Assembly (NCBI GenBank): GCA_031002005.1
Contig: CM061920.1
Location: 104,653,447 to 104,717,446, forward strand
From: Vandiemenella viatica
Lineage: Eukaryota > Arthropoda > Insecta > Orthoptera > Morabidae
Direction of reading: 5' to 3'
Length of the DNA stretch: 64,000 nucleotides
The position numbers were made by a program, and so were the translations under genes. The notes beneath the pieces are model-generated. The model worked only from the letters and a program-made list of their open reading frames with translations. It had not been told where the DNA came from and made no database searches. Within the stretch, counting starts at the first letter, position 1. Each line of letters starts with the position of its first letter. Positions 1-64,000 of the stretch are shown one piece after another.

Positions 1-3000
1 CGTGGGAAGCGTTAGTCGTGTTTCACACTCTCTCCCTCGACAAAGAAATACACTCAGCATACATTACGTAAAACATTTAACTTACAGTCGTCTGTACTAA
101 CACATTAATAACGCTAACTATACAGCAAAACGTTAGGTGAAACTATAGTATTATCAGAATTTTCTATGGGAATCGCTATTCGGGTAACATACTCTGGAAA
201 TCCAACACCCCTATGCTGGATGACCAGTATTTGTGGAAGAAATAAAGACAGCTTGACGAAGAAAAATATAACCAATAAAATTTTAAAACCTAAAATACAA
301 TTCCTGGAATATTATGTGGTACGCGAAATCACTCCAACCAACTGCAGATAATATAGAATACTTCTATCGCCAAACGATAGGTGCACAAAATGTGCACACA
401 TTACTGCATAGTATCAAACCATGAGGATCTGGACATGGCCAGAATGAAGACTAGCTTTGCCATTCCAACTTCTCCTTTAACCGTTAGTATGCAGACAAAC
501 TGAAGTACACAGAAAAGCAACACTATGGAGCTGTACTATGAATATTAGCCAGCACTCTAGCCTATATTTTACAAACGGAGAATACAATCTGTTACGAATA
601 TATTGCTTATACGATTATCCTATAGTATGAAATAATCCAAAATCAAAATTACATATAAATAAATAATTTACATGGTTGCATCGATATAATAATGACTGAA
701 ACGTGCCAGTGACCAGACACAAACCGTACAAAATACTCTTCAATACAACCCGTCAAGAACAATGGAAAAACGTACTGGAAAAAGGGAACAAGAGAAAGAA
801 AATTCGTGCAAATGACCTAACTGAAAGACAAACAGAACCTTGGAACTAACTTAAAACAAAAGGAAGGACAAGAATAAATACCAGGATACCCACAAAAAAG
901 AACCCAAAGGATCTTAATAAGTACTGAACAAAAGATGAATAATACAACTGAAATGCACAAGTGGAAAAGTGCAAAGCAATCTCCCACCCTACAGATTTTA
1001 CTTTCTTTAACATCTTCTTTTAAAGAAAAGCCAATGACCGACGGAAAGAACCCATAAAACCATCATAACATGACCGACCAAAGACATAAGTAAGAAGAGG
1101 TTCTTTTGTATTATATAGCTATAGTTAAATTTACTTGTCGATTTTAATTCATTATCACATGAAACTAAATCCACTAATACAAACTTAGCTTGATATGCAA
1201 AATTGTTTAAGCAGCTACACTAAAGGCTGCACATAAAATTAATCCCTATTATCATCCAAAGTTGGATTCTACAAATATGTAGACGAACATAAGTCAAGTG
1301 GATTAATTAATTGTTGTGAATTAAATTATGAAAAGATGTAATAATGTTCTTTCTACTGGATTCTGCGGAGATGGCGTAAAAAAGTTCCATGGTTGCATTA
1401 TTAAGCATCAAACCGCACCTGTGTCCTCTAGGTTGAATCTTGTCCATGGTTTACGAAAAGAGGTATGGTCATATGCCTTCATTGTTTCTCTAAGTTGCAG
1501 CCTAACCCTTCTCTAAGAGAAAATGAACAAAACGTTTTCCACACCTGTGAATTACAATTAGTAGAAAAATTCTGGAATTACTGCAATAACCATCTATTTG
1601 ATCAAACTTCTTATACGCAAAACTGCTTTTTGCACTGACTTTAAAATTTTCATGGAGATTGGCGTATATTAGTTTTCTTTCTAGATAAGTGGATTTTTCA
1701 TACGTTTTCATTACTGTACTCTGAAGAGTTAGTTGCGGCGATTTTAATTCTGTAGATTAGAGACATTCTAAAGAACATTGAAAGAAATTTTATCGCAAGA
1801 AAAGTGTTTGGTAATTTCATTCCATCCAAATCGTTATAGAATTTTAATAATTAAGAAAAATCTCGTTGGCAGAATACCTAATACTGATGCTGCAAACTGT
1901 GTATCCCTTCGACTCTTTCATGAAGTCATTCCTCCAAAATGCGAAATTAATTCCGATTTTTCACTGTTAGTACCTCATTATAATATTAATTGATTATTAT
2001 AAACTCTTAGAGTATTGTATTTCAGTAGAAGCTTTGTATATTGGTTTTATTGTATTAAAAAAAGACACATCCGTAAAATAGAAGGGTCACAATTTTAAAT
2101 GTATTAATCATGTACTTCATGTTCAGGAACGCGAAATTGAAGTAAGTGAATCTGTACCATTACAGTATCTTACTTCCAATCTGTTTGGTCAGCTGGCACA
2201 AGTGAGAAAATAAAGATGCAGATTTCTTCAACATATTTCCAAAATTAAGGCATATATCGAGCACGACGTTGAAAGCGTCTGATTCAGTCAGAGGGAAGCT
2301 GCCAACTCATTACATTTCTGTCAGCAATGATTGAAAAACCACCCCAGTTTTTCCCACCTGGTTCTGATTTGCTGTTCAACGCAGAAGCAACGTTCAAACG
2401 CGACGCCGCTGTAGCAGCGCGACACAGATGGCCGATAACATCGACAGCCACCGCAATCGAAACCGACAGCCCCCTGCATCTGTCTTCTGGAGGTTGTCTG
2501 CTGGAGGGACGAATCGAGATAGCAGGTCTGCGGTGAACCTAACATCAAGATTCTGCGAGAGACACAGTCACGTATCGAAAATCAAACTGTATTCAGAAGC
2601 CATCTCTTAATCGATATATTGTTACGACTGAAGGTAGATTCCAAGTAGACGCGATGTACTATATCAACGTGTTTTTATGAATCGAATATAGCGACTGCAG
2701 ATTTAAAGTTACAATTAATTGCATTTTTTATTTTAAAAACGAGGCAGTTTAAATAAATTTTAAAACAGAAAACAATATATTGAAGTCATAAAGATTAACA
2801 GGAAACTATATACAAGAAACTTTACGTCGGCAGAAACATAATCAATATTCAGCTGTACGAATGGTTAAAGTCCGTGAATGTGCTCTTCGAGACTAATTTT
2901 CAATATTCCTGCGGAGTTATTTATTGAGAATTTGTAAAAAAAGAAAAAAAAAAACTCCTTAATACGAAGAAGGAATAAAAACATATTACACTTTTGTCAA

Positions 3001-3513
3001 ATCATAATCGCAAATTTATTTGCAAAATGTTAAATTATAAATAAATAAAACTGCTTAAAGAAGGAAAATAAAAATGAGAAATAGAGTTTCAGATTACCCA
3101 ATAATTTACACGAACTGTTGTGTTTGGAGACGTTAAAATATAGTCTCCTACATGACATATATATATTACTAAGAAGCACAAAAATTTAAGTTTGAAAGAG
3201 TATAATATCTATCTCTAGTCACAAAAATGACTTATTGACTGTCTTGGTAAATGTTTTTAATAAATATTTCTTATTTTACAAATACACCGTTCTTATGAAA
3301 AAAGGGGAAAAAAAAGAAACAATCACTGATGGTTAATTGTCTCCCTGTGTGCAATATTATATGTAAATATAGTAACAAATACCAGGCACAGATAACCAAG
3401 CTTTTCACTTGTAGATCATTTATTTATCGGCAGCTAAGGTGACAGATAAAGTTGGGAACTAATGCCTAATATAGCTACAAAAGCACGGACCAGGTATTCG
3501 GGATATGACGCGT
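1..3513. other. AT-rich intergenic stretch, no gene seen
   Basis: No open frame here looks like a conserved protein on either strand. The longest frames are 60-75 codons with unremarkable composition. A somewhat GC-richer patch lies at about 2340-2560, open on both strands, but I recognise no domain in it. No structural RNA or element boundary was found. Confidence 0.5.
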
Positions 3514-3600
3514 GCAAATCCCCGTCCGCCATCATTCCAGACGAATGCAGGGATGATTCCTTCAAACGACCATGGCCGAATTGCTCCCCGTGTAGTAGTG
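3514..3600 (+). mobile_element. SINE fragment (central module, 5' head lost)
   Basis: The stretch holds the body of the tRNA-derived SINE family seen elsewhere in the window: a CCCCGTCCG-like end of the tRNA head, then ACGAATGCAGGGATG, TTCCTTCAAA and CCATGGCCGAATTGC. The tRNA-like A and B boxes and the tail are missing or too diverged to see. Orientation follows the full copy at 7246-7490. Assignment is by alignment by eye to the copies at 7.3, 12.5 and 24.3 kb. Confidence 0.6.
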
Positions 3601-6054
3601 TACCCGCGTGTAGGGTTGTTGCCAGCAGTTACTAATATTCTCAGTTTTTTTTTTAATTTGCATGTCATTCCGTTTCCAGACATGGAAGGGGTACTTCCAA
3701 ACATTTACTTGAGCAATCCAACATTAAATTACAGTCATTCTCGTATAATCATCAAATGAGAAAACATTACTTTCAAGGCAATGCAACTAACATTTGTTGT
3801 TATAAAGAAAATCAATGAATGTAATGTGTAATGTGGGTTATTACCCAAACAATTACATCTACCTATTATTCACATACAAAATACTGATTTAAAAAAAATG
3901 ATTTTGCAGAACATTTAGAAAAAAAAAAAAAAAAGAAGCGTGCGGCTAGCTCAGTTTACACTCAGAGGGCTCGAGATCTGTCTCTATGACGAGAGTCATG
4001 GTTATCGTTTACTGGTTCCTAAATGCACCACATTCAGAGTTCGTTTGTCCTTGCGCATAAAAGATTCTTTATATTTACCATAAGATGACAGTGGTCGCAG
4101 GGAAGCGTAGCCTCGACCTTGGAGCTTCTTATGTAGCATTCACACCTCACTCACAATTTTGTATTCGACGCACTGTGTCAAACAAATTGGATCAACACTT
4201 GGTCCGCTCAAACACTGAATTCGAATGGTCTCATCAGACAGGTTGAGGTATTCTTCAAGTATCGGGTCGCGGTTAGACTGTGATATCAGAATCTTTACGA
4301 GTGACCTACTCCGTGAAACAGCCCCACTCGATCCATGCACAGTTTTTCTACCTCGAAAGTTCCACTTGCTCTCCTCAACCCAGATCCACCAATCCACGAA
4401 TACACCAGTACCGGCCGAACAGCACGCGTTTTGTCCACGTTTACACATGAAAATATAAAAAAATCACATGTTTTAATTCATAACGAATACACCATGTGTT
4501 TGATTCACTCTTACAACATACACTGGCGCACAGCATATCACTGTGTCCTTCACGCACTTCCCTCATGGGAGGACTAACCCACACATCGAAATAATGTCTG
4601 GGTCCGTCATCTCTCGCCCCATCTTGCACTTCATTACAAAGGGTGCCGCGACCTGGCATTCCGCATGCGCTTGCACTGCGAAGGGGCTCTGGCGCTCACG
4701 CCGACCAACGAAATAAAGCTCTGTTCCACGCAACTTCCCAATTGTCTTCCTAAAATATGGAGCTTCCGCGAGGGGACCGCTTCACCAGTTTCTTACACAC
4801 ATCCTTTCCGGGCTCTAAGAACCTCGAGTAGGAACAAATAATTTATAATTTCGTATCACAAAAATCTAAGCTCTGAATTTATTTAGCCTTTATACGAACG
4901 CGATTATTAACAGTCTTTTGGTAATATAGATCGGGATAATGCCCAGATAAATCTTCACTATTTTGTTTGTTCCTCATCGATTCATTCATTTACATATAAT
5001 CATGAATGAAACAATATTGTGTTAATTTTTTCAATTTCTTAATCTTCCAGAAACTTGAAATATCCATTGGTAATATTAATTGTATCGTTGGTCTGGAGCT
5101 ATATTTTTGGGATTATGAAAATGAATTGGTGAGGAAATTATGATTATCTTAACTCTTTACGGATTATCATACTTTCTGTCACTGTTGTCATATTTTTAAG
5201 GCGTTATCTTCGGCAAATTAAATCAACTAAGATTTACTATAAATATTTTAATGTAATACCTACAAGCTTGTGAAACTCTAAAGATGAAAAGAAATTCACC
5301 AGTAACTGTGGTTGAGACTATTTTTGAATGACCTACCAACATTGCAATTAACAATGGAAAGTAAATGTATCATCTGTTAAACAGAATAACAAATAAAGAT
5401 TTTTAAATAATGCGTCATAGTTTGCATGAATTATTGTTAATAGTTGAATCTAGCATCATTTATAGATCAGTCTCAGGTTGCAAACATGTTGAAATACTCA
5501 AAGAAATGTTAGTTAAATGATATATTTAATATATGTTGACGGACATTAAAATAAATCACCGATTCGTTCGTTCGTACATGGAATATTTGTGTTACCGATT
5601 TCATCGTTTTGTCCAATTCAGTTATTGGTATTGAGATAAGAGCTTACCATCAACGGGATCAACGGGCGGTGGCTGCTCGTGCAGTACACGCAAGAATCCT
5701 CTTATCTGTGAACAATGCTGACAGATTGAGCTGAAATGGGATTACTGCCAAACAACATTGCCGGAATGTTTGTGTATGCGTGTATTCTAATCAGAATTAT
5801 TGCTATTCTGCTAATGACATGGCACACCAAACAAGCGTGCGGGGAAAGCTTGGAACACCTGACCGAAAAATCATTACAGCAGCAGGTATCAACTATACCA
5901 GTCTCTGTACGTCAAAATTATATTTAAGTTGGATAGTCACTGAATGATTTTGTGTTTTTCCATGATTATCTTTTGATACATAACAGATTTAATATTGTAA
6001 CGAATCCATTGTATTATAATGAAATAGAATTTATTGCTTAGTTTTTTTTTTTTT

Positions 6055-6092
<38 letters not shown>

Positions 6093-7234
6093 TATGGGGG
6101 AGGGGAGGCTGAACGGAATATTTCTGAAACAAATATTGCAGTAATCAGCGCACTGAGTAATTATTAGACAGATGGCTTCACTGTCTGCTTTGGAGGAAAT
6201 ATGGTGGTTTAGAGTCTTGCAGCTCTTAAATTTTGGTTAACTTAGAAATGGCTGTTTTTAATTTGCGCAGTGAGGTAATGTCAGTGAGTGAATACTTTGT
6301 GGAATATTCGATATTCAACGACTTCTAGCTACATCACAAAATATGATTATGCATTTTTCAGAAACTCATCAAGTATTTGTATTAGTTCTGTAACAAGACA
6401 GGTTTATTGGTTTCTCCTCTAAACAGTAATCTTCGGATATTTAGACTTGTACTGGTATATTTCATTCCTTCGAACGCCACTTTTCATTGGTCAACCTGTA
6501 TATTGCGACACCAATTGAAGCGCAATATTTTTACTATTGGTTAATTACTTATTAACAAATCTCGTATTGTTTCCTATTGATTAATTAGAGTGAATTTTGT
6601 GTATTTATTTACTTCTGAAGTAAAAAAAATAGTGAAAATTTAAGACCAAAAGAAGTTGTAATTAACAATTACTGAAATTTGGTTTAACGTATTGCTCTGA
6701 ATCAGAACAGAAGACCTTCTCAGAATCGTTGCTTTGATGGTATTGCATTATATGGCTCCCAAGTAGTCGCTCAATACATATAGCGAACACTCAAACACTG
6801 AGTAATTGATCATGGTGGAAAAATTTTATCTGGAAACCTTCAGAAATCAAGTGTTCCCTTATACTTGTGGCTAAGTCTCGTCTTTGCATGTCCGACGTCC
6901 GGGTCAACACCTCCCAGACTCTGATGATCAAGGTGTCTTAATTTCTTTATCAGCATACAGAAAAAAAGTCAGATCAACAGTGAGAGGATTGGCCAAACCT
7001 TGTTACAAAAACTGATTACAGGTTGCAATAGATTGCCTGTGCTACAGCTTCGTCGAAAAGGCATACTCCTCCCACAAGGAGCTAGATGCCTGTTTTGCTT
7101 CCTGTGACCCGTAACAGTCGGACTACACAATGCATATCTAAGGGGCCGAGATTTACAGGTCACGTGAGCTAATAGCCTTCCTGTACAGATTGGCAAAGAT
7201 CGTTTTACCAATACTTTTGTCCGTGGAAGAACTC
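3601..7234. other. AT-rich intergenic stretch with poly-T tract
   Basis: No coding frame with recognisable content. The tract holds an oligo-A run near 3920 and a long oligo-T run at 6042-6091 followed by a G-rich patch. GC-richer patches at about 4340-4700 give frames of 70-100 codons on both strands, but their residue order resembles no family I know and the frames overlap each other. Confidence 0.5.
6042..6091. repeat. Poly-T tract with a single G
   Basis: About 50 bases of almost pure T, broken once by G at about 6055. It could be the oligo-A tail of a minus-strand retroposon, but no retroposon body is recognisable to its right (6092 onward), where a G-rich patch follows. Confidence 0.9.
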
Positions 7235-7245
7235 TGCGTACTTTT

Positions 7246-7490
7246 TTTTTTTTTTTTGTAACAGTTTGACGTCCCTTTTTAACAACGTGGTCTTTAGAGA
7301 CGGGAAAGGATGGGGGCAAGGAATGGGAAGGAATTCGGCCATGGCCTTTTGAAGGAAGCATCCCGGCATTCGCCTGGAGTGATTTGGGGAAACCATGGAA
7401 AACCCAAATCTGAATGCCCGGACGGGGATTCGAACCGCCGTCCTCCCGAATGCGAGGCCAGAACGCTATCCGTTACACCACCACGCTCGG
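7246..7490 (-). mobile_element. Full-length tRNA-derived SINE with target-site duplication
   Basis: Read on the minus strand, the copy starts with a tRNA-like head. It has an A-box-like TGGTGTAACGGAT, an anticodon-arm-like region and a B box GGTTCGAATCC, ending in CCGTCCGGGCAT. A body follows with GGTTTTCCATGG, CTCCAGGCGAATGCCGGGATG, CTTCCTTCAAAAGG and GGCCGAATTCCTTCCCA, then an oligo-A tail (oligo-T on plus). The copy is bounded by the direct repeat TGCGTACTTTT at 7235-7245 and 7491-7501, which is the target-site duplication of retroposition. This is the best-preserved reference copy for the family in this window. The open frames crossing it on either strand are shadows. Confidence 0.88.
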
Positions 7491-7501
7491 TGCGTACTTT
7501 T

Positions 7502-8499
7502 CATACCAAATCTTGTATCCTGATATGTGTTTTTGAATAGCTCATTAACTGGTCAAATTAAACTGCCGTAGTAAGTTGTTCTTGTAGCTTTTTAAGTTTC
7601 ACTTGGAAAATAGTTGATAATAGTGCCCGCTAGTTCCTGGGCGATTATTATTACTACAATCGTGTTACCCGGAATTATTAGTTCTTTACCAGTATCTGAC
7701 AAATAGAATCTACTTGGTCATCAGAAAATTTTTCCGAATGGCGGTAGCTGGTGTGTTAGGAAATATCAGCACACACAACATTTATAAATTTTATCTGGAC
7801 AGCAGAACTCTTCACGTACTTTGAACTTTATCCGTTACTCCAGATCCAGTAGGCTGGTTAGATTTCACTCTAGGATAGCAAACCTTTTACTTGAAAAATA
7901 TAGAGGCCTCCAATAAGATGTTGAAACATCCAGCAGATTTGTCGAGTTAGTATAGATGTTAGAGGTGAGACACATTTGTGAAACAGAAAAGACGCTAGTA
8001 CTAAGCTCCTACTGGCAGGTTCTCTCGTTACCTTGAAGAGGGGCCCACTCTGCCAAGCAGCTCTTCATTCAGCGCAGCCAATAAAGCCGAGATGAACAGC
8101 TGCCGGTCGCTTCCGCTCGGCTCGACCCTGTAGGTACAAGGTGCAGCATTTCCATAAGCGCTTTAATTTACTACCACACCGACGACAAGAGCTTTCGTCA
8201 CTCCAGGCTTGCTCACTGTGTTCTTGCTGATTGCTGTTTCTGGACTCCTAAGAGCAAATCTTGAGGACAATGTTTGCGGCGTTGTTTAAGAAACGCTCTT
8301 TTAAAAAGTATCATAAAGTTGTCAGATAGTAACTTGGTGCCCAATAAGCACCACCTTCAGAAACCGCCTATGAACGTATATCAGCTATCCCGATCTATTG
8401 TATGTTACAGCCCTAGTATTCCTCAACTTCATGCTTACCAGACGTCTGCGCCAGCTTCCGTTTTTACAAAGGCTGAAAGTTGGGGGGGGGGGAGAGTGG
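7502..8499. other. Intergenic stretch, no gene seen
   Basis: No frame with recognisable content. A moderately GC-rich patch at about 8040-8150 and a run of G at about 8483-8492 stand out only by composition. Confidence 0.5.
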
Positions 8500-8745
8500 G
8501 GGGACGGCGTCAGTTCGAATCAGAACTGGACTTGTGAAACCCGGAGCGCTTAACATACAGGAGGAATGTGTGTGTCGTCATGTATACGAAACGTGTAACT
8601 TGATTCCGGAAATCCACCTAAAAACCACAATCAGGACGGCCGGTACGAGGGGACCAGTGTTGACCCTGGTCGCGTTGTAGCACTACCATCTACTGTGCAG
8701 GCGCCTTAGTTCGAAGCCCCACTGGCGGGTCAAGTCTACATTATC
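8500..8745 (+). mobile_element. Probable SINE of a second family
   Basis: The stretch contains CACCTAAAAACCACAATCAG and GACGGCCGG, motifs I recall from orthopteran SINE bodies, and ends near a B-box-like AGTTCGAAGCCC followed by ACTGGCGGGTC. A shorter related piece seems to lie at about 9420-9478 (AAACCACAGTTAGGACAGGC). No target-site duplication was found. The family assignment rests on memory of similar repeats and on the tRNA-like box. Confidence 0.4.
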
Positions 8746-10919
8746 CTTAATTGACTTAAACATTTCACCAAAAGAGGGAGCCTTATTTTTTAAATACTTT
8801 TTCTGCCTTTCACTTGAATTGGCTACACTACTGTAAAATCAATTTGCAACTGTAAAGTAGAATTATTTTATTAAATGCCTTATAAAATTAAATATATTCT
8901 CCAAAAGCTTACCCAAGTGATAAAAATGATATCTGCTGCAAGTCCTGCAGCTTCCATAGTCTACTTGCATGCTATGACAGTCAGAGTACCAGAAAAAACT
9001 GAGATTATATTTTTGGAGCGAGATTAAATTTGCAAAAACAAATACCAGGACTCTTTACCTTCCAGAAAAGCAGTTTGAACTTTACCAATCTTCACCATTA
9101 ACAAATGATTACATGAAGACTTAACAATCTCCTCTCTATTGATCGCCCTTATAAGAGCACTGTAACGTTTGAACTACAGTCGCCTCACCTATAGATGCTC
9201 TCTAGGCTATTTATGTTTGCTTACTCGAATTAAAGCCGTGAAGATAACCCAAACTGTAAAATAACATAATGATACCGCGTTTAGAGTTTTTATCATACTG
9301 ATGAGACATATGGCATGAACAAGACGAAATCACCCCTAAATAAGGGGGATAAACAGAAAGATTTAAAAATCTATACTTGTGAAATGTGTTGTTTATGATA
9401 TGGAGATTGAGGATCGTCCCAGCACTCACCAGACGATTGCAGGAAAGCGACTAGAAACCACAGTTAGGACAGGCCGCCTCGTTTTTTAATTATATTTTTA
9501 TAGCTCGTATTTATTTACTAGCTTTCAAAATTAATTACAAGAAGAGAGTAAATTTTAATGTGTTATTTAAGCTTGTTGATCTCTGTGCATAACAGAAATT
9601 TCAGGCATATTGTGTAATATAAAACTAAACAAATTTATTTAAAAAAAACTTTTTAAATGTCTACCCTTCGCAGAAATTTTTAGCTTACTATGAGTACGGG
9701 AAATATCTTAATGTTCATCAGAGGTTGAGTGACGAAACTGGTGAAATTTTCAAACTAAGAACAAGAACGAAACAAAATTTAATGTGTCCGCTAAGATAGC
9801 GAACATATCACGCATGTATCGCCACTCAGACCGAAGAAACTGAGGTAAAAAAATGTCCCGAATCGTTTCTAGAAAAAGGTGGGAATTAGCCCCGACTTGG
9901 CGGGCGCTATGGACGTGTAGCTTATTTGAATAATCTGTGGAAACTTACACCTAACTTCCATCTGCTATCGTGGTTTTCGATTATGCATCCATCTATTTTT
10001 TCGGAATTTATAAAAACAGCAACAACAACGATGTGTGTTCTAAATTATTTTCAGACAGCAAAATACGCCGATAGTAGCTCTGGTGTAACATATTGCCAGT
10101 GTTACCACAGGAACAGGATGATTTCTAGTCTGGACGCTGCAGCACGGTGTGTGGTAGAGCGCGTGTTCCCTCGTCAACTTTGCTCTTAAGGCGCAGCAGC
10201 CGCAGGCGGAACACACATCGATCAACCGTCGCCATGGAGACAACCGCACTTCATTGTTCGTGGCGCGTCCACGTTCCACAACCCAATTTACGGCGACGGA
10301 CATCGTACTCCGATTGCAGTCTGTAGACCAATCTGCTCCAACGCGGCTAGTGGAAAGGATACGGCTCTCACTTGTGGTGTAACATGATATATTAAGAACA
10401 ATCAAATCGGTTCCCAAACAATGCATAAGACATATCTGCGAGTAATTCAAACCTGCAGAATGCTGACTATAGGTACCGATGGTCAGCTGGCTCTGATGTA
10501 TTTGAAACAACAGTAAGCCTTCTCATTCTCAGGGGATGAGAAGGGAAACACATGTGTTGCTCTCAGCATGTGAAAGGCCCTGGGAAATCTTTAAATAAGT
10601 TAAAATAAAATAAATAAATGAGACAGTAAATATAACACCATGTAACTAAATTTTGTTTAAGTTAATTTTTCTGTTGTTTCTGATGCAGTGTGTTTCAAAA
10701 TACTATGTAAACACAATTTTACACGTGGGAAATTGTTTTTAGGAAAATGCCATCGATTTGCTTAATTTTAGGAAAATGCATTTATTTAGAATAATGAATG
10801 CTCGTTTACATATACCAATGAAACAAAACAAAAAAAATCTTAAATACAAACTTTGAAAAAATGTAAATGTAATAAATATATATTACAAAAGTTATAAAGT
10901 ACATGAAAATGTTTTCATG
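8746..10919. other. Intergenic stretch; small SINE-like piece at about 9420-9478
   Basis: Mostly AT-rich. A GC-richer island at about 10130-10390 is open for 156 codons on the minus strand (10040-10510). Its translation is rich in Cys, Thr and Arg with no motif I know, and the plus strand is also partly open, so I do not call it a gene. Confidence 0.45.
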
Positions 10920-10923
10920 TCAT

Positions 10924-11950
10924 GTACAATGTACTAAAAAATGTGTTGTCTTCCTACATTTCCTCTTATACTCGTACGTTACATCAATCTCTCTGATCAG
11001 TCCCCAGTTATAATCATCAAGCATTCGCTCATTATACTGTCCCTGGTACCCTCTTTCAAACAATTGTAAGTCCTGATGGAACCTTTCGCCATGTTCCTCT
11101 GAATATGCACCCATATGAGACCAGATGAGAGTGGAGTACATCCAGATTTAGAGACTTTCTGTACCCCATTGCTTTGTAGTTCTTCAAAAGACCCTCCACC
11201 ACATCCCTGTAATTGTCCATTCTACGATTACCTAGAAAACCATTCACAACATCTCTGAAGCTCTTTTAGGCCTTTCTTTGAACTGGTAGAAGCTTGCTGA
11301 TAAATGTGTCATCACGAAGTAATTTTTTCACTTCGGGGCCCACAAAACTTCCACCCTTTATCTTACCTTCTGATAGTTTGGGGAACACATTCTGGAGATA
11401 CTTCATTGCATCTGATGCTGTATCTAAGGCCTTTACAAATTGCTTGACGAGTCCAAGTTTAATATGGAGGGGACGCATTAATATCTTTTCCTGCTCGACA
11501 AGGGGTTCCCACCTAACATTTTTCTGGCCAACCACAAACTCCGACCTCAATGGCCACTCAACAGTCTGAAAATGTCTGCCTGTATCTCTGCTATCCCAAA
11601 GACAGAGAAAGTAGGGATTCTTTGTGTTTCCTCCTTGTAATCCCATCAGAAATGCAATTATTTTTAAATCACCAATTACTTCCCACTGATGTTCAGCATA
11701 TTTTACCACCTGAAGGAGATGTGAGGAGTAGGTGAATCGAATGAGCGATTGGAATTGAGGGATATTTGTTTCCATTATGGAGGAGAACAGCTTTCAGACT
11801 CTTGCAGGAGCTATCAATGAAGAGTCGCCGCCAGTCCTTTGAATCATAGTTAAATCGTATTTCTTTGAAAAGACGTAGCACATTGTGGCAATAGCACACA
11901 TAACAAAAACAGTCTGGATTATGCTTACAGCAATGGGAAGAATCCATCAT
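10924..11950 (-). pseudogene. Broken copy of an uncharacterised multi-copy arthropod protein, possibly transposase-derived
   Basis: Four minus-strand frames in sequence (11693-11950, 11266-11775, 11056-11247, 10920-11141) join across frameshifts into one protein. In order it shows a Cys-rich start (CFCYVCYC), RRLFIDSS..SLKAVLLHNGN, WEVIGDLKIIAFLMGLQGG, a Cys/Trp patch FLCLWDSRDT, PPLHIKLG-like RPLHIKLGLVKQFVKALD, YLQNVFPKLSEGKIKGG, GFLGNRR..NY, and MGAYSEEHGERFHQD followed by a basic end. I recall this order from many unnamed insect, crustacean and cnidarian predictions. The Cys-rich N-terminal start runs almost directly into YCHNVLRLF, which in the family lies much further in, so a large internal piece seems deleted. 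The spaced Asp, Asp and Glu (FIDSS, IGDLK, HGERFHQD) could form an RNase H-like acidic triad; that is inference. At least two frameshifts make this copy dead. Confidence 0.7.
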
Positions 11951-12445
11951 TCTTCAATAACGTCATTTTGAAACAGATTACATACAGTTGAACCGTTCAT
12001 TCATCTCATATAGAGTGTTATTAGCTAATATAATGTTAACCAATTAATTTCATATTATTGGACATAAAAAGCAAATAAATGATTATATAAAAGTAGGAAC
12101 ATTCAGTGTAGTTGTGACCTGATTCATCCAAAATAAGAATAAAACTTACTTAAACAAGCAAAAAGTTTTTTTTTTTTTGTTTTATTTTGTAATTTATTGT
12201 CACTTCCACACTGGTATTTTAGGAAAGTTTAAATGACGTATTATAGAAATATATAGGGAGTAGCATCGAATGGAATGTATGTAAATGCTGAGTGTAAAGA
12301 AGTAAAATGGAATTACAATTAAGACGACGGGGAGGCTGTAAATTACGGTAATTTGTGTCTATTGTCCTCCGAACTTATTTGCACGAAGAAATGATTAGAC
12401 GAATTAGAGCAAGACGAGTCTTACTGCGGACGGGACAGCTACAAA
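11951..12445. other. AT-rich spacer, nothing recognised
   Basis: No coding frame or repeat boundary was recognised between the pseudogene and the AG microsatellite. Confidence 0.5.
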
Positions 12446-12464
12446 AGAGAGAGAGAGAGAGAGA
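12446..12464. repeat. (AG)n microsatellite
   Basis: About nine AG units directly abut the 5' end of the next SINE copy. Confidence 0.9.
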
Positions 12465-12465
12465 C

Positions 12466-12612
12466 CGCGCGTGGTGGGTGAGCGCTTAGCACTCTGGCCT
12501 CGCATTCGGGAGGACGGCGGTTCTATCCCCGTCCGGGCATCCAACAATTTTCCTTCAAAATGGCCATGCCCGAATTCCTTCCCATTTCTTGTCCCCAGCC
12601 CCATCCCGCCTC
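12466..12612 (+). mobile_element. tRNA-derived SINE, internally deleted
   Basis: Same family as 7246-7490. The head reads GCGTGGTGGGTGAGCGC (A-box region), CTCGCATTCGGGAGG and GGCGGTTCTATCCCCGTCC (B box, one mismatch), then GGGCATCC. The body loses the GGTTTTCC...GGGATG core and resumes at TTCCTTCAAAATGGCCATG and CCCGAATTCCTTCCCA. No oligo-A tail is seen; a GC-rich stretch of unknown origin (about 12613-12790) follows. Confidence 0.75.
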
Positions 12613-13489
12613 TACTTTTTCGGCTTTGAGCAGTCAGCCGTCGCTTCCACCTCGCCGTATCTGATCTGCCTAAAGCCTGGGATGCTGGCAGCTGCTCACC
12701 GCGACCACCCATCACGACTTCACATACAGCGCCGGGAGTGACGCTGTATGCCAAGACACCTCTTCACCTGTTGCTGCTTCAGCAGAATTGAGGTCACGAA
12801 TTGGGAATTTGCCGCTGTATCACCGCATTTCTGATCACTGCTATCTACAAGTGGTAAAGGAACTCAGTTTGTGCCACAGTTTTTCATTAGAACTCTGTTT
12901 TCAAACGCCTAGTATACGCCTGTGGGTTATTTCATGCTCTCCACTGTGTTATACCAATAAGAATTGCTAATATCTTTTTGTTGTAAATAACGAGTTATTT
13001 CATTCAGGTATATCAAGTGATCTTACTGATAAATACAGTTCATTTACTTTGATTTGTTGGAAAAAAAATACAAGTGTTAATATAATATTCGATTGTGACT
13101 TCGTGGGTTTTTCAATTTCTAGAAGGAACACCTTTGTTTATGAATCATTGTTTTATATGTAATAATATTAAAGTGTATTTGATTCAACCCACTGGCGCCC
13201 AAAGTAACGTAGCTATAAAATGCCTTAGCATTCACGTTTTACTCTGAGGTATTAAACATTATTTCACTAATCAATAAGAACACTAATATACCTTCACAAT
13301 CACAGAAATATTTATTTCACACTCAACCGTAGTTACCTCTTCCCTATTGCATCTAGTTCCTTCGCTATTGGAAAAAAATATTTGTCTTAGTTTTTATACC
13401 GACGTCATTGTATTTCATTAATTTTATTAACTTGTTGCTCTAAACTTAGACTTGATGCTGCAATTCATATCCCATCCTGACATAACCTC
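12613..13489. other. Spacer with GC-rich patch then AT-rich sequence
   Basis: The first 180 bases are GC-rich and may be a further part of a chimeric repeat. After that the sequence is AT-rich, with no coding content recognised. Confidence 0.4.
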
Positions 13490-13915
13490 TTTATTTCAAT
13501 ATATAACTTAATAGTTCAATCTGTGTCTTCCTCTGCAGATTCTTCCCTCCACTAATTAGCCAATCTCCTGTTCCTTAAAACGAGCCACACTGCCCTGTCT
13601 GTTCATTCAGTGACTTTCAGAAACTAATTTTCTTCCCTGTCGATTTAAAAACACGTTCATGACGTACTTTATCTATCCACTAAATTTCTAGCATCGTTCG
13701 ATATCACCTCAATTCGAATGCTTCAATTTTCCTTCCGTCCAGTATTCCTTAAGCACATGCTTTAGAACCATGAGGTGTGCCCTATACATATAGTTTTAAA
13801 AAGTTTTTTTTTTGAGTCGTTGATCGATATGTAAAACTCAAATATTTCTTTCCGCTGGTGCTATCCTGCTTTTGACAACATAACTTCCAGTAAAAGTTTG
13901 ACTGTATCGAATTTA
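13490..13915 (-). mobile_element. Decayed RTE-type LINE fragment (C-terminal end)
   Basis: On the plus strand, 13717-13900 aligns by eye with the RTE fragment in the foldback arm at 23905-24075: ATGCTTCAATTTTCCTTC, AGTATTCCTTAAGCACATG against GGTATTCCTAAAGTCCATG, then TTTAAAAAGTTTT and GCTGGTGCTATCCTGCTTTT. The coding sense is therefore minus and covers the region after the reverse transcriptase core. Many substitutions and indels have removed the frame. The upstream part (13490-13715) is assigned only by continuity. Confidence 0.55.
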
Positions 13916-16900
13916 TCATTCTCTTATCCTTACACATTAGACTTCCTTCCGCTTCCAGGTTAATACTACTGACGTTCCACACATCTGTAACAAGTATAAA
14001 TGTTTAGGTAATTAGTTAATACATCAAATAAAGTACACAGGTATAAGCTAATAACCTGTCACGACAGTGGCGGCGTTTTGTCACAGATTAAGTGTGGTTC
14101 ATTAGCTGCTAAAGGAGATAATTGACCAAATTTCAGTAAATTATATTGTTTTATTGCGTTCCGCCATGCTCTATCTACCTTCAAGATACAGATTCACACG
14201 TCAGTCTAGAAGATAGTTTTCCCTCTTCATACTAATTGTTTGTTGGCGTATGTATGAATGCTATGTGACATGCCTCAAGGGTACAATCGTGGCATTCTAC
14301 AGCCTTTTTTCTCGTTTTTGGCAATACGATTCATGTTTAACGTATACGTTAATAGAACTTGATGATTGTTGGTAAATAACTCGACCAGCGCAGATTATCT
14401 GACGTGGGTTGCGCTGCTTGATGTCAACTCAGCTGTGACTCCAGAGGTCTTATACATCTTGCTGCCTAAAGGTCTGAAATGGACTGGGCTCATCCATACT
14501 ACTTTACCTCCCTTGTAACATTTAAATCCCTACGCTGGAGATCATATACTGTACATACCTTCGTCACACTTGACATTCCCCGAGAGAATCTTCGTTGTTT
14601 TGTGGATGTCCTAGTGCTAAGCTTTTGTGACAAAATTAGCTTCATTGCCCGCTGCATCCGTAGACCTGTAGGAAGCCCACGTTTACCTTGGTGGCTAAAT
14701 TTATTGAGACTTATTGTATCAGCGTTCCATCTGACCTGCTAGAATTGCCTGTCGGGGAATACTTCACAGTCCTCTATGGACCCTCATTGCGTCGTTGATA
14801 TAACTGCGGTCCGTATCTAGACCTACCATCGTCGATCCCTGCTGGTGCAGTTTTTCAAGAAATAATACGTGCCCGTAATAACTGAATTTATCGGACTAAC
14901 TAAACCTTACTAAAGTGTATGATCAGATTCCCGTTATGAACTACGTACACGTGCTGTGAGAAAGAATTATTTGCGACTCTGTCTTCGGCGGGGAAATTCC
15001 ATTCTATCAGTTACGAAGTAAATGTTAATTTGCAATTTATTTAATGAATTATCAAGTGACAACAATGATTGCCATTCCAATAAAATCAAATTAACATTGT
15101 ATTAACGTCATTTACCACGTCTCCTTTCATTTTTAACAGTGTACAAGTACAATGTAAATAGTGAGTGTGGTCACGGATCTAGAATAGTTACTGTATTTTG
15201 GGTCAGAGGTTATGACTGCTTTACCTGATGTGGCTAAAGTGAGAACTTTAATTTTTATACAAAATTCATAGTAATAAATAACCACCCACACTTTTCAGTC
15301 GTAAAGTTTTACTATATGTTTTTAACTTAATTCACATACGAACTTAAATTTTCCCGTTAAATTCAGCGTAATAAAAACTCACCCACCTTATTCCACGTTT
15401 TTCAGTAGTTAAGTTTTAAAAATATATTTTAAACTAAAGCGACTTATTTAATTTAAAATTAAATTCTACTTTATGAAAGTATTCTGGTAATTTATTTCTT
15501 TTCATTTGCGTAACTATTAGGTTGCGCTTACCATCCGGAATTTGTAAAATAATGTCTGGCCGCTATTTTTCTGGAAACGAAGGCCGGACGCGGGACATCA
15601 CATTGTAACAGACCAATAGCTATGGAGATGAACACGGGCGTTGGTGGACAGAATGAACACCAACTAAATTATACACTAGCAGAAAACTAACCTAAACCAG
15701 TATATTACATTCGAGCTACGAGTATTAAGACATTACAAGATATTGAACAGTAAGATAATAACGCTGGAGGTGGGTAGTTTAGGCACTGGTTTGTGATATC
15801 TGTATATCTCTTGAATCTTGAACATGGTTTAACAGTCGTAGGTGATGCAACGAATTTATCAAGACAACAAATAGTGATATTATTTGTATGCGAAATTTTA
15901 CTTTATTTTACCTCTTAGTAAATATTTTTTGATTGACTATTAACCTTAATTACATTGACGTAAGGGTCACTTACGGGACATAGAACCTTTTGGTTTCAGG
16001 GGGCAATGATCTCTTCGTCGTATATTATCAAACATTTATATATAGCCGTAGACCTTTTTGCCTTTGTAGTGGGTGCGGCCGCACCCGACATAAGCGTAGT
16101 CCAGCATAATCCTACTCCTCAGCTGTGATAGTGTTGAACAGCACAACCCACGTCCCCGGCCCATTCCATGTCAACGTTCGGTCTGGTACACCCAAACATA
16201 GAGGCAACATCACCACGAACAGCAGAGCCCAGCGTAGAATCAGAACCTTCACACTGAATCCATCCGAACAGAAATAGCACCTTCTCTCAGTATCTGCCAA
16301 AACCAAAGAGCACAATTTCCACATCGTCGCTGACCGGGCCACATCGTGTTGCTGGCGTTTTCGTCTCCTTGAATCTTGATAACCAGCCGCGTAGCCTTAG
16401 AAATATCATGTCTTCCACGACTGAACATGTGGAGGGAAAATACATCACAATTTAATTTCTTAAACTACTTCACGTCACGATATATTGGCTAAATTCATGA
16501 GCATCAAGGTTGCAATTTCCGTCGATTTAAACACTAGAAATTTATGGCATTAAACAATCTGTTTTATTATTTGAAAAGCAATTAAACTTCTGTCTTCCTT
16601 TATATCAAAGTATGTTGATTGGTATAGTCTGTTAAACGGTATTTTACTTTTGGGTGCATGCACCGAATCATTAATTTGTTCAAAAATTAAGTGTATGTTA
16701 CATTTTCTAATTCCTTTGCCTCGTGCTGCTTAGTTTGCAATACTCAGAAGATTCCGTGACTCGTGCTGGATGACAAGATATTGCACATCACGCTCGGTAT
16801 TTTTTTATTTTATTTCCTGATTTTACATAGCCTACTACCTTGTTACCTAAAGTAGGCCCTTAGTTTCTACAGTTTTATTCTTAAAACAATTTACTTTATT

Positions 16901-17149
16901 TTTTTTGTTAATAATATATCTGGATAATTATTTTTAAGGATTTAATGGATTTAAGTATTCTAATAGTAAATCTACTAATTATTCTAATAATTAATATACC
17001 ACTTAATCTACCAACTAATCTACTAATTAATCTACCATCTTACTAATTCACACCAAAATCAGCAATTGTCTTTGTATTTTCATACTTCTAATTAATAAAC
17101 TGTCTATTTGTATACGTTCTTCTTTTACCACTGCTGGCCTGCGTCGACA
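13916..17149. other. Intergenic stretch, no confirmed gene
   Basis: AT-rich with no recognised family. A 76-codon minus frame at 16112-16342 has a hydrophobic stretch (VLILRWALLFVVMLPLCLG) but no homology I know. At about 16970-17046 an imperfect repeat of CTAATTAATCTAC-like units lies just beyond the 3' side of the R1-clade element. Confidence 0.45.
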
Positions 17150-17449
17150 TCTGGCCGCTAGCTGTCTCTGCTGATGCAGCGGGGCGACTGCTGACATGCT
17201 GACCACAAATTGTCGTCAGCCAGCTTCACGTTCCAGGTAGTGGTCTCGTTCTTCTCCGGTTTGTCCCTGGAGCCACCTGCTCCCCCATCAGGAGTTCTCT
17301 CCTGGAATCAGAGCAGGCCACCCCCTGAGCCCTGGAGAAGGTGCCTCTGGCTTCCAGAGGCACTACGATGAATTGAGTCTTTGCCGTCTTCCTGGTGCAG
17401 GCACCGCCTTAGTCATGGGCAGTGCTTGTAGTCAAATTTGGGTTGTTCT

Positions 17450-20400
17450 TTACTCTTGAGTTTCTTCCTCTCCTGTCCTTCTTTCTGCTTCTGATGCCGG
17501 TTGCTCGCGGCGTCCCCTACGCTCTGCCTGTTTCAATTCAACAAATCTCGCCTTCTCGCGCTGCGACGCTAGATTAGCAGCTTCATCCAGCAAGTGCCAG
17601 AGCTCGGTATCACGCAGTATATCGTATATTCTTCTGTTCTGAAGATATGCTCTTGATTCTTCAGTTTGTTTGCACTCCCAAACCACGTGCTCGGGAGTAC
17701 CACAGTCGCACCTGTTTGTTTCTTTGAGGCCTCTCTGTTCTAAGAAACTGTTGTATGGACCATGGCCAGATATGTAGTGTATGAGCCCTGGAGATGGTTG
17801 TAGGTGAGTCATGTTCATTCTCTCTTTCACGCAAGGAAGCATGTCGAAGGTCCTTCTGCCCGTGTTGCTGTTAGTCCATGTTTGCTGCCATTCATCCATC
17901 AGCGCATCCCAAATATCTTTTTTGGTTTCAACAGGCCTTCCAATTATTTCAGCAGCTTGGTCATACCTTCCTTTTTTAATCCAGTATAGCGCTCCTCGCT
18001 TCCTTACTTCCAGGTCCAGGGGCCAGATACCGAGTATAACCGTTAGGGCATCTGTGGCCGTTGTTCTGTAGGCCCCAGTTAGTCGGAGCAGAATTCCTCG
18101 CTGCGTACGGCGAAGCAGCTCCTTTGGTTTGACCTTTCTTAGGTGCTTGGCCCACGTGCTTGCAGCGTATCCAGTAACGGAGGTCAGTATTGCATCGTGA
18201 TATCTTCTTATGACGAGCGGAGGCAGATTAAACCGTCGTTCGCCAATGCTTATCAATTTATGCATTACCAGTGCTGCTCTTCCACATACTTCCTCCATGT
18301 GAGACGCAAATTTCAGTTGTTCCTCCAGGTTTACACCAAGGTAGCGGACTACTGCTTTTCTCTTTATTGTTTTTCCCTGGATCCTAATTACCGGATTTCG
18401 TTTGAGTGTTCCTTTAGGAGCATGTAGGTCGTCTTTTGTGGGGCTAGGTTTAACTTAACTGCTGCACACCACTTATTCAGGCAATCCAATACTGCTTTGC
18501 ATTTTGTTTCGAGTTCCTGCCTGGTGTCCGCGTCTATCAGAAGTGCGAGATCATCGGCGAATGCCACCACACCCAGCAGTTCTGACATTGTTTCAATATT
18601 TCCATGACCGGTTCCAAACCAATGTCCCAGAAATTGGTCCACACACTGATCCCTGCGGGCAACCTTTCGTCAGTCTTTTCTCTATGTACTTGTTGGGGCA
18701 CCGCAATTTGGCATATCTATTTCTACAATAATCTCTAAAAACTGGTATACAGGTTTTTTTGGACAGTTGATGTTTCTTAAGCGTTCGAACAGCGCGGGCC
18801 ACCAGAGATTGTCGAATGCGCCGGCGATATCCACAAATACTCCCACCACATAATTTTTGGAAGAGTTTTGAGCTATTTCCATTAAGCGGTTGATGGCGTC
18901 CTCTGTCGACTTGCCTGCTCTGAACCCATACTGATTTGGGTTCATCCCATGTTTTAATCTATGTTCCTTTAGTTTCTTGCAGAGTATCTTTTCTTGTACT
19001 TTCCGTAGAACATTGAGTAAGCAGATTGGACGATAGGATTTTGGAAGTTGTGGGTCTTTGCCTCCACCTTTCGCTATGATAATCACGTCACTCGTTTTCC
19101 ATGCATTTGGTATTTTTCCCTTTACCAGGCATTCGTTAAAAGTTATTTTAAGGTTGGAACCAGTTGGATGACCAGCTCCTGGAGGACCTCTGCTGGTATC
19201 CCATCAGGTCCAGGTGCTTTTCTTTTTGGAAGGGAAAATATTGCCTCTAATATCTCTTCATCTGATATGACGCATTTTTGATGTTCACTCTCGTAGGGAT
19301 CCCACATTTTTTGACGCAGTTCACTTTGCCGATCTGTCTCGTTTTTTGTATTGTCATCTGGAAGTAGCACGGCAAGTAACTCCCGTGCAGTTTCCATCCA
19401 GTTGGTGGTCATAGATCCATCCAGTTTTCTTACTGTAGACAAGGTTGTAGGTGGCCTAATTTTGCCAGCGGCAATCTTGTAGGGGATGCCCCATGGGCCT
19501 GATCTCATATTTTGTCTGACGAAGGCTTCCCAGCTTTTTTGTTTGTCTTCAGCAACAGATCCTTGAACTCTTGCTTTTTGTTCCTATATCTATCTAGAAG
19601 AGTCTGTCTCTCTTCTGTAATGAGGCAACGTTGATATGCTTTTCTTGCCTTCCTCATTGAGATTCGTAGTTTCTGCAATCTTTCTGTCCATGGTTGTCTT
19701 TTACTTCCCGTTGTTTTCTTTAGTGGAATTGCAGTTCTCATTGCGTCCTGGATTGCTCGAATTGTTTCTTCCGCAGCCTTGTCCACATCAAAATCTTTAT
19801 CTTCGACTTGGGGGGGAATAAAGCAACTCCTCAACCTTGGCCAGTTGGCTTTGCTGATGTCATATAGCCGTTGAATATTGGTACAGGCGCCTTCGCGCGC
19901 ACCGTCCCGCAGTCTTCCAGTTCGAACATAATTAGATTGTGATCACTGGTGGTTTGGTTCTCAATCACCTTCCACCCGCTTACTAGGTTTCCTGCTCTTC
20001 GATTTGCTAAAGTTATATCTATGTTCGATTTGGCACCTGCTCGGTCACTGAACGTGTATGGATTGTTTTGGCTCGTTTTTGACATACAGCTGTAATTCTC
20101 CAATCAGCTCGAGTAACTTTTCTCCTCGTGCGTCTGTACGACCGCTGTGCCAGAGTGCAGATTTGGCATTTGCATCGGCAACTATCACCGTAGGGCTGTC
20201 GCCTATGGCTGTACATATTTCCCTAATCTTGCAAAGATAGGGATCAATATCGTCTCTGTATTGGAAGTACATGTTAACGAGGACTACGTTTCCCCATTGC
20301 GTACCTAACTCCACACACACCGTATGTTCATCGCAGAATTGTGTTATTTTTGTGACTGTGATTTGCTTATTGAAGACTATGATGGCACTCATTGGTTTTT

Positions 20401-20587
20401 TCCCTGTCGAGATTATCTGAGACGTCACTGGCATGTGTGAGATTTTCCCTTCCCTGGAATGGGGCTCTTGAAGACAGAGGATATCTATTTGCATTTCCTC
20501 AGCCAGTTTACTCACTTCATGCAAAACCAGACTGGTTCTCCTGCAGTTTAACTGTGCGATCTTAATTCTCTCTGCACCCCTACTCAT
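17450..20587 (-). pseudogene. R1-clade LINE ORF2: endonuclease / reverse transcriptase, broken
   Basis: ORF2 nicks target DNA and reverse-transcribes the element RNA there. I take the ATG at 20587, before SRGAERIKIAQLNCRR, as start because it overlaps the ORF1 stop. The endonuclease spans about 20587-19900: KIAQLNCRR, LCLQEPHSREG, ADANAKSALWHSG and, in a shifted frame, SNIDITLAN and TTSDHNLIMFEL. The RT spans about 19300-18400: KRKAPGPDGIPAEVLQE, SYRPICLLNVLRKVQEKIL, YGFRAGKSTEDAINRLME, FVDIAGAFDNLWWP, TKGCPQGSVCGP and AFADDLALLIDA. The catalytic FADD is intact. A last long open piece (17450-18298, 282 codons) carries CDCGTPEHVVWEC and a charged Glu/Arg-rich end. The frame changes between blocks show it is dead, though most blocks read well, so decay is moderate. 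Confidence 0.85.
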
Positions 20588-21604
20588 GGATGCCGAGTAT
20601 GGATATTGCACTGTGGCCACGGCTGTCTCGAGTCAAGCATTATTCTTCCATGAGTCAGCACAAAATGACGATAAATTTGATCTGGATCAAAGATTTCGTT
20701 CCGTCTGTCAAATACTTGCTTGACTATAGTGAGTAACTGGGCTGAATTAGTAGGTATATTGTTTATCTTAAGTTGAATACGATCAATTGCCTCTGGTTGC
20801 GGAAATGTGATGTTTTTGCCATTTGGATGTGCTATTCTGGTTAGGTGGCGTAACGCCATAGTGAGATTTTGTGTTTCCTCTAGTCTAGCAAGCTGCAGAT
20901 TGTTTTCAAACTTTTGGTAGATATGGTCTGGAGCTATAGCAGCGTGTCTTGGTTTTTCGTTCGCTCGGTTTTTGGAGGCGCCACTAATTTTGCAGTAGTT
21001 GGATGTCATTGGAACTGGTTCCTACCCACCCAAGTCCAGCTCGTTTTGGTGGAGGTCTAGGAGAAATATCACAGATGGTAGAAGTAATCTCTGAGTGTTG
21101 GAGGATAGATTCATCTGTCTGCGTGCTTACGCTGTTTGCTGTTTCCTTCCCTTCTTGCAATATTTTCACCCTGTATCTTGCAGCCCTCTCTGCGTTCCTC
21201 CTCTTCTCGATGGCGTGTTTCTTGTTTTATTCCTCTTTCCTTTCCCTACTGTTTCTTCTATTAGGTTGATAATGATACTCAATAATTGATCTTTGTATGG
21301 TTTATCCATCCTCTTGGAGTTCCTTCTACTGTCCATAATCTGTTCTGTTTATCAATCTTTGAAGAAACAGTTGGTATGTCGGACAATCTTTGCCAGATTT
21401 GTTGCACGATTTTCCCCGTTTCCTGCATGGGATACAAACAGCTGACTGTAAGCTCGGTATGCACGATCTCGGTATCATGATTATCTCGTGATTGAGGTCA
21501 ACGAGATTAATGGAAGATGGCTTGAGGGGGTAGAAGGCAATAATGGCTGCCAAACTTAGATGGCATCTGGGCATTAATTTGATACTATCAGCTAGTGTAA
21601 TCAA
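20584..21604 (-). pseudogene. R1-clade LINE ORF1 (gag-like RNA-binding protein), broken
   Basis: ORF1 proteins of R1-clade LINEs bind element RNA in cytoplasmic particles. Three frames cover it. The piece at 21326-21604 has CIPCRKRGKSC followed by KDCPTY, resembling the last Cys-rich knuckle of gag-type ORF1 proteins in which CP.Y recurs. The piece at 20984-21169 has a Pro-rich end (SPRPPPKRAG). The piece at 20584-21009 is mostly helical and charged. The order of pieces is inferred from position, and frame changes lie between them. The stop codon TGA (20586-20584) overlaps the start of ORF2. A start codon cannot be fixed because the 5' part is decayed. Confidence 0.6.
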
Positions 21605-21640
21605 AATTCTGCCATAATCAGATGAAGTCTCCTAATACTC

Positions 21641-22067
21641 TTTCTAAATCGAATATATCACTGTAGGGCATTCGTAGTATCACGTATTTTAAGAATGTCA
21701 GTAAGTTCACTTAATACCGAATTAATAAGACTGGTTCAATTTTCCCAGGACTTTATTTAAATTATTACCGCTCTTTTGTAACAACTCAATCCACACGTAC
21801 ATCCTTTTGCTGTTTTGCATTACGCGTTAAATGTTTAATCAAAAGCTGGGAGAAAATATTACTATATGTTTCCCATTAAAATAATTATGCAGAAGAAGAA
21901 CAAATGCGTTAAATTGTCAATTGTAACGTCAAGCTTACTTCTGTGGTCGAAATTATCTTTGGTTATTGTGGTGGAAAGAAAATTAATTCAGGAAGATTTA
22001 ATATTATTAACATTTTGTTTAAGCATACGCTTAATATACTTCATAATACCTTACACAGTGTCGGATG
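21641..22067. other. AT-rich spacer
   Basis: No recognised coding or repeat content between the R1-clade element and the 219-bp tandem duplication. Confidence 0.5.
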
Positions 22068-22502
22068 ATTCGTGTAAACAGATAAAAAATTCATATGTAT
22101 GAATATTTTGTGTTAATTGTCATTCTTTAACTGTAATGTCAAATTAATTTTCATTATGAAATATCTTGTATGTAGCCACTGGTGATCCGTAGTTCATACT
22201 TCGTGCTTTGGAGACAGCAATGCCATCCATTACCGAGGCACACAACTCTACAAATTACCGTCATTATTATTATTATATGTAACAGCATTCGTGTAAACAG
22301 ATAAAAAATTCATATGTATGAATATTTTGTGTTAATTGTCATTCTTTAACTGTAATGTCAAATTAATTTTCATTATGAAATATCTTGTATGTAGCCACTG
22401 GTGATCCGTAGTTCATACTTCGTGCTTTGGAGACAGCAATGCCATCCATTACCGAGGCACACAACTCTACAAATTACCGTCATTATTATTATATGTAACA
22501 GC
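22068..22502. repeat. Recent tandem duplication, two units of 219/216 bp
   Basis: Unit 1 (22068-22286) and unit 2 (22287-22502) read the same by eye except for one ATT triplet in the ATT run near the end of the unit. Such identity amid decayed surroundings points to a recent duplication or to copy homogenisation. The unit has no coding frame. Confidence 0.95.
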
Positions 22503-22614
22503 ATCCCAGAGATAACATACTCATATATTACAGATGGAAAGATCTATAATTGAAAAAATAATAATTTTGGGGTGTTTATAGATTATTTAATTGTTTTGTT
22601 GGTAAACAGGTAAA

Positions 22615-22809
22615 TCAGGAAAAGATGACCATGAACACAAGCTGGCACTCAATGTCAGGCACAAGGGTGTGGGAAGATTCTCTTTTTATGTAAGGATGTC
22701 CGGGATTGGAATGAGTTACCAAGAGAAATGATGAATAATTTACCGAAAAACGTTGAAAGAATTTAAAGATAAAATTTGTAGAGGGCAAATGTAGGTGGTT
22801 GCTGGATAG
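22615..22809 (+). mobile_element. 3' end of a CR1/Jockey-like LINE RT, target of the foldback insertion
   Basis: Translated on plus with one frameshift it reads GKDDHEHKLALNVRHKGVGR, then FSFYVR, RDWNELPREMMNNLP and ERIKDK. This matches the block order (HDHKLAL..R..VGRFYL..SDWNKLPNEIMSNL) at the C-terminal end of the minus-strand LINE at about 34.0-34.2 kb, so it is a 5'-truncated relative of that element. The coding similarity ends just before the foldback element, whose target duplication starts at 22810. Confidence 0.65.
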
Positions 22810-22815
22810 GGGGAA
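22810..22815. repeat. Left 6-bp target-site duplication of foldback element (GGGGAA)
   Basis: GGGGAA directly precedes the first base of the left inverted arm and is repeated exactly at 30149-30154 after the last base of the right arm. Confidence 0.85.
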
Positions 22816-23784
22816 AGTAGTGTCTGAAGGGGGCTGTGAGCCAACTTTTTTCCCCATGTATTTCTTATGGACAAGGCTGTGAGCCCACTTTTTCCCTTAT
22901 GGACGGGGGAGTGAGCCCAGGACCACCCACGTCGCAACGGACGCAGGTGTGCGCGCTCTGCCACGTGCCACTTCTTAACCTGACTTAGAGGTCATAAATG
23001 GGAATAATATGTAAATGAGGCCACGTGCCACGCAGGTGTGAGCTCAAGTCGCCGTGCACGTGTACTGTGGACGCAGGTGTGCGCCTCTGCCACGTGCCAC
23101 GTTGGTACGGGTCATAATTCGTCTAAATGGCTTTATTATTTATTTTTTCTACGCGGTCAGGGTACTAAACCTCAATTACATGGTCTTAGAATATTAATGC
23201 ATTTGATTACGCTCGAAATGCGGTATAATATTCACTTTTTATTTTTATTCTGGGGCCCTGGGCTCTATATTTTATAATAAGTATTACATATTTTAATTTG
23301 TACTAGTGGTGTGAGGTATCGATTAATATCTACATTTTCTCACTATTATATCGCCGTTTATTTCATTTAATTCCGAGTACTGGTTCCAAAGATACGAATT
23401 CTTAGAGTTAACAGAGATTTTTTATTAAATCTTCGTTCCTACATCTCATTAGGAGGCGGGAACGCGAGGGTAGAACCAGTCGGCCCACAACACAAAAAAA
23501 AGCCGGCATGTGTCTCACCCCCGCGGCAGGTGGCGGAGAGAAAAAAAACAACTTCTAAGAAACTCGTTTCCTTACACCAGACGTTTTAAAAATCGCCTTG
23601 TCAGTCTAATTCATATGCACTACGATCTGGAGTGTAATGTCCGCTGTCCCCCCCCCCCCCCCGATCACAGTCCACATTAACATGTAATTCAAACAGCTAC
23701 CAATGGGACAATCATAATTTGTTTTTCGACGAATAAGGTAGAAGTATTTTTTAATACATATCTCTTTATGCGTCTGTCACCGTA

Positions 23785-24135
23785 TCAATGATAGCGTGCC
23801 TTGAACATCGTGTATGAAGAGCATTTATTCATTCGTACTGAAAATACTCTTATGATAAAAAGTACTGTACAATTCAGCATTCTTCTGCAGCACCACATTT
23901 CCAATGCTTCAATTTTCCTTCTTTCCGGTATTCCTAAAGTCCATGTTTCGCTACCATAAAGTGCTGTGCTCCACACATAGAGTATTAAAAAGTCTTTTCT
24001 AATTCCCGGATCAATATTGGAAACTAAAAGATTTCTCTTTTTCATGAAGGCTGTTTTTGCTAGTGCTATTCTGCTTTTAACCTCATTCTTGCTTCGGCCA
24101 TCGGTTGTAATTTTTCTTCCTACCGTAAGTAGCAA
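23785..24135 (-). mobile_element. RTE-type LINE fragment nested in left arm
   Basis: The minus frame (116 codons) reads MLLTVGRKITTDGRSKNEVK, RIALAKTAFMKKRNLL, YVWSTALYGSETWTL and EMWCCRRML. This is the region after the RT core that is typical of RTE-clade LINEs in animals. No RT catalytic box or endonuclease is present, so it is a short fragment. The right arm carries the same piece in inverted order (about 28861-29207). Confidence 0.8.
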
Positions 24136-24239
24136 AATTCACTTACTTCTCAAATTGTATTCGATCCTATTTTTTTTTTAATTTATATATTTATATTTAA
24201 TCTACTAGTATGGGTATCATTTCTGCTACATTTCGTCGA

Positions 24240-24425
24240 ACGTGGTGTTGAACCGGCTAACGTTCTGTCCTCACATTCGAGAGGACAGCGGTTTGAATCC
24301 CTCTCCGGGCATCCAGAATTCGGTTTTCCATGGTTTCCTCAAATCACTCCAGGCGAATGCAGGGATGCTTCCTTCAAAAGGCCAGGGATAGACTACAACC
24401 TTTCCTCACGCTGTTTTTAACTGAT
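24240..24425 (+). mobile_element. tRNA-derived SINE nested in left arm
   Basis: Head: GTGGTGTTGAACCGGCTAAC (A-box side), CTCACATTCGAGAGGAC and GCGGTTTGAATCCCTCTCC (B box), then GGGCATCC. Body: GGTTTTCCATGG, CTCCAGGCGAATGCAGGGATG and CTTCCTTCAAAAGGCCAGGG. Same family as 7246-7490. The mirror copy is at about 28605-28765. Because both arms have it, this SINE inserted before the arms became duplicates or were last homogenised. Confidence 0.85.
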
Positions 24426-24554
24426 GCTTGTCTTTGCGTGTCACTGGTTTGATTTTATCTTATGTATATATTATTATCTTGGACTTGTTACTTCTTTCCT
24501 CACCAATCATTTCCAAAGCTCATTCACTTCTTACTTTGTCTCTGCACTTAATTT

Positions 24555-24656
24555 TTCAGCATTCTTCTGCAGCACCACATTTCAAATGCTTCAATTTTCC
24601 TTCTTTCCGGTATTCCTAAAGTCCATGTTTCGCTACCATAAAGTGCTGTGCTCCAC
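24555..24656 (-). repeat. 102-bp internal duplicate of the RTE fragment
   Basis: This segment repeats 23873-23974 in direct orientation, 682 bases away, with one difference seen (TTCAAATGC against TTCCAATGC). It encodes ALYGSETWTL..EMWCCRRML on minus. The same duplication exists in the right arm (about 28337-28440 against about 29018-29122), so it predates the duplication of the arms. The SINE lies between the two copies. Confidence 0.85.
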
Positions 24657-25215
24657 GAATATCGATTTAAGGTATCAACGAAACGGCTGATTTCAGTTAT
24701 ACATCTCACAAATTGTACATTAGCATAGGCTATTACGTTTTATACCGGTAAATACTATATTACTAAGAAAATATGATCACACGATCAGATACAGGAGTTA
24801 AATGAATTCGGTATTGGGGACTTAGTGCATGCCTATTGTTTCTGAGTGGGGTGTCTGTATTATACGAGGTGGGAGGCACCAGCTACTGCAACTCATCATT
24901 GAAGGGAAATGTGTCACTCCCCACGTATTTCCTTAAAAAAGGTGTGAAAAAAATGATTAAAATACCTTAAGCCACAAAAATTCCATAAATATAGTAGAAG
25001 TTAGAAAAAATTTATTTCATTTCACTTCACTAAAAAGTCACGATTTACATCTGCCTGCATTACACAGCAAAGTGGCATCTTTATGAAGTGTATTCATCAC
25101 TGAAATGGACTAAAGAAAAGCGTGATATCTGTGTAAATTGCGTGTTCGGCTGATAAGGCAGTCTCCGGGAAGAAGAAGAAGAAGAATAAAAAGAATGGTA
25201 ACTGGACAGATGTGG

Positions 25216-25253
25216 TAGGTCAGTATTAGACGCGAGCGCGTAATACTGACCTA
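25216..25253. repeat. Perfect 13-bp hairpin at inner edge of left arm
   Basis: TAGGTCAGTATTA at 25216-25228 pairs exactly with TAATACTGACCTA at 25241-25253 around the 12-base GC-rich loop GACGCGAGCGCG. It sits within a few bases of where the two arms stop matching. Confidence 0.9.
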
Positions 25254-26624
25254 ACACAATGTAATAAGTTGGGTATGCTTAACAAATCTTACCTACAATA
25301 ACCTCAAATACTGCTAGGGTGTGATGGTTGATTAACTAAAACTGGGGTTAAACTCTAGTGTACCCACACTCATTACATAAAGTTGTAGCTTCACACGCGC
25401 CTCCGTAACATGCTGGGCTTGCATAGCATGATACACCTGCAATAACCTCAACTACTGCTAGCTTACACTAACTTATCCTACCTTCATTAGATGAAATATA
25501 CGTTTCACAAGCGATATTGAGTAAATCGTGTGCATAACTGTAACACTCCCATCGAGATTTAGTTAGTCATACTCAATGTGCAAAGCTACAGAAAACTGAG
25601 TTATTGTTAAGATGTAGTGTACTAACCTAACTTACCCCAAATTGTCACACATCCTATATTCACCGGAGTTTAATTAAATTTACTGATGATAGCAGTTTTA
25701 GCTATGTCTTGTATGTTAATGTGCCTGATACGTTCTGTTACGCCTTGGATCGTATACATTCAGTGCTATGATGCTCATATTTGTTGTTTCAATCCCATGC
25801 GCACACTATCATGATGGAAAGGTGGTATGTGTGGAAAATATGCATCACATAGATTTCCTAACATGATAGAATTGGTACAGCACTTTTTATTATAAGCCTA
25901 TTTTCAGTATAAATGAATAAATGCGATTTTAAAACGCTTGGCCCAAGGGATCGTGTTTTATAAGGGCCCAAGCCACTTCGGTATGGTAAAGAACCTTAGG
26001 AATTCCAAGTCTCAACGATGTCATCAGAACACTACTGTGATAACTAGTGCACGTGACTATAGCCCTACCCCAAATTATTTCCGTGGTCTAATGCAATATA
26101 ACAACGCACAGTTCACCTACCTAACCAAACCTAAGGACTTTTTAATGGAAGGTGGGTAAAAATATTCTGTCTTAAGATTTTTCTATATTTGATGAAACCT
26201 TTTTTAACTCTGTTGAGGACGTGATTTGGTCTATGTGTGTTGATGTTACGTTGCTGTGTGCGTGTGTAAGGTTATTTGCGGAGAGGTTTCTGCGCGTGTT
26301 GCAGGATTCATCCTGATAATTGATTTTGGAAATATCTCTTCGAAGGATGCCGGTGCACTCTTCAAAAAATTGAAAAGTGATACATTAGAATCATGTTAAA
26401 AAGTGTGCAGATAATATACGATATGAGCTCCGAGCGGATTCAGAAGTATGCTATGTTCTGATTCTGTACTTGAAATTTAATGGCCGTAGAAACACACGAA
26501 ATGCCTCTCAGAAATCTTGGTGGTTTTTAACGGTATTGTCGGTCCTTCGTGCATGTAACGATATGTGACTTGCATTCAGTATTTTCGTTGTACATTCGTT
26601 GTAATATTTTTATGTATCTTGGTG

Positions 26625-27014
26625 TACTATGATGCTCTATGTGTCTATGCCTTGTAGTGTGTACAGCATACTTGCATAATTTAAAAAATTGCGACAGTGA
26701 TTTGTTTCAGAAGGTTTATAAATTTATCACGAAGAACTCCAAGTTTTTGCAGACATTCAAATCGCAAGACTCGAGCATCTAGCTGGTGCCTCCCACCTCG
26801 CATAATGTGTCCTAGATATTGTGTTTTCCTATACTTTATCGTGGGGAGCAGTTCTTTTTGTACTATTATGCTCTATGTGTCTATGCCTTGTAGTGTGTAC
26901 AGCATACTTGCATACTTTAAGAAATTGCGACGGTGATTTGCCTCAGAAAGTTTATAAATTTATCACGAAGAACTCCACGTTTTGCAGAAATTCAAATCGC
27001 AAGACTCAAGCATC
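26625..27014. repeat. Two direct copies of a 154-bp segment in the spacer
   Basis: Copy 1 (26625-26779) and copy 2 (26861-27014) share CTCTATGTGTCTATGCCTTG, GTGTGTACAGCATACTTGCA, TTTATAAATTTATCACGAAG and TTCAAATCGCAAGACTC, with a period of 236 and scattered substitutions. Neither encodes a recognisable peptide. Confidence 0.88.
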
Positions 27015-28604
27015 CGTGCGCTTACTCTGCCAGCACCGTACGAACAACTCGGTAATGTTTCACAGCCTTGGCACATCAATGTCCCAAAGATGTTTCCCTG
27101 TCAATGTGTGGAGAATTTTAATGTAGTAACTTTCATTAATGAGGTGCGTTACACTTTTTTTTATCTAGAGTTTGCATTCCTATCGACAGTTGAGGATTAT
27201 TGTAAGGGAGGTAATTTATTTTCGTCTTATGCAAGTTCTCTAATAAAGTGTTTTGCATTAATTTTGTGAAACTTGTATTTTGATACAGCCATTCCACGTA
27301 GATGATAGAGTAAAACTGATTGAGAGCATTATCAGGGCAGCCATCATCTCCCCAATTACGGATTTTGCCACCCTAAATGTCTAAGCTGAACTGTTAGATC
27401 AGACATTTCGCAAGGGAAAACTAAGGATAGTATGCCTGTCTAGCATCACTTTACTTAGTGGAATCATTCACAAGAGACTTCGATACTGAAGACTGAAAAA
27501 AGGCTGAGAAAGTTATTATTTCAACATAAACTGGTTATTTTTTCCTTGAAACAGACTTGGCGATGGCCATGGCTAGGTATGCGGTCTCACAAAAATCATA
27601 TCCACAGCACTTGCGACTTTGGTCAAACAGTGCAATTGGCTGTAACACCAAGCTCAATTGTTAACACAATGCAACAATTTATTAAGCGCTGCTGACCTGA
27701 ACTTACCCTAATATAACGCAAGTTATGACGGCTCGTGTGTCTACTGATGGCTAGGCATTCGATAACATTGAGCTCTGTGATGCACACATCTGTCGAGTTA
27801 TCATTCATTTTCTTCTTCTTCTTCCCGGAGACTGCCTTATCAGCCGAACACGCAATTTACACAGATATCACGCTTTTCTTTAGTCCATTTCAGTGATGAA
27901 TACACTTCATAAAGATGCCACTTTGCTGTGTAATGCAGGCAGATGTAAATCATGACTTTTTAGTGAAGTGAAATGAAATAAATTTTTTCCAACTTCTACT
28001 ATATTTATGGAATTTTTGTGGCTTAAGGTATTTTAATCATTTTTTTCACACCTTTTTAAGGAAATACGTGGGGAGTGACACATTTCCCTTCAATGATGAG
28101 TTGCAGCAGCTGGCGCCTCCCACCTCGTATAATACAGACACCCCACTCAGAAACAATAGGCATGCACTAAGTCCCCAATACCGAATTCATTTAACTCCTG
28201 TATCTGATCGTGTGATCATATTTTCTTAGTAATATAGTATTTACCGGTATAAACTGTAATAGCCTATGCTAATGTACAATTTTTAAGACGTATAACTGAA
28301 ATCAGCCGTTTCGTTGAAACCTTAAATCGATATTCGTGGAGCACAGCACTGTATGGTAGGGAAACAGGGACTTTAGGAATACCGGAAAGAAGGAAAATTG
28401 AAGCATTTGAAATGTGGTGCTGCAGAAGAATGCTGAAAAATTAAGTGCAGAGACAAAGTAAGAAATCAATGAGCTTTGGAAATAATTGGTGAGGAAAGAA
28501 GTAACAAGTCCAAGATAATAATATATACATAAGATAAAATCAAACCAGTGACACGCAAAGACAAGCATCAGTTTAAAACGGCGTGAGGAAAGGTTGTAGT
28601 CTAT

Positions 28605-28765
28605 CCCTGGCCTTTTGAAGGAAGCATCCCTGCATTCGCCTGGAGTGATTTCAGGAAACCATGGAAAACCGAATTCTGGATGCCCGGAGAGGGATTCAAA
28701 CCTCTATCCTCTCGAATGTGAGGACAGAACGTTAGCCGGTTCAACACCACGTTCGACGAAATGTA
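28605..28765 (-). mobile_element. tRNA-derived SINE nested in right arm
   Basis: Mirror of the left-arm SINE. Read on minus it has the B box GAGGTTTGAATCCCTCTCC, GGTTTTCCATGG and CTCCAGGCGAATGCAGGGATG. It differs by a few bases from the left copy (for example TGAAATCACTCC against TCAAATCACTCC). Confidence 0.85.
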
Positions 28766-28860
28766 GCAGAAATGATACCCATACTAGTAGATTAAATATA
28801 TATATATAAATAAAAAAAAAAAAAGGATCGAATACAATTTTAGAAGTAAGTGAATTCTGT

Positions 28861-29207
28861 TACTTACGGTAGGAAGAAAAATTACAACCGATGGCCGAAG
28901 CAAAAATGAGGTTAAAAGCAGAATAGCACTAGCAGAAACAGCCTTCATGAAAAAGAGAAATCTTTTAGTTTCCAATATTGATCTGGGTATTAGAAAAGAC
29001 TTTTTAATACTCTATGTGTGGAGCAAAGCACTTTATGGTAGCGAAACATGGACTTTAGGAATACCGGAAAGAAGGAAAATTGAAGCATATGAAATGTGGT
29101 GCTGCAGAAGAATGCTGAATTGTACAGTACTTTTTATCATAAGAGTATTTTCAGTACGAATGAATAAATGCTCTTCATACACGATGTTCAAGGCACGCTG
29201 TCATTGA
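28861..29207 (+). mobile_element. RTE-type LINE fragment nested in right arm
   Basis: Plus-strand mirror of 23785-24135. It reads KKRNLLVSNIDLGIRKDFL, YVWSKALYGSETWTL and EMWCCRRML. A substitution changes an Ala codon to Thr (LAETAF against LAKTAF nearby also differs), and the first start codon of the left frame is not kept, so neither copy is under evident coding constraint. Confidence 0.8.
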
Positions 29208-30148
29208 TACGGTGACAGACGCATACTTCTACCTTATTCGTCGAAAAACAAATTATGATTGTCCCATTGGTAGCTGTTTGAATTACATGTTAATGTGGAC
29301 TGTGATCGGGGGGGGGGGGGACAGCGGACATTACACTCCAGATCGTAGTGCATATGAATTAGACTGACAAAGCGATTTTTAAAACGTCTGGTGTAAGGAA
29401 ACGGGTTTCTTAGAAGGTGTTTTTTTTTGCTCTCTCCGCCACCTGCCGCGGGGGTGAGACACATGCCGGCTTTTTTTTGTGTTGTGGGCCGACTGGTTCT
29501 ACCCTCGCGTTCCCGCCTCCTAATGAGATGTAGGAACGAAGATTTAATAAAAAAATCTCTGTTAACTCTAAGAATTCGTATCTTTGGAACCAGTACTCGG
29601 AATTAAATGAAATAAACGGCGATATAATAGTGAGAAAATGTAGATATTAATCGATACCTCACACCACTAGTACAAATTAAAATATGTAATATTATTATAA
29701 AATATAGAACCCAGGGCCCCAGAATAAAAATAAAAAGTGAATATTATACTGCATTTCGAGCGTAATCAAATGCATTAATATTCTAAGACCATGTAATTGA
29801 GGTTTAGTACCCTGACCGCGTAGAACAAATAAATAATAAAGCCATTTAGACGAATTATGACCCGTACCAATGTGGCACGTGGCAGAGGCGCACACCTGCG
29901 TCCACAGTACACGTGCACGGCGACTTGAGCGCACACCTGCGTGGCACGTGGCCTTACTTACATATTATTCCCATTTATGACCTCTAAGTCAGGTTAAGAA
30001 GTGGCACGTGGCAGAGCGCGCACACCTGCGTCCGCTGGGTGGTCCTGAGCTCACTCCCCCGTCCATAAGGGAAAAAGTGGGCTCACAGCCCCGTCCATAA
30101 GAAATACATGGGGAAAAAGTGGGCTCACAGCCCCCTTCAGACACTACT

Positions 30149-30154
30149 GGGGAA
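30149..30154. repeat. Right 6-bp target-site duplication of foldback element (GGGGAA)
   Basis: Exact copy of 22810-22815. Removing one copy together with the element would restore GGATAGGGGGAAGATGGGG as the empty site. Confidence 0.85.
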
Positions 30155-30916
30155 GATGGGGGTGTAGGAAAATTTCCACCGGAGCCTTTGCTCCATTGCA
30201 ATTAAATTAAATACGATAAGAATATGCCAGATAAAAACGTAATGTGACGTGGCGGCACCGATCAGAATTGTGCCACACCGCACAACGCTTAAATCGTGTG
30301 GTATTGTTATTAATTTTGGTTCCAAAATACCAATTTGCAGGTAGATGTTAGTGGCACGTAGCACACGAGGTAGTTTTATACACTTTTATTCATAACAATA
30401 TGTTTGCAGAGTTTCACATTGTATACCGCCTTATAAGAGATATTAACCGGATTAAAAAAGTAGGAGGTTCTCAGTTCAATCAGTTTATACATTATTTTTT
30501 CAATTTATGTAATGCGACAACTCAGAAAGTACGATATCGAATTGCATTAATCTTTCCTAGCTGAAAGAGGATACTTTTAAATGGCTCATATTAGTGCAGT
30601 AATTATTTTATAATTTCATTAAAAAATTAAAAAAGTTACGTAATTTAATGTAAGTACACAAATTAATGCGTTGTTGTGGTGTCTATTTGCGGGAATTTTT
30701 TTAGTAGAAATAGGATGCATTTCTGGTGGTCCCATTTAAACTTTATTTTACTTCGTTCGGTACATTTTTTCTAATTACGAAAAAAATCTAATGTATGCAG
30801 GCTGATTACTGTGGAAATATTTGAGATTTCACCTAGAACTTCGTATACAATCAGTCGTCCACATCTATAGTAAGGAATAGAGCTTACTGTAAAATATGTC
30901 TTATTTGTAAGAATTA
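30155..30916. other. Spacer between foldback and mariner-like elements
   Basis: AT-rich with no gene recognised. Its start may continue the non-coding 3' region of the LINE fragment split by the foldback insertion. Confidence 0.45.
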
Positions 30917-30918
30917 TA

Positions 30919-31771
30919 CAGGGCGTTCGCCGGGAAACGCAACCCACTGTTAGCGCTACAAGGAAGAAACTGCTCCCGGCGAGCGAGCGCTCAGTTTCCG
31001 GCATTGTTCGACCGTCGGCCGCGGACTATTTCATAATAATTACGCTTCATAAACTTCATAAACTTGTGTGCTAAGCATTTAAATGTGGCGTAATTCATTA
31101 GCTTACCTTATAAAAGATGCTGGAAGTGTTGACCCTCTTGTGTAATGCACATTTCACATCTTCTGAACATATTTCGAGACACACGCTGCCCTAACTGACT
31201 TAATGATTTTTTGGGTGACTGTTCTAGTCGAAAAGCGATATCGTTAATTTTCTCCTCTGTGAGAATACGGTTGACCGACAGTCTCTTTTTGTTAAAAAAT
31301 GAACCCGTTTCTCTTACTTTTTTAACCAGACGCAGAATTGTTGATTTAGCTGGCAGTAAAGCGCCAGGAAATTCGCTACGAAATTTACTGCGACACTTTT
31401 TAAACGACTTCTTCTTCACATATGTATCGTAGAGAAATATTCTTTGTTGCAAACTGTAACGTACCATAATTATACTCACACTCAAACACGGTACAGATTA
31501 ATAAGAGTATGAAGCCCCAAACCAGCCAAACCGCAAAGAAACGTTTATTCACAACACTGATTAATAAGAGACTGAAGTCACAAACTATCTACAATGCAAA
31601 GAAACCGTTCTTAACAATGTAAGGGTCACTGCAATGCACTGTTGGGGCAGCGGAGGTGTTAAACAGTGCGGTGATTCACGGTGGCGGTTGGCGGAAACTG
31701 CTGGCTCCACTGACCGAGCAAGTACCGACGGCAACAGACTGGGAGGGTAGCGTTTTCCGGCGAACGCCCTG
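30919..31771 (-). mobile_element. Internally deleted mariner-like element, TA target duplication
   Basis: The ends are inverted repeats: CAGGGCGTTCGCCGG from 30919 and its exact complement ending at 31771. Similarity extends to about 26 bases with two mismatches (AAACGC then ACCC shared). TA dinucleotides at 30917-30918 and 31772-31773 form the duplication typical of Tc1/mariner elements. At 853 bp it is shorter than a complete mariner-like element. The minus-strand frame shows why: the catalytic core is missing. Confidence 0.9.
31108..31485 (-). CDS. Core-less mariner-like transposase: HTH domain joined to the last residues
   Basis: The frame of 125 codons is open. Residues about 8-100 (VRYSLQQRIFLYDTYVKKKS, CRSKFRSEFPG, STILRLVKKVRETGSF, ILTEEKINDIAFRLEQSPKK, SLSQLGQ) match the N-terminal helix-turn-helix region (DUF4817 type by recall) of mariner-like transposases common in insects; it binds the element's ends. 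The last 25 residues (RNMFRRCEMCITQ, GQHFQHLL) resemble the extreme C-terminus of the same transposases. The DDE/D catalytic domain between is absent, and the join keeps the frame. The start is probably the second Met (31467), next to the conserved YSLQQR block. Such a product could bind ends without cutting; whether it is expressed is unknown. Confidence 0.75.
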   Translation of the reverse strand: MSVSIIMVRYSLQQRIFLYDTYVKKKSFKKCRSKFRSEFPGALLPAKSTILRLVKKVRETGSFFNKKRLSVNRILTEEKINDIAFRLEQSPKKSLSQLGQRVSRNMFRRCEMCITQEGQHFQHLL

Positions 31772-31773
31772 TA

Positions 31774-32466
31774 TTAATCAAACGGAATTGAACATAAATA
31801 ATAATCAGATAGTAAAATTGAAACTGTTTATTGATTGCAATATTCAGTAAAAATTAATATTTACTTTGTAGTGGTTTTGAATATGGATTTGCGTCAGGTT
31901 CAAGAAGTCATTTTGTTATTATCTTTTATAATTAACTTATACTTTTTGTTCGTTTCAAGAAACTATTTAGAGGAGAGCAGTTTCCAATACATTTTGGATA
32001 TGACATTTGTTTTAGAATTTAAATTAACGTATAACAGAGTGATAGATTTTTTAGATTGCTGCTGCATGCTTTGTGTTTCATTCCTAAATTAATTTGGCCC
32101 AATGACTTGTTGATATCACGCGGGTACATATTAAAAACAAATTTACATTAGCTCTTCATAGGGCTTAATTAAGATGACGCCTTCTTGTAGTGGTCAGAAA
32201 TCATTTGTGCATGAAGTCTTAAAAAATTACAAACATTTATGTGACTACACTTACGAAGTCTAGTAAGTCTACTAAGAATTAATTTCCTCAACACGTTATT
32301 CTGTTATTTAAAGTGCAGAATATCTTAAACAAGTAGTTGGTTTAGCCTCCATTTTGAAGATCATGAAAAGAGAAAAAAAAATTGGTTCTTGGAAATCCCA
32401 TTTTTTATACTTTATCATAAAAATGGTCAACGATTAGAATAAGGCGCAATTAATGCGAAAACAAAA
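31774..32466. other. AT-rich spacer
   Basis: No family recognised. Plus frames of 60-85 codons are hydrophobic and low in complexity. Confidence 0.5.
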
Positions 32467-32474
32467 CCTCTTAA

Positions 32475-33784
32475 TAGGGATGGGCAAAATATATCGATGT
32501 ATCGATATATCGATATTTTTTGTAAATATAATCGATATTTATCGCAGATATTTTTATTTTCGATATATCGATATTGTTTTTGGTGTATCGATTTTAAGCA
32601 CCAATTCGATATTTTTTTCTACGAACGCAATTCAGTATCCAATTTAATCGTTACATGTATATAGGAAAAATATACATACATATCCTTAAAAAGTGAATTC
32701 GTCGAAATATAACAGCTTCATCAGCGGTGCAGAGGTTAAAAAAAGCTGTTAAATTTTAACAACTTTGACACAAGCTGTTAGCACCAGATGGAACTCCTGC
32801 TTTAATATGTTAGAACGATTTGTCAGACTCTCTGCAATTGTAGCTAAAATCTTAGCTACAAAAAGTCAGTAAAATATAAACACACCTGATACGGTTGCAA
32901 CTTCACAGCTTAATGTAATACATGTCCTTATTGTCCTTCTTGGTCGTTTCAAAGAAGCCACTGAAGAGGTTAGTTTTACAAATTATGTGACTGCTAGCTT
33001 AGCCATTCTTGTTACAAGTCTGATTCGACAAGTAACGGAACAAGGTACTCCTTCGACCACTTTAGGATTCACGGTGAAGGAGACTTTACTCCAATGAATT
33101 AATGAGAAATTAAGTCCTTCAGAAAGAAATAGCTTCTTTACAGCAGCTACCATTTTGGATCCCTCGTTTCTAACGTATACACTTTACTTCCCCAATCGTT
33201 GTATCAAATGCGATTTCTACAATAAGTATTGATATTCGCTTGGAACTTAGACGACGAGGACAACGTTCTCCAGAAGTAAGGTCTACAGCAGCAACACAAG
33301 ATATCGCAGATAAAATATCAATTTGGTCCACACATGAAAAGCTATTATCCCTTAGCACTACTGTTACGCAAGACGTTCCAAGCTCTGGCTCAGTTCCTAA
33401 TAAGCTTAAGCAATATCTGGACCAACCATTGGCTACTGCAGTCAACATAGCTGTACCGAACAACAGGAGTAGATTGACGGGGGAACACATAAAATAGAAA
33501 GTCCTTTTGATATCCATATCAGACGAATACTGGTTTGATTGATAGAAAAAAAATAATAAATAAAAGTTTGTATATTCTAACATAGTCTTTAATTTTCAGA
33601 ATTTTCTTAAATATTTTGATGTACTGTATTTTATGATTTTTTTAAGATAATTACTCCCTTTTAGCCAAAAATATCGAAATATTGATATATCGAAATATCG
33701 ATATTTTTCCCCGATATATATCGATAGTGTTTGTAAATATCGTTTCGATATTTATCGATATATTTTTTTAAATGCCCATCCCTA
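32475..33784 (+). mobile_element. hAT-type DNA transposon with 8-bp duplication, decayed
   Basis: Terminal inverted repeats TAGGGATGGGCA (32475-32486 and its complement at 33773-33784) are bounded by the exact 8-bp duplication CCTCTTAA at 32467-32474 and 33785-33792. Both the TIR type and the 8-bp duplication are hAT hallmarks. Both subterminal regions are packed with TATCGATA-type palindromic motifs (32490-32600 and 33665-33770), likely transposase-binding repeats. The inside retains a fragment of a ZBED-like hAT transposase. At 1310 bp it is too short to be autonomous. Confidence 0.93.
32940..33496 (+). pseudogene. hAT (ZBED-like) transposase remnant
   Basis: In one plus frame I read GRFKEATEEVSFTNYVTAS, then LAILVTSLIRQVTEQGT, an in-frame TGA before INEKLSPSERN, and FFTAATILDPSF. 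This resembles the segment of ZBED-like hAT transposases with the conserved T.LDPRFK block. A shifted frame then gives ISIWSTHEKLL and KLKQYLDQPLA, resembling the region leading to the dimerisation end, where the terminal PL..W block is not kept. The N-terminal zinc finger and first catalytic blocks are missing. The stop and frameshift show it is dead. Confidence 0.75.
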
Positions 33785-33964
33785 CCTCTTAATCCCATAA
33801 TCTCTAACCTAGCTCTGAGATTTTTTAGAATGCCAATTCTAGGACGATGTTACAGATGCAAAAAGTAAATTGAAGATCACAACAAATTATTTATAGGCAC
33901 TTCCATTGAATTGTTTGGTGTTGTAAGTTCTAACTATACTTCTTATACATTTCTTTAATTGAAT

Positions 33965-35060
33965 CTAACTGCGAGAAATGTTGGCTGTGATTAAATGTTT
34001 GAATTTCATGGAACCAAAAACTTCAATTTCCTTAATTATTTCAAATCTTGAAAAGATTGTTAAATTACTCATTATTTCATTTGGTAACTTATTCCAATCG
34101 CTAGCCACTAAATAAAATCTTCCCACATCATAATTTCTTAAATAGAGCGCCAGTTTGTGGTCATGACTATCTCTTCCCTTCCATACACTTACCATAATTT
34201 TCCACCAATATATTTATACGCCTCATCACCGATATACATCTTGTATACTCGCATGACTCTCTTTGCCTTTCTCCCGTCTTACATTGAATTCCATTCCAGC
34301 TCTTTTATCATATCACTTACTGATTGTGTTCTGCGGTTATTTCCAAAGATAAATCTAGCAACCCTTATTTGCACATACTTCAAGTCCTTTATTTGATACA
34401 CAAAATGTGGGTCCCATACTACACTACCATATTCAAGCAATGGTCTGATAAAAGTTTTGCAAAACAATTCCCTTACTTCTCTTGTAAATCCGCTCATCAC
34501 TCTCTCCGACAAGTGCAGGATTTTGAAACCTTTTCCTACATATGTCCAGTGTGCCCTGCCCAGTTTAGCTTGTTATCAAATGCTATACCTGTCAAGGCCT
34601 CAACAAGCAACTCTTTCCCCAACTTATAACCATAATCAATCTTTAATTTTTTTTATCTGTGTACCTAACAAGGTGTCTCTTATTTGTATTTATCTTCATC
34701 ACATTTTGAAATACCCAGCAACATATCCTGTCCAGATCAGCCTACAGCTGTCACAGTCTTCTACCGTTTTCAACCTCTAATATAGCATTATGTCATCTGC
34801 AATCAACCTATAGTAACTTATGATAGTAGTCCACCAACACAATCATTTATTAGAATGACGAATAGCAATGGTACCCTGTGGCAAACGCATTTTCACTTCC
34901 ACTTCCTTTGATACGGCATTTCCTGTTATAACGTTTTTCTTTCTAGCTTTTAAAAATTCTTCTATCCAGTAAATAATTTTTTCATCATCTCTAATAGTTT
35001 TTACCTCATGTAACACAATTCTGTCAAAATCCTTTAAAAGATCTAGTGTTACACTGTCAA
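33965..35060 (-). mobile_element. CR1/Jockey-like LINE, 3' part of RT, decayed
   Basis: On minus the order is: DLLKDFDRIVLHEV (palm block, first Asp kept), WIEEFLKARKKNVI, MRLPQGT, INDCVGG, then a decayed stretch, LFCKTFIRPLLEYGSVVWD, VQIRVARFIFGNNRRTQSVS, DMIKELEW and HDHKLALYLRNYDVGRFYL, WNKLPNEIMSNL, ending at a stop at 33965. The endonuclease is absent, so the copy is 5'-truncated. Frameshifts separate the blocks, and the ADD box lies in the decayed part and was not seen. An oligo-T run (35093-35118) lies beyond the 5' end. Confidence 0.75.
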
Positions 35061-36138
35061 TTTGGCCTCAAATGTCTACTTCATCAGACATATCTTTTTT
35101 TTTTTTTTTTTTTTTTTTGCTGTCTCATCCATCTTTCGAATTGTTTGATGCTATCCTCCGGCCCTTCCTATCTTAAACATATGAAAAAATATTTGTGTTT
35201 AATTTCAAGTACCTTTATGCAAATATATAATTGAAATTACAAAGTTCCCTTCATTTCCAATAGCCCGTAGGAAAGGGTTAACTCCTTATTTAATACCTTG
35301 GTGTCTTTTAATACTGTTATGTTCTTTTCTCGCCGTCTCTTTAACCGCTTAATTAGATTCTGTAATTCTCTTTGTTTTCTTTTTTGGGATAAATATTTCT
35401 TCACAATTTTTTTATTATCTCCTTGTACTCTTCCCACTCCAACATCATTGTACTTGTACCTTCCTTCCAGTTGATGAAACTTTCACTCAAATATCTTTTC
35501 AAATTCAGAATTTGTGCCTTTTTTAAATTTGAACCTATTTTCCCCTTCAATTTACTCCCGGTTACTCATATATAGATCACAGAGAACAAAAAACTAAATG
35601 TAGTTCACCATACTTTCGTTTACTGATTACAAAAAGAAAAAAGTTTTATAGAATATGACACTACTTGGATTCGAGCTTCGAGTGGAAAGAATTGCCATTT
35701 TATGCTACAAAATAGGAGTTACATGTATAGGACCGATCACATTAATTAATGATAAATGAGGTCTGTGCTATACAGTAAAACACAAATCTGCTCTAAGTTA
35801 GAGTGATGTTAAACTGAATGTGGATCAAATTACCTCTGTGCGGCTACCTTAAATGTTTGATCGGAAGCTCTGATGTTGACGTGGAAGAGATGTAATAAAG
35901 CGCCCCTCTTTTGCCAAAGTGAAGAGAGAATTTTTCAGAAACCCTTCTCGGTACTGCCAAAGTCACCCGCGGCGCCTGTTTGCTTTCTCGCGTGCGTGTT
36001 TGCTCTGCGCAGCGCAAATGTTTTTGAGCTTGGGAGATAGCAAGAGGCATTTTATGAAATACTGAACCAGTCACTCCAGAGCCAGAAAACGTTGTCAGCT
36101 TAAGTCTTATTTTAGAAACGTGTGTTTTGTTATTCATC
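35061..36138. other. Spacer with oligo-T tract
   Basis: Contains an oligo-T tract at about 35093-35118 and a Lys/Arg-rich 66-codon minus frame (35237-35437) without recognisable homology. A GC-richer patch lies at 35880-36040. Confidence 0.45.
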
Positions 36139-36330
36139 TAGAGCACGCCAGTAGCTCATTGGCAAACGCACTTGCCTTGAGAGCTCTTGCCCCTAGATTC
36201 CAGTCCTCGTGTTTCAAGGCTTTGTTTTTTGAATCTTTCGCAGATATCCCGACTAGCATTACCATTCTTCACGTGACTCATTGGGACGTCAAACTTACAC
36301 TTACGATGTCCAGAATGTATAGGACATTTG
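36139..36330 (+). mobile_element. Possible tRNA-derived SINE (second type)
   Basis: AGTAGCTCATTGGCAAACGC resembles a tRNA A-box region, and AGATTCCAGTCC fits a weak B box about 45 bases later. Downstream, TCATTGGGACGTCAAACTT resembles the AATTGGGATGTTAATCC end of the repeat at 58.3-58.6 kb. No tail or duplication was found. Confidence 0.4.
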
Positions 36331-36580
36331 GTCTGGATTAATAGGATATTAATATGGATATATGAAACATTGATTCTTTTGGAATTATTCCACGGACAAT
36401 CGTACTGTTGAGGTAATTCCGTCATTTTAGAGACACGTTGAATAGTTATCTTTGGCAACTGAACTCCTTTCATAGATGTTCACCCATGAAAAAACTTATT
36501 TCGTCTAAATTCATAAGCTCGCATAGATTTAAAAACACGCATGTACATCTATACTTCGCAATTCACAAATATTGTGGATC

Positions 36581-39500
36581 CTAATTCTGTGCATTCCAAC
36601 CCTGAACAGAACGAGGAAAGAAAATATACATAAAAGCATCAGTACGGCGTCTTATTTCGCTTATCTTATCCCTACTTTCTTTGCGAGCTAAATAGGTTGC
36701 CGGAAGAAGTATTTCATTGCAATCTTAAATTAAATAATTTCGCATATTCTAAACTAAATTCAAATGAAAATGACGTCATCTGTGTGATAAATAATCCCAG
36801 TCCAATTTATGTATCAATTCTGTGACACTTTCGTATGGACTGTAACTATCAGTCACGAATCGAGCGGCTCTCTTCTGTACTTTCTCTAACGTGTAAATCA
36901 ATTCCTTGCTATGTGTATACGAAACCCCACAACTGTAATCCAAATGTCTATGCACTGGTGTTTTGTATGAGCATTACAACTTCTCAAAATACGACCTATG
37001 AATCGTAATATAGAATTAGCTTTGCCTACGACGGAAATTATGTGCAATTCCCATTTCATGTTGCTTTGTACTATTACGCCCATATACTTCAGGGAATCAA
37101 TCGTGTTATGAACTGAATTTTTAACGTTGTACTCGTGAACAAACGGATTCTTTTTGTTGATTAATTACATTGTCTTGTACTTTTTGCAGTTAAGTATAAG
37201 CTGCCATTTATTGCACAATTCCGAAATAACATCCAGATCGCTCTGAATTTCTAAACATTCGCCAGAGCACCTTACCCTCCTAAAGATAAATGCATCATCA
37301 GAAAGCAATCGCAACCTGCAATTAACGTTGTCAACGAGATTGTTTATAAAAATTGAATAGAAGTGGTCTTTTTACACTTCCTTGAGGAACGTCTAGTTTA
37401 GAAGAGGCTTTCTCGTTAACAACGCCATACTGTGAGCAACCAGTTAGCAAATTGCGTAACCATTCACAAATCTGATCCAATATATCGTATGCTCAAATCT
37501 TCGATAAAAGACGGTTGTGTTGTACAGAGTCAAAAGCTTTCTGAAAATCTAAGTAAATAGCATCAACTTGTGAACCTGCGCCTATAACTTCCATTATGTC
37601 AATCAATAATAGGACCAGTTGTGTTTCACACGATCTGTTCTTCTTAAATCCGTGTTTATACGGTATAAGTAACTCATTTTCATATAGAAAGTTCATAATG
37701 TGAGAGCATATGACAGAATTCTACTGCAAACAGATGTTAGAGATATGGGTCGATAATTCCTAGGATCTCCCTTCTTGAAAACCGGAATCACCTGCGCTAT
37801 TTTCCAGTATATTCTAAAGATTTACGGAATAAATCTGAAAGAAATGGTTCTACTTCTTCCGCGTGTTCTTAAAATACTTTTACTGGTATACCATCGGGAC
37901 CCGGCGCTTCATCCTACTTCAGGAGCTTTAATTGCTTTATAACACCTATAATATCAATTTGTACCGGAACCATTTCAAATTCTATATGCCTCAGCGAAAG
38001 AATGTTTAAAATCCGTGTTAAGTGTGGTAGCCTTGTCGCGTCTGTCATCAACTTTCCTACCGTCTAGTAGTAGAACTGGCATATTGTTGTCACTACCATT
38101 AACTTTTTTTACATACGATCAAAATTTCTTTGGGCTTACGCTGAGCCTCTTGGAAAGTAAATAACAACGAAAATCATTAAATACCTCACACATCGCATTG
38201 TTAACATGTCCTCTTATCTCATCTAACATTTCTAAATCACTCCTATACGTCGTCCTTCTTGAGCATGCTTCTATCTTCCTTCACTTTATAACTAATCCTT
38301 TAACTTTAAGTGTATACCACGGGGGATCATTCCCTTTCCTGATTGCCCTTTTCGATATATGTAAGTCCCTACCTTTCCTGACTATACGCACGAATCGAAG
38401 CCACATCTCTTTAACTGAGCCTGTTGCTTCTATGAAGGTAGGTAATTATCCCTCAAATACGTTCTAAAACACTCCTCTGGGGTCTTTTAGAATCTGTAAA
38501 CGATCCATTCTTTTTTTCTTTTTCCTCGAGACTGTTAATTTTACCGTAGCAATTACAGCTTTATGATCACTTATTTCCGTCGTGGTAGAAATGTCTATGA
38601 ATAATTGAGGCCTATTTGTAACGAGAATATCTAAAATGTTTTGCTTACAGTTGTGGCAACGCGATGGTTCAGCGTAGAGCTGCTCAAGATGAAGATCGGG
38701 CAAAATGTCAAGAATAATCTCATAGGGTGATTTATCCCTGCCATCAGTAACGTGAACGTAATTACTCCAGTCGATATACGGAAACTTGAAGTTACCTCCT
38801 GGTATTATTGCATGATCCGGAAAAACAACTAAAACAACATTATAATGCTGCGTTACTTCAGTGATAACTGAAATATTGTAGTAAAATTAGAAAACTGTAA
38901 AACACCACTGCAATGCTGGACTCTTGCATACCCCTCATGCTACTACAACGGAAACGTGCATATAAACTCCAATGCGCATTAACAAAACAAACTGAATCAG
39001 TTAAGTGTTAAAACAATAATACTATTCTAAGTAGTAGCCAGAGGGGAAGGTTCAAGCTCAGCTCCTGGAAATGTCAATTCTAATTTTAATTTATAATTAG
39101 AAGGTCAGAGTATAACAGCAATAGATGACATTGGTTATTATATATAATATTAAAGGGTTTGAAATTGCAGCTGTAACTGTTATAATTGTAAGACCAAATG
39201 TAAAATTATATAATTAATTGGATAATAAGTCAAAGTCTAATGGAACGACACGCCAAATTCCTTGCATGAAAATGTTTATTGCAAATTTCCTGAAACTATG
39301 TAACCAACAATTTAAAAATTAACACGTTGGGCCTAATTTAGTAACTAGATTGTATAAATGAAGGGTAAAAAACTAAATTAAAATATGAGACCCGGAAATT
39401 GACGAGCTATATTACTTACATTATTCCTGAAGGCCTCAGCAATAGTTACGCCTGCATCTTGTTGACGATAAAAAGACCCTATTAAAAGTTTGGTATTAGC

Positions 39501-39810
39501 TGTGTTGAGTCTAATCCATAGGATTTCACAGACCATATCGGTATCTCTTTGTTACACAACAGGTGTTTACTAATTGCTATAAATACACCATCTCCATTGG
39601 AATGTAACCTATCGTTACAGAAAACGTTCATTCTATCGTTAAAAATTTCTGCTGAAGTTATATCCAGTTTTAACTAACTATTAGTACCTAATATAATACC
39701 TGCTTCTGTGCTACTAAAAATGCTTTCAAGCTCAGGGCTGCTTGTTAGAAACACTTCTACAGTTAATAACAAACACTTTCAACGGAAGAGATTGATTTAA
39801 GCTAGTTTTA
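36581..39810 (-). mobile_element. CR1/L2-like LINE with endonuclease and RT, decayed
   Basis: Minus order from the 5' side: endonuclease start VFVINCRSVSNKQ, ESIFSSTEAGIILGTNSWL, GDGVFIAISK; GSFYRQQDA; PGGNFKFPYIDWSNYVHV; NILDILVTNRPQLF and ISDHKAVIATVKL (38464-38830). The RT follows: DGIPVK-like block near 37880, YKHGFKKNRSCETQL, AIYLDFQKAFDSVQHNRLL (37493-37696), a SDDAFIF box near 37290 in place of the usual ADD, SLKYMGVIVQSNMKWELH, and the end block ISEIRRRTDAFMYIFFPRSV with a stop at 36581. Frameshifts and stops are frequent. The endonuclease is split by about 0.5 kb of unrelated AT-rich sequence (38886-39405). Confidence 0.82.
38886..39405. mobile_element. Putative insertion inside the LINE endonuclease
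   Basis: Endonuclease coding similarity stops at about 38886 (before GNFKFPYIDW on the 3' side) and resumes at about 39405 (AEAFRNN, FYRQQDA), exactly where these parts should be adjacent. The about 520 bases between are AT-rich and non-coding. No clear inverted repeats or duplication were identified, so the nature of the insert is unknown. Confidence 0.45.
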
Positions 39811-39817
39811 ACATATA

Positions 39818-39818
<1 letters not shown>

Positions 39819-39866
<48 letters not shown>
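39819..39866 (+). repeat. Poly-A tract of 48 bases
   Basis: Uninterrupted A on plus, directly beyond the 5' end of the minus-strand LINE endonuclease. It could be the tail of a plus-strand retroposon or an expanded oligo-T in the LINE 5' UTR. No plus-strand retroposon body is recognisable to its left. Confidence 0.92.
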
Positions 39867-39868
<2 letters not shown>

Positions 39869-42800
39869 AATGCACTCCATACGACCCCAGCCGTCTGTGT
39901 AGCCGATCACGTGTGTAGAGCAAATATGATCTATCCAAGGGAACCCAACACGACTCGACCCCACGGCGAAGGTCTAGGAATCTGCAGCCATGATTATCGC
40001 AGAAACGCCGTAGTTTCTGGTTCAGATCCTCGACTCGGCTCTAACCAGAGGTCCACACTCAGTTCTATCGACGATGCTGCTAGAATTGGGAACATGGCTA
40101 AGCAGAGAAATGTTGTGTTAGGCAATAAAACTGGACTCCGTATAAACATCTATATTTTATATCACCAAATTACTCCCTCCCAGGATGACTGCAGACAAAA
40201 GAAGATCACAGCGAGTGTAATTAGGTTCATATATGCAAAAATCTCCTATTATTCCCTTCACAATGTTATCTTCCGTGTATCAAGAAAAACAAATCAAAAG
40301 TTCCGTTAGCAAACAACTGCGAAGGTGGGCGGCTTTGTTTTTGTTTAAACGTCGTTTCCATTAGTATTCTGCATGATGTTAGCCAAATAAATTCGACTGT
40401 TCGGCCGCGACCACAAATATAAACTGCTAAATACATCAGTTAGAAAACCATTCAGTATGAGACATTTTAAAGTCTAAACGTTTGTCTCTACCACAGCAGT
40501 CGTGTGTTGTCTGCCATCTTTAGTACGTGGCCATATGCTACTGCTCACTATGAAATAATATTGGGGTGGCTAATCCTGTCAGCTTCATGCGTACCAACAA
40601 CCACTACTCCGCTCGTGGAATAGTAAATACAACAAAAGTACATATTACTTTACAAATATTTATGTTCACTAAATTTACATCTACACCACGAAGGACAGTG
40701 TGGGAAAGGGTTACCAACACCATTATAAACACATGAGAACGTCTTTGCTGGATTCTCTAACTAATACAATTTTTTTTTTCTTCTTCTTTTCCTAAGACGA
40801 ATGAACTAAGTGCTGCTTCGCAAATTTGCGAAAAACGACCATACATTCAGTAATATTTGTGAAAACTAGAACACAACTGCTTCTCTTCAAAATCTGAGGA
40901 TGTGTAGAAAGTGGAACCATTATAGTTGGTCAAGATTGCGGAGAGATGGCTAGAACATAGGCGTAGCAGCGCCCTCTTTTGGGTGATCCGACGGGTCAGT
41001 GTTACGCTACGCGCAATCGGCGCAGAGGCGTCAAATGAAGTGGAAACGTGCAAACAAGTACCGCTATGTCGCGCCTACGTAAAAGGTCGCAATATGCCCT
41101 GTCCAACTGAGTTTTTTTTGTTAAAATGTGTGCCAAGATAATCTTACAAAACCTTCTCTTTTTTCCTGATAACATGAGTCTTCTTGTCTTATATTTTCAT
41201 TCCATTTAGACCCTCCCAAACAGATAACTTATCAAAATTCTTTCGTTAATTCTCACCATCCTCTTTTGTTTTAATCGTAATACACAATATTATGTAGGCT
41301 ACAAAGACCTTGACCTATGACTGCAAACAAAAAACAGGAAAATTATTATAATAACAAATAGAAATTATTGTAGCAGAGTTATCCTTTGTTATTTCTGTTC
41401 TCATTTATAGCTCTGTTGCTGAAGAGTTTTTTCTCCCCAGACTTTGTTTTTTATTCCTTAAAAATTCCTATCCTGGAATAATAGCAGTTTAGAATCCTTT
41501 TAGAATTAGGCAACAACTTAAAATATATGCTTCCTCCATCTATTTAGGTGCCGGCCATGTCGAGTGTAACAATACCTATCATTGGTATCTTTATGCACCA
41601 CAGCCATTTCAAATCGAATGTCTTTCCCAAGTATCATCTTTGCGTTATAGATTAACATTCATGAATCGGTTTGACGGCGACCGATCTTCAAAATTTTGTC
41701 TTTAACTGCGTTATTTTTGTTTTAATTGAATAAACATTTCTAGCTTACTTCAGTAAACACACGGTGCTGCAGCGTTGTTTTGAGAGCACTGTATTAACAT
41801 CCAGTCCATTTATTATTTATTTTTATCACTGATAGTGTTAAAAAAAAGTACTATCAGGAAGAGATACAATTTTTATGAGTGATAGATGGAAATTTTTGGT
41901 GCAGTTATGTCCAAAACTGAGATAAATCTTGAATTTTCAGAGTAGCATCAAACGATAACCAATCAGATGCTCTTTCCACGAAATTCAATGAACATTGTTA
42001 TATATTTCACAAAAAGAGACCATTGCTAGTAATTTGCCTTTAGGAGGCTTTTCGTTTCAAGTAAGTGATTATTGTGCTAAAATTATTAAAAAGTTGTGAA
42101 ATGTATAATTTCCTTAATTTAAAAAAATGATTTCTGTAACAACATCAAGAGTAAGTTCTAATCGTAGTTATTGTTGTGGCTTGTGCTTTAGGGCGCATCG
42201 ACGGAGAAGTAAGTTCTAATAGTTTTAGGATGATGTTAATTTAAGGGGCTTAAAAATTTGTAGGCAGGCAGTGACACGTAGGAACTGTATGATTATTATG
42301 GAATGTACACCATATGATGAGTGTGACAATCAACGAAAAGTAAAATATGCAATATCTTTCTGGTATAAAGGTCTTCTGATAATCCCTTCATCAACGAAAA
42401 CGAAAGTTTGAAATATCCTTCTGGTATATGGTTCCACAGATAATCCCTTGATTAAATATAACTGTGCCTTACTTTTTCTTTACATTATTTTTTGTTTTGA
42501 GTCATATTGGATACATTACTTTTTCCTCTCCTTGAATTTGCTCTGTTGCCAGTTCCCTTCATCTGCAGGTTGGTCATTCCTTTTACAACATCTCTCTTGG
42601 GCTATCGTGGGCATATTTGTACGCGTAGTTCCAATGACCGCTCTTCTTCTTTACCTAGCCATTCATATTCTTTACAGCAAACTCCCCAACATTCTCATTT
42701 TTATTGCACACGGCGTCTTTTTAAATTAATTCCCAGCAAGTTACGTTTGACTGTTACAGAGCGTTGCTGATATCACTACAGTATTTTCAACTTTCTCTTT

Positions 42801-43351
42801 GATTACTTTTCCAATTTTGCTGCCGCCCAACGCCGCTGTCATTTTCTTCCAATTTCTCTGGCTCATTTCATTCTGGCAGATTATTTCTGTCTCCAGTCCT
42901 CTACTTGAAGTAACAAAGGACAGTAGATGTTTAATATCTTCTGTTTTCTTTAATTTATCTTGCAGATATTCCCTCTTTCATTGGTTTCATGTTTCAACAC
43001 CAGGAACTATTTTTTCTCTTTGTAAATTTAATATCAGTATTATTATTCTTCTTTCTTATAAGAACGACACAAGATGAACACAACCATTTATAAAAATTTA
43101 GATGAATTCGGACCGGTGACCCTTGCAACGCTTGGCAAACACGTGACCACTAAACAGTCAGACGTAAAATGTTATTTCTCACGGTATCTCATGCTGCCCG
43201 TCAACTTTTATTGACTAACATTATATTCATGGTCAGTCAAAATTCATTGGCAAGGAGCTGACAATTTCATCTCACCCGATTGTTACATTCTTGTTCAATG
43301 TTCCACGGCCCCCCTTCCTTTCTCGTACTATTCATTCACCAACCTCTCACA
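39867..43351. other. Intergenic stretch, no gene recognised
   Basis: Contains a B-box-like GGTTCAGATCC at about 40020 without other SINE parts, a GC-richer patch at 40940-41080, and an imperfect two-unit tandem repeat at about 42329-42450 (AATCAACGAAAAG.., TTCTGGTAT.., GATAATCCCTT). At 43105-43165 CCTTGCAACGCTTGGCAAAC looks weakly tRNA-like. Nothing here is firm. Confidence 0.45.
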
Positions 43352-44092
43352 AGGAGGCATCCATAAATTATATCGCACCTTAATTGGGAGGGAGGGGGAC
43401 AACAGAGTGTTTCATCGTGCGACAAGAGGGGGGGGGGGCGAGTAATAAACTTCGTGACATCGCATGTACAACTATCACTTTTCGGCTCGTGGTGGCCAAG
43501 CTGGTTCACGCTCGTTGTACTAGCTGTAACTACGGTGTCGCAAGTCAGCCGCCTTTGACATACGCCGAAAGACCAGTACCGCCTTTGAGGTCTTGACAAA
43601 ATATGACATCCACATACTTACTTAAACATACGATATCTTTTATGAAACAAAGCCACTAACCAACACAAGCAATCACAGAAGAGGAAACAAGAGATTCTGG
43701 CCATGACGAAGATTCGTCCTCAAAGAACTGCAGCTAGACATGACAGAGAAGTTCTTCGTTTGATATATGATGATGATGCTGAATGGTTGCACGAAGAAGA
43801 TGTTGACACATCGAATGTTCCCAACATTATCAAAATTGAAAACTAAGTACCAGACGGACACAAGATGATTAAATTTTGTATCAATGTATGTGATATATTT
43901 TGTCAATTTTCTAAAATGTTTAGTTTATTGTCGATTTTATGAAAAAATATTTTAAATATAAATACCTACATAAATAATTTTGGAAGTGCTGTTTTAATTT
44001 AATAATTTCTAAAGTAGGTGACCACCTGTGACCAGGAAAGGAGGAGCTCCAAAAATCATGAAATTCGTTTGACGTAATTTATGGATGGCCTC
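43352..44092. mobile_element. Possible MITE with short inverted ends
   Basis: The left end reads GAGGCATCCATAAATTA and the right end is the complement of GAGGCCATCCATAAATTACG, a terminal type I recall from small insect DNA elements. No target duplication could be matched, so the boundaries are tentative. Inside, a short plus frame at 43703 gives an acidic peptide (EEDVDTSNVPNIIKIEN), and an overlapping frame is also acidic, so neither is called as a gene. Confidence 0.45.
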
Positions 44093-45475
44093 AAATAAAC
44101 GCAATTATTTCATTTACGCGTACTTTATTCACTCTTCATTTCTCAGTTTTAGTCGCATATGACTCAGATTCTTTATATTTCACTTTCACTATTCTATACA
44201 CTATTTGATCCCTTCTATTTCCAAACTTTCCGAGGCCCATGTTTTCGCCAGCGCCATAGTATACCCAGGGCCCCTGCTTGCGCGGCTGTACGTATCTTAA
44301 TTATGTCCTTTCTTACATTAACATTTTGCCTTATTTCTGTCCTTCACATTTTCGTTTCCTTCGTTTGAACACCGGGGGGTTCTTAATTCTCAGGACTTTT
44401 TCCAGGTATTTTCCTCCCCTGACTTCATGAAAACTTTGTTATGTATTTCCCATCATTTTTTGTACGTAACATTTCTTAGAACCGTAATTTTTATTCGCTA
44501 GTACCAGCTTTATCTCGCTGAGTTTTTACCGCATGATTACCCGCATTTTCTTTTGACACTTTCAGTTACATCTTCATTTGGGTGATTAAAATTTGTTGCT
44601 ACTGTTATCTGATTATTTTCTCTTCATTTAAGAGTTACCAAACGCTTCGAACAAAGGCGAAAGACACAAATTCCGAAGCACAAGCTCAATATGGAGGTAA
44701 CCGATTACAATGAAACAGCTGAGAACCGTCGCAGTGCTCAATCAAAGTATTTTAGCAATATGAATGTCATAGCGCAAAAACACAAAATTAGATAACAGAT
44801 TTTTAATGTATCCAAAATTATTCACACACTGCGCACGGAAAATAATAAATTTCAGTATCGGTCAGGCCTTTGTTCAGACACCGATACCCCATAAAACAAA
44901 TAAAACTTGCAGTGTTTCGTTTTTATAGAACTGTCAAATGCTGCGTTGTCAGCTTTCGGTATTTTTTTGTTTTCTACCCGCATTTACTTCCCACCCACAT
45001 AACGGCAATGGATATCATTTTTTTCCGCTCTGCCTAATGGCTCGCCACCCGCCGCTTGCAGAGTTGTTCCTCCGCTGTTGTGATGCTGTAATTGGGCTCA
45101 GCAAAATGGCTGTAGCTCCTCAGAAAAATTTATGCACGCAATGATACAAGATTTATGTCATTCATTTATTTAAGATAAGATAGAAATTCTAGCTTACGCC
45201 TTGATTCTTTTTAGCGCCATCATGCCCTAACTTCCTTTTATACATTCTGATTTAGTTTCTTTGTTCTTGAGATAAAAAGAAGTGTTTGTCGAAAATTATC
45301 GGCATAAAAATTGTGCTGTATTCTAATGTTTAATTTGACTGCACTGCCTTATATTCCAATTTTAAGTGAATACATTGTTACCTATTGGAAAAGGCTTGGA
45401 TTTCAAATCGCTGAAAATATTATATAAAAATATATATTATTTCTGATTTTTTTTTTTTTTTTTTTTTTTGTAGCC
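44093..45475. other. AT-rich spacer ending in poly-T
   Basis: No gene recognised. Ends with an oligo-T run at about 45448-45469 directly before the tandem array. Confidence 0.5.
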
Positions 45476-46145
45476 AGCCATTATCTCCTTTCATACCAAA
45501 CCAAAATCGATAAATGAGGTATCATTTTGAAGGTATCCGGTTTGGTCACATCATATTTTAAGAAAGTAATTTCTCCAAATGCGAATCTTAAAGGGCAAAA
45601 ATGTCAATATTCCTAAAATGTGTTGTTTTTTTGTACACGAGCCATTTTTCTCCATGGATACCTAATCGAAATCGATAAATGAAGTATAATTTTAAAGATT
45701 AAGGTCTCCGCTTGTGTGACATCATACATTAGGAACAAATTTTTCCGACTTCGACTATTGAAGGGCGAAAGTATCAATATTTCTACAACATGATTTTTTT
45801 CTTTTCTCGAGCTATTTATCTCCCTTGATATCTAACCGATATAGATAAATGAGGTATCATTTTAAAAATTGAAATCCCCCACTTGGGTCACATCGTATTT
45901 TAAGAAAGGAATTTTTCGAAATTTGGCCCTTATAGGGCAAAAGTATAATTAGTCCCATAACGTGTTGTTTTGTTACGAGTCATTTATCTCCCTTGATACT
46001 TAACCGAAATCCATAAATTAAATCATTTTCAAGATGAAGGTCTCCATTCAGGCAACATTATAAAATAAGAACGACATTTTTCATAATTTGACCCTTCAAG
46101 AACACATTAATAAGTGTGAGAGTCACGCATATTAGACAGTTCGGA
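45476..46145. repeat. Diverged tandem array, four units of about 164-170 bp
   Basis: Units start at 45476, 45640, 45810 and 45978, each with AGCCATTATCTCC-like or AGTCATTTATCTCC-like openings. They then share CGATAAATGAGGTATCATTT, GGTCACATCATATTTTAAGA, AATTTTTC and AAGGGC/AGGGCAAAAGT blocks. Identity between units is moderate, so the array is old. No coding frame persists through it. Confidence 0.9.
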
Positions 46146-48507
46146 GGCAAGCCGGTAGATAGTAGCAGTATACATCACAGAGATATTAAAAACTGCTTCA
46201 GTGGCGTCGACTTTTAATTCGTACCTATTACACTAAAAAATATATACAGTTGATACAAATTAGGCGGTTCTTCCTTCATCCTATTACAAACCACAAACAT
46301 CTCTATTCATCGTATCCGCGAAATTTTCGCTCGTATCATCTACTTATAATACATTCCGGTAGTTAGATAGTTACAAGTCATCATCAGTAAATAAAACGAT
46401 GCCACAGCCCTTTTAAATTAAAGCACCCCGGTTCGAATCCAACCGTGATTATGTGGTTTTAATTAAGTGTTGCGTTTGAAACTGTAACTGTCTATGATAT
46501 ATTAAACATTATTGAGTAAGAAAAATGTTATGCATCTATGCACGTGCATAAATAAGTCAGTAAGGCAAGCTGGCGAAATGATATGTCCTCTAGAAAAAAA
46601 ATTGAAAATTGTTTCAGGTTTATGTCGGTTTCAAAATGTTATTTTGGGAACTAACATTGAGTATTCGAGTTGTGACTATATATTATACAACCTTTTCCTT
46701 TAATAGTACTTGCATAGCGTGAAATGCTGAATCAGGAGCTATTACGTATGGCAATAAATATAACGAAAAATGGTGAATGTTTGCTGTGACAAGGGCACAT
46801 GAGGCATAAGAGAGTGCATTTCATGAATTCTTAACAAGGTTTAGGTGGCGTAGTTCCTAATACGCTATGAGCGATTTATTTCGATCTGAGTGTAGCAGGC
46901 TAAGTAGGTATGAGGGATTATTCTGGGCGTTTAGATTTCAAGAGAGATTTTTGGGTTCATAATGATTCGATTCGTTGTGTCCATAGTCTCTCTACTGACG
47001 GATAAACGCATGCTCGCTCACAAGAAATACGTTAAAATTACAAGAAGCTACTTCCATTCAAACGTTCTTTTCCCCGTTGTGTGAGCATCCCCAGGATTTA
47101 CACTGTACAAATAAAAAGTTTTTCTGTAACTTCCAGACAGTGAATAATTTGATTGGTATGTTATCATGTGCCTACATGGAATGCGTCTTATACATAAAGG
47201 GTGATGAATAGCTCCTGCTAATTGAATGTGTGCCATTTACTCCGTTTAATTAGTAGCGAGATTTCACAATTGCTGGACAGTTGTGTTTTTGTCCCAGACC
47301 AACTAGCGATTTAGACAGTAGATTTATAAAGTGGTTTGTATCTACTAGGATAGGTTGGGTTCGTTAGCCAGATTGACCAGTACAACTGGTTTGACACAAC
47401 CTAGGTATTTCATGTTCCTGCCGTTCAGGATCGGGTACTTAGCCTTACAGGAGCTCCTAGGATATGCTCAGTCCTGGCTTCTTCTTGAAATAGTTCTGCA
47501 AAACGACCATATTTCGGATCTGATTCTTCACCGAAGGTGGCTAAACAAAAATCAGCAAGTTACTGCTTCACAAGTTTATTGCTACGGCGCAGCGTAGGTA
47601 AACTGGTGTACAAGTATTTACTTAGGTATACACAAAGATTTATAAGACAAGTCAGATATGCGATAACCGGTGTAGTGGAGTTCTCTTTCTGTAGTTGATC
47701 TCAGAATATAAACGATCAACAACGAACGAGAATGGCTGTTTGGCGATTAGCTAACGAAAATAAAACTAAGTGAATGACGAGTGAGCATATGGCTGCCTTT
47801 CTAAGGCAACTTAAACTATATTGAAGGAATGAGAACCATATCCAGTCATACACATTGAGACCCCTCTGCTGCCATCTTCGTTGTCTAATGCCGATAGCTG
47901 CCGCTTGAGACTACCAGCTGAAATTCAAAGATGAAGAGAATAGACATCAGCTATGGCTTTTAACGCTTTTACACAACCCTCCTACTGTGTCCTCGAGTTG
48001 GAGGTGATAACTTAAATCCAATCACCAACATAATCGATGCAAAAATCATCACAGGTTCGACAGACGTTGCAGAAGTTTGGCTCACTACAATCGCCGGTCG
48101 CTTTCAGCGTTCTACTTTACCGGTGGTCCATTGCCTCTCTGACTTTACATAGTTTCGTATGCTCGCTGTCGCCGACTTAAATTACGAAATTGTATTTCCT
48201 AATGGAGCAGCGGCAGCAGAAGGCTTAAAGAATAGCGTAGTAAAGGAGTTGATAGTTTTATGCGTTTATTACCGTTTTAAGTCAGGAAGGAGTTTACTAT
48301 ATGCACAGAATTAGTGCAAAATCAGAAGTGTTAGTTCCAGTAGTAATAGAAGCTTGGTTTACGTATCGGATCGGAGAGTTAGGGGTCAGTTTTTATTATA
48401 GTGTATATTTTCGATGTGTTACAGTTTGAATAGCAGCAAGGCTTTTTTTGATGCCTTTATGCCTCGTCTACATCGAAGTCATTACAGACAAAGATAAAAG
48501 AAACGAG
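46146..48507. other. Intergenic stretch; isolated B-box-like motif
   Basis: At about 46424-46460 CCCCGGTTCGAATCCAACCG is a strong B-box-like sequence followed by GTGATTATGTGG, probably a SINE remnant. No gene was recognised in the rest. Confidence 0.45.
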
Positions 48508-48596
48508 AGGGAGCAAGGAACAGGAAGGAATTTGGCCATGGAATTTTTGAAGGAGTGATTTCAGGAAACTATGGATAGCCGAAACCTGGATGGCAT
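48508..48596 (-). mobile_element. SINE fragment, core partly deleted
   Basis: Read on minus: GCCATCCAGGTTTCGGC, TAGTTTCCTGAAATCACTCC, TTCAAAAATTCCATGGCC and AAATTCCTTCCTG. This is the body of the main SINE family with the GCGAATGCAGGGATG core missing. The tRNA head is absent. Confidence 0.7.
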
Positions 48597-49634
48597 TCAT
48601 TCATTCATACGCCAGTGACAGAAGCTGTGGGTCAGTAGCCAATCGTCCTACAATTCGGTTAATAACTATATCTATATTCCTATTAAAGAATTAAACGATA
48701 GCTTAAATGTTACTCAGAAACACTGCTTGATCAATTTCCTTTAAAAGTGGAATGTGATATGTGCATTTCTGTGTATGTTTCTCAGCTGCTATCGCTATGA
48801 GACAATGACTCCACGTGCAGACAGCTGAGTGGTTTGCTGTAATAATTTCACGTGCCTACAGTAATTCAGAATATTCGATTTTTAAGTCATGTAGACACAT
48901 TTACTTGATCTATGAAGCTTTTTATCACACTATTAAAGTATTTATTTCATTTTTCAATTCCATTTTTTTGATTCTTGGCTTCGCAATGTCTTTTTATACG
49001 ATCCATGTTCAGTCATTTTATTGAAGTATAAATTTTAAGGACACAACTGTTAATTATTTAATTAACTTTTAAAATAAGAGTAAGATAATAATTGAACAAT
49101 GCGTTATAGAAAAATGAGGACGCGAGCAGTCGTGGTTACAGATTGAAATATTACTTAATTTTATGTATGTAAAATTTATTTTTATAAGGAAAATGTGGTT
49201 AACTTTATCATACTAGAGATAAAAAAAACCATGAATTTACAAACAAATATTTACAGCTTTATTTTCTTTTTAACAAATTAAAATAATTGAACTTTATTTA
49301 TTCCTAAAAACAAATGACATACGTTGTTGAATTACTCATTATTTACAGCAAAAGATCTTAGAAATTCATGTTCGGTCTAGTTCAGTGGTGAGTATGAAAT
49401 GTCACACAGGTGTTACTTGGCGTTGGGAAACCGAGTTCTGGTGGAAAATTGTTGTGACACAAATTATGTTCCTTTCCCGTTCACAGTTAGGAGCGATGAG
49501 CATTAGCGCGGTACATCGCAAATTGCCATTGCGTGATCTCTGCTCAGAAGTAGGCTGCGACAGGCGAAGTGGTGTAACGTCGTACAACGTCAGGCCTGAC
49601 ATCGCAAGCGGAGTCGTGCTGGGAAGCTACCCTG
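48597..49634. other. Intergenic stretch
   Basis: AT-rich with no gene recognised. From about 49400 the base composition rises toward the candidate exon on the minus strand. Confidence 0.45.
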
Positions 49635-49796
49635 TCAGGCGCTGTTCACCAGGCTCCAAACATCGGCCAGCAGCTTCCAGTCGAAACTCACAGATCGAAT
49701 GTCTCTCTCGACGTCAGCCCATCCGTAGGGATACTCGATCGGTGCCGTCCAGTCATTCTTCTGCTTCAACCAAACTCGTGGGCCGACAGGCAGAAT
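49635..49796 (-). CDS. Candidate terminal exon, unknown protein
   Basis: A minus frame open for 54 codons to a stop at 49635-49637 reads LPVGPRVWLKQKNDWTAPIE, YPYGWADVERDIRSVSFDWK and LLADVWSLVNSA. It is Trp-rich (five), with balanced charged and hydrophobic residues, and its base composition is richer than its surroundings. A possible acceptor (CTGCCTGTCGGCCCACGAG, or TTGAAGCAG slightly downstream) would make it a last exon. No upstream exon or family was identified, and the plus strand is also open here as part of a 206-codon frame. It could be a host exon, a retroposed fragment or chance. Confidence 0.25.
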   Translation of the reverse strand: MLPVGPRVWLKQKNDWTAPIEYPYGWADVERDIRSVSFDWKLLADVWSLVNSA

Positions 49797-49940
49797 TTAG
49801 CGTACTTTCCAGCGATACAGTCGTCTTACTCGTTATTCCATTTTCACATTTCCATGCACAGCAATTACAAGCACCCATTTGTTTCCGCTGTTCCCAGCCA
49901 TATCCTATCATATGTCACTGTAACTTTTCAAACATTGTTG

Positions 49941-50820
49941 TTTTATTATTATTAGTCCGCTATTTACTGAAAGTGGATAGCGGAGGGTGCATTGCACAAT
50001 CGTAATGTGTAACCATTTGGGCTGTACGGGATATGGCAGGAGGCAACCGTGGTATATTTTTAGGAACCATCCCGGCATTCGCCTGGAGCGATCTGGGAAA
50101 ACCATGTAAAACCTAGATCAGGATGGCTGGAGGAGTTTCTAGATACCATCTCCTATTGTAATCTAAGTTCTCTCGCTTGATAACTCCTTCCTGTGCCACT
50201 CACTAATCGCTCGCGGAAAAAAATAGTATAGAAATGAATCGGCTCTAGTACTGACATATCTTATTTTTCGGTCATTCCTAGATATTAAAGGAGCTGTTAG
50301 TAATATGACTTTGCCGTCATCCTGAAATAGGACAGTCATGAATTTTTCAGTCAACTTCTGCTGAGAGCAATGCCTTCGATGTTCCAGGTCTTCCCAGCCT
50401 AACTCCATCAACATTGCACATACGCTTTACCTCCAGTTATTTATACCTATTACGAATCGGGTGCCGCTTCTTTGGATCTTCTCTAATGCCTTCATAGGGA
50501 CCCCATACAGAAAAACAATATTATAAGTGAGGACGAACAAGAGCTTTGTATGCAATCGATAACTTCGGGTGTACATTGTTTTAAATTACTACCTGGAAAT
50601 CTGGGAATATGATTTGCTTTCACAATTACTTTCTCAATTTGTTCATTCAACAAAAAATTAATACAAATTGTTACACCTAGGTATTTAGCGGAATCTATCG
50701 TTCTAAGTACAGTGCCATTAATTTTATAGTCAGAGCTAAATGGTGTCGCAGTTTTACTTATATGCACGACTTGGTCTTTTTTAGCGTTTAACTCAAGCAG
50801 TCTTCAAAATATCCATGCCA
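49941..50820 (-). mobile_element. 5'-truncated copy of the second CR1/L2-like LINE family
   Basis: Minus order: LNAKK, VVHISKTATPFSSDYKINGT, LRTIDSAKYLGVTICINF, KQCTPEV, ALEKIQR, then SVCAMLMELGWEDLEHRRHC, SQQKLTEKFMTVLF and a stop near 50163. These match block for block the 3' coding part of the plus-strand LINE at 57392-57970. The 3' UTR (50160 down to 49941) matches that of the plus copy, including CCTCCTGCCATATCCCGTA, and ends in TAATAATAATAAA. Coding frames are broken by stops and shifts. It lacks everything upstream of the end of the RT. Confidence 0.85.
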
Positions 50821-50824
50821 TCAG

Positions 50825-53800
50825 GATGTGGAAATAATTGTATTTAGTGTCTCTTTCGATCAAAATTTCCATAGGCTTTCAAAACATCGGTACTTTGGGT
50901 GTTCCCCGCTAATCCTCCTGAGACTCGTAAGTTTTGTTGTTGGCTGTACCTCACAGGTAACACGCTATATTCGTGTTCCTGTGTATACCGTTTTTGCAAG
51001 CGCGAACACCATGCTGGTATTTCTTACGAATTACTCGCGAGTGTAGTAAACGAGCGTCAATTTACCCCAGCCAAGGTTGGATTTGTCTCTGATCAATCAC
51101 TCTCCAGTTAGCTTCCCGAAGATATGTGTCCCTAGGATCAGAGCAATTACGTTCTGCCCACACTTATTGCTAGTAATGAGCAGGAATCAGCGATACAAAT
51201 GAAAACATGTAGTTGAAAGAATGGAGTGACTTTAATACTTCAATAAAAATAGCCAAATAGAAATACACTTGAAATAACTGAAAAATAGTGCATATAATAA
51301 CTCTCATAAAAGGAATCTCTTACTAATAAAATCCTGTCACTCGGAATATTCTTTCTAAGCCAGCAGAAGGGAATAAATGCGTTAGCCATTACCTAATAAA
51401 ATCTGCATGCCGTATGGCAACGTGGTCCGTCCTGAGAATCGGCAAATAGACTGCCCCGGAGGCTGTTCTCGACTGCCCTCTCCAGAGTACGAGCGTAGTG
51501 GAGGAAGTCATGTGACATTAGTTCTATTCGTTTAAAATCCCTTGCTAAGGGCTTTTCTGGGATACCGTGGTAGGGGGACTGCTTCCCACGGGAAGTGACT
51601 TTGCCCAACCTTGAGCTCTGCTTCGTTAGGTGGAATTACATTACATAGCTGCAGCTTGAGAAAAATTATCCCGAGCGAAAATTAGAATATACTATAACTA
51701 AAATCTCTCAATATACTACACGAGCCACGCTAATTGTTTTGATCACATGTAATACCACAAGATAAAGAGATTAGTACAGGGTAGCAACAACGGGGGTTGT
51801 ATTACATGAACAGACATAATGATTAAACGTTTTGTGAAATTCGTACCGATTATAATCAAGAACCATCATTGGCGTATGAGTGCAAGCGTAATTTTTTATC
51901 GTAAATGCAAAATTTAGTGCAACAATGTATTGTTATGTGATTGATAAATTGACAAAAGTCAAGAGTTGCTCTCTTTCACCAAAACATTAGGCCTATTTCC
52001 AAAAAAATTGATATCTATAGATGAAAACCAAAAATAATTAAATCTTGATAAAAATATCTCATGTCTTACAGAGCTAGCTTCATATTATTGTAGATCAGTT
52101 ATCTGAATGGATGCTGCAGAAAAATGTATAAGAGAAACTTGCAAAACAAAATCGCTAAATTTGATCAAATACTGTACAGAATAAGACATTGAACGTTATC
52201 TTGGTTAGCCGAGTGAAACAGCATCATTTTTTAAAAACCTGTCGTTTCAGCTATCACTCTGTGGCGTTCATCAGAGGACTAAAAGTCCTAAAGTCCTAAA
52301 AGTAAAAAGATTGACTCGCTTCCACGTGGACAAATCTAAGATAACATGGGCAACGACGGTGGAAGTCTAAGCACTCAAGACACTGAATGTCGTGCTGTGC
52401 AGTTACAGTTTTTTAGTGCTGACGTTTTATATAGCTGCCACTGGAAATTTCAGTATATTTTGTAATATACTTGAAACAGTTCTCATAAATGTATGATGAT
52501 CTAAAACGAGAATTATTCTCTGTGGTAACTTAAACATAAATTTTGCTGTTGGATATTACCTAACAGATTATTTTCTGGGAATAGTTGAATCGTTCAGTAT
52601 TTGCAAAGTTGTAAATTTCTAAACTAGGGAATAGATAGATAGTAACACTATTATTCTTAACATCTTTTTGTGCAGAAAAATAAATTGGAGAAATTTGGAA
52701 TAGATCCAAAAGAAAATGGTTTTTCATACCATAATGCTTAAAAAATTATTTTGTCCTCACTGTGAAAAATAAATAAGTTAGAGAAAAGATTTATACCAAA
52801 GTTAGGTCATGAAATAAAAATTCAATAAAAACATTTAACAATGATTTTAAGAATGAGTGTTGGACCACTGTGCTTAATGAAATAAATTCTTTTATTTTCA
52901 CCAGAGGGTTTAGCAAGTTCGCGAAGGGAGCTTCCCTTCAAGACTATTTTGGTATCTAAAGATTATTGATGAACTGTTATATGATTGGTGCATGGAATGG
53001 GAAGGTGACAAAGTTTTCCACATTCACGAAAATGGTGTATGATTTTCATTGTTTTGAAACTGTTTACAACTGCAGAAAGCGGATTTTTGGAAATTGGATT
53101 TATATGAGTCGTAACTATCATGGGTTTTTATGCAGTTAACAATGGAAACTGATTATAGCAATGAGATGTTAACTAACTGACCAGTTATCAGTATTTTGTA
53201 ATATTACATGTAGCATTTCAAACCTCTGAGATTGTTCTCACATGGGATAAAAGGGAGCATGTATAATCTATCTATTAATTATGTTCTTTAAGTTCCATTC
53301 TGTGTTAATATATATTCTTGTTTTCTTATTTTTTTAAAAAACCGTTTGACACACTTCTGCATTGCACTACTAATATAGGTAAACGTATACACTGTTTCTC
53401 TGTGAAGGGGTTATTTTATAATTTTTATGATATATTTCTAGTCTTTATATCTGTGACAGAGTTCTGTAACGCTCTGTTCTGTATACCGAACGTTTGTTTC
53501 ATTGTGTTAAATCCTGTTTTTTAATCCCCTGATGCTATTCCGCATTTTAGGCTGTTGTTGTGTTAATTTCACACAAATGTTTGTAAAGCATTTACATCGT
53601 TTTGTTTGTTTCTTTATGTTAAGTATATAAACACGGAATGTTACAAATTTTTAACGTGTTATCCTAACTAAAACATTAAACACTTCCATAAAAGAAGGTC
53701 AAATGCAGATTCTCCTTACGATCAACACCGGCTAAAGTATATTATTATTTTCTTTTGTGAACTGTAGTTAAAGTTAGCGACTATATATAGAGAACAGCGG

Positions 53801-55370
53801 TGTACAGTACAAACTGCTGCCGGAAAAGAAAGATATCCCACGTAAAGGTTAAAAATTTCTTTGTTCAAGCACAGGGAGGTGGATAAAAAAGGCGCATGGG
53901 ATGCCAATAGAAAGGAAGTTGTATTGATAGCAACGAGAGTGCAATAATTTCTCATTATTTTCTGTCACAATGCATGGCGGAAAACGAATTACTGAAGAAT
54001 GATAGTCCACTGCAGCTATACACTCCCTGCCTCTTATGAGAGTTCAAACATAGATTGTGGATTATTCCAGCCACAAGAATAAATCTTTACGACCGTCAAT
54101 TTCCTATGAATCAATAACTTTATTACAAAAATTACAAGAAATAGGCACGATAGGTAGTATTATAATGTTTGACAGATGCCAATTTCCTTTCTGTCTGAGA
54201 TACCGCAGCAGTTTTACTAAGTCAAATCATACAGAGACATGGTCGCCAGTTTATTTCATTTCTGTGTCTACTCTTTTTCTCCTTCTTCCTCAACAACTCT
54301 TCCAAATATTTTGGAGTCGGCTGCTACCAGCGAGTTTTACTCATCGTTCGCATGGTCAGATTTGGAGATTTAGTTTTATGTTCGCATGCCCTTGCTGCCG
54401 TCGGCATTTTATACCTACAGCCAGGTCATACTACGTACTAAAGGGGGGTGCTGCCACCTGTCTGTGAAACGTGCAACTATGTTCAGCGTCTGATAAGTGT
54501 ATCTTCTTTTGTGTTAAGTATTTGGTTAATGAGGCGGAGATTAGGGACTTTTCCGAGTTTTGCCTTGACGGCTGCGAAAAATCGTCTAAAAACTGCAGTC
54601 ATGACGTCCGGTAAGTGAGGGTCTGGTCCGTTGTATCTCTCCGATCCAGTGCGTGCCGCCTCAGCCACACTGGCGGAAACGTTTCTATGTCTACTGTGTA
54701 TTTGCAGACTACTATGACGAGTGTGTTTCACTTGTATTGTTTATGGATAAAAAAGATACGTCGTGAAACGTGGTAACGATGTATCATTCCTCGCTCGCCA
54801 AGTCGACCCATGCCCTTTTGCACCCGCTGTCAAACGTTTTGCGATTTAACCCAGACCTTTAGTACACAAATGGTATTTGTTTTTTGGTACATATCGTGTT
54901 AGAATCAGGTAACAGAAACAAAGAAAGAAAGAAAAATATACATTTAATTCAATTATTGGCCACTTGAACTGAATTTTTGCGTCGTCTGAACCAGGTCTTC
55001 ATCAAAGCTAGTGGGCAGAAGTGATCTCAACTGACTCAGATTGGTTATGGTTCCCTGCATTCACACAGCGTGGAGTTCACATGCAAGTCCAATCTCTGCT
55101 GGTTGGTCATCCTCCTTAAGACTACAGAGCGTAACCTACTGAATACTTTCCATCTAAATTATTCTTATAGCCGGGGGAAGGAATTTACTTGATATCAACC
55201 ACTGCCTGACAGCTCAGTTTATCTACGACAACTTTAAATTCCTGTAACTCAGCTGACCTCTATAAATTCCATTTGGGCTGATATCAAAACAGAGACTTGA
55301 GACTTCTCTTTTTGTTTTTTCGGGAGGCGCTGTACTGTTAATTTGGAATTTAACCACCGTTCCTACTACC
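50825..55370. other. Long AT-rich stretch, no gene recognised
   Basis: No domain recognised on either strand. GC-richer patches at 51400-51600 (minus frame of 71 codons) and 54490-54700 (minus frame of 82 codons) have mixed, protein-like composition but match nothing I know. Confidence 0.45.
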
Positions 55371-57970
55371 TTGCTGGTCAGGCATCGAATAGTACTAGGA
55401 ACCAAGAGCTGGTTGGCGCCAGAGGTAGAATCTAGCGAAGTATTTGGCCCTCATTTCAATGTTTTTCTGAAAGACAGAGCTGTCTCAATGGTTGGGTGTG
55501 TGTTCGTGGCCGTTAGCAAAACCGTTAATTGCTCTGTCGTAACTGAAACTGAAATTTTTTGAGAGTTATTATGGGTCAAGCTAAAAATTTGTAAACATTT
55601 AAAGTTCATAATCGGGTCATTTTATCGACCTCCGGATTCTGATTTGGCTAACGCGGAATACTTCAGAGAGCGACTTAATGAAATTTATAAAAATTTCAGG
55701 GACATATATTGATCGTGGGTGGTGATTTTAACCTACCGTCGGTTAAGTGGGGCACGTGCACTTTCAGGTTGGACCTAAGAGGTAGGTTAATAACCGAAAC
55801 GTTCATGGAAGTATTTTCAGAAAGATATCTTGAACAGATGGTTGAAGAGTTAACGTGGTTCGACAAAGATTCCTCGTCCATTTCGAATCTTTTTCTTATA
55901 AGCAATCCTGATATTGTAGATACAGTTTGCGTAGAAGACGGTATAAGTGATCACAAGGCGGTTGTGGTAACTTTAAAATCTAGTCTGAATTTGAAGCATC
56001 ACAAAGACAAACTCGTATATTTCTTTGATAATGCAAACGATGTGGGTATGGTTGATCACCTGGTGCAAAATTTTGAAACGTACACGCTCAATACATATGT
56101 TGAGGAACATGGTTTAATTTAAAAGAAATAATATGGACCGGTTTAAATCAATTTGTTCCTAAGAAGCTAATTAAGGTTAGTAAGAACCTTCCGTGGTTCA
56201 ATAAGGAAGTGAAATGTTTGCTCAGGACGCAAAGGCGTTTACATGCCACAGTAAAGAAATCGGGGGACTTGTCTAATCGCACTAAATTAGTCCAGTTGCG
56301 AGTGGAAGTGCGTAAGACAATGCGTGATGCCTTTAAAGACGCCAAGCCAGAAATGTATCCGAAGATCTGATTGCTAATCCAAAAAAGTTCTGATCATATG
56401 TCAGATTAATAAGAGGCTCTCGTAAAGTTATGCCGTCACAGATTAAGGAAAATGGGGAATTATCTGAAACTAACGTAGAGAAAGCAGAAATTTCGAAAAA
56501 ATATATTTAAAAAAGCTTTCACAACAGAAAACTCAGAGGAGATCCCTATATTTGCCAATCGACCAAAAAAATTATGAACGATCTCGTTGTTGATGTTGAG
56601 GGAATAACTAAACTGCTTATGAATCTAAAAACCAATAAGGCTCCCGGACCAGACGGTATTCCTACAAGATTCTACTCAGGGTACGCAACGGAAATTGCAC
56701 CTTATTTGATGAAATTATATACCGCCTCCTTGGATCAAGGAAAAATACCAGCCGAATGGAAGACCGCTATCGGAAGGCCAGTGTTTAAAAATGGGAATGT
56801 TAATTATCCTCAAAATTATAGGCCAATCTCGTTAACCTCAATATTTTCCAGGATTTTAGAAAACATCATCTATTAAAATGTTATGCGGTTTTTGGATGAA
56901 GGTGAGCTTTTAAACCCAAATCAACATGGATTCAGGAAAGACCGATGTTGCAAAACACAATTTGCACTTTTAATTCACGACTTGTGCCATATTATAGATG
57001 GGCAATCCCAGGTTGACCTGGTTCTATTAGATTATAAAATAGGTTTCGACACTATGCCTCACACTAGGTTACTTAGGAAACTTCGTGGTTACGGCATTTC
57101 TAGACAAATATGCAACTGAGTTGCAGACTTTCTGTAGGGCAGAACACAGTTTGTAGTTCTCGACGGTGAGCGTTCATCACTTACCGAGGTGAGGTCCGTG
57201 GTTTCCCAGGGAAGCGTGATAGGACCTTTGTTCTTTCTCATATACATTGATGATTTGTGTGACATAACAAGGGGAAGAAAAGATTATATGCATATGATAC
57301 TATTATTTATCGTGATATCAAAACCCAGGAAGACTGCGCTTTGTTACAAGACGATATTTTGAAAATAATTGTGTGGTGTAAAGGCTGGTAGTTGGAGTTA
57401 AACGCTAAAAAGTGCCAAGTCATGCGTGTAAGTAAAAAGGTGACACCTTTTAGCTCTGAATATACAATTCATGGTACTGTCCTTAGAACGGTAGATTCCG
57501 CTAAATACCTAGGGGTAACAATTCGTATTAATTTGTTGTGGAATGAGCATATTGAGAATGTAATTGGGAAAGCAAATCGTATGCTCCATTTTCTAGGTCG
57601 TGAAACAATGCACTCTGGAAGTTAAATCGATTGCATATAAGTCACTAGTGCGTCCTCACTTAGAATATTGTCTTTCTGTATGGGGTGCCCATCAAAAGTG
57701 GTTAATGGAGGCATTAGAAAAGGTCCAAAGAAGAGACACCCGATTCGTGACAGGTATATATAGTTGGAGGGAAAGCGTAAGTGCAATGTTGAAGGAGTTA
57801 GATCAGGAAGACCTGGAACACTGAAGGCGTTGCTCTCGACAGAAGCTAATTGAAAAATTCACGACTGACATATTTCGGAATGACAGAAAACAAATATTGT
57901 TACCAGCAACAAAAATAAGAGAAATCATGGCCATAACCGATTATTTTCTGTATTCATTTTTTCCACGAGT
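55371..57970 (+). pseudogene. LINE ORF2 (endonuclease and reverse transcriptase), broken
   Basis: The open pieces 55371-55562, 55709-56122, 56574-56876, 56883-57119, 57392-57625 and 57600-57824 lie in changing frames with stops between. The RT catalytic box, normally F/Y-ADD, reads GCA TAT GAT ACT at 57290-57301: the first catalytic Asp is Tyr. This alone would abolish polymerase activity. Endonuclease residues GDFN and SDH are kept. The frame changes before and after the box confirm long decay. Confidence 0.85.
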
Positions 57971-58039
57971 GATTAGGGAATGAAATAGAAAAGATTTACC
58001 GGTCATGTAAATTTAAAATCCAACAGGAGTAGCTTTCTA

Positions 58040-58170
58040 TAAAGCTCTCCAGCTGTCCTGATATGGGTTTTCCATGGTTTTCCCAGATCACTCTTTGCGA
58101 ATGCTGGGATGGTTCCTCACAATAGCCCATGAGCGCCTCCTGCCATATCCCGTATATCCCTTCAAACCTA
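58040..58170 (+). repeat. SINE-like module within the LINE 3' UTR
   Basis: TGTCCTGATATGGGTTTTCC, ATGGTTTTCCCAGATCACTC, GCGAATGCTGGGATGGTTCC matches the body of the tRNA-derived SINEs (for example 24305-24375) in the same sense as the LINE. The truncated copy of this LINE at 49.9-50.8 kb has the same module (about 50020-50130, minus) in the same relation to its coding end, so the module belongs to the LINE and is not a chance SINE insertion. Confidence 0.85.
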
Positions 58171-58261
58171 TTACCCTTTCGGATAGGTGCAATGCTCCCT
58201 CCGCCACACACTTTTAGTGAATCGTGGAGTAATAATAATAAATCATTTTCCACCACCAACT

Positions 58262-58800
58262 CTCAGAGCATTATCCAGGTGATTTTCCACCAGAGGCTTA
58301 ACTGCAGTTGAAATTTCTTTGTGTCCATCTCTTTGGCTCTTATGGTTGCGGCACGACGATAGATTCCGGCTCTGACATGTGTTATCTGGCTCGAGTCCTG
58401 GTCGTGGAAGATATTATGATCATGAGGACTTGGCCGGCAGGGTAGGAAAGGTGGTGTAGCACAATTTCTTATCAAAGATGATTGTTAAATCCCAAACCTC
58501 TCCGCCGTGCGTATGAAAAGAGGGTATCCGACAGTATTGATAGTGATGCGTCCGTCGAATTGGGATGTTAATCCTGGAGGGCCCTGGTGCCTTTCGGAAG
58601 AGTAGGCTCAAATGGTCTGGCGCCGGGTTTTACTCTATTGCTTCTTTCATCTCCCATCTACAACACTTACCGTTGAACACACACAGTATCACAATCATCT
58701 ACAGTCAGAACAACTCTTGTGAACTCTGCCCCCACGACCACCGTGGGGAAGACGACAGATAACAACCCCAGTTCATCTTCCCAGACGTTGCTATGGCATT
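58262..58800 (+). mobile_element. Probable SINE of the second tRNA-headed type
   Basis: GATTCCGGCTCTGACATG followed by GGCTCGAGTCCTGGTCGTGG gives a tRNA-like B-box region. Further on, GTCCGTCGAATTGGGATG, TTAATCCTGGAGGGCCC, TGGTGCCTTTCGGAAGAG and TAGGCTCAAATGGTC form a block I recall from repetitive 3' regions in orthopteran sequence. No tail or duplication was found and the exact ends are unclear. Confidence 0.45.
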
Positions 58801-60799
58801 GCGTACGCTCGGACAAGGACAAGGCATTCATAGAAAAAAGTTACGTTCCTTTTTTATTTTATTACCATTTATATTTATATTTTTCACATTCACAGTAGTG
58901 TTTGATATTTGCTCTAAAAACAAAGAAATAATAGCATATTAACTGCTGCCACCCCAATTAGAAATTTATAAAATAGTTGGTTAGGTCCTAGGGAACAAAC
59001 GAAGGTATGTCACAAGAGACACACAAAGCTCTTCCTCCGCTAGCTAATATCTTTAAAACTTAACATGACCCACACTTTCTTTAAGTCAAATCCGCTGAGG
59101 CCTCAGTGAAAATACATATGGTGATGTAACTAATTGTTTCCCTACATACCCTGCTAATCAGCAGAAAAATTCACAACAAAATGATGGTTTGTAGAAAATT
59201 CATCATGAACTTTGTTGTTTCGGCTTTCATCAGTTGAACATGACCATGGTAAATATTATGATGAACAGGGAACACATTAGTCATATTTCGTATCGAAATT
59301 ACTTTTTAAGAGCATGACAGTATTATATAATATTAAAAGGAATTGTCTTCACAATATAATTTTTTCATCTACCCAACTAATTTATACATCACTGAATTCG
59401 AAAGAAAAATCTATTTCAGATGAGAAAAATCTGTTTATCTGATTTGCTTTTGCCAGTCATTAAGATACTGGCGGAAAATTGTACTACTGGCAGTAAATTT
59501 TCATTTTCGTATCGAGTAGTATGTTAGAATCTAACAATTTAATCATTCATTTTTATGTTTCTTTCCAACATACTCAGAAATACATACAATTTGCATTCCT
59601 CCTGGGTATCACCGCGCTCTGGTATTAAGGTGTTTCAATCGATCTGCTTCCACCTACTTTTAAGGCGGAACTTCACCGAGACGTGTTTCACATGCAGTAC
59701 TCGTTTGAAACTCTTCTCGTTGAAGTTCCATCCGAGGAGAAGCCGGAAGGAGACCGCCCAAAAGTTGTCCCAATACCCGGACGCGGAAAGCTTGGAAACT
59801 ATTTATCCCTACTGCGTAAGCGTTCGATTGCAAATGTACTTCTGTTGTTTAGAATTATCTACCCTTCTTGATTCAGTATCTCCGACCGCTTTAGTTTTTT
59901 GTCAATTACAATATTTTCACTATCTTGGTGGCATTATACTCGCATGTTCTTTTGCTTCAGATATTTGAAGTTAAACAAATTTACAAAGTTTTTCGGAAAA
60001 ACTTTAAAAAGATAAGTAGATAGTGCAGTAAAACTTATAAACATGTCCTTACATTATCTCTTTAAGTTTTTCGCTTGTTGTATTTCCAAATAATTAGTTC
60101 AACTTCAGTGACTATATTACCGTTGAATACTATAAATTGTATCCGTTCTTAAAGAAACCACTTCTAGTCAGAAAAATGCCACAAAAATAAGGAAATTATG
60201 AGAAACCGACGAAGAAGGAAAATTTACATTATTTAGCGATATATCTTCAAGAAGAAATATTCGAAGGTTTGATATTCGCTTTTTAACTATGAGAATACAG
60301 ATAAATTAATTAATTGACTATTGGCAATACTGGCAGAGTAAAGTGTAAACAAAGATCAAGTATCAACATTAAAAAATAAAAACAAATTACAGAGAGTTTA
60401 TCATCATTAACAAACATAAGAGACTACACGACAAGAAGAAGTGAATTGATTTCGTTATTTAAGAATAACATTACGTTCTACTTGCGAAAAAGTATAGATA
60501 CCAACATGGAAATAGTATTAAAAAAACTGATTCTCTTTTTTCTCTATCAAAATTTTGCAGTGTCATTCGTTGAGCCAGGATTTAGAACCTTCTGCATCTA
60601 CACCTGCATTTTGCATTACATAAAGAAATAGGTGACAGAGGGTGATTTGCACCAAACTTCGTCCCCGCCATGTGAATAGAAGTTATTTCCCTCTTGTTAT
60701 TGCTTCCCAATGATTTATAAATAGTCATAATGTTTGCTAGAAATTCGTTTGGAACCTCCATCGCTGGTCTGCCATCTCAACTGCAGAACCACGTCAGTG
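58801..60799. other. AT-rich intergenic stretch
   Basis: No gene recognised. A patch at 59690-59800 reads EVPSEEKPEGDRPKVVPIPG on plus in an overlapping frame, protein-like in composition but unmatched and very short. Confidence 0.45.
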
Positions 60800-60990
60800 G
60801 AACTTTCGTTGAAGACCGACCATGGAGGGACCTGGTATTTGGGAGGACGTAGGTTCAAATCCCGTTCCGGGCAATCAGATTTCGTTTGCTCATAGTTCAA
60901 CGAAATCCTTCCAGAAAAATACCGGGATGGTTCCTTCAAAAGAGTATACCTGATTTCCTATATCTGCCCTCATCCCCCTCCCCCCCCCCA
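60800..60990 (+). mobile_element. tRNA-derived SINE, diverged
   Basis: Head end: GGGAGGACGTAGGTTCAAAT with the B box GGTTCAAATCCCG, then GGGCAATCAGATTTCG. Body: AACGAAATCCTTCCAG, AAATACCGGGATGGTTCC and TTCAAAAGAG, then a CCCTCATCCCCCTCCC-type end. Same main family as 7246-7490, with more substitutions. The A-box side is poorly kept. Confidence 0.7.
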
Positions 60991-61109
60991 AACAAAGGCT
61001 GTAAAAAATAATGTCAAGGTGAACGACTCTTATCTACCAGTTATCAGTCCTAATCGTATGGATGCCATGCAGCAAAACATTAGATGAAAGCTCGCGATAG
61101 CTTTGAACT

Positions 61110-61470
61110 CTCTCCCCTTTCTATACCCGTACAGGTTTTTCTTTTCTGAAAGTTCGACTAATGAATTGCATTCGAGGATACAATAAGGGAACTTAATTAA
61201 TATTTATTTCTTTTGTTACGCCCAAATACTTAGAGGATTCAACCGTATCAAGAGTTATACAGCTTACATTAACTCTTGCATAAGGGATTCTAATAGTTTA
61301 TTTTATCTTCCACTATTTGGAATTTAGTTTAATGCCATTCATCTCATTGTATTTCTAAGGAATCAGCAGAATTCTTTACTTTCACGAAGACAACTGCTTC
61401 ATCAGCCAGTAACCCCACACTGCTATTTCCGCCTCCAAAGACATGGGAAAAAAAAATTCTACTGACGTTC
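61110..61470 (-). mobile_element. Decayed LINE RT fragment
   Basis: On minus, GNSSVGLLADEAVVFVKVKN, then a shifted frame with TVDTVESSKYLGVTKEININ, match the ADD box region and the SxKYLGV block of the CR1/L2-like LINEs in this window. The box reads LADEA, so its second Asp is Glu. Stops are dense. The piece is too short to place in a family. Confidence 0.6.
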
Positions 61471-64000
61471 TTATCTAGATGGGTTAGGTTAGGAAAATTA
61501 GGAAGAGAAGCAGAGACCAGCACTTAATTAGAAGTTTAAATTTTCAGTTGCTAAGAGAAAATGAAAAAAAAGTATGTGAATATGAAATGTGGAAATATAG
61601 AATGATTCTCGAAATTAATGGGGCCAATGAGGGATCAGTTCCAACGAAACTGGACGTATGGTATGGATGGATCTTACAGAAAGAACGGAGGGAGCTGCTT
61701 TCTAAGAGAAAGATTAGGCTATGAACACCAAAACAATTTTACTCTGTAACTTTAATGTACCAATTCTGACTGTTGATCAGTGTAATCTGACGATCAGTCC
61801 TTAGATTGTCTGTCTGGAACCAATAGTGTGGATTTATGCTGACTCCTGACTGTGACCAGTATTCTCTCTGATATCTATTGAGGACGTAGCGAACAAGACG
61901 AGAACAGCGAAACCTTTGATCAAAACTTCATTTCTCTGATTGCTGTCAGAACAATATAGTATTTTTAAAGAACCCAGTGTTATGTAAGAAGAAAGACAAA
62001 GAGGTACAGTTATAGTATTATTGCACTGGAGTCTCTACCTACGCAACCAGTGATCGATTTTTCTATAAGCAGAATGAAGAAAGTGTTAAAAATCCTCTGA
62101 ATCTGCGTTACAATGAATTCACTTGGTCGGACTAGTTTTTCTGGTTGAATATTATTCTAAAGCAGGATGGACAGTTTACTAATAGCTATATATTGATTAT
62201 TAAGTACTCTGACATTGCAGTAAAATATTTATGATCTGACTAGTGTTTTTTTTCTCTTTTAAAACGTAATGAGGTTTTTTTGGTAAACTCCACAAGCATA
62301 TTTGTGATACCCATCTCTCACGAATGGCAAATCATTCCTCTTCAAAAATATTTTATACGCAGTAAAGAATTTGATAGAGAAAATGTTCTCACTTTATGAT
62401 GTATAAAGTGATTCCTTCCGTTGAAGATTCTTGTTTCAAAGTTAGAGGGCTTAAAAGGCAGACACGAGGAAAATGTTAATTAAATAGAGTAAAGCATGAA
62501 AGCTTTAGCAGCAACTGGTTTGAAATCTTTTTAGCGTTTTACCAAAAATAAATAATTGAGAGAATTTTTTTTGAACGCTCCCAACGAATTGGTGTCGTAT
62601 GATGTTTAAGATTCCATTTTGTAACACGTATCCCGGTATATTTCACAAGCCCCGTTTTCCCGGGTGTGTTGCTAATTATACTAATACCTCTGGTGCTCTT
62701 AATTTCTGCCCCGACGGCGTTCATTTAGGTAGTACGCTGATGTGAACGCCGGCCCAAAAGAATCTCATTAGGTTTTAAGCGTTTTAATCTCCGGCGCGTG
62801 CCTGCAGGTTGGCAAGCCTGCCGCACAGTAGACGAATGCGGTTAAGTTGGGCGTGGCCGAACCACAGCGGACCCTCCGTATCGCCGGAGCTGCGTGCCGC
62901 TGCTTACGAATGCCTTCATTTCTACTGTGGCTTCCTTTTTGTGCCTCCGATGTTCTGCCGTGTGGAGGTCGGAATAGCAGCACTTTTCGTGGACGGACCG
63001 GGGACGCGGGTAAATGATAAAGATCTGAGCGTAATTGAATTTCAAAACGAATTTCCAGCCTTCTAGGGGATGTTTTGTCGCAGAATCGCACCTCTACCCG
63101 ATTTTACTGCAGTAGAAAAAACTAAATGTACCTCATACTTTTAAAGTAAAATAAAGCCTTCCATAAGGTTGTTCTGATACAATGTGCTAATTTATATTAA
63201 GTTACAATGTTTGATGATACTTCCGTTCATACCGTTGACCAATTTTGTCTTGCGCGTTTTGCGAGATACCTTCGCTGCTACTTGAAGTGAATTTCCATAG
63301 CAAAAAAGACTATTAATTGCAAATGTAAAGTTCATCAGATCTTCAACGTTTTCAGTGAGGTCCTTTGTAAGAAAATTACGAGAGATCACTGGTCCGTCCA
63401 CGTTCTTGATTAATGACATAATGGAATGGATATTAAAACCAAAAAAAAACAACATATTATAGACTTAAAAACATTGCCATCATAACCAAAAGTAATGCAT
63501 TTCTATTAGGATCTTGTTGTGTCACATTTTGAATATAGTTGTTTCATTATGTAATTAACAAAATAGGGGTATGCAAAGAAGAAACCAGAAAGATTAATTT
63601 TGTGCTTATATGCAGATTATATTGTTTTCCGACTGAATGGAATTGTGGTTAGCTCCTATAAATAACTATATTTTAAAACACGTAAAGAAACTTACTCAAG
63701 AAAGATTATTTGGATACTCTATGAAATATCTACCGCTTACAGAAAATAGTATTTATTTATCAAACAAATATATGATCTCGAGAGGACAGTCTAAGTATAT
63801 TTAAATATGTGAACAGTACAAGGAAAAGCAACGTATTACTGAAAAAAAACAGGTACATAATATAAAATCTGTTTCATAGGCTCAAAAGTATTAGGACATA
63901 CGCTTCAGGCTCCATCATATATGACTGAAAGTTATAGAGTTTAGTTTACTGTGAATCATAAAAATGTCCGACGAATCAGCAAAAGACTTACGCTGAAACC
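61471..64000. other. AT-rich end of window, no gene recognised
   Basis: A GC-rich island at 62785-63065 is open on both strands for 85-107 codons. Neither translation resembles a known family. It ends near GACGCGGGTAAATG, which could be a splice donor on plus, but no partner exon was seen. Confidence 0.45.

Follow-up and report, generated by a model that had tools for sequence, protein, structure and literature searches.

A 7,333-bp element in a 64,000-nucleotide stretch of Vandiemenella viatica DNA (the window) is very probably a palindromic (foldback) element that derives from a Polinton/Maverick but is gutted and non-autonomous. It shares its ends, 6-bp duplication and subterminal sequence with Polintons from this genome, and pieces of Polinton genes persist in relatives whose ends are similar. 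Moreover, its middle corresponds to one side of a longer palindrome, both sides of which are preserved at other loci. Because neither Pfam nor tblastn found the core genes of a Polinton (PolB, integrase, packaging ATPase and capsid proteins) in the element, we class it as a Polinton derivative and not as a Polinton proper. The first-pass annotation had offered two readings. A non-autonomous Polinton relative is supported by the 6-bp duplications of other copies, their different middles and the termini held in common with gene-bearing elements. A new foldback family is borne out only to the extent that the architecture is new within the Polinton lineage. The element and its surroundings consist of the following parts, in window coordinates.

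22618..22809 (unstranded): invaded host repeat, left part
22810..22815 (unstranded): target site duplication GGGGAA, left copy
22816..30148 (unstranded): whole element, 7,333 bp, very probably a palindromic derivative of a Polinton/Maverick
22816..22821 (plus strand): terminal motif AGTAGT, the (AGT)2 end-motif of vertebrate Mavericks (PMC8097293)
22816..25214 (plus strand): left arm, the outer part of the palindrome's left half
22832..23101 (plus strand): subterminal short repeats, with GGCTGTGAGCC, GGACGCAGGTGTGCGC and CTCTGCCACGTGCCAC twice each and GCCACGTGCCAC three times
23873..24656 (unstranded): dispersed host repeats within the arm, mirrored in the right arm (their names are our own reading)
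25215..27784 (plus strand): 'spacer', the inner part of the palindrome's right half, whose mirror image is absent from the left half here and present at other loci
25216..25253 (unstranded): 38-bp imperfect palindrome around GCGC-GA-GCGC, a self-inverted match of spacer positions 2-39, where inverted copies meet at other loci
27785..30148 (minus strand): right arm, the outer part of the palindrome's right half, as aligned to the left arm
30143..30148 (minus strand): terminal motif ACTACT (AGTAGT on the minus strand)
30149..30154 (unstranded): target site duplication GGGGAA, right copy
30155..30212 (unstranded): invaded host repeat, right part

The inverted arms of about 2.4 kb and the exact 6-bp direct repeat described at first pass were both confirmed. 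The arms align at 95.9% identity over 2,404 columns, with 45 gap columns and 53 mismatches (29 transitions and 24 transversions), and the outermost 27 nt are the same at both ends of the element (AGTAGTGTCTGAAGGGGGCTGTGAGCC). Three Polinton traits are found at its boundaries: long terminal inverted repeats (2.4 kb), an (AGT)2//(ACT)2 terminal motif (AGTAGT//ACTACT) and a 6-bp target site duplication (GGGGAA). AGTAGT has a frequency of 2e-4 per position in the window. Mavericks are described as having 6-bp duplications and long inverted ends (PMC8969392), and AGTAGT//ACTACT with a 6-bp duplication is given as the commonest end-motif of vertebrate Mavericks, in which intact copies have inverted ends of 46-1,447 bp as against the 2.4 kb of the arms here (PMC8097293). 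Ginger1 and Ginger2 are cut-and-paste elements whose Gypsy-like integrase is of a type related to that of Polintons, but they have 4-bp duplications (5-bp in TDD-4/5) and TGTNR ends (PMC2836005), whereas the element has 6 bp and AGTAGT.

A similar picture could in principle come from an assembly artefact or from an inverted duplication on the chromosome, the short direct repeat then being coincidental. The window locus is indeed present twice, with the other copy ~105 kb upstream, and at C8:1.46 Mb the mirror symmetry of a spacer-containing palindrome continues past its AGTAGT ends to take in ~1 kb of flank. At the window copy, however, the flanks are not mirror images of each other, and they are bounded by an exact duplication that can be neither shifted nor extended (the adjoining bases differ; the chance of two random 6-mers of the window matching is P ~4e-4). 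The same pattern recurs elsewhere with other 6-bp words, and substitutions between the arms amount to ~2%, which rules out a single read folded onto itself. In addition, once the window flanks are joined, the host repeat aligns unbroken through the target site. This answers in part the empty-site check proposed at first pass: the comparator is a second copy of the host repeat, itself joined across another element of the family (L010/11, for which the target word lies 6 bases away), and not a true empty site. Taken together, we regard this explanation as extremely improbable.

The spacer had been said to encode nothing of the Polinton type, and this holds for the window. Pfam gave only sub-threshold matches for the nine ORFs of the element, none above the curated cut-off and no other transposase among them, and tblastn (E 1e-4) of 13 ORF pieces from a Polinton of the same genome gave no match in the window. 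Scans of the window with Rfam and for tRNAs returned nothing. The left arm had no matches among phages and the outer arm none among plasmids, and the exact end patterns were found in neither viral_contigs nor genome_contigs.

The link to Polintons comes from the source genome (3.72 Gb) itself. A Polinton at C8:34243009-34256342 carries PolB, an rve integrase, an A32-type ATPase and DJR capsid domains between ends that read AGTAGTGCC and AGTAGGGGG (AGTAGT/CTACT), and is flanked by the 6-bp duplication TTACTC. The end of the window element matches the right end of this Polinton in several, largely collinear blocks, the best of which scores 49.1 bits (E 3e-9, against a best of 26.5 bits in 100 mononucleotide shuffles). 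The window end also matches (E 1.9e-73) an end of the Polinton-like element located at C7730:139.49-139.51 Mb, which carries an integrase and has AGTGTG ends without a duplication. Terminal homology to Polintons that carry genes is thus present in this genome; full Polintons with the same termini were among the things to look for named at first pass. Among the long integrase matches listed for the genome, ~113 of ~118 (counted by eye) have no internal stop.

The genome also holds many relatives of the element, including the copies with their own 6-bp duplications and with different middles that the first-pass annotation had asked to look for. Six relatives at other sites were followed to both ends, and all start with AGTAGT or AGTAGA. 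Four of these six have exact 6-bp duplications of words other than GGGGAA (L012/13, L014/15, L016 and L017/18), one has 7 bp (L010/11) and one matches at 5 of 6 positions (L019/20). When the 600-bp flanks of the six relatives and the window were compared, no flanks matched between elements except those of L010/11 and the window, which lie in the same host repeat. Eight further loci with one end each (L021-L028) all read AGTAGTGT; being single-ended, with one flank in common between L021 and L022, they are outside the duplication counts, as are the duplicate of the window locus (L009) and an integrase with a stop 13 kb away (L057). Pieces of the main Polinton genes are present in three of the six relatives: orf237 in L016 (E 1e-28), orf237 (E 1e-68) and PolB (E 4e-12) in L060, inside L012/13, and most of PolB with the tail of the integrase in L059, inside L019/20. 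Short PLA2-like pieces occur in L058, inside L017/18.

These relatives also bear on whether the element is an unrelated foldback transposon (hAT-, P- or Mutator-like) that acquired its 6-bp duplication and AGTAGT by coincidence. Foldback, Galileo and Mutator-type foldback elements carry a transposase of their own and produce duplications of 7 to 9 bp. The element resembles such transposons (Drosophila FB, Galileo, Tetris and Mutator-type) in its very long inverted arms, subterminal short repeats and variable middle, and the arms of Foldback and Galileo elements are likewise long and internally repetitive (PMC3573991). The lack of a Polinton gene in the window (by Pfam and tblastn) would also fit. 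It differs in having 6-bp duplications in most copies, Polinton ends and Polinton gene pieces between related ends, and its nine ORFs contain no such transposase. Given also the terminal homology to gene-bearing Polintons, an unrelated foldback is strongly disfavoured. The Polinton derivative that we prefer is like Polintons/Mavericks in its AGTAGT ends, 6-bp duplication, long inverted ends and subterminal sequence homologous to gene-bearing copies of the same genome; it differs in its palindromic body, its size (7.3 kb versus 12.7-24.6 kb; PMC8097293) and the lack of any genes found in it.

The middle of the element requires a different description from the one given at first pass, where two arms were taken to flank a separate spacer. 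The arms are real, but the spacer is the inner part of the right half of what is elsewhere a longer palindrome: at 27 other places in the genome it flanks a palindrome centre on either side (counted from 67 of 121 match rows, with rows for query 1639-2570 and short rows left out). The inverted spacer matches overlap by 38 bp at seven of these places and by 34 bp at another, and an element at C8:183.17 Mb, a gutted copy whose arms diverge little, contains 1,567 of the 2,570 spacer bases. Since the spacer is family sequence in other copies, we rejected unrelated host DNA as its source. Given its position at those 27 places, the window copy looks like a palindrome of ~9.8 kb that lacks ~2.6 kb beside its centre. 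The same observations speak against a composite origin, in which two short solo Polinton-end elements sat in inverse orientation around host DNA and were later moved together. A picture of two arms with an unrelated spacer, and the dispersed repeats inside the arms, would suit such a composite. Yet the spacer is palindromic family sequence elsewhere, and the inner arm ends have neither AGTAGT nor a copy of GGGGAA, which leaves this origin very unlikely.

Palindromic organization extends to elements that have kept genes. The genome contains 13 inward-facing pairs of PolB, and exact 6-bp duplications flank three of the eight pairs examined. The other five are without an exact duplication (one has N outside), and these include both pairs whose middles were read. 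These two middles, L049 and L050 (7.9 kb), are palindromic from end to end, at 98.6% and 98.9%. L033/34 with L049 and L037/38 with L050 each carry the PolB side twice, and L059 does so in part. The GC-rich centre (GCGC-GA-GCGC) was not found at the centre of L049 or of L016, is partial in L058 and L013, and is present in the window and in L050. It is seen in both classes of palindrome and may mark where copying reverses; the small palindromic centre may also be a functional hairpin.

How might such elements arise? Symmetric molecules would form if protein-primed copying with strand displacement reversed onto its own product; alternatively, a copy of one Polinton end could come to occupy the other, as in adenovirus genomes of the symmetric type. 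Replication would start from the AGTAGT ends by a Polinton PolB with a jumping-back step on the AGT repeat, a step that the repetition of the vertebrate Maverick end-motif is said to permit (PMC8097293). Integration in trans by a Polinton integrase, to which the ends and the duplication length point, would then leave the 6-bp duplication. In the window copy, ~2.6 kb would have been lost after integration on one side of the centre, giving the appearance of arms plus spacer. With somewhat less than even confidence, we propose that Polintons here keep producing symmetric palindromic genomes, some with PolB in both halves and others gutted with captured host repeats, which replicate and insert in palindromic form, to the detriment of full Polintons. 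On this view they would act as satellite or defective-interfering genomes to an endogenous virus and correspond, in integrated form, to the symmetric genomes of adenoviruses. The flank symmetry at C8:1.46 Mb counts against a uniform model of integration as palindromes, and it suggests that some palindromes may have been made on the chromosome and not before integration.

Symmetric (defective) adenovirus genomes carry one end twice, and the Ad12 SYREC type has cell DNA inside. The elements here may be comparable: as relatives of a linear protein-primed replicon they would have one end doubled inversely (in the window it could be either Polinton end), with host DNA in the body, and the PolB palindromes carry the PolB side twice. 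They differ in being integrated transposon copies, several with target duplications. A search of the open-licence literature gave nothing usable on the adenovirus parallel, and no description of non-autonomous, foldback or palindromic Polintons was found in its titles, abstract openings and term counts. Gene-less relatives of Polintons would escape any search based on PolB, integrase or capsid; the family was recognized here by its ends, target duplications and common subterminal DNA. Such integrated symmetric copies point to replication of Polintons as linear protein-primed molecules and to the production of defective genomes, as in adenoviruses. This bears on the question of whether Polintons are living viruses, and supplies concrete sequences for testing it.

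Several results weigh against the explanation preferred here: no Polinton gene was found in the window, the C7730 element has AGTGTG ends and no duplication, five of the eight PolB pairs gave no exact duplication, and the GC-rich centre was not found in L049. Moreover, where pieces of the arms were compared between the window element and the PolB palindromes, only dispersed LINE/SINE-like pieces were in common, with further sharing around the centre. One of the dispersed pieces in the window arm is 102 bp long, and we read it as the probable C-terminal part of a LINE reverse transcriptase, although Pfam and a protein search with its ORF gave no name. It is present in two copies (23873-23974 and 24555-24656), which flank a SINE-like piece at 24237-24387.

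The element that the first-pass annotation had proposed as a foldback element with Polinton-like boundaries lies in a source genome of 3.72 Gb, in which the window occupies C7:104653447-104717446, and is laid out as follows:

22816-30148: whole element, 7,333 bp, its outer 2.4 kb being inverted arms
22816-25214 and 27785-30148: left and right arm
25215-27784: spacer

The inverted arms align at 95.9% identity, with differences spread over their full length. Both strands start AGTAGTGTC, and a copy of GGGGAA lies on each side; since the adjoining bases differ, the duplication is one of 6 bp and not of 5 or 7. The chance that two random 6-mers drawn from the window are the same is 0.0004, and AGTAGT occurs at a frequency of 0.0002 per position. 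According to PMC8097293, the commonest end-motif of vertebrate Mavericks is 5'-(AGT)2//(ACT)2-3', intact copies have target duplications of 6 bp, and repetition of the end-motif is said to make jumping-back possible during protein-primed replication. The ends of the window element are identical in every letter to that motif, which exceeds the 5'-AG start previously put forward as a Polinton trait.

Searching the source genome with 491 bp of the element's left end gave at least 103 matches (40 of 1,266 candidates scored), and seven pairs of ends were fetched. One, L009 (C7:104569800-104578000, at C7:104.57 Mb), duplicates the window locus; its target duplication is also GGGGAA and its outer flanks are similar, so it was not counted as an independent copy. 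The other six relatives (left and right ends numbered separately where fetched as two pieces) lie at different sites and have these target duplications:

L012/13: agcttc, exact, 6 bp
L014/15: attatt, exact, 6 bp
L016: aatcaa, exact, 6 bp
L017/18: tccatt, exact, 6 bp
L010/11: ttcactc, 7 bp
L019/20: agreement at 5 of 6 positions

The prediction of other copies with 6-bp duplications was thus borne out, exactly so in four of the six independent relatives and with words other than GGGGAA. All the fetched ends of relatives start with AGTAGT or AGTAGA, and AGTAGTGT stands at the edge of eight more loci (L021-L028), for each of which one end was fetched. Comparison of the 600-bp flanks of the window element and the six relatives gave no mutual match except between L010/11 and the window. 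L010/11 occupies a further copy of the host repeat into which the window element inserted and, when the flanks are joined at both loci, the two host repeats align unbroken through both target words; used as a stand-in for an empty site, this alignment fits what had been predicted of one. The target words lie 6 bases apart in the host repeat, possibly reflecting a target preference. Window 22795-22815 and L010/L011 mark two different Polinton-type elements in two copies of one host repeat.

The profile of protein-primed DNA polymerase B (PF03175), used against the source genome and 14 control genomes, gave 91 matches in the former (91 of 1,591 candidates scored) and zero in the controls. Two integrase-bearing elements of the source genome bear on the window element:

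C8:34243009-34256342: Polinton with PolB, rve integrase, A32-like ATPase and double-jelly-roll capsid domain
C7730:139.49-139.51 Mb: second, Polinton-like element, with an integrase without stops and the right-end ORF at the other end

The Polinton has AGTAGTGCC at one end, AGTAGGGGG at the other-strand end and TTACTC on both sides. Its integrase as query gave 237 matches; about 113 of some 118 long ones, counted by eye among the matches listed, have no internal stop, which suggests recent activity. Its right end is homologous to the window end in several, largely collinear blocks, the best scoring 49.1 bits; 100 mononucleotide shuffles reached no more than 26.5 bits. The Polinton-like element matches the subterminal region of the window element over 312 bp (78%, E 1.9e-73) and ends in AGTGTG, with no target duplication at its ends.

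Gene pieces were compared in the interiors of L012/13, L016, L017/18 and L019/20. L016, the nearest twin of the window element in form (7,141 bp, arms of ~2.2-2.6 kb), contains a relic of orf237, the ORF adjoining the Polinton's right end (E 1e-28). L012/13 (16.1 kb), whose first 15 nt are identical to those of the window element, has relics of orf237 (E 1e-68) and PolB (E 4e-12), and a nested element that we read, judging by its ORFs, as Gypsy-like. In L019/20 (9.2 kb), most of PolB and the integrase gene tail are present, and after them the start of PolB appears again in inverted orientation; L017/18 has short pieces resembling a PLA2-like ORF. None of these Polinton gene pieces was found in the window element itself. 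Good evidence places it in the Polinton lineage by descent; with the core genes absent, its classification as a Polinton proper is unsupported. The open-licence literature searched yielded no account of Polintons in gutted, foldback or palindromic form.

As a query against the source genome, the spacer gave at least 121 matches (40 of 1,885 candidates scored). Among 67 tabulated long matches, 54 form 27 inverted pairs directed away from a common centre and 13, the window included, are unpaired. At seven of the 27 places the overlap between paired copies is precisely the 38-bp centre (as at 25216-25253), and at one it is 34 bp. In the remaining 19, one copy or both begin farther from the centre, at query positions 26-759, and up to 413 bp separate the two, so that the centre itself is lost or different there. 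The window spacer is, on this pattern, half of a palindrome rather than a separate middle. At C5:16.67 Mb one half begins at query position 26 and the other at 759; as in the window element, sequence beside the centre has been lost asymmetrically, but less of it. Losses of this kind are known to stabilise long palindromes. The half kept whole in the window element runs from ~25235 to 30148, so the undamaged form would be ~9.8 kb.

The whole window locus, element included, is duplicated ~105 kb upstream (L009 against window 21547-32000), as either a segmental duplication or an uncollapsed haplotype. The outer flanks are 98.4% and 97.8% identical, but the element and near flanks only 94.3-95.9%. 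L009 lacks window 26683-27854, ~1.2 kb within the right half of the palindrome, a second loss within the same element. Also missing is window 30919-31771 (~850 bp), probably a later mobile insertion, which contains:

31108-31497: DUF4817 helix-turn-helix ORF

Beside the element, at window 22068-22504, a 219-bp sequence stands in two tandem copies and aligns to a single copy in L009.

Palindromes occur around PolB as well. Counted by eye, the 91 PolB matches include 13 pairs (26 matches) that face inward at a spacing of a few kilobases, such as:

C7:103.09 Mb: PolB pair
C6490:180.03 Mb: PolB pair

Eight of the 13 were fetched, and their outer arms are 94.7-99.1% identical over 2.8-3.9 kb. Exact 6-bp duplications flank three of them (tatagt, 15.1 kb; aataac, 14.6 kb; aatagc, 13.8 kb; lengths computed from coordinates), which are similar in size to the full Polinton (13.3 kb). 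Of the rest, two end in AGTAG but lack a duplication, two have a boundary without AGTAG, and in one the right outside is N. L049 and L050, 7.9-kb pieces from the middle of two pairs, are palindromic end to end (98.6% and 98.9%); neither pair is among the three with duplications, so full symmetry and duplication were observed on different PolB elements. In each half of L049, PolB is followed by no more than the final portion of the integrase gene, and no integrase piece was found in L050. The centres of L050 and the window element are homologous over collinear stretches and have the same GCGC-GA-GCGC apex; L049 has a neighbouring stretch in common with them, without the apex.

Polinton-type ends, duplications, homology, gene pieces in relatives and palindromic form are established; the mechanism we propose is as follows. 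Because no gene was found in the window element, the PolB that copies it and the integrase that inserts it would have to be supplied from elsewhere, and stop-free integrase copies are present in the genome. Copying would proceed from identical ends, which would fit the AGT repeat, and palindromes would be an expected by-product when strand-displacement copying folds back. Symmetric adenovirus genomes exist, and palindromic Polinton relatives resemble them. The window arms differ by 53 mismatches in ~2,360 aligned bases, a divergence suggesting that this copy is older than one at C8:183.17 Mb, with arms 98.7-99.6% identical. At C8:1.46 Mb (L065/L066, C8:1457300-1472200), mirror symmetry runs ~1 kb past the AGTAGT ends, so some palindromes may have arisen or grown longer on the chromosome; no 6-bp target duplication was found there. 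Integration as a symmetric molecule fits the window copy and others with duplications and unlike flanks. Elsewhere in the window are broken non-LTR retrotransposons:

17450-20632: endonuclease domain, plus RVT_1 at 18682-19203
55691-56122: endonuclease domain
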